Source: Akkermansiaceae bacterium (GTDB lineage: Bacteria > Verrucomicrobiota > Verrucomicrobiia > Verrucomicrobiales > Akkermansiaceae). From it: a DNA stretch of 56,131 nt. The notes beneath the pieces are model-generated. The model worked only from the letters and a program-made list of their open reading frames with translations. It searched no databases and had not been told where the DNA came from. Of this stretch, positions 1 to 56,131 are shown one piece after another. Within the stretch, counting starts at the first letter, position 1; the number at the start of each line of letters is the position of its first letter. Made by a program: the position numbers and the translations under genes. The stretch covers positions 1 to 56,131 of the forward strand of contig JAPKCM010000028.1 of the NCBI GenBank assembly GCA_028822935.1, written 5' to 3'.

Positions 1-4
1 CTGA

Positions 5-45
5 GTGGCGCTCTCGGCAGCCAGTGCCACACCTCGACGTTAGAC
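5..45 (+). other. attC-like sequence (possible integron recombination site, left part cut off)
   Basis: Bases 39-45 read GTTAGAC, which fits the GTTRRRY core found at the right end of integron attC sites, and an imperfect inverted repeat (GTGGC at 5-9 against GCCAC at 26-30) precedes it. The next ATG lies 8 bases downstream, the usual distance in gene cassettes. No matching RYYYAAC core is visible because the window begins here, and no second site is found after the gene. The core is short enough to occur by chance. Confidence 0.2.
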
Positions 46-52
46 CAAGAAA

Positions 53-497
53 ATGGCAATCACCCGACGAATTAAATGGATTGCAGCTACACTTATAGTC
101 GCTGCACTTCTTATCGTTGGCACAGTTTTTGTTCATCACTTCCCCCCCACTGCTTCACACCGCAGACTGGCGGATCAGCGTGGAGGCCTCGACCGGGAAG
201 GCGGGCGAAGCGACGGTCTACCGGATGTTGGGTCGAGCGAATGTCCTATTCATCAAGCTTCAGGATCCACCGGACGAGAACTACAGATGGTTCAGCATAG
301 ACACGAAGAATCAAATCGCGGCACTTCCAAACTGGCCAGACGAAAAGCCTTACTTGCACTTCAATCACGATATGGCCATTGGGGTAGGGCTTGATGATGG
401 CAAGGTCGATGACGGGTGGACTATCACATGGAATAGAGATAAACTTACCTTTTCCAATGGGCGGCTTGCCGTTACCTTGGAACGAACGAAGGGCTAA
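53..497 (+). pseudogene. Small membrane-anchored protein of unknown function, frameshifted in a C7 run
   Basis: The ATG at 53 opens a frame encoding a basic start and a hydrophobic segment (about residues 9-27, IAATLIVAALLIVGTVFV) and then runs into low-complexity Arg-rich sequence. A second frame, offset by +1, carries convincing protein from about 150 to the TAA at 495-497 (motifs DWRISVEAST, FSIDTKNQIAALPNWPD, WTITWNRDKLTFSNGRL). The frames meet at a run of seven C at 142-148. Removing one C joins them into a protein of about 147 residues: one N-terminal membrane anchor and a small beta-rich outer domain. I do not recognise the family. Either the gene is broken, it switches phase by slippage, or the run is one base too long through sequencing error. 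A terminator follows at 541. Confidence 0.5.
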
Positions 498-540
498 GTG
501 CCATTCACTCATCAAGACACGCTGACGAAGAACGGGGGAG

Positions 541-577
541 CCAGTGCTGACTAAATCAGCTCCTGGCCTGCTTTTTA
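541..577 (+). terminator. Rho-independent terminator after the small membrane gene
   Basis: CCAG at 541-544 pairs with CTGG at 563-566, and inside it GCTGA (546-550) pairs with TCAGC (556-560) around the loop CTAAA. A tract of five T at 572-576 follows. The T tract on this side gives termination of plus-strand transcription, between the small gene and the convergent cysK. Confidence 0.55.
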
Positions 578-616
578 AACCGACCTGCGCACTTCCACTT
601 TGAATCCAAGGCTGAA

Positions 617-1585
617 TTACTCCGGGAGTTCAGCCACGGGAAGATTCATGACTTCTTCGCGATACTTTTCAGCAAGCGGTGTGCTGAGATAACGCTCGGT
701 GGAAGAGCATCCTATTGTGACGATGCGCTTCCCCTTAAACTCGGGGCGTTTCGCCACTTGAATCGCAGCCCAAACATTCGCACCAGTCGAGATTCCTGCG
801 GGGATCCCTTCAAGCTGAGCGAGCCTCTGTGCCATTTCAAAAGCGTCCTCATTTGTTACTGTGATCGTGCCATCGACAATCGCGGTATTGAGGTTCTTGG
901 GAATGAAGCCTGCGCCGATCCCCTGAATCTTGTGGGGCCCGGGAGATCCGCCGCCGATGACGGGGCTATTTTCAGGCTCCACTGCAATTGCTTTGAAATT
1001 AGGGTTCTTGGATTTGATAACCTCAGCAATTCCGGTGATCGTTCCACCCGTGCCAACACCCGCGACAATTGCATCGATATCACCATCTGTGTCTGCCCAA
1101 ATTTCTTCGGCCGTCGTCTTACGATGCACTTCAGGATTCGCGGGGTTATCAAACTGGCTAGGCCCGAAGGCACTGGGATCTTCAGCGAGAAGCTGCTTAG
1201 CCTTCGCAATTGCTCCGCCCATTCCCTTGGCACCTGGAGTGAGAACGATCTCAGCTCCCAAGCTGCGAAGAAGAACACGACGCTCAATCGACATCGTTTC
1301 AGGCATCGTCAGGATGCACTTGTAACCTTTCGCACGCGCGACAAAGGCGAGTGCGATCCCCGTATTCCCTGAAGTCGCTTCAATGATGGAACCACCCGGT
1401 TTAAGTGACCCGTCTGCTTCGGCGGTCTCGATCATCGCCTTACCAATGCGATCTTTAACGCTAAAAAGAGGATTGAAAAATTCGGCCTTAACGAAGACCT
1501 CGGCATCGAGTCCTTCGGTCACGTTGTTCAATTTGATCAGGGGCGTGTTTCCGACAGTGTCGACGATGTTTTTTGCAATGCTCAT
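617..1585 (-). CDS. cysK: Cysteine synthase A (O-acetylserine sulfhydrylase)
   Basis: PLP enzyme that condenses O-acetylserine with sulfide to give cysteine, the last step of assimilatory sulfate reduction, in the cytoplasm. The 322 residues match the family's usual length. The PLP-binding lysine is K44 in SVKDR, the substrate loop TSGNTG is at 71-76, and the glycine-rich phosphate cup GVGTGGT lies near residue 178. The C-terminal half holds GIGAGFIP and GISTGAN, both typical of CysK. It is the last gene of the minus-strand cysJ-cysI-cysH-cysK run and starts 12 bases after the cysH stop, so it is probably co-transcribed. This supports a sulfide-fixing role rather than cystathionine beta-synthase, which would carry extra domains. 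Confidence 0.95.
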
Positions 1586-1597
1586 TGATTGATAGAA

Positions 1598-2317
1598 TTA
1601 AATTTGAAAGTCATTCTCTCTAGATGCTTCGTGGAGTCCACATTCATATTTCTCGCCATTATAACGAGTGGATTCAGCATCTTCTCCCTCTATCGGAAGA
1701 CGGGTCGAGTGCCAATCTCCCATCGTGAGGTATCCCTTGGATTCAAGAGGATGCGGTGGGAGCTTGTTTTCGTGAAAATAGGAAGCCACTTGTGCATCCG
1801 CCCAGTCAAGGATGGGATACACTTTGAGGGTGGAACGCTGCTGCTCTGCGAAGGTTCGATGGGCGCGGGTCGAGGACTGACTTTTGCGAAGTCCGCTCAA
1901 CCAAATATCGCCCCCGATTTCCTGAATCGCGCGATTCATGGGCTCCACTTTATTGAAGGTCGCATAGCGCTTATTTCCTTCCGCGCCCTGCTCCCAGAGC
2001 TTGCCATGAATTGCTTCCTGATGAGCCGCGGTCGCCTTAGGGATATAACGTCGAAGATCGACATCAAGCTGCCCTGATAATTTCTCAATATACTGGTAGG
2101 TCTCGGGAAAGAGGTAACCGGTATCAACGAAAATCACTGGAATCTTGGGGGCATTTTGCGCAATCAGATGAAGCATTACTGCCGACTGCAAGCCAAAGCT
2201 GGAACTCGCGACGACACGACCTTCAAAGGTCTCATAGAGCCAAGAAATACGCTCACCGGCCTTCAGCCCCTCAAGAGCCGACGCTACTTCTTCTGCTTCT
2301 GAAATGATGGCCGACAT
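1598..2317 (-). CDS. cysH: Phosphoadenylyl-sulfate (PAPS) reductase
   Basis: Reduces PAPS to sulfite using thioredoxin or glutaredoxin, feeding the CysJI sulfite reductase. The 239-residue protein has the PP-loop-like SSSFGLQSAVML near residue 38, the substrate-binding GLRKSQSSTRAH near 141, and the C-terminal ECGLH motif with the catalytic Cys at 226. The two Cys pairs that bind the [4Fe-4S] cluster of APS reductases are absent, since Cys226 is the only cysteine, so PAPS is the expected substrate. It follows cysI by only 4 bases and precedes cysK by 12, within one operon. No ATP sulfurylase or APS kinase gene lies in the window. Confidence 0.93.
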   Translation of the reverse strand: MSAIISEAEEVASALEGLKAGERISWLYETFEGRVVASSSFGLQSAVMLHLIAQNAPKIPVIFVDTGYLFPETYQYIEKLSGQLDVDLRRYIPKATAAHQEAIHGKLWEQGAEGNKRYATFNKVEPMNRAIQEIGGDIWLSGLRKSQSSTRAHRTFAEQQRSTLKVYPILDWADAQVASYFHENKLPPHPLESKGYLTMGDWHSTRLPIEGEDAESTRYNGEKYECGLHEASRENDFQI

Positions 2318-2321
2318 TTCT

Positions 2322-4031
2322 CTAGGAGTTGACAGCTTCCTCCTTCAGATTTGCATGGAAATCCAGCCCATTCGAGGTCGCCGCAATGTAGCCGGCGCGA
2401 ATGACAAAATCGCCAAACTTCTCTCCCTCATCCCGTGTTTTTGCGTAATCTTCGATCAAAGGACCTAAGAGGCTTTTAATCTCATCACGTGGCACTGCTT
2501 CACGGTAGAGCTTATTAAGTCGATCACCTGCGTGACCGCCACCAAGGTAGACATTGTATTTCCCCGGAGCCCGACCCACAAACGCAATTTCCGATAGGAA
2601 AGGACGGCCACAGCCATTCGGGCAACCGGTCATCCGGATGGTGATCGCATCATGACGAAGCCCCGTCTCCTCAAGAACTTCTTCCAAATCACTAATGACA
2701 CCTGGAAGTCCCCTTTCGGCTTCAGCCAAAGCGAGTCCGCAGGTTGGTAATGCAACACAAGAAATGGAGTTCAGACGAAGCGCTGACTGTTCGTGACTCT
2801 TCAGGAGGCCATATTCATCCAGAAGCGCCTCGATCGCGGGGCGCGCTTTCGGAGAAACTTTCGCAATGATGAGGTTTTGATTTCCCGTCAAGCGGAAGTC
2901 ACCCTGATGAATCTCGGCGATTTTCCGGAGGCCCACCCGAGCTTGATCGCGAACGCGGCCACCTTCGATAAAAAGATTGAGATGAAAATTCCCCAAATGA
3001 TCTTCGACCCATCCAAAGCGGTCGCCATTGTCATCAAACTTGAACTCGCGCTCAGGCTCGAGATCGTACCCAAGATACTCATTGAGCGTCTTGAGGAACC
3101 AAGCAACAGAGCGATCATCGATCGTGTATTTCAAACGAGCGTGCTTCCGATTGGTGCGATCGCCAAAATCACGTTGAACGAGAAGCACCTTTTCAGAAAC
3201 ATCAAGCACTTGCTCAGGAGTGCAAAAGCCGATGATGTCAGCGAGTCTTGGATAGGTCTTCTCATCACCATGAGTCATTCCCATGCCACCACCGACCGCG
3301 ACATTGTATCCAACGATTTTTGTGCCCTCAACGATCGCGACAAAGGAGAGATCGTTTGCGTGAATGTCGACATCGTTTGACGGAGGAACCGCTACCGCAA
3401 TTTTGAACTTTCGAGGAAGATAAGTTTTGCCATAGATTGGCTCCACTTCTTCTGTAGTCGTCTCGACTTTTTCTCCATCGAGCCAGATCTCGTGATAGGC
3501 GCCGGTTTGAGGTGTCAGGTGATCGCTGATTTCCTGCGAAATTCTCAAAACATCTGCGTGTGCCTGACTTAGAAAAGGATTCGGGTTGCACATCACATTC
3601 CGATTCACATCTCCGCAAGCTGCGATGGTATCCAGCGCCGCAGCATTGATCTCTTGGATCGTTTTCTTGAGCTGCGTCTTGATCACACCGTGAAGTTGGA
3701 AAGCCTGACGGGTGGTCAGCTTGATCGTGCCGTTCGCGTAGTCAGTGGCCAGATTGTCCATCTTGATCCATTGCTCCGGAGTGGCGACACCACCAGGAAC
3801 TCGAACACGAATAAGGAAGCTAAACGCCTTCTCAAGTTTGTGCTTACGACGTCCCGCACGAATATCGCGATCGTCCTGGAGATAGCACCCGTGGAATTTA
3901 AGGAGCTGCTGCTCGTCCTCGGTGAGTCCACCGGTAGAGGTGTCAGCAAGACCCTTCGCAAGTGTTCCGCGAAGGTAGTTACTGTCGACTTTCATATACT
4001 CGTTGTGCGCGAGTTTTTTTTCTTCACTCAT
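2322..4031 (-). CDS. cysI: Sulfite reductase (NADPH) hemoprotein beta subunit
   Basis: Reduces sulfite to sulfide with six electrons supplied by the CysJ flavoprotein, using a coupled siroheme and [4Fe-4S] centre. The 569-residue length and two ferredoxin-like half repeats are those of CysI. The cluster and siroheme ligands are visible as a C-x5-C motif (CVALPTC) and, about 40 residues later, C-x3-C (GCPNGCG), at roughly residues 430-480. Sulfite-binding basic residues sit in the N-terminal TTRQAFQLHG segment. The gene starts 21 bases after the end of cysJ and ends 4 bases before cysH, so subunit co-expression is assured. The similar ferredoxin-dependent Sir is less likely because cysJ is adjacent. 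Confidence 0.95.
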   Translation of the reverse strand: MSEEKKLAHNEYMKVDSNYLRGTLAKGLADTSTGGLTEDEQQLLKFHGCYLQDDRDIRAGRRKHKLEKAFSFLIRVRVPGGVATPEQWIKMDNLATDYANGTIKLTTRQAFQLHGVIKTQLKKTIQEINAAALDTIAACGDVNRNVMCNPNPFLSQAHADVLRISQEISDHLTPQTGAYHEIWLDGEKVETTTEEVEPIYGKTYLPRKFKIAVAVPPSNDVDIHANDLSFVAIVEGTKIVGYNVAVGGGMGMTHGDEKTYPRLADIIGFCTPEQVLDVSEKVLLVQRDFGDRTNRKHARLKYTIDDRSVAWFLKTLNEYLGYDLEPEREFKFDDNGDRFGWVEDHLGNFHLNLFIEGGRVRDQARVGLRKIAEIHQGDFRLTGNQNLIIAKVSPKARPAIEALLDEYGLLKSHEQSALRLNSISCVALPTCGLALAEAERGLPGVISDLEEVLEETGLRHDAITIRMTGCPNGCGRPFLSEIAFVGRAPGKYNVYLGGGHAGDRLNKLYREAVPRDEIKSLLGPLIEDYAKTRDEGEKFGDFVIRAGYIAATSNGLDFHANLKEEAVNS

Positions 4032-4052
4032 GGAAAAGATAAGTTGGGATTC

Positions 4053-5789
4053 CTAGTAAACATCGCGCTGGTAGCGCTTGTCTTTTTTAAGTTGATCGAC
4101 GTAAGCGGTAGCTTCATCGAGGGGAATTTTACGGTGCTCGGCGACGATCCCGATCAAGGTCTCGTGAACATCCTTGGCCATTCGATTTGCATCGCCGCAG
4201 ACATAGAAATGAGCGCCTTTTTCGAGCCAGGTATAAATCTCACTAGCGCTCTTCTTCATCACATCCTGGACGTAGACTTTCTCCGGCTGATCACGCGAGA
4301 AGGCGACATCAAGTTTGCTGAGCGCGCCAGACTTTAAGTGGTCCTGCCACTCGAGTTGGTAGAGGAAATCGAAATTGTATTTCTGATCACCAAAGAAGAG
4401 CCAACTCTCGCCCTTCGCCCCTCTCTCTCCCCGCTCCTCAACAAAGGCACGGAAGGGGGCGACCCCTGTCCCGGGTCCAACCATAATGATTGGGGTATCA
4501 TCACTTGCGGGAAGGCGGAAGTTCTTGTTTGAGTGGACGTAGACTTGGACTTTATCGCCAACAGGAGCTTCATCCGTGAGGAATGTTGAAGCCACCCCTT
4601 TGCGCTCCTTCCCGTGACCATCATAACGGACCGCTGCCACGGTAAGATGCACTTCGCCCGGATGGGCCTTCGGGCTGGAAGCGATTGAGTAAAGTCGTGG
4701 AGGCATCTTGCGGAGGATGCTCACAAATTGCTGTGCCGTGAGTCCGGCTACCGGATGCTCCTGGAGAAGGTCGATAATTTGACGTCCCCAGATCCACGCC
4801 ACAAATTCAGCCTTCTTTTCGCCGGACAGCAGCGACTCTAAATCCACATTGGCAGCCAATGCGAGATACTTCTTCACGATCGCCCTTGAGAGTGCCGTGA
4901 TGTCTAATTTGCTGCGAAGAGCCGCGCCGAAGCTCATTTTTTCTCCGCCTTTAATCTCAACTTCCTCGGACTCAGAGAATCCCGTTTGCTTTAAAATGGC
5001 AGACACGACGTCCTCGGCGTTGAGGGGAACGACCGCCAAGGCATCTCCAACTTCGTAGGCGAGACCAGAGCCCTCAAGTGACAACTCTACGTGGATCGTT
5101 TCCTTCGCTGTTCCCTCACCATTGAGGAGGACGTTATCGAGAACTTCTGACGGAAAGTAATTCTTTTTGCTGTATTCTACCGAAGGAACGACAGACGCCG
5201 AAGCTACCGAGGACCCTACCGCCAACGAATCCAACAAACGGCCAAGCCACGCAGTGTATGAATCCTCAAAATCGACATCGCAGTCCTCTCTCTCGGTGAT
5301 GCGCTCCGCGCCAAGAGATTCCAAGCGTGTATCGAAGATTTTCCCAATTTCGCAATACTTGTCGTAGGAAGTGTCTCCCAGCGCGCATACCGTGAAGCGA
5401 TTCCCTTTGAGATCCGGAGACTCGTTGATGAAAGAATTGTAGAAACCTTCAGCGGCTTCGGGAGGCTCTCCGTCGCCCCAGGTGCTGATGATCACCGCGA
5501 AATTCTCAAATTTCGCAAAATCAGATGGACTCAGATCAGCGAGATTCTTCATCACCGCCTTAACACCTTTCTTCTTGGCGGCTTTGATCGTACGATCTGC
5601 CAGTTCCTCGCAGTTTCCTGATTCAGTTCCATAAACCACCGTGAGGTTCGATGGCGCTGCTACCGGCTGCGGCGAAAGCCCAGCAAGGAATCCACTCAAC
5701 CAAGTGCTCTGTTCAGGTGAAAACCCCGAAACAAGGGCGGACAAGGAGACGCTTTGCTCCGGCGAAAAGGGTGCGTGTGATGGGATCAT
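4053..5789 (-). CDS. cysJ: Sulfite reductase (NADPH) flavoprotein alpha subunit
   Basis: Passes electrons from NADPH through FAD and FMN to CysI. The 578 residues comprise an N-terminal region with two FSPEQS repeats (residues 8-36, resembling the PEQ-rich start of E. coli CysJ), a flavodoxin domain with the FMN loop YGTESGN near residue 53, an FAD domain with RLYSIASSP, and an NADPH domain with GPGTGVAPFRAF and the C-terminal RYQRDVY. The protein ends at an aromatic residue, as in other CysJ proteins. It is the first gene of the minus-strand cys operon. AAGG about 10 bases upstream of the ATG is a plausible ribosome site, and a repeated TCAGC/GCTGA element lies 22-45 bases upstream. Confidence 0.95.
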   Translation of the reverse strand: MIPSHAPFSPEQSVSLSALVSGFSPEQSTWLSGFLAGLSPQPVAAPSNLTVVYGTESGNCEELADRTIKAAKKKGVKAVMKNLADLSPSDFAKFENFAVIISTWGDGEPPEAAEGFYNSFINESPDLKGNRFTVCALGDTSYDKYCEIGKIFDTRLESLGAERITEREDCDVDFEDSYTAWLGRLLDSLAVGSSVASASVVPSVEYSKKNYFPSEVLDNVLLNGEGTAKETIHVELSLEGSGLAYEVGDALAVVPLNAEDVVSAILKQTGFSESEEVEIKGGEKMSFGAALRSKLDITALSRAIVKKYLALAANVDLESLLSGEKKAEFVAWIWGRQIIDLLQEHPVAGLTAQQFVSILRKMPPRLYSIASSPKAHPGEVHLTVAAVRYDGHGKERKGVASTFLTDEAPVGDKVQVYVHSNKNFRLPASDDTPIIMVGPGTGVAPFRAFVEERGERGAKGESWLFFGDQKYNFDFLYQLEWQDHLKSGALSKLDVAFSRDQPEKVYVQDVMKKSASEIYTWLEKGAHFYVCGDANRMAKDVHETLIGIVAEHRKIPLDEATAYVDQLKKDKRYQRDVY

Positions 5790-5811
5790 CGGTTAAACCT
5801 TAGTAATTTGA

Positions 5812-5834
5812 TCAGCTTTATCAGCTTTAGCTGA
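5812..5834 (-). promoter_or_regulatory. Candidate operator of the cysJIHK operon (three TCAGC/GCTGA half-sites)
   Basis: Read on the minus strand, TCAGC-TAAA-GCTGA-TAAA-GCTGA covers 5834-5812. That is one palindrome (5834-5821) plus a third half-site in direct repeat with the same TAAA spacer. It sits 22-45 bases before the cysJ start, where a repressor or activator of sulfur assimilation could bind. No consensus promoter was clear next to it. The assignment rests only on symmetry and position. Confidence 0.35.
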
Positions 5835-5956
5835 CATAGAATGCAAGCGGATACACTCTGATGCAACTATTTTTTCCTTCTAAACAATCAGCCTCCCCCT
5901 AATTTTTGCTTTCCGGGATTTGACCCCGGAGCAACCATACCCTTCATTGGGTTTTT

Positions 5957-6649
5957 ATGCTTTCGCGTTTTCTCCACTTTCTTTCTGCCATCCCCCTTCT
6001 ATTCTTGACCTCCTGTATCGAAGGAGAAGAAGAAATCTGGATCAACTGGGACGCCTCGGGAAAGATTCGAGCCCACTACGAATTCCCTCCAATTCTCAGA
6101 GTGAAACTTGGAGACCCTAAGGCATTTATCATAGCGCTCACAGATCTCGATGAACGCGAAGAAGGGATCGAGATTCAGGAGCTTTCTTTCGAGCAAGTCG
6201 GCTCGAAGTTCGTCTTTCATTTGGAAGCGACCTTTGATGACGTGACTGAGGTCCAGGAGATCTCGGAGCGGAACGCCGACACTTTGGTCGAAGCGATTGC
6301 CGGATCGATGTCACTCGCAATGCAAGGACTCAACATTTCTTTCGAGCGCGAAATCTTATTGAACGGAATGTTTCCGGAGAGAGTGATTCGAAACCCGCAA
6401 TACCTGGGCTCATCCAACTTCCGTTATGAGATACATCTCCCCTTCTCTGTCAAATCAAGCAATGCGCACGCTGTCACCAATGACGGTAAATCGCTGGAGT
6501 GGATCTTCCTGCTTAAGGAGCACACCCAAGAGCCGATGGAGATGTCTCTGGATACACGGATCATCCTTCCTTGGTGGATCTGGGCCATAGCAATCATCCT
6601 GATCCTCATCGGAACGTGGCTGATTTGGAGAAGGTTCTTTCAGCGCTAA
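5957..6649 (+). CDS. Lipoprotein with C-terminal transmembrane helix, unknown function
   Basis: The 230-residue protein has a signal peptide ending in the lipobox LTSC (Cys20), a soluble region of about 180 residues, and a strong C-terminal membrane helix (about 204-224, rich in W and I) followed by RRFFQR. This lipid anchor plus tail helix resembles secreted LppM-like/DUF3153-type lipoproteins, but I cannot name the family with confidence. It is transcribed divergently from cysJ and converges on the acyltransferase gene 4 bases downstream. The double anchoring would hold the domain flat on the outer face of the inner membrane, or bridge membranes. Nothing in the context gives a substrate. 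Confidence 0.8.
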   Translation: MLSRFLHFLSAIPLLFLTSCIEGEEEIWINWDASGKIRAHYEFPPILRVKLGDPKAFIIALTDLDEREEGIEIQELSFEQVGSKFVFHLEATFDDVTEVQEISERNADTLVEAIAGSMSLAMQGLNISFEREILLNGMFPERVIRNPQYLGSSNFRYEIHLPFSVKSSNAHAVTNDGKSLEWIFLLKEHTQEPMEMSLDTRIILPWWIWAIAIILILIGTWLIWRRFFQR

Positions 6650-6653
6650 CATG

Positions 6654-7835
6654 CTAACCTTTTTTCGCCCTGGGCCACCGCCCGCGCGCAAATGGCTTCT
6701 CGATGATCACGAACAAAAATGCACAAAGAGCAATTGCGATGACTGCCATGAGTCCAATCAGAAGGGTATTTAAGGGCCAGTTCCCCAACTGCACCTTGGT
6801 GAAAACGAACGGGTGAAGGAACCCGTAGAGCATGAGATTGTGAAAGAGGTATACGGTGTAGCACATCGCGCCAACCGCAGTGAGCCAGCGATTTCGAAAG
6901 ATCGCCAAAAGATAATGCCCGCAAAGAATCGAAAGGAAACACACCAGCAGAGCAAAGGGTTTTAGGTTCAGGCCTGGATGCCATTCAATCATCAGAAAAG
7001 TCGCCGGCCATGCCATGAGACCAACCACATCCCAAGCTCGCGATTTCATCCTCGATCGTAAGTCTTCAAATCCCGGAGAGAGAAAGAGATCAGCCACAAG
7101 CATTCCCATTAAAAAATACCCCATTTGCCCAATCACGGTATGATCCCACATCGAGCTTCCGTGCGCTTCTGAGAGTAACTTCGTCAATAGTTCAAACAGG
7201 GGAACTCCAAGCAAAAATAATCCTCTTCGCAAAAGTGAATTCCTAATTGCAAAGATCCGACAAAGAAACGGAGCGAGTAAGTAAAACTGAATTTCGATTT
7301 CCAATGTCCACGCGACACTCAACAGTGGATTGAGCGCGCCATCGAAAAAAATGGTATGACTGTAAAATAAACCAGCGAGATAGTGCGGGATCATCTCAGA
7401 AAACGATTTCCCCTCCCATAAAACCGCTGAAAGGAGGAAAAACGAAAGTGTCAGGAGATAAGGGACTTCAATCCGAATAAGACGCCTTTTGAAATAACTT
7501 CGAAGCTCGGGAGCCCCAGAGCCCGTGAAATGGTGATTTGCAAATGGGACCGCTAGAACCATCCCCGAAATCACGAAAAAAATCTGCACCCCAAACCAAC
7601 CCTTCGCGATGAAGAAGTTGGGCAGATAGGTCAGGATCGTCCCCCAACTTTCATGGGCAAGAGCATGAGCATCTACCGGCTCTGCTCCATTGCGAAAGAA
7701 AATGTGCGAATGATACAGCACAACCAGCACAATGGCCAGACAGCGCAAGCCATCGATTTCAGGGACGTAGCGACCCGAGGAAGTCCTCCGTTCGAAAGGC
7801 TTCAGAATCCGCGAACTTAGTGACTGCTTAGGCAT
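6654..7835 (-). CDS. Acyltransferase 3 family membrane protein (OafA/YrhL-like)
   Basis: Integral membrane O-acyltransferase of the type that acetylates or acylates surface polysaccharides. The N-terminal motif YVPEIDGLRCLAIVLVVLYH, with its conserved GLR and histidine, is the family hallmark. About ten hydrophobic helices follow, including FFVISGMVL near residue 90, and the last ends just before the basic tail EKPFARGRWPRAKKG. The ATG at 7835 was preferred to the GTG at 7847 because it is the first ATG; this gives 393 residues, normal for the family. It has no glycan cluster beside it, so the acceptor is unknown. Confidence 0.88.
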   Translation of the reverse strand: MPKQSLSSRILKPFERRTSSGRYVPEIDGLRCLAIVLVVLYHSHIFFRNGAEPVDAHALAHESWGTILTYLPNFFIAKGWFGVQIFFVISGMVLAVPFANHHFTGSGAPELRSYFKRRLIRIEVPYLLTLSFFLLSAVLWEGKSFSEMIPHYLAGLFYSHTIFFDGALNPLLSVAWTLEIEIQFYLLAPFLCRIFAIRNSLLRRGLFLLGVPLFELLTKLLSEAHGSSMWDHTVIGQMGYFLMGMLVADLFLSPGFEDLRSRMKSRAWDVVGLMAWPATFLMIEWHPGLNLKPFALLVCFLSILCGHYLLAIFRNRWLTAVGAMCYTVYLFHNLMLYGFLHPFVFTKVQLGNWPLNTLLIGLMAVIAIALCAFLFVIIEKPFARGRWPRAKKG

Positions 7836-7898
7836 CAATGGATGCACGCTAGGCAGGAAGATGCGGGGCTGACAATAGTCACCCCCCGAAACTTCAAT

Positions 7899-9137
7899 TT
7901 AAAAGCGGCTCGCCGCAGCCAACTCCTCATTACTGACAGACATTGCCGAAATAACATAAGCAGAGGGTTTGAAATTCTCGATGATGATCTCGGTGCGATC
8001 CTCCCAAATCATGCGCACTTCCTTGATATTAAAATTTGGAGTTTTGTGAGGAGCGAAGAGGATGTCGTCATGCGTGCTATTCTCATGAACCTTGAACATA
8101 TCAGGCACAATATCCCCACCGAGATGATCGTCTCGACCGGTAGCGAGATGACAGGTCCCGAGGACTTTTTCATCCTGAATATCCTGGTAGGAAACTGGGA
8201 GCACCTGAGTCCCGAAGCCAAGCTCTCCCAGCGTTCCGGTCATCGGGTCGTCCTGAAGACGGGCGTTGTGAGCATCGATCGTCGCCTGATTGCCCTCAAT
8301 AAGCGTCGAGCGAACGACATCACGATTTTTAACATCGAGAACTCCAAGCGTTCCGTCTTCATATTTCATCGGGAATTTCCCCCGAGCGTCCTGTGGCACA
8401 AAATAGACTTCACCCGCAGGTAAGTTTGCAATGTCCGGAGCCAAGCCCTGACAAAGACCGTGCGATTTTTGAGCCGATTGGCCACCAAGGCCTAACCAAG
8501 CCGTTAAAATTTCTCCGTCCTCTAACTCAAAATCGATTTCCACTTCCTGAGGCTGATCAAGAGCGATCCGCATTTTTTCTGCATCGGCAGAAACCTCTTC
8601 ATAATTCACTGCGAGTCCCGAGCCGAGAATGACATCGTTCATTCCATGCATCGTTGCGCCGCGGAAATTGAACTCCTTGCACTTGGCAGTAAGAGGTGCG
8701 GTTGCTGAAAATGTCGAGATGCAGAGAATAATGTCGTAGTGAGGATAAATGTCGCGATCGAGGGAGAGCTCGGTTCCAGCAACATCATAAACCTCGTCCT
8801 CGAGATCCAGGTTAGAGCCCTTACTGCATTTGTAGGCGAACATTTCCCCGCCCGACATCCCAAGTTCTCCCATCACGCCGTCCTCCAGGCCTTGATAGAA
8901 ATATTGATGTGCATTGTTCTGCACCTTAAAATCCTCGTTCCCAACAAAAGCAAAGTCCTTGATCAACGATTGGGGCTCATCAAAATCTACCAAAACGCAG
9001 ATCCGGCAGCCCCCCGTTGGCTTAAAGACGGTATGCAACAGCCGCTTAAGATCGAATGAAGGAAAGATTCGCTGGTCGGGATTTAGTAGGATTTCTTCTC
9101 GGAGATAGCTAGGGAGTGAGGCGATGGATTGGCTCAT
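7899..9137 (-). CDS. M29-family aminopeptidase (aminopeptidase T-like metallopeptidase)
   Basis: Predicted cytoplasmic metallo-aminopeptidase of 412 residues, the usual length of family M29. The C-terminal half holds the family's metal-binding pattern: the Glu of LPAGEVYFVP, the Glu of GELGFGT, the His of GTCHLATG, and a following His and Asp in DDHLGGDIVPD. The N-terminal half is the Rossmann-like M29 domain. Members remove N-terminal amino acids using two Zn or Co ions. It starts 63 bases after the end of the bifunctional nuclease gene on the same strand, so co-transcription is possible. No signal peptide is present. Confidence 0.8.
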   Translation of the reverse strand: MSQSIASLPSYLREEILLNPDQRIFPSFDLKRLLHTVFKPTGGCRICVLVDFDEPQSLIKDFAFVGNEDFKVQNNAHQYFYQGLEDGVMGELGMSGGEMFAYKCSKGSNLDLEDEVYDVAGTELSLDRDIYPHYDIILCISTFSATAPLTAKCKEFNFRGATMHGMNDVILGSGLAVNYEEVSADAEKMRIALDQPQEVEIDFELEDGEILTAWLGLGGQSAQKSHGLCQGLAPDIANLPAGEVYFVPQDARGKFPMKYEDGTLGVLDVKNRDVVRSTLIEGNQATIDAHNARLQDDPMTGTLGELGFGTQVLPVSYQDIQDEKVLGTCHLATGRDDHLGGDIVPDMFKVHENSTHDDILFAPHKTPNFNIKEVRMIWEDRTEIIIENFKPSAYVISAMSVSNEELAAASRF

Positions 9138-9200
9138 TTCGGAATGAGGCTAATCTCCTTCCGACCCCCCGCAACAAATTCTTTACTGCGCTACCGAAAA

Positions 9201-9674
9201 TCACTCTATCTCAAGGCCATATCCTCCTGTCTCACTCGGCTGATTCCGAAGATCGCTTAAGGTCTCACTGACATCTTCCAACCGTGCCCAAACTTCCGGA
9301 ACCACAAAGATAGGCGCTTGCTGTCGCACGGCCATCGCAATGCAATCACTAGGGCGCGCATCAAGCTCAACAATTTTGCGCTCCATGATCTCATTCTCAG
9401 CCTTGATGTAAAGTCGGGAGTAAAATACATCCCCTTGGACATCGACAATCGTTGTGTGGAGCACTTCGGCACCGAAAGCTTCCAAAGTCAGCGTGAAAAG
9501 GTCGTGCGTCAGGGGACGCGGAGGCTTCGCCTTCGCTAGGATTGCATTGATCGAGGCCCCTATCGAAGGGTCGATGTAGAAAACAATCACCTTATTTTCA
9601 TCTCCTAGGAAAACAGCGCAGCCTGCCTGGGTTGGCAAAAGAGCAATGGGTTCAACCCGGATCAGTTCATTCAT
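9201..9674 (-). CDS. Bifunctional nuclease (BFN/DUF151) domain protein
   Basis: A 157-residue single-domain protein of the bifunctional nuclease family, whose plant members have DNase and RNase activity and whose bacterial members are largely uncharacterised. Recognisable features are the FLGDENKVIVFYIDPSIG segment near residue 25, RPLTHDLF near 57, and the characteristic ELDARPSDCIAMAVR near 105. It has no signal peptide. The ATG at 9674 was chosen over the in-frame TTG at 9683, as neither has a good ribosome site. It lies between the gamma-carbonic anhydrase gene and the M29 peptidase gene on the same strand. Confidence 0.82.
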   Translation of the reverse strand: MNELIRVEPIALLPTQAGCAVFLGDENKVIVFYIDPSIGASINAILAKAKPPRPLTHDLFTLTLEAFGAEVLHTTIVDVQGDVFYSRLYIKAENEIMERKIVELDARPSDCIAMAVRQQAPIFVVPEVWARLEDVSETLSDLRNQPSETGGYGLEIE

Positions 9675-9722
9675 CGCCGACAAGTGTTCTGTTTTGGAGG
9701 CTCGGTGGCCAGTTTGATTTGA

Positions 9723-10238
9723 TTAAAATTGACGTTCTTTAAATAAGCGGGAATTTTTCACGTATTTTTCTGCCCAGTATTTGATTTTCTGCTGCTCTTT
9801 TTGATCAAGCGTTTTCACCACTTTCGCGGGACTCCCAAGAACAAGAGAGCCCGGCGGAATGATCGTTCCACCGGTAACTAAGGCATTGGCTCCGATAATC
9901 GAGCGCTCGCCGATCACGGCACCATCAAGCACGCAGGACCCCATTCCCACAAGAACCTCATCCTTAATCGTGCAAGCGTGGATAATTGCCCCGTGACCTA
10001 CCGTGACAAGCTCACCAACATAGCAGCCAAAATCGTCCGCAAGATGAACCACCGCATTATCCTGAATATTACTTTTGGGACCGATAACGATCTCGTTAAT
10101 ATCCCCTCGCAACGTTGCGTTATACCAAACACTCGATTCCTCTCCCAGGGTGACACGTCCAATAATGTCGGCACTCGGGGCGACAAATGCCGATTCATCA
10201 ATACTCGGCCAAATCTCTTGGAAGGGTTCAATTGCCAT
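9723..10238 (-). CDS. Gamma-carbonic anhydrase family protein (hexapeptide-repeat)
   Basis: A 171-residue left-handed beta-helix protein of the YrdA/PaaY/CamH-like family. Repeats of the [LIV]-G-x4 type run from about residue 24 (IIGRVTLG) to 130, followed by the C-terminal helix DQKEQQKIKYWAEKYV. The three zinc-ligand histidines of active gamma-carbonic anhydrases appear to be present: one in NAVVHL and two in VGHGAIIHAC. Activity is therefore plausible, though many members have no demonstrated carbonic anhydrase activity. It is the first gene of a minus-strand run with the BFN and M29 genes. Confidence 0.88.
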   Translation of the reverse strand: MAIEPFQEIWPSIDESAFVAPSADIIGRVTLGEESSVWYNATLRGDINEIVIGPKSNIQDNAVVHLADDFGCYVGELVTVGHGAIIHACTIKDEVLVGMGSCVLDGAVIGERSIIGANALVTGGTIIPPGSLVLGSPAKVVKTLDQKEQQKIKYWAEKYVKNSRLFKERQF

Positions 10239-10357
10239 GAGGTCATTCTAGAAATCTCGTGCTCTCTTGCAAGTTCATCGACGAATCCGTTGGTAATTTT
10301 ACGATATTGATCCAGCCTATCCTATCTGCGGTCTGCGGAGGGTTTTCAAAAGGGTTT

Positions 10358-11176
10358 ATGCAGAAGTTTCTAATTATCCTATCGGCGTTGATCGTCGGCT
10401 TTGCACTGCGATCATGTCGGACTCTCCTGTTGCGTAAAATCGGCGCTTTTACCTTCCTTCTAGCGTCGGCCCTTTCCTTTTATTTCATTTTCGGCTGCTG
10501 GTGGGCTGGAGTGATCGGCTTGCTTCTCTGGTTTTTTATTCCCTGGATTGATCTCCTCACGAGGGTGAGGAAACTACGAAACCCCCTGAATAATCGACTC
10601 AACTTCCGGACCGCCCCCTCGGAAGACTATTTCCCCAATGCGGCCCGCATGATTGAGGAGATCGAGGAAGCCGACTTCGAGCATATTGTGGACTGCGGAT
10701 GGGATTGGGTCGGCATGCACCAATTCTTCCGTATCTTTTGGCATCCCGAGGCTCGTGCAGTCGCCTCCGTCTGCCTTTGCGAGCATGGAAACGTCGCCTT
10801 CGCCTTCGCCACCGTTTCTTGTCGCACGACCGATGGTCGTAATATCCACACCACCAACTATCCCTTTTCCCCCACCCTTCTCCATTCCCCGGATGCAAGC
10901 TGGGAGCACCTTCCTTGCGAGAAAAATCGGTTTCCGATGGTGTTTCATGATCACGAAAGGCACTTGGAAAAACTCAACATCAAGGGATCTGACCTCGCGA
11001 TCCCCGACCCCGACGACATCATCCAACGTCTGGAAAACGAGATGAAGCATCAGCTTGACCACAACCTCAAGCAAGGCCTCATCGAACTCACCGGGGACGG
11101 ATTTTTCCGCTATTCCAATCGGGGTCTTTTTTTTCTTTGGAAACAGGCAGTGAAGGACATGATTCGACTTTGTTGA
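10358..11176 (+). CDS. Membrane-anchored protein of unknown function
   Basis: From the ATG at 10358 the protein is 272 residues: two or three hydrophobic helices (about 3-17 and 26-64, including WWAGVIGLLLWFFIPWIDLL) and then a soluble cytoplasmic domain of about 200 residues rich in His, Trp and Asp (HEHIVDCGWDWVGMHQFF-like stretch, then VFHDHERHLEKLNIKG). I do not recognise the family. The frame is open back to 10259, but the ATG at 10358 follows a purine-rich stretch and begins a sensible membrane segment. The next gene, an HD exonuclease, starts 3 bases after the stop, so the two are probably co-translated. Confidence 0.7.
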   Translation: MQKFLIILSALIVGFALRSCRTLLLRKIGAFTFLLASALSFYFIFGCWWAGVIGLLLWFFIPWIDLLTRVRKLRNPLNNRLNFRTAPSEDYFPNAARMIEEIEEADFEHIVDCGWDWVGMHQFFRIFWHPEARAVASVCLCEHGNVAFAFATVSCRTTDGRNIHTTNYPFSPTLLHSPDASWEHLPCEKNRFPMVFHDHERHLEKLNIKGSDLAIPDPDDIIQRLENEMKHQLDHNLKQGLIELTGDGFFRYSNRGLFFLWKQAVKDMIRLC

Positions 11177-11179
11177 ACC

Positions 11180-12244
11180 ATGACCATTAGCGACCTTCTT
11201 CAGAGCACTAGCGAGGCACCACTCGAAGCCAGTTTTATGGCCCAACTCCAAAGCGTCCGGGAGCGCGAAACCAAGGGAGGAAAGCCTTACTGCGAGTGGT
11301 CGATCGCCGATGCTACCGGAGGCATAACCGTAAAAATTTGGAATAATCACCCCCAGTGGGACGCAGCTCTGGAAGTTGATCCTGAAGCCTTTCTCCACTT
11401 CCATGGCGACTGGACCAAGAACCAGTATGGCATCGACGGTAAAGGCTGGAAATTTCGATTCCTCAACGATGACGAAAAAGCTAATTTCCTAGCCGGTGAT
11501 CCGATCACCCGGGCAAAACAGGACCATGATTGGCAAGCCATCACCGAAGCACTGAATGATCTTGCCGACCCCCGATTAAGGGCGGTCTGCGCAGAATTCA
11601 TCACGCAATTCGGAGAGCGCTTTAAAAGAACGGCGGCTGCGAAAAAGAATCATCACGCCCGGCGCGGAGGCCTCGTCGAGCATGTCGCGCAAATGATGCG
11701 ATCAGCTCTCGCTCTTCACCCCGTCTATCCAGAACTCAATCGCGACCTTCTTATCGCCGGCATTCTTTTTCACGACTGCGGCAAGCTTTGGGAAAACACT
11801 TATCCTGAATCCGGCTTCAATCAGCTCCAGACTCTTCATGGAGAAATGATGGGGCACATTCCTCTCGGTCTCGAATTGGTGAACAAATTTTGGAGAGAAC
11901 TCCCACTCGCTCAATGGGCCGATCTGGAGCCCAGCTCAGAACATGTCCGACTCCATCTCCTTCACTTGGTCGCCTCCCATCACGGAACCCATGAGTTTGG
12001 CTCACCCACGCTCCCCCGTACCCCGGAGGCTCACACCCTCCACTACATCGACAATCTCGATGCCAAAATGGAGATGGTGCGCGACTGCTATAAGAATTCC
12101 AACGAATCGTCCCCCGGAATTTACGAACGTCAGTTCCCTTTACCCACGGGAATGGTCGCCCCTCTCCCTTCTGTCCCTCGGGAGGATGCGAGCGAAGCGA
12201 AAGAAACTCCGCCGGCAGTCTCGGACGAGTTGTTTGGATCTTGA
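11180..12244 (+). CDS. OB-fold plus HD-domain 3'-5' exoribonuclease, YhaM-like
   Basis: The 354 residues combine an N-terminal OB-type nucleic acid-binding domain (about 15-95, with ITVKIWNNHP) and an HD phosphohydrolase domain. The HD ligands are seen in HHARRGGLVEHV (near 160), HDCGK (near 197), HGEMMGH (near 220) and HLVASHHG (near 265). This order and length match the YhaM/CbpA group of metal-dependent 3'-5' exoribonucleases acting in RNA turnover. The C-terminal 40 residues are Pro/Glu-rich and probably disordered. It starts 3 bases after the upstream membrane protein gene. Confidence 0.8.
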   Translation: MTISDLLQSTSEAPLEASFMAQLQSVRERETKGGKPYCEWSIADATGGITVKIWNNHPQWDAALEVDPEAFLHFHGDWTKNQYGIDGKGWKFRFLNDDEKANFLAGDPITRAKQDHDWQAITEALNDLADPRLRAVCAEFITQFGERFKRTAAAKKNHHARRGGLVEHVAQMMRSALALHPVYPELNRDLLIAGILFHDCGKLWENTYPESGFNQLQTLHGEMMGHIPLGLELVNKFWRELPLAQWADLEPSSEHVRLHLLHLVASHHGTHEFGSPTLPRTPEAHTLHYIDNLDAKMEMVRDCYKNSNESSPGIYERQFPLPTGMVAPLPSVPREDASEAKETPPAVSDELFGS

Positions 12245-12292
12245 ATTCCTGATTCGGTTGGCCAAGCGAACGATTCCCGTTAGCGTCGTCAC

Positions 12293-12964
12293 ATGACTAT
12301 TTGGCTAACCGGATGCACCAACGGATTGGGGCGGGCACTCGTTCCCGAGCTTGTCGACCGAGGTCATGTCGTCGCAGGATGCGGAAGAAACGAAATCGAG
12401 ATCCAAAAACTCAGCGACGAATTTCCCGACTGCTTTTTCGTGGCATGCGATGTCTCCGACGAAGGAAGCGTGGAGGATTTTGTCAACGAGGCCAGCATCC
12501 GCGCAGGTGAGCCAGACTTCCTAATCAACAATGCCGCAATCGTGAATCAACCCGCTCCTCTCTGGGAAATCTCCGCGGAGGAATTTGATCAACTTACGTC
12601 TATCAACATTAATGGTGTCGCCAATTTGATCCGTCACGTTGTCCCTCTCATGCTCTCCAATAAAAGCGGAATGATCATCAATCTTTCCTCAGGATGGGGC
12701 CGCTCGACCTCGCCCGAGGTTGCCCCCTATTGCGCGTCGAAATGGGCCATCGAAGGACTCACGCAAGCGCTCTCCCAAGAGTTGCCCGATAATATAGGAA
12801 CCGTGGCTCTCAACCCCGGCGTTATTAATACTGAGATGCTGCAAAAATGTTGGGGCGATGAAGCCAATGATTTTCCCGGCGCGGAACAATGGGCGATCAC
12901 CGCCGCGCCCTTCATCTTGGGCCTCACCCCACTGGATAGTGGAAAACCCCTCACTGCTCCATGA
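12293..12964 (+). CDS. Short-chain dehydrogenase/reductase
   Basis: A 223-residue classical SDR. The NAD(P) loop TGCTNGLG is at residues 6-13, the NNA motif follows DFLI near 78, the catalytic Ser is in NLSSGWG near 131, and the YxxxK motif is YCASK near 145. GCGRN after the second strand suggests NADP preference. The ATG lies 49 bases after the previous gene. Its TGA overlaps the folP start as ATGA at 12961-12964, so the two are translationally coupled. The TGx3GxG loop differs from the TGx3RxG of pteridine reductases, so a folate role is not supported by sequence despite the neighbour. Confidence 0.87.
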   Translation: MTIWLTGCTNGLGRALVPELVDRGHVVAGCGRNEIEIQKLSDEFPDCFFVACDVSDEGSVEDFVNEASIRAGEPDFLINNAAIVNQPAPLWEISAEEFDQLTSININGVANLIRHVVPLMLSNKSGMIINLSSGWGRSTSPEVAPYCASKWAIEGLTQALSQELPDNIGTVALNPGVINTEMLQKCWGDEANDFPGAEQWAITAAPFILGLTPLDSGKPLTAP

Positions 12965-13800
12965 AGCTTCGACTTCCATCTGAAACGATCATTTTTCCGC
13001 GTCCCCCTCTTCTCATGGGAATCGTGAACATCAACGATGATTCCTTTTCTGGCGACGGCACCTTGAACCCGGAGCAGGCAATCGCTCAGGCGCATCAACA
13101 GATCATCGACGGCGCGGACATTATCGACATCGGAGCGGAGTCAGCGCGCACAAATCGTGAAGTCATTTCTATCGACGAAGAGGTCAAGAGGTTGCGCTCC
13201 TTCATCGACCGATGGCCCTTTCTCACAGCAAAAACCGGCCCCTGTTTTCTGTCGGTCAACAGCTGGCGCCCTGAAGTCATCGCGCAAGTGATCGACAAAG
13301 ATGTCGATCTCCTCAACGATATGTCCGGACTTCCTGACGCTCAAAATGCAAAGCTTTGTGCCGTCCATGATGTCCCCCTTCTGATCATGCATTCGGTAGG
13401 TCAGCCAAAGATCTCTCACACGCATCAGAAATGGAACGACCTCATGAATTCGATGATCTCATTCTTCAGTGAAAAAATTGAACTCGCGATGAATGCCGGT
13501 CTTACCAGAGAGAAACTAATTCTGGATCCCGGTCTCGATTTCGCAAAGCAACGGGACGACAACTTACTCGTTCTCCGTGAACTCAAGCAGCTGCATCAAT
13601 TTCAAGTCCCAATCCTCCTTCCAATCTCACGAAAGACTGTGATTGATGATGTCCTCGACATTCCCAACCCAGTTGATCGGGATGCGGCGACGGTTGCCCT
13701 CCTCACTCACGGAATGATGATGGGCGCGCAGATCTTCCGCGTCCACAACGTGAAAGCATCCTGGCAGGCAGCCCAAGTAATCCATCCCCTTCTTTCCTAG
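12961..13800 (+). CDS. folP: Dihydropteroate synthase
   Basis: Condenses 6-hydroxymethyl-dihydropterin pyrophosphate with p-aminobenzoate in folate synthesis. The 279-residue TIM-barrel keeps the key sites: MGIVNINDDSFS (metal and pyrophosphate loop, N23), ADIIDIGAES (near 52), LLNDMSG (pterin), ILDPGLDF (pterin Asp), SRKTVI (Lys) and RVHNV (C-terminal Arg and His). Loop 2, normally STRPG, reads S-A-R-T-N at 61-65, so the Thr and Pro that frame the sulfonamide site are changed. The remaining conserved residues suggest a working enzyme. Its start overlaps the SDR stop, and its end overlaps the convergent peptidase-like gene by 4 bases. Confidence 0.87.
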   Translation: MKLRLPSETIIFPRPPLLMGIVNINDDSFSGDGTLNPEQAIAQAHQQIIDGADIIDIGAESARTNREVISIDEEVKRLRSFIDRWPFLTAKTGPCFLSVNSWRPEVIAQVIDKDVDLLNDMSGLPDAQNAKLCAVHDVPLLIMHSVGQPKISHTHQKWNDLMNSMISFFSEKIELAMNAGLTREKLILDPGLDFAKQRDDNLLVLRELKQLHQFQVPILLPISRKTVIDDVLDIPNPVDRDAATVALLTHGMMMGAQIFRVHNVKASWQAAQVIHPLLS

Positions 13801-14780
13801 GGCTTGCCCATGTAGAGAATCCGCGATCCCGAATCCAGGAGCGCTTGTCCGTTTATCAGAAAATCCATTCCCAAAATCCCATCGACTGGTCGTCCCGTAG
13901 GATCACGGAAAAATTGCCTCACTTCCAACAAGGGCGCAATCGCAATATCAAACGACCGGATATTGACGTCTCCAAATTTCAAGTCCGTCAACTTTCCACG
14001 GCGTAGTGCAATGCGATCCCCGGAGGCATCCACCATCCGGGAATTCGTCGCCACGCTCGGAAGCCCAGATCGCGCATAGCTCTCGGTCGCAATCACCGAA
14101 ATTTCCGCGCCAGTATCGACGACCCAGCTCGTGTGCTTCGTGTCCATTGTCCCATGAAGGATCAAATGAGGGAGTCGCCCGGCTTTCCCCATTAGTAACA
14201 CTTTTTGACCCAAACCACTGCGAAGCCCCAGTGGCTTGGCGGTACGAGATGATGCCCTATTGGAGTCACGTCCAGGAATCCACATCCTCCCAGTGGGAAT
14301 ATCGATGAGAGCACCGGTCGCGTCCAAGGCATCAAGTCCGACCTGCCCCGCGTAGCGGCTGGTCGATGTTTCCCGAGTGGCATTTGGAGCAATCGTAAAC
14401 GGAAAATTCTCCGCCTGCATCGGCCCGACACGCAACGTCCCACGTCCGTGTCCACTGCGGATCTCCCGACCCAGCGCCCCGCGAGTCACGACCTTTATGG
14501 CTGGGTTCCGAAGTATGCCCACTCGGGTTGCAATATCGCTTTCCAGATCCGTGCTATTCGCACCAGAGTCGATCAAGAAGCGCAGGGGCTCTCCATTGAC
14601 CTCAAAAAATCCTGAGAAGCGGGCATCATCACTGACCTTTTGAAGAGGCACCGGCACATACCCCATCATCTTCAAGGTCTTCGCCCGTTGCCCCCCGAAA
14701 CTCGAAATAGAGTGAGTGCACTGACTCAAGAACAAGCCTGCAAAAATTGCGATCGCTCCGCGAAGTGCCCTTTTCATCAT
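13797..14780 (-). CDS. Two-lobed retropepsin-like aspartic peptidase, predicted lipoprotein
   Basis: The 327 residues begin with a lipoprotein signal (lipobox LSQC, Cys21). Two aspartic-peptidase motifs follow: FLIDSGAN with D71 and VVDTGAEIS with D222. Each is followed about 80 residues later by a hydrophobic-Gly strand (AGQVGLDAL near 145, DGILGMDFL near 300), as in retropepsin monomers. Two copies in one chain suggest an internally duplicated, bilobed peptidase that needs no dimer. It should sit on the outer side of a membrane. The ATG at 14780 was chosen over the TTG at 14801 because it starts the signal peptide. No substrate gene is adjacent. Confidence 0.78.
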   Translation of the reverse strand: MMKRALRGAIAIFAGLFLSQCTHSISSFGGQRAKTLKMMGYVPVPLQKVSDDARFSGFFEVNGEPLRFLIDSGANSTDLESDIATRVGILRNPAIKVVTRGALGREIRSGHGRGTLRVGPMQAENFPFTIAPNATRETSTSRYAGQVGLDALDATGALIDIPTGRMWIPGRDSNRASSRTAKPLGLRSGLGQKVLLMGKAGRLPHLILHGTMDTKHTSWVVDTGAEISVIATESYARSGLPSVATNSRMVDASGDRIALRRGKLTDLKFGDVNIRSFDIAIAPLLEVRQFFRDPTGRPVDGILGMDFLINGQALLDSGSRILYMGKP

Positions 14781-14904
14781 TACGAAGCGGATCCTAGGCA
14801 AAGTTGAGACTGGCGCAATCCCCCATCGCGGAGATTCTCTAAATTAGACTTTTTTCTTTTGCCATTCAAGGACCCAGCCCCTAGCAATTTGTCCAACAAA
14901 TCTC

Positions 14905-15882
14905 ATGAGCAAGCGCGTTCTTCTTACCACGACGTCATTCCAGGATACTCCCGGGACCCACCAAGACCTCCTAAATGCCCAAGACTGGGAAATCGTTCGC
15001 GCCCGCGGCCCGCTTTCGGAAACCGAAATGCTCGAACTCGCGGGAGAATTTGACGTCTTCCTCTGCGGCGACGACGCCATCACGCAAGCCGTAATCGATA
15101 AGTCGCTTCCCCGTCTTCAAGCTATCTCCAAGTATGGAATCGGACTTGATAAGATCAACGTGGACTACGCCACCGAGAAAAAGATCCCCGTTCTTTTCAC
15201 TCCCGGCGTGAATCACACCACCGTCGCCGAGCACACCTTTGGACTCCTGCTTGGAATCACCAAGGACATCCAATCGAATGCTGTCGCCGTCCAAAATGGC
15301 GAGTGGGTCGCTGGCTGGAGGAAGCCGATCGGAAATGAAATCATGGGTAAAACCATCGGCATCCTTGGCCTCGGACGGATTGGAAAAGAAGTTGCCATCC
15401 GCGCCAATGCCTTCGGCATGAAAATCATCGCCTTTGACCCCTACTTCGACGACGCCTTTGGCGAAAAACACGGAGTGAAAAAGTGTGGCAGCATGGACGA
15501 AGTGCTTCTCGAGGCTGACGTCGTCTCCCTCCACTGCTTCCTCAACGACAAAACCGAAGACATGATCAATGCTGAGAAAATCGCCGAAATGCGCGATGGT
15601 ATCATCGTCCTCAACTGCGCTCGTGGTGAGCTCGTCAATACAAACGCGATGGCTGAGGCACTCAAGTCAGGCAAAGTTGGCGGTTACGGAGCCGATGTTC
15701 TTGACGCGGAACCTCCCGTATCCAATCACGTTCTTATCGGAGCACCCAACTGCATCATCACCAGCCACATTGGCTCCCGCACCCACGAGTCCGTCCAGCG
15801 TCAGGCCAACCGCTGCCTCCACAACGCAATCAATCTCCTCTCCGGAGACGCGGACGTCCTCTGCGCAAACGGAGTTCTCTAA
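14905..15882 (+). CDS. D-isomer-specific 2-hydroxyacid dehydrogenase (phosphoglycerate dehydrogenase-like)
   Basis: A 325-residue NAD-dependent dehydrogenase of the SerA/glyoxylate reductase family. The nucleotide-binding loop GLGRIG is at 155-160, followed by Asp178 near the end of the second strand (NAD preference). The catalytic trio is R240 (NCARGEL), E269 (DAEPP) and H288 (SHIGSRT). There is no ACT domain, so this is not a full serine-pathway SerA. It is followed 36 bases later by a 2-keto-3-deoxygluconate-type kinase gene, which suggests a sugar-acid pathway; the exact substrate cannot be read from sequence. Confidence 0.88.
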   Translation: MSKRVLLTTTSFQDTPGTHQDLLNAQDWEIVRARGPLSETEMLELAGEFDVFLCGDDAITQAVIDKSLPRLQAISKYGIGLDKINVDYATEKKIPVLFTPGVNHTTVAEHTFGLLLGITKDIQSNAVAVQNGEWVAGWRKPIGNEIMGKTIGILGLGRIGKEVAIRANAFGMKIIAFDPYFDDAFGEKHGVKKCGSMDEVLLEADVVSLHCFLNDKTEDMINAEKIAEMRDGIIVLNCARGELVNTNAMAEALKSGKVGGYGADVLDAEPPVSNHVLIGAPNCIITSHIGSRTHESVQRQANRCLHNAINLLSGDADVLCANGVL

Positions 15883-15918
15883 TTCACTCTTAATCCTACC
15901 ATTCAGAAATCCAAAATC

Positions 15919-17019
15919 ATGAGCCTCGACATTAAGTCCGCTGATAGCTGCGCCTACGACATCATCTCGATGGGTGAAATCATGCTCCGTCTCGATCCCG
16001 GTGATGGCCGCGTCCGCACCACCCGGCAATTCCAAGCCTGGGAAGGCGGCGGCGAATACAACGTCGCCCGTGGACTCCGCCGCTGCTTCGGTAAGCGCGC
16101 TGCCGTCCTCACGGGATTCGTTGATAACGAAGTCGGTCGCCTCCTCGAAGACCTCGTTCTTCAGGGTGGAGTCGATACCCAGTTCATCAAGTGGGCTGAC
16201 TTCGATGGCCTCGGCGTCGCCGCTCGTAATGGACTTAACTTCACCGAGCGTGGCTTCGGAGTCCGTGCCGCAAAAGGCACCTCGGATCGTGGTCACACCG
16301 CCGCCAGTCAACTCACCGTCGATGACTTCGATTTCGAGCACATCTTCGGCACTCTCGGAGTTCGCTGGTTCCACACCGGTGGAATTTTCGCAGCTCTTTC
16401 TGAAGGCAACGCCCAGCTCACCATCGAGGCCTGCAAGATCGCCAAGAAATACGGCACCGTCGTTTCCTACGACCTCAACTACCGCCCGAGTCTTTGGAAG
16501 TCCATCGGGGGACAGGCCAAAGCTCAGGAAGTGAATCGCGAGATCGCCAAGTATGTCGATGTCATGATCGGTAACGAAGAAGACTTCACCGCATGCCTCG
16601 GCTTCGAAGTCGAAGGTGTGGATGAGGAAAATATCACCGGGATCGACATTTCCAACTTCAAGAAAATGATCGAAAAAACAGTCGAAAATTTTCCCAACTT
16701 CAAGGCCACCGCCACCACCCTTCGCGAAGTCCACAGTGCTTCCGACAACGACTGGGCCGCTCTCACCTGGCACGATGGTGAATTCTACAATTCGGTGAAC
16801 CGCGAGCACCTCGAAATCTTCGACCGCGTCGGCGGCGGAGATTCCTTCGCCTCCGGGCTCATCTACGGCTTCCTCGAGTTCAACGACGCAGCTCTGGCTG
16901 TCGAATGGGGCGCCGCCCACGGCGCACTAGCGATGACCACTCCCGGAGATACCACCATGGTTACCCGGGACGAAGTCGCCAAGCTTGTCGGAGGAGGCTC
17001 CGCCCGCGTCGATCGCTAA
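15919..17019 (+). CDS. PfkB-family sugar kinase, 2-keto-3-deoxygluconate kinase-like
   Basis: The 366-residue ribokinase-fold enzyme begins with the family motif SMGEIMLRLDPGD near residue 17 and has WEGGGEYNVARGL near 41 (PfkB signature 1), VVSYDLNYRPSLW near 170 as in KDG kinases, and the catalytic GGGDSFASG near 305, whose Asp is the base. The DLNYR motif and substrate-end residues favour 2-keto-3-deoxygluconate or a related keto acid over fructose or ribose. With the dehydrogenase just upstream it could convert a sugar acid to its phosphate for aldol cleavage. A perfect hairpin follows its stop. Confidence 0.85.
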   Translation: MSLDIKSADSCAYDIISMGEIMLRLDPGDGRVRTTRQFQAWEGGGEYNVARGLRRCFGKRAAVLTGFVDNEVGRLLEDLVLQGGVDTQFIKWADFDGLGVAARNGLNFTERGFGVRAAKGTSDRGHTAASQLTVDDFDFEHIFGTLGVRWFHTGGIFAALSEGNAQLTIEACKIAKKYGTVVSYDLNYRPSLWKSIGGQAKAQEVNREIAKYVDVMIGNEEDFTACLGFEVEGVDEENITGIDISNFKKMIEKTVENFPNFKATATTLREVHSASDNDWAALTWHDGEFYNSVNREHLEIFDRVGGGDSFASGLIYGFLEFNDAALAVEWGAAHGALAMTTPGDTTMVTRDEVAKLVGGGSARVDR

Positions 17020-17025
17020 CGTGGC

Positions 17026-17042
17026 CGCGACCTCCGGTCGCG
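17026..17042 (+). repeat. Perfect 7-bp hairpin just after the sugar kinase stop codon
   Basis: CGCGACC and GGTCGCG pair around a TCC loop, seven bases after the TAA. No T tract follows, so it is not a standard intrinsic terminator. It may protect the 3' end of the mRNA or be a copy of a short dispersed palindromic repeat. Confidence 0.45.
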
Positions 17043-17416
17043 TCGCCAAATCCCCCCTTCAAAAGCGATACGCATGGCTCGGGAATTACGCTGTAAATCC
17101 ACTCATCCCCGTAGCCGCTCCCGCAGAGATTACCGGGCTCGGTGGGGTCACTCCCCACGCAACAAGGCCCACCAGTTCAGGAACATTTCCGTGGTCTGGG
17201 AAGGCAATGCAGGCCCACCGTTGTCTCCTAGTTCCGAGGTGCCCGCAAGACTTGTTAGAATAGAGCTACTTCCTGCATACAACTTCGTGGCTCCAAATCC
17301 CGTCACCCGATTCGCCAAGCGCACCAACTAGGGCTACATCCCAACCTTGCTATTCCGTCTCGCTTCCAGCTGGCATCGATGAACTGGTAACTGGCTAAAA
17401 ATAGAGAAGGAATCCT

Positions 17417-17468
17417 CTAAAAGATTATTTTAGTTTGTTATTTTGAGTATTCTAACTCACTTTAGAGT
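17417..17468 (+). promoter_or_regulatory. Candidate vapBC operator/promoter region
   Basis: Two symmetric elements lie just upstream of the vapB ATG (17470): CTAAAA-GATTA-TTTTAG at 17417-17433, and three alternating half-sites GAGT-ACTC-GAGT at 17445-17448, 17455-17458 and 17465-17468. VapB proteins usually bind inverted repeats at their own promoter, so these are reasonable autoregulatory sites. The region is much richer in AT than the neighbouring genes. Confidence 0.35.
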
Positions 17469-17469
17469 C

Positions 17470-17676
17470 ATGAGAATCACAATCGACATCGACGACGAGA
17501 TCTTAAAGAACGCCATGAAGCTCACCGGCGAGAAAAAGAAAGGGCCTGCCATCACCAAGGCCACTTCGGAATTCGTGCGCCGAGAAATGATCAAGAAATT
17601 CGCAAACATGGTCATGGAAGGAGGATTCGAAGACTACCCAATGACTAATGATGAACTTGAAGCCGTCGAACGTTAG
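17470..17676 (+). CDS. vapB: VapB-type antitoxin
   Basis: A 68-residue antitoxin. The N-terminal MRITIDIDDEIL is the DNA-binding ribbon of VapB/DUF2191 proteins, followed by helices with KKGPAITKATSEFVRREM, and a short acidic C-terminal tail (DYPMTNDELEAVER) that would enter the toxin's active site. The ATG at 17470 was chosen because the typical N-terminal motif begins exactly there; an upstream in-frame start at 17443 adds nine unlikely residues. The vapC toxin follows 11 bases later. Two inverted-repeat elements upstream fit autoregulation. Confidence 0.82.
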   Translation: MRITIDIDDEILKNAMKLTGEKKKGPAITKATSEFVRREMIKKFANMVMEGGFEDYPMTNDELEAVER

Positions 17677-17687
17677 AATTTAAGGTC

Positions 17688-18107
17688 ATGGTAATCATCG
17701 ATACCAGCGCATGGGTGGAGTTCTTCCGTCGAGACGGAGAGACCCTTATTAAACTTACGGTCAAAGGCCTCCTCGATGCCTTCGAGGGGGCTCTTTGCGG
17801 TCCGGTTGAAATGGAATTTCTCGGAGGAGCTCGGCCCAATGAAATGAAGGCGATCCAAAGGTGGTTCGACATCATGCCTTACCTCAAGAATGATCAGAAG
17901 ATCTGGCGGAAGGCAGCAGAGAATTACTCCAAAGTCCGAGCGAGTGGGCACACCATCCCGTGGAATGACATCCTCATCGCCACGATCGCCAAAGAAAACG
18001 AAGCTGTCGTCTATGCCCATGACAAGCACTTCACAATCATGGCCAAGATCTTAAAATTCCGCCTCTACCAAGGTGGTTATAACGGAATGTTTAATCCGGA
18101 TTATTGA
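17688..18107 (+). CDS. vapC: VapC-type PIN-domain ribonuclease toxin
   Basis: A 139-residue PIN-domain endoribonuclease, normally neutralised by VapB. The acidic metal-binding residues are D5 (VIIDTSAWVE), E41 (GPVEMEFL), D94 (PWNDILIA) and D112 (YAHDKHF), the standard four-carboxylate set, so the toxin should be active. Family members cleave tRNA or rRNA and stop translation; the target here is unknown. It lies 11 bases after vapB, and both lie after a noncoding interval, as is common for mobile toxin-antitoxin modules. Confidence 0.88.
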   Translation: MVIIDTSAWVEFFRRDGETLIKLTVKGLLDAFEGALCGPVEMEFLGGARPNEMKAIQRWFDIMPYLKNDQKIWRKAAENYSKVRASGHTIPWNDILIATIAKENEAVVYAHDKHFTIMAKILKFRLYQGGYNGMFNPDY

Positions 18108-18200
18108 TTTTTTTCAATTGGTGTTTCCATGACAACGACATTCGTCCCCCACTTTGTGAAGTCTCCATGAAGCGAGGATGAAGAGTCCGTGAAAACGAAA

Positions 18201-20762
18201 CTATTTCACACCCAACTCGCCCAAACGCTGCTTCACCCAGGCCAGTCCTTCTCGCATCTCTTCCTTACTAGAATCCGCTTTTAGAAGTGTTTCCCAATGC
18301 CCTTTGGACTCGTTCATCAAAGAGATTCCAAGTTCGCGCTGGCCACTAAGACCTGCCGCGTGGCCCAGATCACCGCAAAGATAAGCCAGTGATTTTCTAA
18401 CAGCCGCAGGCTGAGGAATACGAACGTTCGCATCGAGAATAAGCGCCAAGAGATCACGTGCCTCGGTGCCCAACTTAATCTCTTGAGAAGCTTCTCCCTT
18501 TTGCCCTACGATCCCAGACAGCTGCCATTTCAAGGATCCCAAGAGATACTTCGCTCGATAATCACCGGGCACTTCATCGATTCCCGCTTCAATATCGGCA
18601 ATTGCCTTCGCTAGTAGTTTGCTCGCATCCGTCGTCCTTCCGGCATCCCGCATCGCCGTCGCCACAATCCCCTGCTGGCTCGCCAGATCGCTCACGACTC
18701 GAAAATCTCCAGGCATCCTGAGGAGAAGATCCGTCAAATCCGCGATCGCTGTTTTGGCGATTTTCTCAGCCGCAAAAGAATTCCCTTTTTGCCACTCCGC
18801 AACCGCACGAACCGCATTAGCGGAAGCAATCTGATAGTCTACTTCAGGGATCGGTTCTTTCGAACTCTTCGCCAACTTAACAAAGGCCTCGGCCGCTTGC
18901 GCCTTTAGGCTCGCTGCATCTTGCATCGACCCCCCTCCTTCTGCCGCCAGAGCGGATTCCAAATAGCCACGACCGAGAGTCATTCTCAACGCCGGAGTTT
19001 CCGGATACTGATCAGCGAGATTCTTAAAGCGCACTAGGCTCTCCGAAAACTGAGCTAAGGCCTCTTTTGTGTTCCCCTCACGTTCTGACACCCTTCCTTT
19101 GACAAGAAAGAGAGCCGCCTCCGCGCGCAGTTTCCCGGGTGATTCTTGAGGCCAAGCCACCTTCACTAATGATTCGTTTTTTTGAAGTGCCGCAGAGAGA
19201 TCCGCTTTGGGATTCTCCGCAAGTAAAAGTAAATGGCGCAGCCGAGCATTGACCTCGTCTACCGGATTCAAATCGTCCCCCGCCATGGAAAGCGCTACAT
19301 CGAGAGCGTCTCGACCTTTATTAAGCTCTCCGGCAGCAAGCATCAGTTCCGCCTGCCGCACTCTTAAAATGGCCGTTTGCTTAGCGAGATCGGCACGATC
19401 TCCCATCCCCTCAAGTTGGGCTGAAATCTTCTCAGCCAAAAGCGCAAGTCTTCCCTGTCGATTCTCAAGAGTCGGCAGTCCCACCAAGCCTTTCTCCAAA
19501 ATCCAGCGGAACAATTCGTCGTTCGTCAACTGAGCGAATCGTAACTCATCCTTGGCCTTATCCTGTTCGTTGGCCAAGGCCTCCCCCAGTTTTTGGGATT
19601 TTGAAATCGCCTGATTTCGCGAGCTTCTCGCGAGAACAACGTCATCTTCCAGCCCCTGAATCGTGGCCACGGCATTGCTCGCATAACCGGTGAACTTTTG
19701 ATCCGCTATTAATGCTTCTTTCTTCCGACTGGTCTCCGTCAAAGCCCACATTCCACCCAAGCAAAGAGCGATCAAAGCGAGAACCTTCGTGAAAAATACG
19801 GCTGCCGAACGACTCTTCTCAGCGATCTTTCTCTTCGCAACGAAATCCTCATTGATCGCCTCCGCAGCTAAATCGCTATCGATAGCTTCAAATCTCCTCA
19901 GGACCCCTCGCATGTCTGCAGGCCGACCGTTGGGATCGAGCGAAAGACAAAAGGTAATCATCTCGCGCCGAAGCTCTTCTTGCGCGTCTGCCGCAGGCGT
20001 GGGCCACTCCAGCATCGGATCCTCCTCGAGCCCTGCCGCAATCCCTTCGTAATCGGCCTCGATATTCACCTGCTGCTGATCTCCCGCGGCCGGACAGACC
20101 CCCTCAAAAATACTCTGACAACGAGGGAACTTTCCGGCAATCAGACGAAAGGCCAGCACCCCAAAAGCGAAGACATCCCAGCGATAGCCCGCTTCTTCCA
20201 GATAGCTATCCGGTCTCCTCAGCTGCTCCGGTGCAGCGTAAAGAAGTGCATCACTGAACGAAAGGTGGTGCACCCCCGGCATCAATCCACTGGCATAGTC
20301 TGCCAATAAGGGCTGCCCCTCTTCATCGATGAAAATATTTCCGGGCTTAAGGTTGCCATGCGCCACGCGCACGCCATGAAGGGCTGCAAGTCGCGCAGCC
20401 AGTTTCACGACAAAATCCCACGAGTTCTCGTTTGCCAAATAGCGCGCCAAATGAGTCTGGAGCGTCCTTGGAATAAAACGCCGACCCGGCTCGTCGCTCA
20501 TCTCAGCAAGAAGCGGCATTACGATACAGGCAGGACGCACTTCCAGTGCTTCGGCGATGATCGGAACCGTCGCACTTTGCGCCCCAGCATCAATGAGCCG
20601 CGACATCCGGGCACGAATGAGGGCCGGATTAGAGGCCATACTCTCGAACACCTTGATCGCAACCCGCACTCCGTCATCACGCTGGGCCTCATAGACCACT
20701 CCTGCCGAGCCTCTTCCGATCTCCGCTTCGATAGTATGTCCTTTGATGCTTGGGGGTTCCAT
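18201..20762 (-). CDS. Transmembrane Ser/Thr kinase-like protein, probable pseudokinase, with helical repeat domain
   Basis: The 853 residues contain an N-terminal kinase fold (about 8-290), one membrane helix (about 325-343), a coiled region, and a long alpha-helical TPR-like region to the C-terminus. The ATP-binding parts are kept: glycine loop GRGSAGVVYEA at 16-26, VAIK lysine K37, N142 and the DFG-type Asp155 (ADYASG). The catalytic HRD motif reads H135-G136-N137, so the proton-accepting Asp is Asn, and the DFG Phe-Gly is Tyr-Ala. It probably binds nucleotide but transfers phosphate weakly or not at all. The helical domain would lie outside the cytoplasm. Its gene is divergent from the DUF1501 run. 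Confidence 0.85.
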   Translation of the reverse strand: MEPPSIKGHTIEAEIGRGSAGVVYEAQRDDGVRVAIKVFESMASNPALIRARMSRLIDAGAQSATVPIIAEALEVRPACIVMPLLAEMSDEPGRRFIPRTLQTHLARYLANENSWDFVVKLAARLAALHGVRVAHGNLKPGNIFIDEEGQPLLADYASGLMPGVHHLSFSDALLYAAPEQLRRPDSYLEEAGYRWDVFAFGVLAFRLIAGKFPRCQSIFEGVCPAAGDQQQVNIEADYEGIAAGLEEDPMLEWPTPAADAQEELRREMITFCLSLDPNGRPADMRGVLRRFEAIDSDLAAEAINEDFVAKRKIAEKSRSAAVFFTKVLALIALCLGGMWALTETSRKKEALIADQKFTGYASNAVATIQGLEDDVVLARSSRNQAISKSQKLGEALANEQDKAKDELRFAQLTNDELFRWILEKGLVGLPTLENRQGRLALLAEKISAQLEGMGDRADLAKQTAILRVRQAELMLAAGELNKGRDALDVALSMAGDDLNPVDEVNARLRHLLLLAENPKADLSAALQKNESLVKVAWPQESPGKLRAEAALFLVKGRVSEREGNTKEALAQFSESLVRFKNLADQYPETPALRMTLGRGYLESALAAEGGGSMQDAASLKAQAAEAFVKLAKSSKEPIPEVDYQIASANAVRAVAEWQKGNSFAAEKIAKTAIADLTDLLLRMPGDFRVVSDLASQQGIVATAMRDAGRTTDASKLLAKAIADIEAGIDEVPGDYRAKYLLGSLKWQLSGIVGQKGEASQEIKLGTEARDLLALILDANVRIPQPAAVRKSLAYLCGDLGHAAGLSGQRELGISLMNESKGHWETLLKADSSKEEMREGLAWVKQRLGELGVK

Positions 20763-20834
20763 GGCACTCTTTTCTAGAGGTGACTGTGACTCCCCGCCCC
20801 AAAAATGTCCAGCGATCCCTCGGCGAGATCAGAA

Positions 20835-20863
20835 TTGAAGTTTTTACGCAAAAATGATTAAAT
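20835..20863 (+). promoter_or_regulatory. Candidate sigma70-type promoter of the DUF1501 gene run
   Basis: TTGAAG (20835-20840) and TTAAAT (20858-20863) are separated by 17 bases and each match four of six consensus positions. Transcription would start near 20870, downstream of the possible ATG at 20854 and upstream of the ATG at 20908, which supports the later start. Confidence 0.35.
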
Positions 20864-20907
20864 ATGCTGAATGTTCTCGTAAGCTTACTAAGCCCGTCCA
20901 AAATACT

Positions 20908-22239
20908 ATGATTGACCCCTGCCCTGGAAATCCGCTCGCCAGTGACTACTCTCGAAGAGGCTTCCTCCAAGTTGGCCTCCTCGGAGGTCTTGGACTCTCT
21001 CTTCCTCAGTTTTTACAGATGGAAGCGCGAGCTGCTCAGAAGTCCTATGAAACTCGACCTGGAGTTGCCAAGTCGGTGATTCAGATCTTTCTCCCTGGCG
21101 GCATGGCCCATCAGGAATCGTGGGACCCAAAACCTTATGCGCCCAGTGAGTATCGCGGTCCTTACGGCACCATTGATACCTCGATCAAGGGCATCAAGTT
21201 CAGCCAGAACATGACGCACCTTTCCAAGGTCGCCGACAAGATGACCATCATCCGCTCGATGGCCCACGGAGAAGCAGCCCACGAACGTGGCACTCATAAC
21301 ATGTTCACCGGCTACAAGCCTTCACCAGCTGTCGATTACCCCTCCATGGGCGCTGTGGTGGCCCACGAAATGGGACCTCGTAACAACCTCCCTCCTTACG
21401 TCTGCATTCCGAACGTCCCCAATGAGTTCGCCAACTCAGGCTACCTTTCCTCCGCACACGGTCCCTTCGCTTTAGGATCGGACCCCTCACGATCTGACTT
21501 TAAGGTCCGTGATCTCAACATGCCGCAGGGCGTTGACGACGATCGCTTCCATCGCCGACGCAATCTCCTGGAGACCGTCGACCACCATTTCCGTACCCTC
21601 GAGGACTCAGACGCCCTAGATTCCATGGATGCTTTTTATCAACATGCCTACAAGCTCATCTCATCTCAAGCAGCTCGCGAGGCTTTCAACCTCAAGGCCG
21701 AGAGTGAAGAAATGCGCAAGCGCTATGGCATGAACCAGCCGGGGCAGCGCATGCTCCTGGGCCGTCGTCTCGTCGAAGCGGGAGTTCGCTTTGTTTCCCT
21801 CACTGCCGGAGGCTGGGATCATCACGATGACATTAAGGGCCAGATTCAGCGAAACCTTCCCACGGTAGATCAGGCAATCGCCGCCCTCATCGCCGATCTC
21901 GATGAAAGAGGCCTCCTTGATTCCACCCTCGTCATGGTAACTTCCGAGTTCGGACGCACTCCTAAGATCAATCAAACAGGAGGTCGGGATCATTGGCCTC
22001 GCGTCTTCTCTGTCGGCCTCGCCGGTGGCGGAGTTCACCGCGGCTTAGTTCACGGCTCCTCGGATTCTCTCGGAGGAGAACCGGAGGAAGATCGCGTGGG
22101 AATCGAAGATCTCGCAACGACCGTCTACAACCAACTTGGAATTACTGCAGACAAAGAATTGATGGCGCCCGGCGACCGGCCAATTGAGATCGTCGACGGC
22201 GGACGCGTAGTGGACGAAATCCTCGCAAAAAAAGCCTGA
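20908..22239 (+). CDS. DUF1501 family protein, Tat-exported
   Basis: A 443-residue protein of the DUF1501 family, abundant in Planctomycetes and Verrucomicrobia and related in fold to alkaline phosphatase/sulfatase-type enzymes. It begins with a twin-arginine signal, SRRGFLQVGLLGGLGLSL at about residues 14-31. Family motifs include VIQIFLPGGMAHQESWDPKP, GWDHHDDI and TSEFGRTPKI near residue 350, and GRDHWP. Its enzymatic role is not established. The stop codon shares one base with the next gene's ATG (22237-22241), so the two are co-translated. A frame-consistent ATG at 20854 exists but would push the Tat motif inward and precede the likely transcription start. Confidence 0.88.
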   Translation: MIDPCPGNPLASDYSRRGFLQVGLLGGLGLSLPQFLQMEARAAQKSYETRPGVAKSVIQIFLPGGMAHQESWDPKPYAPSEYRGPYGTIDTSIKGIKFSQNMTHLSKVADKMTIIRSMAHGEAAHERGTHNMFTGYKPSPAVDYPSMGAVVAHEMGPRNNLPPYVCIPNVPNEFANSGYLSSAHGPFALGSDPSRSDFKVRDLNMPQGVDDDRFHRRRNLLETVDHHFRTLEDSDALDSMDAFYQHAYKLISSQAAREAFNLKAESEEMRKRYGMNQPGQRMLLGRRLVEAGVRFVSLTAGGWDHHDDIKGQIQRNLPTVDQAIAALIADLDERGLLDSTLVMVTSEFGRTPKINQTGGRDHWPRVFSVGLAGGGVHRGLVHGSSDSLGGEPEEDRVGIEDLATTVYNQLGITADKELMAPGDRPIEIVDGGRVVDEILAKKA

Positions 22240-24683
22240 TGAAAACATTCCTCTCGTTGCTCCTCTTCGCATTTTCCCTTGTGGGTGCGTTTGCCTACTC
22301 TCCCCGAATCGACATCATCACTCCGCGAGGGGGACAACTTGGGACTGAGGTAAAAGTCACCTTTCGCGGTGACCGTCTTTTCGAGCCCCAGGAGATCCTT
22401 TTCTACCAACCCGGAATCTCGGTCAAAGATCTCGCCAAAGGGGAAAACCAATATGCTTTTCAAGCGACCTTTGTCGTCGCTCCAGATGCCGCGCTTGGGG
22501 AGCATTCAGTAAGAGTTCGTTTCAAAGATGGCCTGAGTTACCTACGCACTTTTTGGGTCGGGCAGTATCCTTCGGTGAACGAAGCAAAATCAGAGGACAA
22601 CAAGCGCGACCTCAATGACTCCTTTGAAGCGCCTCAGGAGGTGAATCAAAATATCACGATCCACGGAGTGTCCCTTCGGGAAGACGCTGACTATTACCGG
22701 GTTCAGGCCAAAAAGGGGCAACGCCTCTCGGTCGAAGTCGAAGGCCTCCGGCTCGGTCGCATGCTCTTTGACCCCTACGTTGCCATCCTCGATAAGAACC
22801 GCTTTGAAATCGTTTCAAACGATGACTCGGCACTCCTCAAGAGAGACTGCGCCGCCTCCGTCATCATTCCTGAAGACGGCCCCTATACCATTCTCGTCAG
22901 AGAGAGCGCCTATGAAGGCGACCCCAAGTGCGAATACCGTCTGCACATCGGTGACTTCCCCCGCCCCATGTCTGTCTTCCCTCCGGCCGGAAAGCCCGGT
23001 GAAAAAATCGAATTCACCTTCATGGGCGATCCTACCGGACCGATCAAGCAGTCGATTACCATTCCCCAGTCCGACTTTTCAGCCCACGCCAGTGCGGGCG
23101 TCTCCGCACCTTCAGGAATTCCCATTCGGGTTTCTCCGCTGACATATCTCAATGAAAGCGAGCCAAACAACAACACCAAGCAAGCGTTCCCAATGGCAAA
23201 TCCTCCGGCAGCTCCCATCGCTTTTCAGGGAACCCTTTCCGAAGACGGGGATACCGATTACTTTCGCTTTAGTGCTAAAAAGAATCAGAACCTCAGGGTT
23301 CAAGTCTTTGCCCGCGGGATTCGCTCCCCCTTGGACTCAGTCATTGCCATCCGCTCGGTGAAGTCGAACACGTCGCTCGCCAACAACGACGATCAAACCC
23401 AGGGAATCCCCGATAGCCGTCTTGATTTTAAAGTCCCTGAAGATGGTGAGTATGCCGTCAGCATCTACGACCAACTTCGCCGCTTCGGACCTGACTTCGT
23501 TTATCGAATCGAGATCGCCCCGCGCCAACCTGCGATCAGTGTCACGCTCCGAGCGGCCGATCGAAATGACAGTCAAAAATACAAAATGATTTCTGTTCCC
23601 CGCGGCAATCGGCTCATCGCCGTTCCCTTGGTAAGCCGCTCAAGCATTAGCTGCGCTCTCGACTTCACACACAGTGGACTCCCCACCGGCCTCAAGATGA
23701 CCGCTCCCCACGCTCCTAAAAACCTCAACGACTTCCCTGTCCTTTTTGAAGCCGCGGCAGACGCCCCACTAGGAGGAACGCTTTGCTCCTTCACCGTGAA
23801 GGACCCCAAAACTGGCCTCACCGGCCCCTTTAGGGAACAGATCGATCATGTTGCCCTCAACAACCTCGGCGTTTTTCATTCCTACAAAACGGAAAGAATC
23901 GCCATCGCTGTCATCGACGAAGCACCCTTCACCATCGACCTCTTTGTCCCTCCGGTTCCCCTAGTTCCAAGAGGCACGATCAACCTCAAGGTCAGCGCGC
24001 ACAAAAAGGAAGGATTCGATGAAAAGATCCGAATCATCCTTCCCTGGAAACCACCTGGGGTGAATGCCCCGAGCTCCGTCGAGATTCCCAAAGGAAAAAG
24101 TGAAATCATCCTAACCCTCAATGCTAATGCCGACGCGCCTCTGGGCGATTGGCAGATTGGCGTCACGGCGACCGCTGTAGCGAAAGACAAGAAGGGTGAA
24201 ATTCGTCTTTCTTCAAACCTTAAACCCCTCAAAGTTGGAGAGCCTTATGTCAATCTTGCGATTGAAATGGCAGCGACCTTCCCGGGTGAAGATACCCAGG
24301 TCATCGCCAAGCTCGAGCAACTCAAGCCTTTCCAGGGCGAAGCCGAGCTCATTCTGCACGCGCTGCCACACGGAGTCACCGCTACTCCCATTAAGATCAA
24401 GTCGGACACCACAGAAATCGCCATTCCTCTTGTCGTTTCCAAGGAAGCCCGAAAGGGAAAACATGCGAACCTCTTCTGCCAGATCTTCATCCCCCTGAGC
24501 GGTCACTCAATCGCCCACAACGTCGGCCACGGCGGAACGCTAAGAATCGACCCGCCTCCTCCGGCTCCCAAGAAGAAAGAAGAGCCCAAACAGATAGCCA
24601 AGAAGGAAGAGCCCAAAAAGGCCGCTCCTAAAAAGCCCCTTTCTCGTCTCGAACAACTCCGCAAAGCCAGCGCCAAGCAATGA
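22239..24683 (+). CDS. Secreted protein with IPT-like and two PPC (pre-peptidase C-terminal) domains
   Basis: The 814-residue protein has a clear signal peptide (cleavage near residue 19), an N-terminal IPT-type beta domain (IDIITPRGGQLGTEVKVTFRG), a first PPC-type domain near 135-240 (EDADYYRVQAKKGQRLSVEV), a second near 330-430 (DGDTDYFRFSAKKNQNLRVQV), further beta domains, and a Lys/Pro/Glu-rich C-terminal tail (PAPKKKEEPKQ). PPC domains bind surfaces or aid secretion; there is no recognisable catalytic domain. It is locked between the DUF1501 and PSCyt1 genes by 1-base and 4-base overlaps. This trio is a known conserved arrangement, so the protein probably acts with them outside the cytoplasm. 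Confidence 0.82.
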   Translation: MKTFLSLLLFAFSLVGAFAYSPRIDIITPRGGQLGTEVKVTFRGDRLFEPQEILFYQPGISVKDLAKGENQYAFQATFVVAPDAALGEHSVRVRFKDGLSYLRTFWVGQYPSVNEAKSEDNKRDLNDSFEAPQEVNQNITIHGVSLREDADYYRVQAKKGQRLSVEVEGLRLGRMLFDPYVAILDKNRFEIVSNDDSALLKRDCAASVIIPEDGPYTILVRESAYEGDPKCEYRLHIGDFPRPMSVFPPAGKPGEKIEFTFMGDPTGPIKQSITIPQSDFSAHASAGVSAPSGIPIRVSPLTYLNESEPNNNTKQAFPMANPPAAPIAFQGTLSEDGDTDYFRFSAKKNQNLRVQVFARGIRSPLDSVIAIRSVKSNTSLANNDDQTQGIPDSRLDFKVPEDGEYAVSIYDQLRRFGPDFVYRIEIAPRQPAISVTLRAADRNDSQKYKMISVPRGNRLIAVPLVSRSSISCALDFTHSGLPTGLKMTAPHAPKNLNDFPVLFEAAADAPLGGTLCSFTVKDPKTGLTGPFREQIDHVALNNLGVFHSYKTERIAIAVIDEAPFTIDLFVPPVPLVPRGTINLKVSAHKKEGFDEKIRIILPWKPPGVNAPSSVEIPKGKSEIILTLNANADAPLGDWQIGVTATAVAKDKKGEIRLSSNLKPLKVGEPYVNLAIEMAATFPGEDTQVIAKLEQLKPFQGEAELILHALPHGVTATPIKIKSDTTEIAIPLVVSKEARKGKHANLFCQIFIPLSGHSIAHNVGHGGTLRIDPPPPAPKKKEEPKQIAKKEEPKKAAPKKPLSRLEQLRKASAKQ

Positions 24684-27466
24684 AGTCCCTCCTTTCTCTC
24701 CTCATTATTGCACCCCTCTCAGCAGTGACCTTCGAGCAGGTCCGACCCATCCTTGAAGTCTCGTGCGTCGAGTGTCACAACGACGATAAATCAAAGGGCG
24801 AACTGAAGCTTCACACGAAGGCCGGACTCGTCACCGGCGGAGATACCGGGAGCGCTCTCGACTTCGAAAAAGTGGATGACTCAGAAATCCTTCGGAGACT
24901 GAATCTCTCGCATGATGACGATGAATTTATGCCTCCTTCCTCCAAGAAGAAGAAGCGTCAGGCACTCTCTCCCGCAGAAATTGGCGCGCTCAAATCTTGG
25001 ATCGAGGCCAAGGCTCCGTGGCCCGAAAACGTCACCCTTGTCGCCAGAGAACGCGGACCGGTTTTAGAAGACGCTTCAGCACCTGATCCCGATCTTGCTT
25101 CCATCGCCGTTTATCCCAATTCCGTCTCGCTGGAGACCAAGCGCGATTACCACAAGCTCATTGTCTTCGCCACTGGCAAGGATGCCCTCACTCGCGACGT
25201 CACCGCATCGGCAAAGTTCGAACTTAAAGATCCGACGCTCGCGGAAATCGATGGCTCCACCCTCACCCCTCTGAAAGATGGTTCATCAACCATCACCATC
25301 AAATTTCGAGGCCAACAAGTGGACGTGCCTCTCACCGTAAAAGGAGCAATAACTGATCGAAAAATCAGCTTTCAACAGGACGTCGTTCCCGTTTTCACCG
25401 CCGGTGGCTGCAACACTGGATCCTGCCATGGCTCGGCGCGGGGCCAGGACGGCTTCATGCTTTCTCTCTTCGGCTATGACCCCAAGGGTGACCACTATCG
25501 CGTTACCCGAGAGCAATCCGGCCGCCGCATCAATCTCGCCATCCCGGAAGACTCCCTCCTTCTCACAAAAGCCAGTGGTGCCGTTCCTCACACCGGCGGT
25601 AAACTTTTCGACACCGATCATCCCTTCTACGCCACCTTGTTGGAATGGATTCAGGACGGTGCCCAATTCGACCCATCCAACATTGCCCTCCCCGTGAAGA
25701 TCGAGGTCGACCCCAAAGAGTTCGTCCTTGAAGGACAGGCCAAAAGCATCCCCCTCACCGTCAAGGCGACTTACTCCGATGGCACCGACCGCGACGTCTC
25801 CACCCTTTCCGCTTACACCACCTCAAACGACACCTCCGTTGGCATTGATCCTGCCACTGGGATCGCAGTTTCAAAAAAGCGCGGTGAAGCCTTCCTCATG
25901 GCTCGCTTTCACACCTTCACCGAAGGAGCTCAAGCCATCGTCATTCCTGACAAACTGAAGTATGAGCGCCCTCAGATCACCGCTCTTAATTACATCGACA
26001 CTCATGTGCATGAGAAACTCAACAAACTCCGCATCATTCCTTCGGAGATTTGCACCGACGAAGTTTTTCTTCGTCGAGTGACTCTCGACGTCACCGGTCT
26101 CCTTCCCACCGAAGAAGAACGCACCAAGTTCCTGGCAGACAAGGACCTCAAAAAGCGGGAGACCTTGGTCGACGAACTTCTCAGCCGAAAGGAGTTCACC
26201 GAGATCTGGGTCATGAAATGGGCCGAGCTTCTTCAGATCCGCTCTACCGGAAACAACGCTCAAGACATCAGCTACAAAGCTGCCCTCCTCTGGTATGAGC
26301 AACTCCGCGAAGAGATCGCTGCAAATCGTCCCTTCAACGAAATCATCCACGACATCCTCGCTTCCCGCGGCGGCACCTTCGCCAATCCTTCGACTAACTA
26401 TTACAAGCTTGAAGCCGACGTCAAAAAGGTCACTGAAAACGTCGCTCAGGTCTTCATGGGAACTCGCATTCAGTGCGCGCAGTGCCACAACCATCCTTTC
26501 GATCGCTGGACCATGAATGACTACTATGGCTTCGCCGCTTTCTTCTCCCAGGTGAAAAGAAAGCGCGCCGAGGATCCTGCCGAGCAAATCATCTTCGATG
26601 GTGGAGGCGAGATCAACCACCCTGTCACCAAGCAAAAATCCCTTCCAAAGTTTCTCGGAGGAGCAGTCATGGAAGGGAAGGGCAAAACACGCCGACAAGC
26701 GGTCGCGAGTTGGCTCACGGCACCCGACAACCCATGGTTCGCACGCAATGTCGCCAACATCATGTGGTCCCACTTCTTCGGAATTGGAATCGTTGACCCG
26801 GTTGATGATGTCCGCATCTCCAATCCAGCGACCAACCCCCAGCTCCTCGATGCGATGGGAACTAAGTTCAAGGATTACAACTTCGATATGAGGAAGCTCG
26901 TGCGGGATATCTGCACCTCGCGCACCTATCAATTGTCGACCCGCGTGAACGAGACCAATAAAGATGATACCAACAACTTCTCACACGCCCGTATCCGTCG
27001 GGTCCGCGCCGAAGTTCTCTTGGACACACTGGCCCAAACAACTGGAACGCCGAACAAGTTCAAAGGTCTCCCCATCGGGTCACGGGCCGTTCAAATCGCG
27101 GACGGAAACACCTCCAATTATTTCCTCACCACCTTCGGTCGAGCCACTCGTAAAACGGTTTGCTCCTGTGAAGTAAAGATGGAGCCCAACCTTTCTCAAG
27201 CACTTCATCTTATCAATGGCGACTCGGTGCACAATCGAATCGAGCGCGGAGGGATCGTCCCTAACCTGCTCAAGGAAAAGAAATCTTCCGAACAAATCAT
27301 CCGCTCCCTCTACCGTCGTACGCTTACCAGGGAGCCCACCGACACCGAGCTTTCAAAACTCCTCAACGCACTCAGTGTCGCGAAGGATGATAACGAGAAG
27401 AAACTAATCCTGGAAGACATCTTCTGGGCCCTCCTGAATTCCAAGGAATACCTCTTCAACCACTAG
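24680..27466 (+). CDS. PSCyt1-DUF1549-DUF1553 protein with Ig-like domain (planctomycete-type cytochrome)
   Basis: A 928-residue secreted protein. After a short signal peptide comes the cytochrome-like PSCyt1 domain with the heme motif CVECH at 29-33 and MPPSSKKK nearby, a possible Met ligand. An Ig-like (BIG_2) domain spans about 130-220, followed by a region with CNTGSCHGSARGQDGF (a second C-x4-CH pair), another Ig-like domain, DUF1549 (from about 430, RRVTLDVTGLLPT; CAQCHNHPFDRW near 600) and DUF1553 (from about 670). Such proteins are common in these phyla and are linked to polysaccharide use, but their activity is unproven. Translation is coupled to the PPC gene through ATGA at 24680-24683. 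Confidence 0.88.
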   Translation: MKSLLSLLIIAPLSAVTFEQVRPILEVSCVECHNDDKSKGELKLHTKAGLVTGGDTGSALDFEKVDDSEILRRLNLSHDDDEFMPPSSKKKKRQALSPAEIGALKSWIEAKAPWPENVTLVARERGPVLEDASAPDPDLASIAVYPNSVSLETKRDYHKLIVFATGKDALTRDVTASAKFELKDPTLAEIDGSTLTPLKDGSSTITIKFRGQQVDVPLTVKGAITDRKISFQQDVVPVFTAGGCNTGSCHGSARGQDGFMLSLFGYDPKGDHYRVTREQSGRRINLAIPEDSLLLTKASGAVPHTGGKLFDTDHPFYATLLEWIQDGAQFDPSNIALPVKIEVDPKEFVLEGQAKSIPLTVKATYSDGTDRDVSTLSAYTTSNDTSVGIDPATGIAVSKKRGEAFLMARFHTFTEGAQAIVIPDKLKYERPQITALNYIDTHVHEKLNKLRIIPSEICTDEVFLRRVTLDVTGLLPTEEERTKFLADKDLKKRETLVDELLSRKEFTEIWVMKWAELLQIRSTGNNAQDISYKAALLWYEQLREEIAANRPFNEIIHDILASRGGTFANPSTNYYKLEADVKKVTENVAQVFMGTRIQCAQCHNHPFDRWTMNDYYGFAAFFSQVKRKRAEDPAEQIIFDGGGEINHPVTKQKSLPKFLGGAVMEGKGKTRRQAVASWLTAPDNPWFARNVANIMWSHFFGIGIVDPVDDVRISNPATNPQLLDAMGTKFKDYNFDMRKLVRDICTSRTYQLSTRVNETNKDDTNNFSHARIRRVRAEVLLDTLAQTTGTPNKFKGLPIGSRAVQIADGNTSNYFLTTFGRATRKTVCSCEVKMEPNLSQALHLINGDSVHNRIERGGIVPNLLKEKKSSEQIIRSLYRRTLTREPTDTELSKLLNALSVAKDDNEKKLILEDIFWALLNSKEYLFNH

Positions 27467-27653
27467 CGGCAGCTCCCGGTGGATACCCTCATCTTGACCA
27501 GGGCTTTCTACAACCCGGAACGATTCCTCTGCCCTCCTCTCAAGCCTTGGGATTAGGGCTGGAATTTTCACACAGATTTGAAGAGGACTGGGAGGTGAAT
27601 CTGAATTTTCGCTTGAAAGAACGTTGCTTCACTTTCCCGTAACAGAAGAGCCG

Positions 27654-29972
27654 ATGCAGACCATTTCTCGTTTTCAGCTCTCAGCGCCCCTTTTCTCTTT
27701 GGTGGTGGCTTTTGGGACCATTTTTTCAGCACCCGCTGCTGAGAAGATCACCTTTGACGATCACATCTTTCCAATCCTGGAATCCAGCTGTCTGAATTGC
27801 CACAATCCCGACAAGAAAAAAGGCGGGCTAGACCTCTCTACTTACCAAGGTGCTCTTTCCGGGGGATCGGGCGGAAAAATTGCGATGACGGGCGAAGGCG
27901 CGAGTTCGAAAATTTACACCTCCATCACCCATACTGAGGAGCCCGTGATGCCACCAGAGGGGGACAAGCTCGGCAAAAAAGAAACAGACCTCATCCGAGC
28001 CTGGGTCGATGGCGGCCTTCTCGAAACCAAGTCTTCCAAGGCCCGTAAACCGAAGAAGCCAGCCTTCTCTCTCTCCCCCACGACGAACCCACAGTCGAAG
28101 CCAGAAGGTCCCCTTCCCATGCCGCTGGATCTTCTTCTGGAACCCGCCGTAATCACGGAGCGCGCCACCGTCGTTAACGACATGGAAGCCAGCCCTTGGG
28201 CTCCTCTTCTCGCGGTTACGGGACAACGCCAGATTCTCCTTTATCACACCGACTCTCTCGAACTCGTTGGCATTCTCCCCTTCCCTTACGGCACTCCGGA
28301 AACCGTTTCCTTTCATCCCGGCGGGAAGTACCTCCTCGCTGGTGGAGGAATCGGCGGCAAATCCGGAACAACCGTCACTTGGGATGTCACAACCGGTAAC
28401 GTCCTCATGACGATGGGCAAGGAGTTCGACTCCGTTCTCGCGGCGAGTCTCCGGGCCGACCTCGGGGCTGTCGCTATGGGAGGTCCTTCTCGACTGATCA
28501 AATTTTGGGACACGCAGCTTTCAGAGCAGACCCTCAAAATCAAGAAGCACACCGACTGGGTCATCTCACTGGCCTACTCGCCTGACGGAGTTCTCCTCGC
28601 CACCGGAGACCGAAACAATGGTATTCAAATCTGGGAAGCCATTACCGGAAATGAATTCCACTCCCTGCGTGGCCATCAAAAATCAATCGTCGATCTAAAA
28701 TGGCGCGCCGACTCGAACCTCATTGCCTCTGCTTCAGCCGATGGCGACCTTGCCTTTTGGGACATGAATCAGGGCAAGCAAATCAAAAAACAACGAGCGC
28801 ATGATGCGGGCGTCCTCGCAATGGATTACGCCCGCGACGGACAGCTCATTTCTTCAGGACGCAATAAACGAGTCAAGATTTGGAAATCCGATTTGGCACT
28901 CAAAAAAGAGCTTCCTCCCTTCTCAGCCGAGATCACCGAAGTGGAATTCTCCCACGACTCGAAGCGCTTCTTCACCGCGGATTGGGACGGCAAGATTCAG
29001 GTCTGGGAAAATGATTCCTACAAACAGATCGGAACCCTGGAAGTAAATCCCCCGACCATCGCAACCCGTCTCACCCACTTTAATCCACAAGCCGCCACGC
29101 TCGCCAAGGCAATAGCAGACACCCGGGTCGAACTTCCCAAGAAAGAAGCTGCCCATCAGAAGGCTCAGGATTGGCTCGCGTCGCTTCAAAAACGAATCCC
29201 GGAACTTAAGCAAGTAATCCCCAAACTTCAAAAAGAGCTTGGACAGCAAAACGTTCTCTGGAATCAGTTTGAGAACAAACAGAAGCAACTCCACGCTCAG
29301 ATCCAGCAGTACGAAAAGGAGCTTCAGCAGCGCCACGAAACCGTCAATATCCTATCCAAAGAGCGGGAAAAAATCGTCCCCGAACTCAACGAAGCGCGGA
29401 AGCAAAAAAATGAAGCCTTGGTCAAGCAATTCGATCAGCGCATCAATGATCAGGATAACAAGATTAAGGCGGGACGCGACAATATGAATTCCCGGACCAT
29501 CGCCATCGGGAAGCTTCGCGAAGCGCACAAAATCGCCGAAGCGAAGCGCAACGAGGCCGGAGAGCTCAAAAAGATGAAGGACGAAGAGCTTAAGAAGGTC
29601 CAACCTGAACTCTCAAAGCGAGAGAAGGAACTCGAGCCAGCGAAGAAAGGGCTGGAAGGGAATGTGAAAGAGCTCAAGGAAACGAGAGATAAACTGGCAG
29701 CAGCAGAGAAAGCCGATGTCGATCACCAAGCTAAAATTAAACGCTGGAAAGCGGCTCAAATCAACACCGAGCTTATAAAAGCCAAAGGTAATCTTAAGGA
29801 ATCAATGGAATCGCTCTCACTCCTTCAGTTGGATTTACAAGTCGCAGCCAAAGAAGAAAATGCCGAAACCGTTCAATCTCTCAAAATAGAAATCGACAAA
29901 GCCACCGAAACTAAGGAACGAGAAGACAGCTCAGTCGCAGGTCTTCAGGCCCGTTACAAAGCCGCGAAATAG
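27654..29972 (+). CDS. Secreted cytochrome-c-like/WD40 protein with long C-terminal coiled coil
   Basis: From the ATG at 27654 the protein is 772 residues. A signal peptide ends near residue 29. A PSCyt1-type domain follows, with heme motif CLNCH at 46-50 and a possible distal Met in VMPPEGD. A WD40 propeller covers about 170-470 (blades such as HTDWVISLAYSPDGVLLATG and HQKSIVDLKW). From about 500 to the end it is an almost continuous Lys/Glu/Gln-rich coiled coil. This tail is unusual for such proteins and suggests a rod or oligomerising scaffold. The TTG at 27624 would extend it by ten residues, but the signal peptide favours the ATG. A 187-base gap separates it from the PSCyt1 gene. Confidence 0.83.
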   Translation: MQTISRFQLSAPLFSLVVAFGTIFSAPAAEKITFDDHIFPILESSCLNCHNPDKKKGGLDLSTYQGALSGGSGGKIAMTGEGASSKIYTSITHTEEPVMPPEGDKLGKKETDLIRAWVDGGLLETKSSKARKPKKPAFSLSPTTNPQSKPEGPLPMPLDLLLEPAVITERATVVNDMEASPWAPLLAVTGQRQILLYHTDSLELVGILPFPYGTPETVSFHPGGKYLLAGGGIGGKSGTTVTWDVTTGNVLMTMGKEFDSVLAASLRADLGAVAMGGPSRLIKFWDTQLSEQTLKIKKHTDWVISLAYSPDGVLLATGDRNNGIQIWEAITGNEFHSLRGHQKSIVDLKWRADSNLIASASADGDLAFWDMNQGKQIKKQRAHDAGVLAMDYARDGQLISSGRNKRVKIWKSDLALKKELPPFSAEITEVEFSHDSKRFFTADWDGKIQVWENDSYKQIGTLEVNPPTIATRLTHFNPQAATLAKAIADTRVELPKKEAAHQKAQDWLASLQKRIPELKQVIPKLQKELGQQNVLWNQFENKQKQLHAQIQQYEKELQQRHETVNILSKEREKIVPELNEARKQKNEALVKQFDQRINDQDNKIKAGRDNMNSRTIAIGKLREAHKIAEAKRNEAGELKKMKDEELKKVQPELSKREKELEPAKKGLEGNVKELKETRDKLAAAEKADVDHQAKIKRWKAAQINTELIKAKGNLKESMESLSLLQLDLQVAAKEENAETVQSLKIEIDKATETKEREDSSVAGLQARYKAAK

Positions 29973-30027
29973 TCATAGATTCCCCATGGATTAAACTCTG
30001 AGTTTGCGAGCTCCTTTAGGCCTGCGT

Positions 30028-33000
30028 ATGGTTCCCTCAATGCGCTACTCTTTGCTTCTTGGCCTTGTTGGCATCACCTTTGCCGAGGCGCAGGTCTCAG
30101 ATACACCCGGACTCGGAGATCATCGGTATAGCAAGGCCTTGACCGATTCTTACGAACGAATCGACCCGGGCAAGGACGGCTGGGAGAGCGAGCGTCAAGG
30201 GGAAGAGTTTGCTACCCGGCTCAAAGAATTTGTAGTTGCCCTCACCGATGGTGAGGCTCCGGATCCAGATTTGTTTACGCTCGATTTTAAGGTAAGCCCC
30301 TTGCGGCCCACGAATCTTGATTCAATCGAGATCGAAAACATGACCGTCCAACGGGGATCGAAGTTGCCTGAACCGCGTGCCGATTTCATCTCTCCTGCCT
30401 GGAAGGATTTCGATGGGAAAGTGAAAGTGACCCGCATCGAGAACCTCGCCTGCGAAGCACTCATTACGATCAAAAAAAAGGGACACCAAATCAACGCCAC
30501 TTGGAAATGTTCGTGGACTTCCGGGTTTCTTCTCAAATCGATTCAGGTCATCGACTACGAGGAAATCACGGCCCCACCGCTCTTGCAGGATGTGACAGAA
30601 TCAGTCCTCGGGAAAACTAACGCCTATCAGGAACAATTTCTCCGCTCGACCGATCACTGGCGCCTGCGGCTCCCACGCGACTTTGGCCTCGACGCTCCGG
30701 CCAATCACGGCTTGGCAATCGGGGACATCAATGGTGACGGGCGAGAGGATCTCTACCTCTGTCAGCAAGGTGGCCTACCAAATCGGCTTTTTGTTCAAGA
30801 AGCCGATGGCTCCCTTCGCGACATCAGCGCCGAGAGCAATACCGACATTCTAGACTACTGCGCCGCAGCCCTTCTGATCGATCTCGATAACGACGGCGAC
30901 AAGGACCTCGTTCTCTCTCAGGACTTCAAGATTCTCTTCTTCGACAACCTCGACGGCAAAGGTCACTTCGAACTGATCTTCGGAAATTCGACTCGGGCTC
31001 AAAGCTTTTCCTTAAGTGCTGCGGACATCGACGAAGATGGCTTTCTCGACGTCTACATCTGTGGCTACAACCCTTCCTTTTCCGCCGCCCGTTCCGGGGC
31101 TCTGGGCGAACCGATTCCCTTTCATGATGCCAACAACGGAGGCCCCAACATGCTCTGGCGAAATAAAGGGAACTGGAACTTCGAAGACATCGCCGAAAAA
31201 GTAGGCCTCGGAGTCGACAACACCCGTTTCTCCTTTGCCGCCTCTTGGGAGGATTACGACAACGACGGTGATCTCGACCTCTATGTCGCCAATGATTTTG
31301 GACGCAACTGTCTCTACCAAAACCAAGGCATTCAGCCAAGTGGCCTCCCCTTTTTCAAGAACATTGCGGGGAGTCTCAATCTCGAAGATACCTCCGCTGG
31401 AATGTCGACCAACTGGGGCGACATCAATCGAGACGGCCGGATGGACCTCTATGTTTCCAACATGTTTTCAAGCGCGGGGAATCGGATCACCTTTCAAAAC
31501 CAATTCAAAACTGAAGCAGATCAATCGGTCCGCTCCCACTATCAACGGATGGCTCGTGGAAATACCCTCTTCCAGGGAAATCCAGATGGAAGCTTCACTG
31601 ACGTCAGCATGACCACTCAGACCACAATGGCACGGTGGTGTTGGGGCTCCACCTTTACCGATCTCAATAACGATGGCTGGCTCGATATTCTCGCCGCAAA
31701 TGGGTTCATTACCGCTGAGGACACGGGAGACCTTTGAAGTGTCTACTGGCGACAGGTCGTGTCGCAATCTCCACTCGATGCCCAAGGCCGCGACGGACAG
31801 CTCCAGAGCTACCGCCAGGGTTGGAAGGCTCTCAACCGACTTCTCCACGAAAACAAATCCTTTAGCGGACGGGAGACCAACAACGCCTTTCTAAACTGTG
31901 GCGCTGACAACACTCGCTTCGCCGACGTTTCTTCCGCCATCGGCTGGGACTTCGCTGATGACGCGCGAGCCATTGCAGCAGTCGATTGGGATTTTGACGG
32001 CGACCTCGATTACTGGGTCTCCAACCGCACCGCACCCAGAGTTCGTCTCCTCGAAAACACTTTGGAGAACGCTAATCATTTCATCTCCTTCCTTCTCGAA
32101 GGAAATGGCACGAGCACCAACCGTGATGCGATCGGCGCCCGGCTCGAACTCCGTCTTGGCGATGGAGAGCAGCCAAGAATCAAAACTCTTCACGCCGGCC
32201 ACTCCTTTCTCTCGCAATCATCCCGATGGCTTCACTTCGGCCTGGGCGGAAAAGCCCAAATTCAGTCCATCACCGTCAACTGGCCAGGTGGTGACCCCGA
32301 AACTTTCGAAGTCACCAAAGCCGATCACCACTACCTTCTCAAACAAGGAAATGGTTCCGCGCTTCCCTTCTCGACTCCCAAAAACATCAAGCTCCAGCCT
32401 AGCTCCCAACCGGTCCATCCACCAACCCCTCTCGCGCGGACCATCCCACCTTCGGGAAACATCCTTCCTCCCTTGAAACTCGATGGTAACACGGAAGAAC
32501 TTATAGCCCCTACCCTAATCCAACTTTGGAGCGGAACCTGCCCTCACTGTCTTGCCGAACTCCCTAAATGGAAGAAATGGGATCACCTCATCCTCCTGTG
32601 CACGGACTTCAAAACTGAAGATCAAGAGCAGGCTCGGATCGCATTTCGTAAAACGGGATTCACCAACGATCCTTTGTTTTGTTCCGAAGAAGAGCTTCTT
32701 TCCCTCGACGCTTTTCAGGCATCTGTTGTCGATCTTTGGATTCCCCTTCCTGTCCCCAGCAGCTTTTTAATCACTCCCACCTGGGAAGTCCTCGGAATCT
32801 ATCGAGGAGCAATCGAGGAAGAGCTGGTGACCAAAGATGCTGAACTCGCCTTGCAGCTCGATCGCCGCGAAGCCGGGGCACCCTTCCCTGGAACATGGAT
32901 CGCCGAGATCCCTATTGGCAATCCGATGAGAACGTCCAATCAACTATTAGAACGCGGCTTGGACCAACAAGCCATTTCCTATCTTCAGCGAGCCGTCCCC

Positions 33001-33744
33001 CGCCTTCATCCGAAATTGAGCCGCTTCGAAAAAGGAGATTCCCTCCTCACGCTTGCCCGTCTCCTCGGAATCAATGGGCGATCTGGTGAAGCTCTCCCTG
33101 TGCTTATCAAATCCCGGGCGCTTCTCCCTGAAGACTCCCGGGTTGGTCTTCTTCTCGCCCAAGCCTACCTCGACACAAAGGATCTTAAAGGTGCGCTTCA
33201 GGCTAATTCTCTCACTCTCAATCAGCACCCGACAAATCTGAATCTTCTCGATCAACGATCTCTGATCCTGAGGCAGCTGAAAGAATGGCTCTCAGCAATC
33301 GAAACCGATCGTCGGATTGCCCAACTTTCACCATCATCGGCTGATGTGAAAACGAGGATCGGCAGCACACTCCTTTTTGCAGGAAAGCCTCAGGAAGCGA
33401 TTCAGCAGCTAAAACAAACCCTCGCAAAGCATCCTCGCGAATTGGATGCCGCAAATATTCTCGCGCGTGTTCTTTCCTGCCATTCCAATTCATCCGTTCG
33501 CAGTCCGAATGAAGCCCTCGTTCTTGCCAATCGCCTGTGCCAAATTTCCCGCAATCGGAATATCAGCTTCCTCCTGACTAAAGCCACCGCCCTCGCCAAC
33601 TTAGAAAAATATGACGAAGCCGATACCATCCTTAAGCTTGTGAAGCAGCAAAAGAATCTCTCTCCCTCCCTTGAGAATCGCCTGACACAGATCAACAATT
33701 CACTTCAAGACAAAACTCCCTACCGCGAGACCCGTTGGCCATAG
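30028..33744 (+). CDS. FG-GAP/UnbV/thioredoxin/TPR secreted protein read through an in-frame UGA, candidate selenoprotein
   Basis: One frame runs from 30028 to 33744 (1238 residues) except for a TGA at 31735-31737 (residue 570). Before it: signal peptide, then six FG-GAP calcium-loop repeats (DINGDGREDLY, DLDNDGDKDLV, DIDEDGFLDVY, DYDNDGDLDLY, DINRDGRMDLY, DLNNDGWLDIL). After it: a seventh repeat (DWDFDGDLDYW), the UnbV/ASPIC domain (RDAIGARLELRLG, HAGHSFLSQSSRWLHFGLG), a thioredoxin-like domain with C838-P-H-C841, and a TPR region. The architecture is that of one CRTAC1-like protein. The C-terminal half has no credible start of its own: only a GTG at 31759, without ribosome site and inside a hairpin. 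That hairpin resembles a bacterial SECIS element, so residue 570 is probably selenocysteine. Conventional calling would give two genes, ending at 31737 and starting at 31759. A nonsense mutation is the alternative. The ATG at 30028 was chosen over a TTG at 30004. Confidence 0.75.
31735..31737 (+). other. In-frame UGA codon, predicted selenocysteine
   Basis: The codon lies between DTGDL and SVYWRQVVSQSPLD, both in the same frame and both typical of the protein family. The surrounding sequence has no insertion or deletion, unlike the two frameshifts elsewhere in this window. Neither selA, selB nor the selenocysteine tRNA gene is in the window, so decoding capacity in this organism cannot be judged here. 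Confidence 0.65.
31738..31775 (+). promoter_or_regulatory. SECIS-like stem-loop immediately after the in-frame UGA
   Basis: GCGACA (31749-31754) pairs perfectly with TGTCGC (31760-31765), leaving the loop GGTCG. AGTG (31738-31741) can pair with CACT (31772-31775) to close a lower stem. The loop G-U that SelB reads in E. coli fdhF is here at 19-20 bases after the UGA; in fdhF it is at 20-21 and the loop is GGUC closed by A-U. The size, loop sequence and spacing all fit a bacterial SECIS. The stem is within coding sequence, as required in bacteria. Confidence 0.65.
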
Positions 33745-33758
33745 CTTGTGGGGATCGT

Positions 33759-33777
33759 CTCCCTCGGGGAGTTTTTC
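33759..33777 (+). terminator. Rho-independent terminator after the candidate selenoprotein gene
   Basis: CTCCC (33759-33763) and GGGAG (33767-33771) pair around TCG, followed directly by TTTTT and then CTTTC. It lies 15 bases after the stop codon and would end the transcript that may begin at the DUF1501 gene. The stem is short, so termination may be partial. Confidence 0.55.
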
Positions 33778-33817
33778 TTTCTCAAAGGGCGCGCAATTTG
33801 CCAGCATCGCCTCACCG

Positions 33818-34801
33818 ATGGATCCCAAGGCACTTCAACAACAAATTTCCGACTCAAGCGATTGGGTCATTAGCATAAAACAGGAGATTTCCCGAGTTCT
33901 CGTTGGACAAGAAAATCTCGTCAACAAACTACTCATCGGACTACTCAGCCATGGGCACATTCTCCTGGAAGGAGTTCCGGGGTTAGCAAAAACACTCTCA
34001 ATTCGCGCGCTCGCAGGAACCCTGCAAGCGCAGTTTGCGCGAGTCCAGTTTACTCCCGACCTCCTCCCCGCCGACCTCATCGGAACCCTGATCTACCATC
34101 CGGACGAAAAGACTTTCGCCCCAAAACTAGGGCCAATTTTCGCGAACCTCGTCTTAGCGGATGAAATCAACCGTGCACCAGCCAAGGTCCAAGCCGCGCT
34201 TCTCGAGGCGATGCAAGAACGTCAGGTGACGATCGGCGATACGAGCCACAAACTTCCTGACCCATTCCTCGTTTTGGCGACCCAAAACCCCATCGATCAA
34301 GAAGGAACCTATCAACTGCCGGAAGCCCAGCTGGATCGCTTCTTACTAAAAGTGACCGTCGATTATCCCGATCGGAGTGAAGAATTGGACATTCTTGATC
34401 GCATGGCTTCCACGAATGCCAATGAAACTACCCGCCCGGTGGTTGGCGCGGCCACCGTTGCAGCCTCCAGAGCCCTCGTTGATCAAATCTACATCGATCC
34501 AGCAGTGCGCGGATATATCGTAGATCTTGTGCAAGCGACCCGGAATCCCTCTAACTACGATACAGGCCTCAAGAGTCTGATTCAATCAGGAGCCTCCCCC
34601 AGAGCCACGATCAACTTTGCTCTCGCAGCCCGGGCTCGGGCCTTCTTGGAACAGCGGGCTTTCGTAACTCCAGCCGACATCAAGAATCTCGCTCCCGAAA
34701 TCCTCCGCCACCGAATCCTCCTGTCTTATGAGGCCGAGGCGGAGGGAGTCACTACGGATGCCGTGGTCCACAGATTAATGAATAAAGTTCCTGTTCCATA
34801 A
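33818..34801 (+). CDS. MoxR-family AAA ATPase
   Basis: A 327-residue MoxR/RavA-type AAA+ ATPase, a chaperone-like class that often matures or activates partner proteins containing VWA or DUF58 domains. Walker A is GVPGLAKT, a usual MoxR variant, near residue 53. Walker B is LADEINRAP near 112, sensor 1 is ATQNP near 158, and the family's QEGTYQLPEAQLDRFLL follows. The ATG at 33818 was chosen because the family starts with a short helix; the frame is open back to 33746. The usual DUF58 and VWA genes do not follow here, so this copy stands alone and its client is unknown. Confidence 0.87.
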   Translation: MDPKALQQQISDSSDWVISIKQEISRVLVGQENLVNKLLIGLLSHGHILLEGVPGLAKTLSIRALAGTLQAQFARVQFTPDLLPADLIGTLIYHPDEKTFAPKLGPIFANLVLADEINRAPAKVQAALLEAMQERQVTIGDTSHKLPDPFLVLATQNPIDQEGTYQLPEAQLDRFLLKVTVDYPDRSEELDILDRMASTNANETTRPVVGAATVAASRALVDQIYIDPAVRGYIVDLVQATRNPSNYDTGLKSLIQSGASPRATINFALAARARAFLEQRAFVTPADIKNLAPEILRHRILLSYEAEAEGVTTDAVVHRLMNKVPVP

Positions 34802-34870
34802 TATTGCATGTTTCACAGGGAGGGAGTTTGATCCGAAGCCACTAACGGTCAGTTTTTTCCGAGCTTGGGT

Positions 34871-34886
34871 AGCAACGGAGGTTGCT
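34871..34886 (+). promoter_or_regulatory. Hairpin with GGAG loop in the leader of the FadL-type gene
   Basis: AGCAAC and GTTGCT pair perfectly around the loop GGAG, about 30 bases before the ATG at 34917. No T tract follows, so it is not an intrinsic terminator. As part of the 5' leader it could influence mRNA stability or translation; this is inference. Confidence 0.3.
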
Positions 34887-34916
34887 GCAAAACCTAAGTA
34901 TTGCGGTTCAATATTA

Positions 34917-36195
34917 ATGAAACTCTCAACATCCACCAATAAACTCGCAGGCGCATTCCTGCTTGGCCTCGCCTCCACTCCGCTTGCACTCGGAGCCGGA
35001 TACCAACTTGCCGAACGCTCCGCTTCCGGCCTTGGCCGCGCCTTTTCCGGTGAATCCGCGATCGCCGATGACGCTTCGATCATCGCGTCAAACGCAGCTG
35101 GAATGAGCCTTTTGGACGACATGTCCTTCGCTCTTGGCTTCAACGTTGTCATTCCCACGATCGATGTTCGCGGAGTTTCTCCTGGAGTTGGACCAAATAA
35201 CGACGACGACGTCGCTTCTGACGCTCTCGTCCCCCATCTCTTTATCTCCAAGAAGATTAATGACCAGTGGACTCTCGGTTTCGGCTCCTACACGACATAC
35301 GGCTTGAAGGGTGACTACTCACAGGACTTCGCCTCAAGGGCCGGAACTGATTTCAGCGAGCTCTTTTTCTTTAACCTAAACCCGACGGTTTCCTTCCGCG
35401 TCAACAGCCAGTGGACCCTTGGTGCAGGAATCGATTTCCTGTATGCAAAAGGAGACATCAACGCCAAAACCTTTCCTGCAGTCGGAGCACCAGCTGGTCT
35501 CACAGGCTCCAACCTTTTTGATCTTGAAGGAGACGACTGGGGATTCGGATACAATCTCGGTGTTCTTTACGAACTCGATGAAGGCAGTCGCTTCGGTCTG
35601 CACTACCGCTCTGCCATCGATCTGAGTCTCAATGGAGCTTCGCAGATTGGTTCCGCTCTTACCTTTGGAGCTCCGGCAAGTCTCGATACCACATCTCGAT
35701 GTGGAGCTTCCCGACACACTCGAATTTTCCGCGTATCATGGACTTAACAGCCAGTGGGCGATCCACGGGGACGTCCTTTGGACCGGATGGAGTAAGTTCA
35801 AAGAACTGGCACCGAAGACTGGTAATGCCGTTGTGGCCGGTGCCGTTTATGTCAAGGAAGACTGGCAAGATACCTTCCGTTTTTCTGTCGGAACAACATA
35901 CAAGCACAATGATCGTCTTACACTGAGGACTGGAGTTGCTTTCGACGAAAGCCCGGTCTCCGATGCCACCCGGACCTTGCGGATTCCTGATGCGGATCGT
36001 ATTTGGGCCTCTATCGGTCTGGCTTATCAGATCAATGCCAACTACAATCTGGACCTTGGTTACACGCACATTTTCGCCGACGCCGCCTCTTTAGACTTTG
36101 GGGCTCCATTTGGGAGTGGTAACGAAAAGGCCTTCAAAGGAACGGCTTCCGGCTCTGTCGAGCTCTTTGCCGTAGGAGTCAGTGGCTCTTTCTAA
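34917..36195 (+). pseudogene. FadL/OMPP1-type outer membrane protein, frameshifted near 35690
   Basis: The first frame (from 34917) has a signal peptide ending ALGAGYQLAERSASGLGRAFSG, the typical FadL/OMPP1/TodX N-terminal hatch, and beta strands up to about 35685. From there it loses protein character and stops at 35747. The barrel continues in the +1 frame (LPDTLEFSAYHGLNSQWAIHGDVLW) to the TAA at 36193-36195, which follows the usual terminal Phe (VSGSF). The sequence at the junction has TCTCGAT twice, 13 bases apart, and the inverted repeat CCACAT-CTCG-ATGTGG. Removing 13 bases restores a single frame. Intact, it would be a 14-strand-type transporter of hydrophobic compounds. As written it should not be functional unless ribosomes shift frame or the sequence is wrong. 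Confidence 0.75.
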
Positions 36196-36294
36196 ATCGC
36201 GTATTGCTGATCAAATTTTCTCTATTTTTCAAAGCGTGATCTGTCGGCCGCGCTTTTTCTTTTGTCGCCCACCCGTTCCGCTAGAATCTCCGGT

Positions 36295-37263
36295 ATGGCA
36301 GCGGCTGGCGGAAAACGAAGGAAAGTTACTAGCATCACCGTTCAAGAATTCCTTGAACGACATGGCGATGATTTAAACCTCACAACCGAGCACCCTGTGG
36401 TGGGTCTAGATCGAAAAATCGAGGAGCCCGCCGTCAATCGACCCGGACTCGCTCTTGCTGGCTTCTTTACCTACTTCGCCAAGAAAAGAATCCAGGTTTT
36501 CGGTAATTCGGAGAACTCCTACCTCAAGAAACTCAGCGAGGAGGTCCGCCTGGAGCGCTTCACCCAGCTTTGCGATCAAGCGGTCCCCTGCATCGTCGTG
36601 GCCCGGGGACACACTCTTACCCAACCGCTGCTCGATGTTGCCCGTGCGCGGGAAATCGCGATCATCAGCTCTTCTGTCCCAACGATGAAATTCTTGAATG
36701 ACGCCACTATTTGGCTGGAGAAAGATTTTGCCCCTCGAACGACTCTTCACGGCTGCATGGTAGATTATCGGGGCATCGGTATCCTCATCATGGGAAAAAG
36801 CGGTTCAGGAAAGAGTGAGACCGCCATCGGATTGCTCGAAAAGGGAGCTGCTCTCGTCGCGGACGACGTCGTCTATATCTCCCAGAAAGGCGGCGAACTC
36901 CTCGCCCGTTCAAAAGACTTCGCGAGGGGCTATTTGGAAATGCGGGGAATTGGCATCATCAATGTAGCCAATCTCTACGGACTTTCCGCGATTCGACCTG
37001 AAAAGAAACTGGATCTCGTCGTCGAACTTAAACCAGAAACTGATCTCAACAAAGTGGATCGTCTCGGCTTGGAGCAAAAGAAATACCGCATTCTCGACAC
37101 CAATGTTCCCTTTATCGAGATTCCTGTCGCCCCTGGACGTGATACCGCACGACTCGTAGGAGTTGCTGCGCTGGATCTCCAGCTTCGAAAAGGAGGGTTC
37201 AACATGGCCGATGAATTCAATCAGCGACTCCTTGAGCAAATGAACAGCAGTTCTAAAACCTAG
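36295..37263 (+). CDS. hprK: HPr kinase/phosphorylase
   Basis: Phosphorylates and dephosphorylates Ser46 of HPr. The 322 residues comprise an N-terminal domain and a kinase domain with Walker A GKSGSGKS at 167-174, followed by the catalytic-region sequence VADDVVYI and the HPrK signature EMRGIGIINV near 215. The ATG at 36295 begins just before the family's start; the TTG at 36262 adds eleven residues. Its target ptsH lies about 100 bases downstream, and ptsI after that, so all three probably form one phosphorelay unit. A perfect 8-bp hairpin follows its stop. Confidence 0.93.
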   Translation: MAAAGGKRRKVTSITVQEFLERHGDDLNLTTEHPVVGLDRKIEEPAVNRPGLALAGFFTYFAKKRIQVFGNSENSYLKKLSEEVRLERFTQLCDQAVPCIVVARGHTLTQPLLDVARAREIAIISSSVPTMKFLNDATIWLEKDFAPRTTLHGCMVDYRGIGILIMGKSGSGKSETAIGLLEKGAALVADDVVYISQKGGELLARSKDFARGYLEMRGIGIINVANLYGLSAIRPEKKLDLVVELKPETDLNKVDRLGLEQKKYRILDTNVPFIEIPVAPGRDTARLVGVAALDLQLRKGGFNMADEFNQRLLEQMNSSSKT

Positions 37264-37281
37264 CTCGGAAAGATTTCCGAG
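37264..37281 (+). repeat. Perfect 8-bp inverted repeat after hprK
   Basis: CTCGGAAA and TTTCCGAG are separated by two bases and start immediately after the hprK stop codon. No T tract follows on the plus strand, so it is more likely an mRNA-end or processing hairpin, or a protein-binding site, than a strong terminator. Confidence 0.45.
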
Positions 37282-37364
37282 AGAAAAAGGGTTATAAAGA
37301 AAATTCTTTTACCAACCCACATCTCCCTTCAGACTCTCAGCGCACCATAGACTTTCTACTTTTC

Positions 37365-37640
37365 ATGCCACAAAAGGACTTCACTATTACCAATAAGCTC
37401 GGAATTCACGCTCGGCCTGCCGCTCAGTTCGTTAAAATCGCGAACGGCTTCCCTTGTGAGATTCGAGTGGAAAAGGACGATGATGAAGTCGATGGAAAGA
37501 GCATTTTGGGACTGATGATGCTCGCCGCGGGACATGGATCCGTCATTTCGGTAAGCGCTGAAGGTGAAGGGGCGGAAGAAGCGCTCGGCGCTCTCGGAGA
37601 ACTCATTTCGAGGGATTTCGAGGAAGCCGTCGCCAGTTAA
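37365..37640 (+). CDS. ptsH: Phosphocarrier protein HPr
   Basis: A 91-residue HPr. Both regulatory sites are present: His15 in GIHARPA, phosphorylated by enzyme I, and Ser46 in GKSILGLMML, the target of HPr kinase. This matches the adjacent hprK and ptsI genes. Because no sugar permease (EIIA, EIIB or EIIC) is in the window, the protein may serve mainly in regulation, as in other bacteria with incomplete phosphotransferase systems. The gene begins 101 bases after hprK. Confidence 0.95.
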   Translation: MPQKDFTITNKLGIHARPAAQFVKIANGFPCEIRVEKDDDEVDGKSILGLMMLAAGHGSVISVSAEGEGAEEALGALGELISRDFEEAVAS

Positions 37641-37701
37641 CCACCTCTCTTTCACATTGGTTGGCCGAAGCTAGGCGCTTCGGCAGTATTTTTTTGCCCC
37701 G

Positions 37702-39474
37702 ATGACTAGTAAATCCAAACGTGAACAAATCTTCTATGGCACCCCGGTGTCACGAGGAATCGCGATGGGGCCGATGTCTGTCGCGGCTCGGGGCTTCAGT
37801 GCCCCCCGGGTCTACCCGGTCCCGCCTGGGGCAGTCGTCTCAGAGCAGAGTCGATTTGATGCTGCACTCACTGTCACACGGGGACAGCTTTCCGTTCTCC
37901 AAGCGAGCATTGAATCAGTTTCTGGAAGGGATGAGGCGCTCATCTTTGAAGCCCATCGCATGGTGCTCGATGACAAGAGTCTCGTGGATCAAGTGCATCG
38001 GGAAATCGACTCGCGGCTTCAAAATGCCGAGTTTTGTTTCTACGCCGTCATGCAAACCTTTCTTGAGGCGATGCGTCGAGTTGTCGATCCTTACCTTAGA
38101 GAACGCACAATTGACCTAGAAGATGTCTGTCAGCGAGTTCTGCGTAATTTTTCCGGAGAAAACGGAATTATCGAGCCTGACTACCAACGGATCCTCGTTG
38201 CCTACGATTTATCGCCTTCGGACACTGCATCCCTCGATCGAGAGAAACTTTTGGGCTTCGTCACCGAGGCAGGAAGCATCAACTCCCACACCGCAATCTT
38301 AGCCCGTGCACTCGGAATTCCTTCCATCGTTGGTCTCGCTGGAGCGGTCCTTGAAAGCACTACTCTTGCTCCTGCAATCCTCGACGGCTACTCAGGAAAA
38401 TTCATTGTCTATCCTTCGGCTGAAACGACCGATTACTACGAGAAGCTTTCCACGAAACGAAAAGAGGCCAGAAAATCACTCGAGACCATCCGGGATCAAG
38501 AGAGCACAACGATCGACGGACACCATATCACCCTTTCGGCAAACATTGAGTTCACTCACGAACTTGATTTGGTGAAGAAAAATCGAGCGGAAGGAGTCGG
38601 ACTCTTCCGCACCGAGTTTTTCCTCCTGGAGTCTTCAAATACGGAGATGCCCGATGAAGATGCTCAGGAAAAGATCTATGGCGAGCTGGCCAGAGGCGTC
38701 TCACCGGATCTCGGCATTATCAGGACTTTGGATAGCGGCGGCGACAAACTTTCCACCGAACCTCTCACCCAACCCGAGCCAAATCCTTTCCTTGGTTGGC
38801 GCGGGATTAGAGTTTCCCTCGACCGACAGGAAATTTTCAAGGAGCAACTGCGAGCCATTTTACGAGCTAGCTCTCAAGGAAAACTGGGCATTATGTTCCC
38901 CTTTATCTCCGGAATGACTGAGATCAGAGAATGCCGAAGACTCTTACAGGAATGCATGGATGAACTTTCCGCGGCCGGGACACCATTTGATCGAGATCTC
39001 GAAGTGGGCGCGATGATTGAAATCCCCTCTGCCGCTTTGGTAGCCCGGGAAATGGCCAAGGAAGTCGATTTTTTCTCCATCGGGACGAACGACCTAATTC
39101 AATACACCGTTGCCGTCGATCGCATCAATCACCGAGTCGCGAAACTCTATCGATCCACCCACCCTTCAGTCATTCGACTAATTAAGATGACCACCGAAGC
39201 CGCGGAAGCGGAAGGAATTTGGACTGGAGTTTGTGGAGAAATGGCTGCCGACCTCAGCCTCACCCCTTTACTGGTCGGTCTGGGCGTCAACGAACTCTCC
39301 GTGGGCCCTCATGACCTCGCGCCAATCCGAAAAGCGCTCATTTCGCTTAAGCGGAGCGAATGTCAGAAGCTTGCCGAAACAGCACTCAGCCTCTCCACAA
39401 GCCAGGAGATTTACGAACTCACAAGGGAAGCGGCCCAAAAAGCCTATCCGGACCTTTTCGAAGAATCCTTGTAA
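37702..39474 (+). CDS. ptsI: Phosphoenolpyruvate-protein phosphotransferase (enzyme I)
   Basis: Transfers phosphate from phosphoenolpyruvate to His15 of HPr. The 590-residue length is normal. The active-site His lies in GSINSHTAILA, where enteric enzymes have GGRTSHT, so the His is kept but the preceding Gly-Arg-Thr is changed. The PEP-binding domain has GLFRTEFFLL near residue 300, MIEIPSAALVAREMA near 435, SIGTNDLIQY near 458 and the catalytic Cys in GVCGEMA near 510. It starts 61 bases after ptsH and ends beside the convergent gene at 39485. Confidence 0.94.
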   Translation: MTSKSKREQIFYGTPVSRGIAMGPMSVAARGFSAPRVYPVPPGAVVSEQSRFDAALTVTRGQLSVLQASIESVSGRDEALIFEAHRMVLDDKSLVDQVHREIDSRLQNAEFCFYAVMQTFLEAMRRVVDPYLRERTIDLEDVCQRVLRNFSGENGIIEPDYQRILVAYDLSPSDTASLDREKLLGFVTEAGSINSHTAILARALGIPSIVGLAGAVLESTTLAPAILDGYSGKFIVYPSAETTDYYEKLSTKRKEARKSLETIRDQESTTIDGHHITLSANIEFTHELDLVKKNRAEGVGLFRTEFFLLESSNTEMPDEDAQEKIYGELARGVSPDLGIIRTLDSGGDKLSTEPLTQPEPNPFLGWRGIRVSLDRQEIFKEQLRAILRASSQGKLGIMFPFISGMTEIRECRRLLQECMDELSAAGTPFDRDLEVGAMIEIPSAALVAREMAKEVDFFSIGTNDLIQYTVAVDRINHRVAKLYRSTHPSVIRLIKMTTEAAEAEGIWTGVCGEMAADLSLTPLLVGLGVNELSVGPHDLAPIRKALISLKRSECQKLAETALSLSTSQEIYELTREAAQKAYPDLFEESL

Positions 39475-39475
39475 G

Positions 39476-39497
39476 GGAGATCAACTAGCGGATCTCC
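39476..39497. repeat. Inverted repeat between convergent ptsI and membrane-anchored protein genes
   Basis: GGAGATC (39476-39482) pairs perfectly with GATCTCC (39491-39497) around an 8-base loop. It overlaps the last codons of the minus-strand gene and starts one base after the ptsI stop. There is no T tract, so a bidirectional termination role is only suggested by position. Confidence 0.35.
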
Positions 39498-40342
39498 ATC
39501 CCGGTCTTCGCATAGACCCACTTGGTGACCTTACCACCCTTGATGAGGGCTTTGGCTTGCACCGTCTTTACTCCGAAAATTGTCTCCGCCTTATAAGCAG
39601 CAAGGCCCGTTTGGAAGTCCTCCCCTCCAAAATCTTCATCTTCTCCGGCTTTCCAAGCTTCGACTTGCGCCAGCTTAAACTCTTTCACTGCGCCTGCCTT
39701 GATGCTTGCTTTCATCACCTCGACAATCTGTTCCGGCGTCAGGAGGCCACCACCCAAAGGCTCAGTCGTAGGTTCTGGTATTACGGGCTTGGGCACGTCG
39801 TCCACCACATCAGCCACCACTGGCTTAACCGGCACAACGGCAGGCATGGAAGGCTTGTTAATAGCGACTGCGGGAGGAGCGGGCTTCACTGGCGCTGGCT
39901 CAGGAGCCGGAGCGGGGTTTCCGCCATTTTCGACCAAAGATGCCATCAGATCGTCCATCATGGCACGGCCAATCACATCAAAAATATTCGTTTGATCAAT
40001 ATCAACCTCGCCTTTGGACAAGCCATCTGTGGTCTCGATAAAGAGCTTCTTCCCATTTCGGTTCAAAAGTTTCACCGTCCGACCGGAGGCCAGGACCGAG
40101 ATCCCATCTCCACTGACTGCTGGAAGCTTCACTTGACCTTCTGTTTTGACTTTCTTCGGCAACTCACTGTCCCGCATTTCTGCCAGATTCACGTTGAAAA
40201 CCGTATCGCGCACCTTCACGTTACGAACTAACGTCGTGTCTTTTTCGGCCTCACTAACCAGAATCGAACCCACGATGGGGCCCGAGACATAACCAACAAA
40301 AAAGAGAACGAGCGGAACTACGAGAAGCTTCAGGTATTTCAT
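39485..40342 (-). CDS. Membrane-anchored protein with proline-rich linker, unknown function
   Basis: A 285-residue protein. It has one N-terminal membrane segment (about 6-28, possibly an uncleaved signal), then about 90 residues containing a small beta-rich unit (SGRTVKLLNRNGKKLFIET) that is perhaps SH3-like. A Pro/Ala/Val-rich linker follows (about 145-195, with PAPAPEPAPVKPAP), and a C-terminal helical-beta domain (from about 200, LLTPEQIVEVMKASIK). The linker suggests a protein spanning the periplasm or cell wall. I do not recognise the family. The gene faces ptsI end to end and is divergent from polA. Confidence 0.72.
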   Translation of the reverse strand: MKYLKLLVVPLVLFFVGYVSGPIVGSILVSEAEKDTTLVRNVKVRDTVFNVNLAEMRDSELPKKVKTEGQVKLPAVSGDGISVLASGRTVKLLNRNGKKLFIETTDGLSKGEVDIDQTNIFDVIGRAMMDDLMASLVENGGNPAPAPEPAPVKPAPPAVAINKPSMPAVVPVKPVVADVVDDVPKPVIPEPTTEPLGGGLLTPEQIVEVMKASIKAGAVKEFKLAQVEAWKAGEDEDFGGEDFQTGLAAYKAETIFGVKTVQAKALIKGGKVTKWVYAKTGMEIR

Positions 40343-40449
40343 GAGAAAAGAGGATCAAATTGCTGTGGCCAGATGCTATGGCTTCTGGTTCGGCTTGTCA
40401 TCCACCAAAGACAGTTTGACCTTTTCCCGTGGAAGCGAAAGGCTGCGGC

Positions 40450-43224
40450 ATGGCTGACTCCAAGAACGCACGTCTTTTCCTACTCGACGGCATGGCTCTT
40501 GTCTATCGCGCCCACTTTGCCCTGATCCGAAATCCCATCACGAACTCAAAGGGGATCAACACTTCCGCCATTTTTGGCTTCACCAACACGATGCTGACCA
40601 TCATCGAAAAAGAGAAGCCAACCCACATCGCGGTTGTCTTCGATACCTCGGCCCCCACTTCCCGCCATAAATTATATCCCGATTATAAAGCACAGCGTGA
40701 GGCCATGCCCGAGGAACTCGCTGCTGCCATTCCCGAAGTCAAAAAGATCTGCGCTGCCTTTAAGATTCCAGTCCTTGTATTGGATGGCTTCGAGGCCGAC
40801 GACATCATCGGCACCCTTGCCCACCGCCACGAAGAGCAAGGGGGCATCGAGACTTACATGGTCACCCCGGACAAAGACTTCGCCCAGCTCGTCGCCGAGC
40901 GCACCTTTATGTGGAAGCCCGGCCGACAGGGATCAGACCATGAGGTTCTTGGCTTGAAGGAAATCACCAGCAGGTGGGAAATCGAGAGCCCAAAGCAGGT
41001 CATCGATATCTTGGGACTCTGGGGAGATGCCTCCGACAATATTCCCGGCGTCCCCGGGATTGGGGAAAAGACTGCCAAGAAACTTGTCGCTGCCTATGGA
41101 TCAGTCGAAGGGCTCCTCCGGAACACTTCCAAACTCAAAGGAAAACAAAAGGAGAACGTCATCAAATTTGCGGAGCAGGCAAAGCTTTCCAAGGAGCTTG
41201 CCACCATCATTCTCGATGTTCCCATCAAGGAAACGATGGAGGACTTCCTTCTCGAGTCCCCGGATGAAGCAAAGCTAAAGGAACTCTTCGAGGCGTATGA
41301 ATTCCGCGGCCTCACCAAACGACTGTTCGGAAGCTCCAATTCCAGCACGGCCGATGAAAAAAAAGCGGAGGCTCCGGTTTTCGAAAGTCTCAAGACGATT
41401 AAGGATATCGAACACAATTACCGCTTTGCTGAAACTGAGGAAGACATCGCGGCCCTCTTGGCTGAGTTAGAAAAGGCGGATTCATTCTGCTTCGACACCG
41501 AAACGACTTCGCTCAATCGTTTTAAAGCGAAACTTTTGGGAATCGCCTTTTCCACCAGTGCAAACTGCGCTTGGTATGTCGCCGGAGAACATCTGGAAAA
41601 GTTTGTGCCCATCTTTGCCTCACCCAAGCAAAAGATCGGTCATAACCTCAAATATGATCTCCACATCCTCCGTTCCCACGGAGTCATTCCTGTCGGGCCC
41701 TTCTTCGACACCATGTTGGCTCACCAGTTGGTTTCACCAGATCAAAAACACACCATGGATTATCTCTCGGAGTCCATGCTCGGATACTCTCCCATCAAGT
41801 TCGCCGACCTTTTCGCCCAATCAATTGAGGAAGCCGATGACCTCTTCACCGCCGCTGCAAAAAAGAAAGCAATTAAAGGCGACCTCGATCCCTCTAAGGT
41901 TCCTCCAGCCAATCTTGCAGAATATGCCGCCGAGGACGCCGACGTCACCTTCCAGTTGGCTCAACTTCTCACCGCTCAGCTCAAAGAGGATTCACTCTCC
42001 TCCGTTTTCGATTCCATTGAACTCCCCCTTCTCCCCGTGCTTGTCGCGATGGAAGCCGAGGGTATCACCGTTTCTCAAGACGTTCTTGATGAGGTCGGAA
42101 TCGAACTGACTCAACGAATCAGCGTCCTCAGTAAGCAGATTGAAGAAGCAGCCGGACGCCCCTTCAATCTCAACTCTCCCAAACAGCTCGGAGAAATCCT
42201 CTTCGGAGAAATGAAGCTCGTCGAAAAGCCCAAGAAGACGAAAACCGGCCAATTCAAAACCGACGAACAAACCCTCTCCTCTCTCGCGGCCGCTCATCCT
42301 ATTGTGGAGAACATTCTGAGCTACCGGGAGGCCACAAAACTCAAATCTACTTACGTTGACTCGCTCCCCAATCACCGCGCGCCTCACTCCGGTCGCGTCC
42401 ACACCCATCTCCATCAACTCCTCACCTCCACTGGACGTCTCGCATCCAGTGATCCAAACCTCCAAAATATCCCCGTTCGCTCAGAACTGGGACGCGAACT
42501 TCGCAAAGCTTTCGTTCCTCGGGGCGAAGGTTTCACTCTCCTCGCTGCCGACTACTCTCAGGTGGAATTGCGCGTCATGGCTTCTCTTTCTGGCGATCCA
42601 ACGATGATCGAGGCCTTCAAAAATGACACCGACATTCACAGCGCCACCGCAGGAAAAGTCTTCGGTGTCGACCTCGATGGCGTCACCTCGGAAATGCGAC
42701 GAACGGCCAAGATGGTAAACTTCGGTATCATCTATGGCATATCCGCCTTTGGACTCTCCCAGAGACTGGGTATCCCCCGCGGAGAAGCTGCCGAAATCAT
42801 CGAAACCTATTTTAAAGAATATCCCGCGATCAAAATATTCATGGAAGAAACCGTCGAAAAGACGCGCTCCCAAGGATACATCGAAACCCTAACCGGCCGT
42901 CGTCGAGCTCTCAAAGACATCGCGTCCGGGAACGCCAGTATTCGAGCAAACGCCGAACGCGCTGCCATCAATAGCCCCATTCAGGGCACTGCGGCCGACT
43001 TGATCAAGCTCGCGATGATTCAGGTTGCGAAGCTTCTGGAAGGTCGTAAATCAAAGCTCATTTTACAAGTTCACGACGAACTTCTCTTCGATCTGCATCT
43101 CGACGAAAAAGACGAACTCACCCCCCTCATCGTCGAAGCGATGGAATCTGCTCTCGCTCTGCCACTTGATGTCCCAGTCCGCATTGACACCGGATTCGGC
43201 TCAGATTGGTTACAAGCTCACTAA
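40450..43224 (+). CDS. polA: DNA polymerase I
   Basis: A 924-residue replication and repair polymerase with three domains. The 5'-3' exonuclease (about 1-290) has GFEADDIIGTLA and WGDASDNIPGVPGIGEKTA. The 3'-5' proofreading domain (about 325-500) keeps its acidic set (FDTETTSL, NLKYDLHILRSHG, YAAEDADVTFQL), so proofreading should be active, unlike in Taq polymerase. The polymerase domain (about 510-924) has STGRLASSDPNLQNIP, DYSQVELRVMASLSGD, RRTAKMVNFGIIYG (O helix) and QVHDELLF. The ATG at 40450 has AAAGG about 10 bases upstream and was chosen over the GTG at 40429. Confidence 0.96.
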   Translation: MADSKNARLFLLDGMALVYRAHFALIRNPITNSKGINTSAIFGFTNTMLTIIEKEKPTHIAVVFDTSAPTSRHKLYPDYKAQREAMPEELAAAIPEVKKICAAFKIPVLVLDGFEADDIIGTLAHRHEEQGGIETYMVTPDKDFAQLVAERTFMWKPGRQGSDHEVLGLKEITSRWEIESPKQVIDILGLWGDASDNIPGVPGIGEKTAKKLVAAYGSVEGLLRNTSKLKGKQKENVIKFAEQAKLSKELATIILDVPIKETMEDFLLESPDEAKLKELFEAYEFRGLTKRLFGSSNSSTADEKKAEAPVFESLKTIKDIEHNYRFAETEEDIAALLAELEKADSFCFDTETTSLNRFKAKLLGIAFSTSANCAWYVAGEHLEKFVPIFASPKQKIGHNLKYDLHILRSHGVIPVGPFFDTMLAHQLVSPDQKHTMDYLSESMLGYSPIKFADLFAQSIEEADDLFTAAAKKKAIKGDLDPSKVPPANLAEYAAEDADVTFQLAQLLTAQLKEDSLSSVFDSIELPLLPVLVAMEAEGITVSQDVLDEVGIELTQRISVLSKQIEEAAGRPFNLNSPKQLGEILFGEMKLVEKPKKTKTGQFKTDEQTLSSLAAAHPIVENILSYREATKLKSTYVDSLPNHRAPHSGRVHTHLHQLLTSTGRLASSDPNLQNIPVRSELGRELRKAFVPRGEGFTLLAADYSQVELRVMASLSGDPTMIEAFKNDTDIHSATAGKVFGVDLDGVTSEMRRTAKMVNFGIIYGISAFGLSQRLGIPRGEAAEIIETYFKEYPAIKIFMEETVEKTRSQGYIETLTGRRRALKDIASGNASIRANAERAAINSPIQGTAADLIKLAMIQVAKLLEGRKSKLILQVHDELLFDLHLDEKDELTPLIVEAMESALALPLDVPVRIDTGFGSDWLQAH

Positions 43225-43263
43225 TCTTGCCAGCCGTCGAACAAACACTATTCTGCCCACCTC

Positions 43264-43968
43264 ATGAAAGTTCTTCTTTTAGTCCCCTTCCTCCTCCTTG
43301 TCGGCTGCCAGCCTAAAAAATCCGAGACAGAGACATCCACCAACACTTCTTCAAACGTGAAAGCTGTCGAGAAGAAAGCCTCAGACCGCGAAAACGCCTC
43401 CAGCCGAAATAGCGACCGCGACGCAATACCAAGCGTCGTCCTTAAGACGACAAAAGGCGACATCACCATCGAACTCGATCCCGACAAAGCGCCCATCACC
43501 GTGGAGAATTTCCTGACTTACGTAGATGCCAAGTTCTACGACGGGACAATTTTCCACCGCGTCATGGGTGACTTCATGATCCAAGGTGGTGGCTTCGGAC
43601 TGCAGGATGATATTCCTACCGAAAAACCCAATAACGCCTCCATCAAGAATGAGTCGGAAGGCGGGCTTGGTAACTCCGTCGGCACCATCGCAATGGCACG
43701 GCTGCCTGATCCGGATAGCGCCACCTCGCAATTTTTTATCAATGTTGCCGATAATAACTCAAACCTCAACTTCCCCCACAACAACGGCGGCTATGCCGTC
43801 TTTGGCAAAGTAACCGCTGGTATGGATGTCGTGAACGAAATCAAGACGGTCCGCACTTCCACGAAGTATATGAACAGCATCAGTCCAAGCGGTGCCATCC
43901 AGGCCGGATCTCACCAAAACATTCCCATCACGCCCGTCATTATCGAATCCATCCGCCGCACCGAATAA
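43264..43968 (+). CDS. Cyclophilin-type peptidyl-prolyl cis-trans isomerase, lipoprotein
   Basis: The 234 residues begin with a lipoprotein signal (lipobox LVGC, Cys15) and a Ser/Thr/Glu-rich spacer of about 40 residues. A bacterial cyclophilin domain follows. The active-site residues are in YDGTIFHRVMGDFMIQGG (Arg, Phe, Gln) near 92-108, MARLPDPDSATSQFFIN near 142 and GGYAVFGKV near 175. It should assist folding of exported proteins at the membrane. It starts 39 bases after polA, and its TAA abuts the plsY ATG, so it is likely co-transcribed with plsY-gpsA. Confidence 0.9.
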   Translation: MKVLLLVPFLLLVGCQPKKSETETSTNTSSNVKAVEKKASDRENASSRNSDRDAIPSVVLKTTKGDITIELDPDKAPITVENFLTYVDAKFYDGTIFHRVMGDFMIQGGGFGLQDDIPTEKPNNASIKNESEGGLGNSVGTIAMARLPDPDSATSQFFINVADNNSNLNFPHNNGGYAVFGKVTAGMDVVNEIKTVRTSTKYMNSISPSGAIQAGSHQNIPITPVIIESIRRTE

Positions 43969-44682
43969 ATGATCTGGCTTCTTCCTATTCTCGGATTCCT
44001 TTTGGGTTCCGTCCCCTTTGGGCTTCTCCTTGGAAAACTGAAGGGCATCGATATTCGGGAGCATGGCTCTGGAAATATCGGTGCCACCAACGTTTTTCGA
44101 ACCCTTGGAAAAGGGAACGGAATTTTCTGCCTTCTCCTTGATTTCCTCAAAGGCTTTATCCCGGTGGCCATCGCGGTAAACCTCTGCCGCATCGACGATG
44201 AGTCCGTCGCAGTCTCCCTTTCTTTTCTCGATTCCTGGAATGCCGGATTCTCCGTCGAGCAACGCCTCACCTCTCAGATCATTCCTGTTCTGACGGCCCT
44301 CGCCAGCATCATGGGGCACAACTACTCGCCTTGGATTGGCTTTAAAGGCGGCAAAGGCATCGCCACTTCCGGAGGCGCCCTTGCAGCCCTCATGCCCATG
44401 GGGGTAGTCGTTCTTGTGATTATCTTCCTGATCGTCACCTTCACCACAAAATATGTTTCCGGCGGAAGCATCGCGGTCGCGATCGTGCTCCCCATTCTCA
44501 CGCTTTGGGGGTCTTGGTTTCACGGTAAAATTGGCGATGGCACCTGGAACAAGCCACTCTTCATCTTCGCGATTATCGCCGGAGCCATGGCTCTCTATAA
44601 GCACAGGGCCAACATCGTTCGACTTCGAGCTGGAACAGAAAACAAAATTGGTTCGAAAAAGAAAGAGGAGGTGAGCGCATGA
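43969..44682 (+). CDS. plsY: Acyl-phosphate:glycerol-3-phosphate acyltransferase
   Basis: Makes 1-acylglycerol-3-phosphate from acyl phosphate, the first step of phospholipid synthesis. The 237-residue membrane protein shows the PlsY motifs in order: GSVPFGLLLGKL near residue 13, HGSGNIGATNVFRTLGKG near 32, GHNYSPWIGFKGGKGIAT near 117, and the C-terminal KHRANIVRL near 205. About five to seven helices are predicted. The stop overlaps the gpsA start as ATGA (44679-44682). GpsA supplies the glycerol-3-phosphate substrate, so the pair makes metabolic sense. Confidence 0.94.
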   Translation: MIWLLPILGFLLGSVPFGLLLGKLKGIDIREHGSGNIGATNVFRTLGKGNGIFCLLLDFLKGFIPVAIAVNLCRIDDESVAVSLSFLDSWNAGFSVEQRLTSQIIPVLTALASIMGHNYSPWIGFKGGKGIATSGGALAALMPMGVVVLVIIFLIVTFTTKYVSGGSIAVAIVLPILTLWGSWFHGKIGDGTWNKPLFIFAIIAGAMALYKHRANIVRLRAGTENKIGSKKKEEVSA

Positions 44683-45683
44683 GCCTCTCTTATCAAAAAC
44701 CACTCATCATTGGGTGCGGCTCCTGGGGCACGGGTCTTGCCGCCCTCCTCTCCCAAAATACGACTCAAGTGACCATGCTGGGACGCGGCGAAGTCATCGA
44801 TCAAATTAATAACGACCATCGTAATTCGCGCTACTTGCCCGACGTTTCCCTTTCGAAGAATATCTTCGCAACCTTGGACTTCCAGTCTGCCGAAGAAGCG
44901 GATGTCATTCTCTTCGTCGTCCCCACGTCCGCGATTCGCGAAACAGCGGAGAAACTTGCGCGCTTTGATATTCCAGTTTCGACCCCTTTCATTTCCTGCG
45001 CCAAGGGAATCGAGAAAACGAGCGGCAAGCGCATGTCGGAAATCATCAGTGACTCCTTTCCGGACAACCCTGTCGCTGTTCTTTCAGGCCCTAACCATGC
45101 CGAAGAGATCGCCCTTCAGCTCCCAGCCGCGGCAACAATCGCCTGCGCTCAGCAAGAAGTCGGCGAAGGCCTGCGCGATCTTTTTTCGACAGATCGATTC
45201 CGCGCTTACACCAACGAGGACATCGCGGGAGTCGAATTAGGAGGTGCCCTTAAGAATATTTTTGCCATCGCCGCAGGTGTCGCCACTGGACTCAAATTAG
45301 GCGACAACGCCATCGCTGCCCTCGTCACCCGCAGCTTGGCCGAGATGACGCGTCTCGGCGTAGCCTTGGGTGGAGATGTCGCTACCTTTAGCGGACTCTC
45401 CGGGCTCGGGGACCTCGTCACAACCTGCTTCTCGACTCACTCCCGGAATCACCGTGTGGGCCTCGCTCTTGCCGCAGGGAAGACTCTCGATGAAGCCGTC
45501 GCCGAACTCGGCATGGTCGCCGAAGGTGTCAAGAACACCCAATCTATTCACGAAGCCGCGCGGAAGATTGGAGCGAGGACTCCTATCATCGACGTTGTCT
45601 ATGGCATGCTCTACGAGGACGTCCCCCCTCCTGTCGCGCTCGATCGACTCTTCGGCCAAGCGCCGCGCAACGAACACGAATAA
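44679..45683 (+). CDS. gpsA: Glycerol-3-phosphate dehydrogenase [NAD(P)+]
   Basis: Reduces dihydroxyacetone phosphate to glycerol-3-phosphate for lipid synthesis. The 334 residues are typical. The nucleotide loop is GCGSWGTGLA near residue 12, followed by SCAKGIEK near 105, LSGPNHAEEIA near 135, the catalytic-Lys motif ELGGALKNIFAIAAG near 187, and SGLGDLVTTCFSTHSRNHRVG near 245. Coupled to plsY by a 4-base overlap. It ends 3 bases before the convergent PDZ-protein gene. Confidence 0.95.
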   Translation: MSLSYQKPLIIGCGSWGTGLAALLSQNTTQVTMLGRGEVIDQINNDHRNSRYLPDVSLSKNIFATLDFQSAEEADVILFVVPTSAIRETAEKLARFDIPVSTPFISCAKGIEKTSGKRMSEIISDSFPDNPVAVLSGPNHAEEIALQLPAAATIACAQQEVGEGLRDLFSTDRFRAYTNEDIAGVELGGALKNIFAIAAGVATGLKLGDNAIAALVTRSLAEMTRLGVALGGDVATFSGLSGLGDLVTTCFSTHSRNHRVGLALAAGKTLDEAVAELGMVAEGVKNTQSIHEAARKIGARTPIIDVVYGMLYEDVPPPVALDRLFGQAPRNEHE

Positions 45684-45686
45684 TTG

Positions 45687-46730
45687 CTAACGCCGCGACC
45701 GCTCCGAAACAGAGCGAGGTTGTCGGTCCAACTTGTAGGGCCCAGATTTCAACATCTCTTCAATCTCAATACTCGGGAGAATGAGAGTGCTGATCCGACC
45801 GGCGCGGGCAATCACCAGTCCAACAATTCGCCCCTCTAAGTCGATGATGGGAAGTCCGGTTTGGGAGGACTCTAACTCCATGTCCGATTGAACGACATTA
45901 CCAAAGTTATCACGGACCTGATTTCTGCTCCCGCTCTTTGAATTCATCGCCCTAAGTTGCTCCGATTCGGGCTCCTTCTCCCGAGAACCCTGCAACGTCG
46001 GCCGGACCTTAAACTCATTGCTGTTTCGTGAAATTAAAATATCCACCGTCTCCCCCGCCTTCAAACGCCGGAGCCGGGCTGAGATTTCATGAAAGCCTTT
46101 TACGGCTTCATCTTTGATCGCAAGAATCTCATCACCCGGACGCAAACCCACCATTGCGGCAGCCGAGTCTGGAACCACACGGTTAATCTTCACGCCATCA
46201 CCGAAATCGTTAGGATGCATTTCGACCCCAAGAAACCCTTGATCTTCAGCTCGCAAACTCCGAGCCGCCACACTTTTCACACCAAATCCAGCGGCCTCCC
46301 CATCCGGGCGCACCGCCGCGAGAAAGGCTCCTTCCGGAAGCCCCGATCCATCCGCCCATTTCGCAGCGGGTGCTTTCAAGCCCTCCACCGAAAGCAAAAC
46401 GAGATCCTGCTCGGGATAGGCTCCTAGAATACTGGCCGGCAAGGCTCCCTCCTTCGTTTTCACAAGCAACTTCGGCCTGGGAACCACCTCACTGGCTTTG
46501 GCGATCAGTTTACCGTCTCCCACTGAAACTCCGTAACCAATGTGATTGCGGTTGGAGAAAATTGGAAAAACTATTTCACTCGCATCCTTCGTGACCGCAC
46601 GCACGATCTTAAAAATCTGCACTGACTGAGCTTCGGTAATCGCTTGATCTTTCGCAAGGATCTCTGATGGCACCAGCTGTCCCGAAACAGGAAGATAAAG
46701 AAGCAAGGTGAGTAAAAATAGTGATTTCAT
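45687..46730 (-). CDS. Inactive HtrA-like protein with PDZ domain nested in a degenerate protease fold
   Basis: A 347-residue secreted protein. Aligned by eye with its neighbour, the catalytic His position is Glu81 (LIAKASEVV), Asp109 is kept (PEQDLVLL), and the GDSGGP serine is Thr291 (SSQTGLPIIDLEG). It should therefore have no serine protease activity. The PDZ domain (about 165-245, DEILAIKDEAVKGFHEI) lies before the degenerate serine-site motif, so it is inserted between the Asp and Ser strands, whereas HtrA proteins carry PDZ after the protease. The final IVGLVIARAGRISTLILPS matches the last strands of the barrel. It begins 30 bases after the active HtrA gene and is probably co-expressed, perhaps as a regulator or adaptor. 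Confidence 0.8.
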   Translation of the reverse strand: MKSLFLLTLLLYLPVSGQLVPSEILAKDQAITEAQSVQIFKIVRAVTKDASEIVFPIFSNRNHIGYGVSVGDGKLIAKASEVVPRPKLLVKTKEGALPASILGAYPEQDLVLLSVEGLKAPAAKWADGSGLPEGAFLAAVRPDGEAAGFGVKSVAARSLRAEDQGFLGVEMHPNDFGDGVKINRVVPDSAAAMVGLRPGDEILAIKDEAVKGFHEISARLRRLKAGETVDILISRNSNEFKVRPTLQGSREKEPESEQLRAMNSKSGSRNQVRDNFGNVVQSDMELESSQTGLPIIDLEGRIVGLVIARAGRISTLILPSIEIEEMLKSGPYKLDRQPRSVSERSRR

Positions 46731-46760
46731 CGTCGTTATAAAATATCTCTTGAGAAGGCC

Positions 46761-47723
46761 TTAATATCCGCGAAGGCCAGCGAGCGTAATTTGAAATTCT
46801 AATTCTTTCCCATTCCGCCCCACAACCAGTTTGAGTCTATCTCCAGCTTCGTAATCGATGAGAAACTTCCTTAAATCATCTAGGCTTGAGATTTCAGCCG
46901 CCCCCATCCTCAACAATTCATCGCCAATCTTGACGCCCCCTTCTAGAGCTGGTGAGCCAGACGGCATCGCTTGAACCACCAGCGCTCCCGCTTTCTTCCC
47001 AAGAATCACGCCAATCACGGGACGACTCATTCCATTTCCGTCAGATCCTAAAAGACCCCACTTTCCCCCAGCCAACATCTTGTCCCATGATTTTTTGAAA
47101 CCTGTAATTCCCGCGTGTCGGTTGATCGCTTTTTTCTCAACATTGATGTGCGAATGAATCCCCACAACCCTGCCTTCCAGATCAAAGAGAGGCCCACCAC
47201 TGTCTCCCCCAATCACGGTGCAGTCGGTTGTAATAAAATCCGTGCTGTCTTTCGTCATTACCCGGCCAAAGCGGACCGGAGGTCGCCGCGTCGGGTCGTA
47301 TCCCTTGGGATGCCCCATCGCGACCACGAAGTCGCCAGTAACCAGTAGGTCCGATTCCCCCACTTCAATAAAGGGCCACGGGCCATCGCCGATCAACTGG
47401 GCCATCGCCGCATCGCGGGTGCGATTGGCACCGAGCACGCGAGCGCGCTCTTCACGGCCATCTGGGAAAATCACAATCATTTCACGGCTTCCTTGAACCA
47501 CGTGTGCCGCAGTAAGAATCAATCCTCCTTCAGAGACAATCACGCCGCTTCCTGCTGATCCGTTTCGCAGGGAAACAAGAGAAACCGTCGCCGGAGTCGC
47601 TGCGACAACGACATTTTGAACTTTCTCCTGTAACGCCTTGAGGTCACTAAGACTTTCCAGAGTTGGAGCCGCTGAAAGGATCTGCAGCCCAATGAGGCCA
47701 AGAGAAATAATAAGGTTCTTCAT
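46761..47723 (-). CDS. HtrA/DegP-like serine protease with one PDZ domain
   Basis: A 320-residue exported protease with signal peptide (cleavage near residue 19), trypsin-like domain and one C-terminal PDZ domain (about 228-318). The triad is complete: H74 (LTAAHVV), D104 (RTRDAAMAQL) and S175 (GGDSGGP). It should degrade or sense misfolded envelope proteins. The ATG at 47723 was chosen because it begins the signal peptide; an upstream start at 47771 adds 16 unlikely residues. It is first in a two-gene minus-strand unit with the inactive paralogue and is divergent from the PBP1A gene. Confidence 0.88.
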   Translation of the reverse strand: MKNLIISLGLIGLQILSAAPTLESLSDLKALQEKVQNVVVAATPATVSLVSLRNGSAGSGVIVSEGGLILTAAHVVQGSREMIVIFPDGREERARVLGANRTRDAAMAQLIGDGPWPFIEVGESDLLVTGDFVVAMGHPKGYDPTRRPPVRFGRVMTKDSTDFITTDCTVIGGDSGGPLFDLEGRVVGIHSHINVEKKAINRHAGITGFKKSWDKMLAGGKWGLLGSDGNGMSRPVIGVILGKKAGALVVQAMPSGSPALEGGVKIGDELLRMGAAEISSLDDLRKFLIDYEAGDRLKLVVGRNGKELEFQITLAGLRGY

Positions 47724-47845
47724 TGCTACAATATCGTCCCATGAACATTCCTTTGTTTTAAAAATCCGCAAGGAGTCTCAGAAGAAATCTTTTCTAGAGA
47801 AGTAAGGCCTTGGACATCGTTACTCCTTATCTAAACTACTCTCAG

Positions 47846-49987
47846 ATGCCTCCCCGCAACCCAGCCCAAAAGAAAACCGCCAAAAAAAGGGCTGGCTCGA
47901 ACAAGAACAGCAGCGGACGGGCTGAGTTCACCGCTCGTCAGTTCTTCTTTTCTCCCTTCATTTTCATCAACTGGCTTACTCGCAACCTCTCTTTTTGGAT
48001 CAAATGGCCTGCTCGCCTCGGCCTTTCATGCTCTTTCCTTGGCCTGAGTTGTGGACTCATCGCCGGCGCCTTCTACTACGTTCTCGCGAACACCTACGAT
48101 CTCGAAGGGGTCACTCAAATGCCCGCCCGCACTGAGATCCTCGATCGACAAGGCAACATCCTGAAAAATTCCGCCGGTCAGGAAATCGGGTTCCTCCACG
48201 GGAAAAACCGCCACTTAATTAGCTATGATGAAGTCTCACCCCTTTTTATCAATGCCCTCATCGCTCGTGAGGATGGCCGTTTCCGCGAACATGGCGCGAT
48301 CGATATTAGAGGGTTTGGGCGCTCCATTTTTCGCTTGGTGACCCGATGGAAATTTGAAGGAGCCTCCACCATCACGATGCAGCTCGCGCGGAATTCATTC
48401 ACGCTCAAGAAAAGAAATCACGGAAAACTCCTCACTCTTCATCGGAAAGCCCTCGAGATTGCCATCGCCCATCGCCTCGAATCAAATTTCACGAAAGACG
48501 AAATCCTCGAGCACTACATGAATCGCATTTTTTGGGGCGGTTCCATCATGGGCGTTGAATCAGCCTCCCGGACTTACTTCGGAAAGTCTTCCAGCCAAAT
48601 TGATCTCTCGGAAGCGGCCATGCTCGCGGGAATCATCCGCGCACCAAATGCCTTCTCCCCCTTCCGCGATCCCGAAGCAGCAAAGCTAGAACGTGACACC
48701 GTTCTCAACCGCATGGTCTACTTTGAATATCTCACTGAAGAGGAGGCCAAAGCCACACAAGAAAAACCGCTCAATATCCCGAGCGCCTCCGAGCGCCTCA
48801 TTTCCGGAAGCTACGCTCTCGATGCCATCCGCCGAGATCTCGAAGAAATTCTCGAACGAGAAAACATTAAACACGGTGGCCTGATCATCAATACCACTCT
48901 TGATCAAAATCTCCAGGAGGCCGCTGAGCGAGCGATGGAAAAACGACTGGCGGCAGTCGAAAGAACTCCCGGTTACAAGCATCAGAAGCGAGCCAACTGG
49001 AACAAGAAAGGAAATCCCGCCTACCTTCAAGGCGCTGCGGTCGTCATCGATAACCGCACCGGTGGCGTCCTCGCTGTTGTCGGCGGACGAAGTGCCGCGG
49101 AGTCTCAATTCAATCGAGCCCTTCAAGCCCGCCGCCCCATCGGCTCTATTTTCAAACCCTTCGTCTTTCTCGCTGCGGTAAAGAACGGCTTTTCGCTCAA
49201 CGAAACCGTAAGTGATGCCCGCATCCGTCCCGGTGAGATCTCAGGCGCACCTCGCGATTGGTCGCCAGCAAACTCAGACGGTGAATATTATGCCGCCATC
49301 AGCGCTTCCATGGCACTCATTGATTCACGGAACACCTCATCGGTCCGTGTCGGATCCATCGCAGGAATGGGCGAAGTCATTGAGGTCGCTCGCCTCGCAG
49401 GATTTAATGCGGATACCATCGAACCCTATCCCGCGTCCTTTCTGGGAACCTGGGGCGCGACCGTCCAAGACGTCGCGAGCGCCTACTCTATCTTTCCAAA
49501 TGGCGGCCGTCGTTTCCGTCCCTACTACGTGCAATCAATCGAAGACCGCGATGGCAAGCTCCTCTGGAAAAGCGGGCCACTCTATTACGAGGCTGCCGAG
49601 GCACGCGCAGCCTGGGACGTCTCCGATGCCCTCGAACAAGTGAATCGGACCGGAACCGGACGCGCAATTCGTAGCCGCTATGGCTTCAATAAGCCTTCGG
49701 GCGGAAAAACGGGCACCACCAACGACTATCACGACGCCTGGTATGCCGGTTATACTTCAAGTCTTTCCTGTGCCGTTTGGGTGGGCCTCGATAGCCCCAA
49801 GAAGATTATTCGAGGCGGCGAAGGAGCAAAACTTGCCCTCCCAATCTGGGTCGACATCATGCAAACTGCCGACCGACTCCCTGGCTACAAAAATGGCCCC
49901 ATCACTGCAGCCAGAGCACAACGGGTGAGTTCTACTCCACCGGCCGCCATTCCGGTCGATCCGCCAAGAGTAATTCCGGCGCAGTAA
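47846..49987 (+). CDS. Class A penicillin-binding protein (PBP1A-type transglycosylase/transpeptidase)
   Basis: A bifunctional peptidoglycan synthase of 713 residues. It has a basic N-terminal tail, one membrane helix (about 60-85) and a GT51 glycosyltransferase domain with REDGRFREHGAID near residue 137, GASTITMQLARN near 167 and RKALEIAIAHRLE near 195. The transpeptidase domain has the SxxK motif SIFK near 434, the SxN motif SRN near 493 and KTGTT near 617. The TTG at 47810 would add 12 residues; the ATG is preferred, although neither has a clear ribosome site. Its presence argues for a peptidoglycan-containing bacterium and against classical Planctomycetes. Confidence 0.93.
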   Translation: MPPRNPAQKKTAKKRAGSNKNSSGRAEFTARQFFFSPFIFINWLTRNLSFWIKWPARLGLSCSFLGLSCGLIAGAFYYVLANTYDLEGVTQMPARTEILDRQGNILKNSAGQEIGFLHGKNRHLISYDEVSPLFINALIAREDGRFREHGAIDIRGFGRSIFRLVTRWKFEGASTITMQLARNSFTLKKRNHGKLLTLHRKALEIAIAHRLESNFTKDEILEHYMNRIFWGGSIMGVESASRTYFGKSSSQIDLSEAAMLAGIIRAPNAFSPFRDPEAAKLERDTVLNRMVYFEYLTEEEAKATQEKPLNIPSASERLISGSYALDAIRRDLEEILERENIKHGGLIINTTLDQNLQEAAERAMEKRLAAVERTPGYKHQKRANWNKKGNPAYLQGAAVVIDNRTGGVLAVVGGRSAAESQFNRALQARRPIGSIFKPFVFLAAVKNGFSLNETVSDARIRPGEISGAPRDWSPANSDGEYYAAISASMALIDSRNTSSVRVGSIAGMGEVIEVARLAGFNADTIEPYPASFLGTWGATVQDVASAYSIFPNGGRRFRPYYVQSIEDRDGKLLWKSGPLYYEAAEARAAWDVSDALEQVNRTGTGRAIRSRYGFNKPSGGKTGTTNDYHDAWYAGYTSSLSCAVWVGLDSPKKIIRGGEGAKLALPIWVDIMQTADRLPGYKNGPITAARAQRVSSTPPAAIPVDPPRVIPAQ

Positions 49988-50146
49988 GTTTCGGGCTGTA
50001 AAATCGTCGTCTTTCGCAAGCCCAATCGGAGAAGTTATCGTGCCTTCCCCACCTACATGGCTCTTACCGTCTTGCCCTTTCAAGAAATCACTCCGGAATT
50101 CGTCTCTTTTGAAACACTACTTGGCATAAAGCACAAACCTGACTGA

Positions 50147-53100
50147 CTAGGGTCGCAGGCTCAACCACAGACGGGAGAAGCGTGGGTCGTCAAGATCACT
50201 GATCGGTAGCGGCGCGCGCCAGGCACGTTGAGTGACCGCTCCGGTTGCCGGGGCAGAGCCGAGGAAGATCGCGGTGCCGGATTGCCAGGTGTCGAGATCA
50301 GAGGAAAACTGGATGTCGTATACCACGTCATCGGCCGCGAGGTTTGCTGCGATTGAGACGACGGCATAGTCATCGACTCTGCCGTTGACCTCGATTGAGC
50401 GAATAGAGAATTCAAGCTCGCCTTTGGTTCCGCCAGAGGCGTAGGCGAATAACTCCTCGGATGTCGAGCCGGTGAATGTCGAGGTGTCTGAATTACCCGG
50501 TGAGCCCCCTCCGGCAATGCTGGACCGCCAGATGGATGAGTCATTGGCGTCGAGTCCGGGGCGCGGTGCGATCATGGTCAGGCTGCGGCCATCGAGGTCG
50601 GCTGAGAGCGGCCAAGGCGCCCTGTCGTCATAGCGGAAACTTGCGATCAGATCCCCGTTGGCAGCGATCAGAGTGATCACTTCACCGCCGTTGTTGAGCT
50701 GGCCGGAGAATGCGCCGGCCACCGGCAAGACTGGGCCAAACATTGCTTCGAAAGCGGTGAGGTCAGCGACCACGAGCAATCGCGCACCAGCGACGAGGGT
50801 GGCATCGTCGGGGAAGGTAAACGCAATACCCTCAACGAAGGCGACTCCGGCGAGGCTGATGGTCTCATCTCCGACGTTGAACAGTTCGAGGTATTCAGTA
50901 ACTTCCGCACTTCCCGGAGGGTTGTAGAAAACTTCCGAAATGACGAGATTGGCGGCAGATGCGGCCGTGTTGGTGATGAAGGTGGCCTGATTAAGGGCGC
51001 TCCATTCTCCGGCATCAAAGCTCCGAGCCAAGAGCGTCGTGGCGACGTCGATAGATACCGGCGTGTTGTCCGGATTGGTGCCGACGATCGCGATCGTGAG
51101 ATCCATGCCCATGTCCGAACTGCCGCTACTTCTGTTGTGAAGTTCGACGGCGATGACATTGTTACCCTCAACGAAGGCAGACCGGGGAAAGGTGAAGCTA
51201 TCGAAGTTCCCCTCCGCGCCGTTCGAGTCACTGAGCGACGGTGTGTCGAAGCTGACATTGCCCTCGGGCATATTGTCTCGCGCAATCTCGATACCATTGA
51301 AATAAACGATTGCACCGCCGTCGGACATGACTTCCACGGTGGCCCCGATGATCAATTGCGGTGCGGTGACCTCGAGTTCCCTGCGGAAATAGACAGTGAG
51401 GTGTCCATCCGGATTAATCTCTGGACCGCCCAGCGGGTTGCCGTTGATGCTCCCGAATCCCAGTGGCGCGTTGCCGGTCGCCCAAGTGGAATCGTCGAAG
51501 GACGGGTTCCGCCAAGCGGTGCCCATATCGACCCCGTCGTCGAGGTAGCGCCAGGCTGTGGAGCGTTTCGTGAGGAGGGTGGAATCGCTGAGCGAACCGG
51601 GAAGCATGGTGGCCGCGGGGTTGATCGCTCCACCCGTTTGGCGTGGGTCGCTGCCGTCCGTCGTGTAGTAGATGTTGCCGACGGCGCTCGATATCAGGAG
51701 TTCGAAGTTCGCGGGGACGCTGCCTCCTTGTTGACTGAAGGTCGGCGGGTCGAGGTCCGGATAAACTCCCGTGGCGCGCAACTGGTTGAGGGTGATTGGG
51801 GTACGCAGCGGGAACCAGCCGGTGTATTCGCGTTGGAGCGCTGCCTCCCAATTGATCAAGGTCAATGCGGGCTCCCGTTTAGCATCGCCCCATCGGGCGC
51901 TCTCTGCCTTCATGGCCCCGCGGATTCCGTTGGCGCGCGCCGCCCATTGAGCAGCGCCATTCTCCGGGGTAAGCGCACCCTCGTTGAAGAGATGATAGTA
52001 GGCGCGGTCGGCGAAGCGGATGGCGTATTCGTCCCTGCTGTTGGCGTTAATACGCAGGTCGGTGTGGATCGCGGTTGGGGCACGCGGGGTATTCTTGGTT
52101 GATACGTTGCTATTGACGCTGCTATTGAAGGCATTGAGACCGGCGCGTTCAGCGTCGTGGCAAAAAAACATGTATTTCCCCGGCGGATTAATGCGGCGCA
52201 TGGCGCGCACATTATTTTGATCCCAGTCGGCGTTGCCTGCGTGGAAATTGAGTAGGACATAATCGATGTAGGAATCGAGATCAAGATACTGCTCAACGGT
52301 GGCCAAGTCTCCCGCCTCCGCAGCATCTAGCGTCGCCTGCCAGCTGATCAACATACGTGCAGATTCCTCGGGGGGCGTGCCTTTGATGACCTCGATCTTA
52401 TTGCCGCCGACGATGCGGAATCCTTCCCAATCGTCGTCTTCCCCGCCGAAGCGCTCGGCGGCCCACTCCTCCTCAATGCGTTCGAAGAGGTGGTGCATCC
52501 CCCAATATATACCATTAAAATAAACGTGCACTTCACGCTGCAAAGCCTCCGGGTGACCCATGGCGAAGTAGGCATCGCGGAACCACTGATCGCGGATATA
52601 CATTGCATTGTTATAGACGGACGCATCCGGATGGACCCATGAGTTACCATTACCTCCGCGGATTACGATCTGATTGAATATTTCAGTGGCGGCATCGGCG
52701 CCAAATAGAGGGAAGTTCAATTTTCCGGTCCCATACTCTTTGCGGAAGGCGATACGGAAATTGTGTTTTGGTCTACTCGTGTTGCGCGAAGCGTTGCCAT
52801 TCATCCGCATACCGGCGTCGAGTTGAATCGGCCCGTCGTCTTCGAACCCGAGCATCTCGATCGACACAGGGCGTTCCGAATTCGGCCCGGCATCGACGGG
52901 ATTAACCTGAATACCGGTCTGCCGGTCGAACAGGTTCGCAATGTCGGTGACGATCGAGATCGTGGGTATGTCGAGGAGCGACGCCTCAATCTCCTCCCGG
53001 CTGTAGATGGGCCCAACGACGTTGGGATCCATTGCGTAGTCGCCCCCGATGATACTACCGTTCCGGGTGATCCACGGGAGCGGGTAGCCCTCTGGTTCGG

Positions 53101-54445
53101 CCGGTTGGTCGGCTACCTCGGCAATGAAAAGGTAAGTCTGGGTATCGACGTTCGTAGGACGTTGACCGCTTTTGAATGCTGCGACCCTCAGGGGGGTAGT
53201 GGTTGAAATATTGACGAATCCGGAGGGTGGGGAAACGTCATTTTGCGGAGCAATTTGGGTCCCGAAATCGAGAGTGGGAGTGTCGCCGTTGGTCGTATAA
53301 ACGATGGTCGCGCCTGGGGTCGCGCAGGAGATCGTGACGTCGAAGGGGGTATCGAAAAATCCGCGGTCGACATCGAAAATTGTGTCGGCAACGAAGTCGG
53401 TGAACTCGATCTCAGCGTTCGGAAAACTGGGTGTCGGAGACTCCAAATAACCGTTCAAGATCCCGCCGGAGAGGTCGCGCGTTTCGGCTGTCAATTTCGG
53501 AACGAGGAGAACATCGGAACTCCCTGCGGTTCTGTTAAGCAGATGGAAGGCGAGGAGGTTTTTTCCACTGACGAGTTTGCCAACGAAGTCGATTGGGAAG
53601 GCCTTCATGGCATCGCCTTCCCTGATCTCCCTGCTCCCGGTGGCGAGTTCCCCGACCGTCAGCGGGTCCGGAATATTCTCGGAGGCGACGAGAGAACCGT
53701 TCAAATAGGCTGCGAGACCATCCTCGAAAAACAGCTCGAGCTTCATTGATACGATCTTCGCAGGGTCGTCGATGCTGAAAGGCACGCGGATTAGCGCGGA
53801 CGCGGTCGTCGAGAGCATTGCTGATTCCATATTGCCGCCTGCCCCGACGTAGCCAGGGAAATCGTAGCCGAAGCCGACTCCGGTCTGCGCGTCGGACCAT
53901 GCAGAGTCGTCAAAGTCCGGCCCCTGCCAAGCATCGCCTATGTCGAACAGAGGCGCCAGCCAGGTTGCCGCAGTCGGCCAAGGGACGAGCGTCTCCGTTT
54001 CGGTATTAACGTTCGTGCCACTCCCGTAAGCGACGCCGTAAAATTGCTTTGGGTATCGCGGTGCAAATTCGGTAAGGACGCCCGCGCCGCCGACCAACGC
54101 TAAATATTCTCCTGCGGCGGAGAGTGAGAAATTAGTATGCAGTTCGGAATCCGCCACGCGGCGGTCCTTACCGGAAGCGAATACGGTGAGGTAACCGCCC
54201 GGTGGAATCTCTATATTGGGCAATGCCCACTTGGTGGGTTGGGTCTGGCTATCCGTGAGATAAAGGCCGGCGGTCGAGGCCGTGTCCGCACCCGGGTTAT
54301 TGATCTCGATCCAATCCGTAGCGTCGCCATCTTCGTCGAGGGTGGATCCGTCGTTGTCTGCGACGAATTCAGTGATCATGAGATTCGCAAGGAGGGCATT
54401 TGGAGCGAGAATTGCCAGCAAGAGAGTCAGTGAAGGAAGATGCAT
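50147..54445 (-). CDS. Giant secreted CotH-kinase/lamin-tail-domain protein
   Basis: A 1432-residue exported protein. In order: a signal peptide (about 1-21), a lamin-tail domain (NLMITEFVADNDGS), a galactose-binding-like region with DDSAWSDAQTGVGFGYDFPG, and a chitobiase-type Ig domain (TPGATIVYTTNGDTPT). A CotH kinase-like domain follows in the middle (NFRIAFRKEYG, RDQWFRDAYFAMGHPEA, HVYFNGIYWGMHHLFERI, NADWDQNNVRAMRR, FFCHDAE). Then come a second chitobiase-type domain (NIYYTTDGSDPR), another galactose-binding-like region (DDSTWATGNAPLGFGS) and a C-terminal lamin-tail domain (NLVISEVFYNPPGS). CotH kinases phosphorylate secreted proteins in spore coats; partners here are unknown. The ATG at 54445 opens the signal peptide; an extension to 54499 is unlikely. 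Confidence 0.87.
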   Translation of the reverse strand: MHLPSLTLLLAILAPNALLANLMITEFVADNDGSTLDEDGDATDWIEINNPGADTASTAGLYLTDSQTQPTKWALPNIEIPPGGYLTVFASGKDRRVADSELHTNFSLSAAGEYLALVGGAGVLTEFAPRYPKQFYGVAYGSGTNVNTETETLVPWPTAATWLAPLFDIGDAWQGPDFDDSAWSDAQTGVGFGYDFPGYVGAGGNMESAMLSTTASALIRVPFSIDDPAKIVSMKLELFFEDGLAAYLNGSLVASENIPDPLTVGELATGSREIREGDAMKAFPIDFVGKLVSGKNLLAFHLLNRTAGSSDVLLVPKLTAETRDLSGGILNGYLESPTPSFPNAEIEFTDFVADTIFDVDRGFFDTPFDVTISCATPGATIVYTTNGDTPTLDFGTQIAPQNDVSPPSGFVNISTTTPLRVAAFKSGQRPTNVDTQTYLFIAEVADQPAEPEGYPLPWITRNGSIIGGDYAMDPNVVGPIYSREEIEASLLDIPTISIVTDIANLFDRQTGIQVNPVDAGPNSERPVSIEMLGFEDDGPIQLDAGMRMNGNASRNTSRPKHNFRIAFRKEYGTGKLNFPLFGADAATEIFNQIVIRGGNGNSWVHPDASVYNNAMYIRDQWFRDAYFAMGHPEALQREVHVYFNGIYWGMHHLFERIEEEWAAERFGGEDDDWEGFRIVGGNKIEVIKGTPPEESARMLISWQATLDAAEAGDLATVEQYLDLDSYIDYVLLNFHAGNADWDQNNVRAMRRINPPGKYMFFCHDAERAGLNAFNSSVNSNVSTKNTPRAPTAIHTDLRINANSRDEYAIRFADRAYYHLFNEGALTPENGAAQWAARANGIRGAMKAESARWGDAKREPALTLINWEAALQREYTGWFPLRTPITLNQLRATGVYPDLDPPTFSQQGGSVPANFELLISSAVGNIYYTTDGSDPRQTGGAINPAATMLPGSLSDSTLLTKRSTAWRYLDDGVDMGTAWRNPSFDDSTWATGNAPLGFGSINGNPLGGPEINPDGHLTVYFRRELEVTAPQLIIGATVEVMSDGGAIVYFNGIEIARDNMPEGNVSFDTPSLSDSNGAEGNFDSFTFPRSAFVEGNNVIAVELHNRSSGSSDMGMDLTIAIVGTNPDNTPVSIDVATTLLARSFDAGEWSALNQATFITNTAASAANLVISEVFYNPPGSAEVTEYLELFNVGDETISLAGVAFVEGIAFTFPDDATLVAGARLLVVADLTAFEAMFGPVLPVAGAFSGQLNNGGEVITLIAANGDLIASFRYDDRAPWPLSADLDGRSLTMIAPRPGLDANDSSIWRSSIAGGGSPGNSDTSTFTGSTSEELFAYASGGTKGELEFSIRSIEVNGRVDDYAVVSIAANLAADDVVYDIQFSSDLDTWQSGTAIFLGSAPATGAVTQRAWRAPLPISDLDDPRFSRLWLSLRP

Positions 54446-54977
54446 ATAATGAAGGTGGTATCCTAACCAACCAAAGAATCGAAGGCAAGATTCTAGCACA
54501 GAAGTAGGGTTACCGGAGGCAACCTCATTTTTGAGGATAATTGCTGATCGCAGGATCTCAAGAAACCTGCGAGGACCACCCCTCGCTCACAAGTCAGTCG
54601 AAACCTTGTTCACGTGGCATCTGTATACCACAGCAACGGCACGATTTGGGATATGGAAGCAGAGAAACAAAGCTGGACCGCCAAGGGCGACTGGTGTGGT
54701 ATTCTTGCGACCCCTCCGATCACGATCGCTCTCGTCGAGTAGCCCTCTTCCGATCCTCTAAAGGGCGCACTTTTGCGCTCCAATCTAACGGACATTTCCG
54801 GAGTTCGATTTGATTAGGAAATTTTAAGGCTTCAAAACAGGTGAAGCGGGTTAGATTTTGTTTGGGTTCTGTCGGCCAATAAGACAGCGTCATCATCTCA
54901 AACACGGTAGCAACAGCGCAAATCGGCACCGTAGCATTGGCAAAAAGATTACAACACAGTTTCTCACTCTCCCTACT
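54446..54977. other. Intergenic region of 532 bases between the divergent CotH and MscS-type genes
   Basis: It should contain the promoters of both divergent genes. The open frames in it (for example 54531-54761 and 54541-54813) lack protein-like composition. A short hairpin, GCGCA-CTTT-TGCGC at 54765-54778, is the only clear structure. No tRNA, repeat array or mobile element was recognised. Confidence 0.45.
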
Positions 54978-56131
54978 ATGCCTGAAGATTCGAACACACC
55001 AGAACCAGACTCACAATCGCTTGCAGCCCAAGCGGAGGCGATCGACTCCAAAATGTCGAATCTTGCTCAGAGTCTCTCCTCATGGATCGGCGACCAGGAT
55101 TGGGTCCCAGATTCTCTGAACCATCCCCTAGTGGTTCTCATTCTGTTCCTTGGAATACTGGCGATTTCTGCCATCATCTATCTCGTTTTTCGGCCTCTTA
55201 TTCTGCGCTGGGTTAAGCATTTTGTTGGCAAAAGCGGCACCACCTGGGATAATGAACTTATGGGTCATGGGGTTTTCAGATGGCTCACTCATCTACTTCC
55301 CGGCGTCTTCATCTTTCTAGTCGCACCGGGTCTCTTCGAATCAGCACCCTACTTCGGAAAGATCCTTCGAATCGCTTCCTCACTCTACATCCTTGTCGCC
55401 TGTTATTTGGTCTTTGATTCGATGGTCAATGCACTACAGACAATCTATTCGAGAACTCCTGCAGGAAGAAAAATCAACCTCACCACTTTCGCACAGGTCG
55501 CCAAGCTACTAGCCGCTCTTATCGCAGTCATCCTCTCCCTTGCCGTGATTCTTGATAAATCGCCGCTCGTTCTTCTCGGTGGTCTTGGAGTCTTCGCGTC
55601 CGTGCTGATGCTCGTTTTTAAAGATGTCATCCTCGGCTTTATCGCCGGAATTCAACTTGCCACCAACCGAATGCTTGCGCGGGGCGACTGGCTGGAAATG
55701 CCCAGCCATCAGGCGGACGGAAATGTGGAATTGATCGGGCTCACCACCGTCAAGGTGCGAAATTGGGATCGGACGGTCACGACCATTCCCACCTATGCGC
55801 TGATTAGCGATTCGTTCAAAAACTGGCAAGGAATGTCGGAAAGCAACGGGCGCCGAATCAAGCGGAGCTTCCTTATTGACACCAATTCGATCCGACTTTG
55901 CGATGAAGAGATGCTCGAAAGATTCCGGGAGATCGAACACATCTCTGAATACCTCGACGCCAAAGAAAAAGAAATCAAGCAGTCCAATTTAAAAATCGGG
56001 GAGGCCAGTCTCAATAACCGGGTGAACGGTAGACGCCTCACCAATGTCGGGACCTTTCGCGCCTACATCGAGGGCTATCTCAAGACCCACCCGGACATCA
56101 ATCAGGAGATGACTCTTCTCGTCCGCCAGCT
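54978..56131 (+). CDS. MscS-family mechanosensitive channel (YbdG-like), 3' end beyond the window
   Basis: The ATG at 54978 begins a frame open to the window edge (384 codons, no stop reached). After a hydrophilic start, several membrane helices follow (for example LVVLILFLGILAISAIIYLV and LYILVACYLVF), then the pore helix and gate region VLLGGLGVFASVLMLVFKDV. The cytoplasmic beta domain has GDWLEMPS, the motif VEXIGLTTVKVRNWDRTVTT with Glu730-type spacing of the YbdG group, and PTYALISDSFKNWQ. YbdG-like channels open under osmotic downshock. The gene is divergent from the CotH gene. Confidence 0.9.
   Translation, partial: MPEDSNTPEPDSQSLAAQAEAIDSKMSNLAQSLSSWIGDQDWVPDSLNHPLVVLILFLGILAISAIIYLVFRPLILRWVKHFVGKSGTTWDNELMGHGVFRWLTHLLPGVFIFLVAPGLFESAPYFGKILRIASSLYILVACYLVFDSMVNALQTIYSRTPAGRKINLTTFAQVAKLLAALIAVILSLAVILDKSPLVLLGGLGVFASVLMLVFKDVILGFIAGIQLATNRMLARGDWLEMPSHQADGNVELIGLTTVKVRNWDRTVTTIPTYALISDSFKNWQGMSESNGRRIKRSFLIDTNSIRLCDEEMLERFREIEHISEYLDAKEKEIKQSNLKIGEASLNNRVNGRRLTNVGTFRAYIEGYLKTHPDINQEMTLLVRQ

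Follow-up and report, generated by a model that had tools for sequence, protein, structure and literature searches.

The FG-GAP propeller followed by a UnbV/ASPIC-type domain is known from murine CRTAC1 (cartilage acidic protein 1, PDB 9etn), in which we know of no selenocysteine (Sec). Bacterial selenoproteins, such as FdhF of E. coli, are characterized by an in-frame UGA, by SelA, SelB, SelD and tRNA-Sec, and by a hairpin within the coding region, the bSECIS element. The extracytoplasmic thiol-disulfide reductases TlpA, ResA, StoA and CcmG, finally, share a fold in which a CxxC motif lies at the start of a helix. Here, we describe a gene in a window of 56,131 nucleotides, the whole stretch of Akkermansiaceae DNA analysed, that resembles each of these systems in a different part (Table 1).

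Results

Translation of 30028-33744 gives 1238 residues and, as the original prediction had it, a single frame broken only by one TGA, at codon 570. The chance of the 668-codon open frame 3' of the UGA is about 3.6e-13 if bases are assumed to be independent. Judged by eye, the N-terminus of the protein resembles a signal peptide. Twelve other genomes of the genus encode a homologue with 53-56% identity across nearly the full length, each with one TGA. While a lone internal stop in an uncurated assembly is what a pseudogene or a sequencing error would produce, all 39 of 39 close homologues in other assemblies have UGA at the aligned position, in nearly all cases as their sole stop, and so do homologues across the genus; because of this recurrence, we reject that explanation, the probability of which is negligible.

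Table 1 Features of the predicted selenoprotein locus in the window.
Feature	Position	Strand	Basis
Co-directional upstream cluster: DUF1501, PPC-domain protein, PSCyt1/DUF1549/DUF1553 protein, PSCyt1-WD40 protein	20854..29972	+	Pfam
Predicted selenoprotein gene, 1238 codons with UGA read as Sec	30028..33744	+	Single frame, one TGA; 44 homologues aligned along gene
Gene start candidates	ATG 30028 or ATG 30040	+	Sequence
FG-GAP beta-propeller, seven DxDxDG motifs	30568..32061 (from model ranges of propeller structure matches)	+	Pfam; motifs; AlphaFold2 pLDDT 91.2; CRTAC1 match Z 40.2
UGA codon, predicted Sec, residue 570, motif DL-U-SVYW	31735..31737	+	Homologue scan; 11 UGA genes in genome align here
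Bacterial SECIS hairpin GCGACA-GGUCG-UGUCGC	31749..31765	+	Folding, covariation, synonymous freezing
UnbV/ASPIC domain	32128..32334	+	PF07593, residues 701-769, E 9e-15 (Pfam)
TlpA/ResA-like thioredoxin domain	32413..32919	+	AlphaFold2 pLDDT 90.8; Foldseek best match TlpA 1jfu
CPHC redox motif, residues 838-841	32539..32550	+	Sequence; 33 aligned domains
TPR repeats	33073..33642	+	Pfam TPR families; helices in model

The protein has seven DxDxDG-type blade motifs, six N-terminal (residues 233, 285, 333, 409, 465 and 545) and one C-terminal (residue 653) of the UGA, which is the distribution of FG-GAP repeats originally noticed, and Pfam finds FG-GAP_3 in five stretches. Pfam also recovers the UnbV/ASPIC and TPR regions proposed downstream. 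The suggested CRTAC1-like combination of FG-GAP and UnbV is borne out by Pfam, Foldseek and VIA: the propeller model matches CRTAC1 with a Foldseek E of 9.5e-22 and a VIA Z of 40.2 (rmsd 2.3 across 458 residues), and the sequences match with an E of 2.4e-8. The two proteins differ, however, in that identity is 20% and the match is confined to the propeller and UnbV, leaving out the thioredoxin and TPR regions. The other propellers found with VIA-align (LGI1, aldos-2-ulose dehydratase and others) were set aside as sharing only the fold. In the model, Sec570 is predicted to lie at the N-terminal end of an inter-blade helix of the propeller. The CPHC region, for which a thioredoxin-like domain had been proposed, has no Pfam match in this protein, an over-cut-off match (AhpC-TSA) being found only in the paralogue L084; it is nevertheless confidently predicted by AlphaFold2 to adopt a TlpA-like thioredoxin fold with the CxxC at a helix start, and its best Foldseek match is TlpA (E 2.6e-6, TM 0.6). 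In contrast to TlpA, ResA, StoA and CcmG, this domain is located inside a predicted propeller selenoprotein, and identities are 11-24% among the matches listed.

Strong computational evidence indicates that UGA570 would be decoded as Sec by the genome's own SelA, SelB, SelD and tRNA-Sec, all of which are encoded; SelD has an in-frame TGA of its own. Support for this proposal of the original prediction comes from homologues and Sec machinery and, in addition, from SECIS, covariation and synonymous tests. We scanned homologous loci for the motif, allowing any residue at the site and requiring D at -2 and W at +4. Protein-fetched loci gave 66 UGA and 3 Cys, two off-site AAC matches being set aside, while all loci together gave 151 UGA, 3 Cys and 2 AAC, with 85 of the 151 UGA coming from loci mostly fetched by a TGA-containing pattern. 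The site is either UGA or Cys in every motif-bearing homologue, and we encountered neither a lack of Sec machinery in this genome nor unrelated residues such as Trp or Arg. In this genome, 11 genes, including the one described here, have UGA and two have Cys at the motif site, and all 11 UGA genes align here. A pattern of Sec codon plus partial hairpin matched 11 times in this genome and 120 times across 23 of 27 genus genomes, and the reversed pattern had no match in any of the 27.

SelA is present in all 23 motif-bearing genus genomes and in 25 of the 27 overall. It scores over cut-off in 28/39 genomes with a UGA homologue versus 16/287 other genomes of the Verrucomicrobiota sample (Fisher 1.7e-20). 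A complete SelA is absent from the remaining 11 of the 39, which are mostly MAGs and include two with a fragment as well as two large planctomycete genomes. A tRNA-Sec over cut-off is absent from 7/27 genus genomes, two of them 93-97% complete and with many UGA genes. The frame running open through the UGA, together with a UCA-anticodon tRNA in the genome, would also be expected if another amino acid were inserted by suppression or an altered code. However, the UCA tRNA detected is tRNA-Sec by both the covariance model and ARAGORN; TGA terminates six other long frames in the window, of which two are genes of the cluster just upstream; motif homologues lacking UGA carry Cys rather than Trp, Arg or Gly; and the UGA is accompanied by a SECIS hairpin. 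On these grounds, we reject an altered code as extremely improbable.

The hairpin begins 11 nt after the UGA and has 6 bp, a 5-nt GGUCG loop, a UGA-to-loop distance of 17 nt and an energy of -7.9 kcal/mol as a 17-mer or -9.3 as a 21-mer; its GGUC loop is one that we take to resemble the loop of fdhF. These values, including the GG at the start of the loop, all fall within the published bSECIS model (loop 3-9 nt, stem 4-16 bp, G in the first two loop positions, UGA distance 16-37 nt, MFE <= -7.5; PMC13188914). Rfam gave no match across the hairpin. Among the 59 distinct sites in protein-fetched loci, allowing either of two registers, all six pairs form in 52 and five in 7; in all loci, at least five pairs form at 127/133 distinct sites and only 3-4 at 6/133, and the hairpin is missing from all three Cys-type genes. 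Of the alignment cells, 98.4% are paired and 10 are double changes, a result matched by 0/500 shuffles; another measure, the number of pairs in which both sides have changed, does not exceed shuffles (135/500). The window hairpin is stronger than its synonymous recodings (p 0.003), and 17/56 distinct hairpins singly miss p<0.05 in this test, in which the window gene's codon usage was applied to all. The normalised synonymous entropy of codons 571-580 is 0.215, lower than in any other of 302 windows, and averages 0.787 over the gene.

These data also bear on whether the UGA is a true stop that ends a 569-residue protein, with the second half translated separately from GTG 31759. The original prediction saw no plausible start for the downstream half; formally this does not stand, as GTG 31759 opens a 661-codon ORF; of the 133 distinct sites, 125 have GTG at this codon and two more have ATG or TTG. 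This GTG lies inside the hairpin, and the codon is GCG, not a start, at 6/133 sites; two sites have no start within 15 codons. Moreover, the stretch that separates the UGA from the GTG is conserved (+1 is S at 128 sites, +5 is R at 124 and +7 is V at all 133), a stop would cut the propeller internally, the Cys paralogues run unbroken through the site, and the frozen synonymous positions match a hairpin, which a start by itself would not explain. Given the non-start codons, the conserved intervening residues and the unbroken paralogues, we reject termination with restart as very improbable.

The UGA family extends beyond this gene to several genes per genome (up to a dozen), forms two subfamilies and is also found in Planctomycetes. 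A scan of the phylum with a strict pattern detected the motif in 1/288 Verrucomicrobiota genomes, the source genome itself; this sample contained no other members of the genus and the pattern misses variants, so that the count has little bearing on absence. The two Cys-type proteins of this genome (L091 and L092) share FG-GAP and UnbV with the Sec protein and have the motif KDY-C-S-x-F/Y-W, with Cys in place of Sec, whereas they lack the SECIS hairpin and the downstream CxxC domain. Scored by a simple pattern, a CxxC located 254-306 residues after Sec is kept in 124/142 scorable UGA members; the other 18 comprise 15 with U-x-C and three with neither. All 15 members with C at +2 lack the downstream CxxC, an exclusion that rests on one subfamily (B), so that its Fisher value overstates independence. 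Across 33 aligned domains, the second Cys of the CPHC motif is invariant and the first is kept in at least 90%. Propeller Cys 245 and 345 are conserved in subfamily A and in 0/9 rows of subfamily B, the grouping being imperfect, and a comparison of Cys positions in the propellers found none, besides the Sec site, in the majority of both subfamilies.

Discussion

We consider it very probable that the gene encodes one exported selenoprotein in which UGA570 is read as Sec by means of the bSECIS, and we propose that the selenol is redox-active on the propeller and is recycled by the protein's own TlpA-like CxxC domain. In this model, the hairpin would direct Sec insertion at residue 570, and the Sec570 selenol would act as a redox-active nucleophile on the propeller. 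An extracytoplasmic substrate, which may be a peroxide, sulfoxide, disulfide or similar, would oxidise Sec570, and the TlpA-like domain of the same chain would re-reduce it. In members without the thioredoxin domain, which mostly have U-x-C, these two residues might act as an internal resolving pair, while the TPRs may hold partner proteins. Sec could instead be present in a non-redox capacity, binding a metal such as copper or having a structural role. Integrin-type and CRTAC1 propellers are known as folds that bind ligands rather than catalyse reactions, and TlpA-like domains can deliver copper; our matches include TlpA in complex with ScoI and an oxidase subunit. We regard this as unlikely: retention of CxxC in most members and of U-x-C in most others fits a thiol/selenol cycle, and the two subfamilies have no majority Cys in common apart from the Sec site.

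The upstream cluster may belong to the same pathway as the selenoprotein gene, and its adjoining cytochrome-type PSCyt genes weakly hint at a role in envelope electron transfer. A DUF1549/DUF1553-DUF1501 pair lies 5' of the homologue at 3/39 UGA-bearing loci, many of which have short flanks, and single weak matches occur in L051 and L053. Ten flanking proteins from eight loci were Band_7, lectin/PA14, AIR-synthase-like, COX1, WD40 or sulfatase proteins or had no match. With neighbouring genes mostly not conserved, we rejected the neighbourhood as a guide to function.

In keeping with the original prediction, which knew of no described selenoprotein family of this kind, none of the 119 prokaryotic families in a 2026 catalogue is named FG-GAP, UnbV, ASPIC or CRTAC1, and several of them are hypothetical proteins (PMC13188914). 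The NCBIfam models of these hypothetical-protein families do not match the protein described here. NCBIfam 2026 contains no model for its Sec/propeller part; all 11 matches are in the TPR region and below cut-off. We found no prior description of an FG-GAP/UnbV selenoprotein family, which may nonetheless be mentioned in supplementary tables of planctomycete selenoprotein candidates (PMC4807772).

On balance, we lean towards a large new family of selenoenzymes exported by Verrucomicrobia and Planctomycetes, with up to a dozen copies per genome and a catalytic propeller Sec that is regenerated by the chain's own thioredoxin domain. If so, substrate-specific paralogues would make selenium a main currency of envelope redox chemistry in such cells. 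To our knowledge, bacterial FG-GAP/UnbV proteins have no known activity, and Sec570 would offer them a candidate active-site residue. Among characterised selenoproteins, the majority adopt a thioredoxin-like fold (PMC13188914); here, Sec would be placed on a propeller instead, and the copy number per genome would be unusual. Searches for Sec/Cys pairs may have missed the family because its Cys homologues are few. Finally, automatic annotation that stops at the UGA would split such genes, and records of many verrucomicrobial and planctomycete proteins may therefore consist of two fragments.

A multi-domain frame with one in-frame UGA

The gene under study reads as one 1238-residue protein interrupted by a lone TGA, as the original prediction stated, and its seven DxDxDG-type motifs fall six before the TGA and one after, in line with the division of FG-GAP repeats that had been described. 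Under an independent-bases model, the 668-codon open frame beyond the TGA has a chance probability of 3.6e-13. The further claim, of no plausible start for the downstream half, needs correcting: a GTG begins a 661-codon ORF there.

Coordinates of the features discussed (G000, genome of the window; window positions unless another contig or locus is named)
Feature	Position	Remark
Gene under study (+)	30028-33744	
In-frame TGA	31735-31737	
Hairpin GCGACA-GGUCG-UGUCGC	31749-31765	starts 11 nt past the UGA codon, which ends at 31737
GTG of the 661-codon ORF	31759	
FG-GAP repeats		Pfam
UnbV/ASPIC	residues 701-769	Pfam
Thioredoxin-like domain	32413-32919	
Terminal TPRs		Pfam
Cluster DUF1501, PPC-domain, PSCyt1/DUF1549/DUF1553, PSCyt1-WD40	20854-29972	same direction as the selenoprotein gene
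SelD gene with in-frame TGA (L257)	G000:C53:6429-7358	
L090 (+)	G000:C8:25636-27573	subfamily B
L093 (-)	G000:C8:27634-29268	subfamily B
Cys-type and Sec-type homologues (L050)	6003-6005 and 8791-8793	one planctomycete contig
L228	G015:C78:118019-119911	

Relatives carry UGA or Cys at the same site

Relatives of the window protein are encoded at 47 loci in the genome-contig collection. In all 39 close loci (L017-L055) a stop occupies the aligned site, in the motif DL-*-S-x-x-W, with one stop per alignment except for L035, which has two; the alignments of L036 and L047 contain unread residues. The eight distant loci (L056-L063) have no stop at the site where they align, L062 lacking an alignment over it. 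Within the genus sample the window protein is matched in 25 of 27 genomes. G000 itself has TGA at the aligned site in 11 genes, the window gene included, and TGC in two Cys-type genes (L091 and L092; motif KDY-C-S-x-F/Y-W), while the motif is absent from its remaining FG-GAP paralogues. UGA or Cys in homologues had been named as support for selenocysteine, and this is what a scan admitting any residue (D at -2, W at +4 and an upstream FG-GAP motif being required) returned from loci fetched by protein similarity: 66 TGA, 3 TGC and 2 AAC, both AAC matches falling elsewhere in the gene (DLNNDGW). With every locus included, the count is 151 TGA, 3 TGC and 2 AAC; most of the loci behind the extra 85 TGA were retrieved with a TGA-containing pattern, and the figure of 151 is therefore not independent.

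In a tree of 48 chosen rows (38 UGA, 2 Cys and 8 others, the third Cys gene, in L050, being left out), subfamily A with 29 rows, subfamily B with 9 and the Cys pair stand apart at supports of 99, 100 and 100, and the residue state at the site needs two changes, the minimum. In L050, a Cys-type and a Sec-type homologue adjoin. L228 looks like a decaying copy that retains the UGA-hairpin motif with 1 TGA, 1 TAG and 3 TAA. At L078 (G017:C9) the orthologue switches reading frame near residue 500, through either a frame break or an assembly error.

A conserved SECIS-like hairpin follows the UGA

The bSECIS model (PMC13188914, section 5) calls for a 3-9 nt loop with G in its first two positions, 4-16 bp, a distance of 16-37 nt from the UGA and an energy of at most -7.5 kcal/mol. 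The window hairpin fits it, with a 5-nt loop, 6 bp, GG, 17 nt from the UGA and -7.9 kcal/mol as a 17-mer (-9.3 as a 21-mer). Among distinct protein-fetched sites, all six pairs are kept in 52 of 59 and five in the other 7, each hairpin fitting one of two registers (5-nt or 4-nt loop). Across all 133 distinct sites, six pairs are present in 103, five in 24 and three or four in 6; the pattern used for searching constrained the left arm and loop in part and left most of the right arm free. The six weakest have in common the variant GCGTGA or GCGGGA ... TGTCAC; there, judged by eye, GUGA and UCAC could pair around a longer loop, the GCGGGA case less well.

In 53 protein-fetched subfamily A sequences, whose kinship inflates such figures, 98.4% of cells are paired and 10 are double-change cells; the covariation score, paired cells and double-change cells were each reached in 0 of 500 shuffles and further pair types in 2, and as many pairs showing a double change turned up in 135. 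Compared with synonymous recodings, the window hairpin has higher stability (p 0.003), as do most of 56 distinct hairpins (mean z -2.4; p<0.05 in 39). Codons 571-580 have the lowest normalised synonymous entropy of 302 windows (0.215 versus a mean of 0.787; 310 conserved columns, 44 homologues). The three Cys genes have no such hairpin, and an Rfam search over it gave no match.

Selenocysteine machinery and distribution

The G000 assembly (4.59 Mb, 156 contigs) contains the machinery that the original prediction called for, all above cut-offs: tRNA-Sec (53.9 bits in Rfam; ARAGORN likewise calls tRNA-SeC, anticodon tca), SelB (278 bits), SelA (485.6) and SelD (386.5), the last itself carrying one in-frame TGA. 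Reassignment of UGA was rejected, because TGA terminates 7 of 33 long window frames, including the upstream DUF1501 and PPC genes, one of the seven being the first half of the selenoprotein gene itself.

A pattern of Asp-Leu codons, TGA and the left part and loop of the hairpin matches 11 times in G000 and 120 times in 23 of the 27 genus genomes (up to 12 per genome); read backwards, it gives zero matches. SelA is present in all 23 and in 25 of 27 overall; of the four pattern-free genomes, G006 and G020 have SelA, G022 and G025 lack it. tRNA-Sec genes above cut-off occur in 20 of the 27; the seven others include G018 and G019, despite their many UGA genes and SelA. In a phylum sample of 288 genomes, the pattern occurs in G000 only and SelA is above cut-off in 17. 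The 39 hosts of L017-L055 include Planctomycetes, a group in which Sec machinery has been reported (PMC4807772). SelA is above cut-off in 28 of these 39 (with a fragment in two more) versus 16 of 287 background genomes (Fisher 1.7e-20); that background is all Verrucomicrobiota, and two genomes among the 39 seem also to belong to the genus sample. Among genomes with distant homologues it is found in 2 of 8.

We found no description of the family in the literature searched, which covers few subscription papers and no bioRxiv preprints. A review counting 119 families contains, by word search of the main text available, no FG-GAP, UnbV, ASPIC, CRTAC1, Verrucomicrob- or Planctomycet- (PMC13188914). 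In the available portions of other papers, FG-GAP is absent from PMC12013277, PMC2398784, PMC5029168 and PMC1088965, UnbV from PMC12013277, PMC5029168 and PMC1088965, and UnbV also from the main text of PMC4807772. NCBIfam (June 2026) gave no match on the FG-GAP/UnbV part.

Structure models and a possible redox partner

An AlphaFold2 model of the part containing the Sec position (34 sequences; pLDDT 91.2, pTM 0.87) places Sec (model position 549) at the start of a predicted helix (548-559) between propeller strands. In the PDB it matches murine CRTAC1 best (9etn; Foldseek E 9.5e-22; by VIA, Z 40.2, rmsd 2.3, 458 aligned). The thioredoxin-like domain, modelled separately (33 sequences, pLDDT 90.8), resembles TlpA, ResA, StoA and CcmG (best E 2.6e-6), and its CPHC lies where a helix starts.

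Scoring with a simple pattern covered 142 of the 149 distinct UGA proteins, 7 shortened by contig ends having been dropped. C-x-x-C lies 254-306 residues past Sec in 124, whereas U-x-C (Cys at +2) without CxxC occurs in 15, all of subfamily B and not independent; 3 have neither and none has both. Mapped on the tree of 48 rows, CxxC takes a minimum of four changes of state and U-x-C a minimum of two. The mutual exclusion of CxxC and U-x-C fits a putative redox cycle in which the oxidised selenol would be resolved by the thioredoxin domain or else by the nearby Cys. The subfamily B genes L090 and L093 lie tail to tail in G000, one having U-x-C but lacking the CxxC domain and the other having the domain, and opposed pairs of pattern hits with these two motif types occur in seven other genus genomes (G002, G003, G009, G012, G017, G019 and G026).
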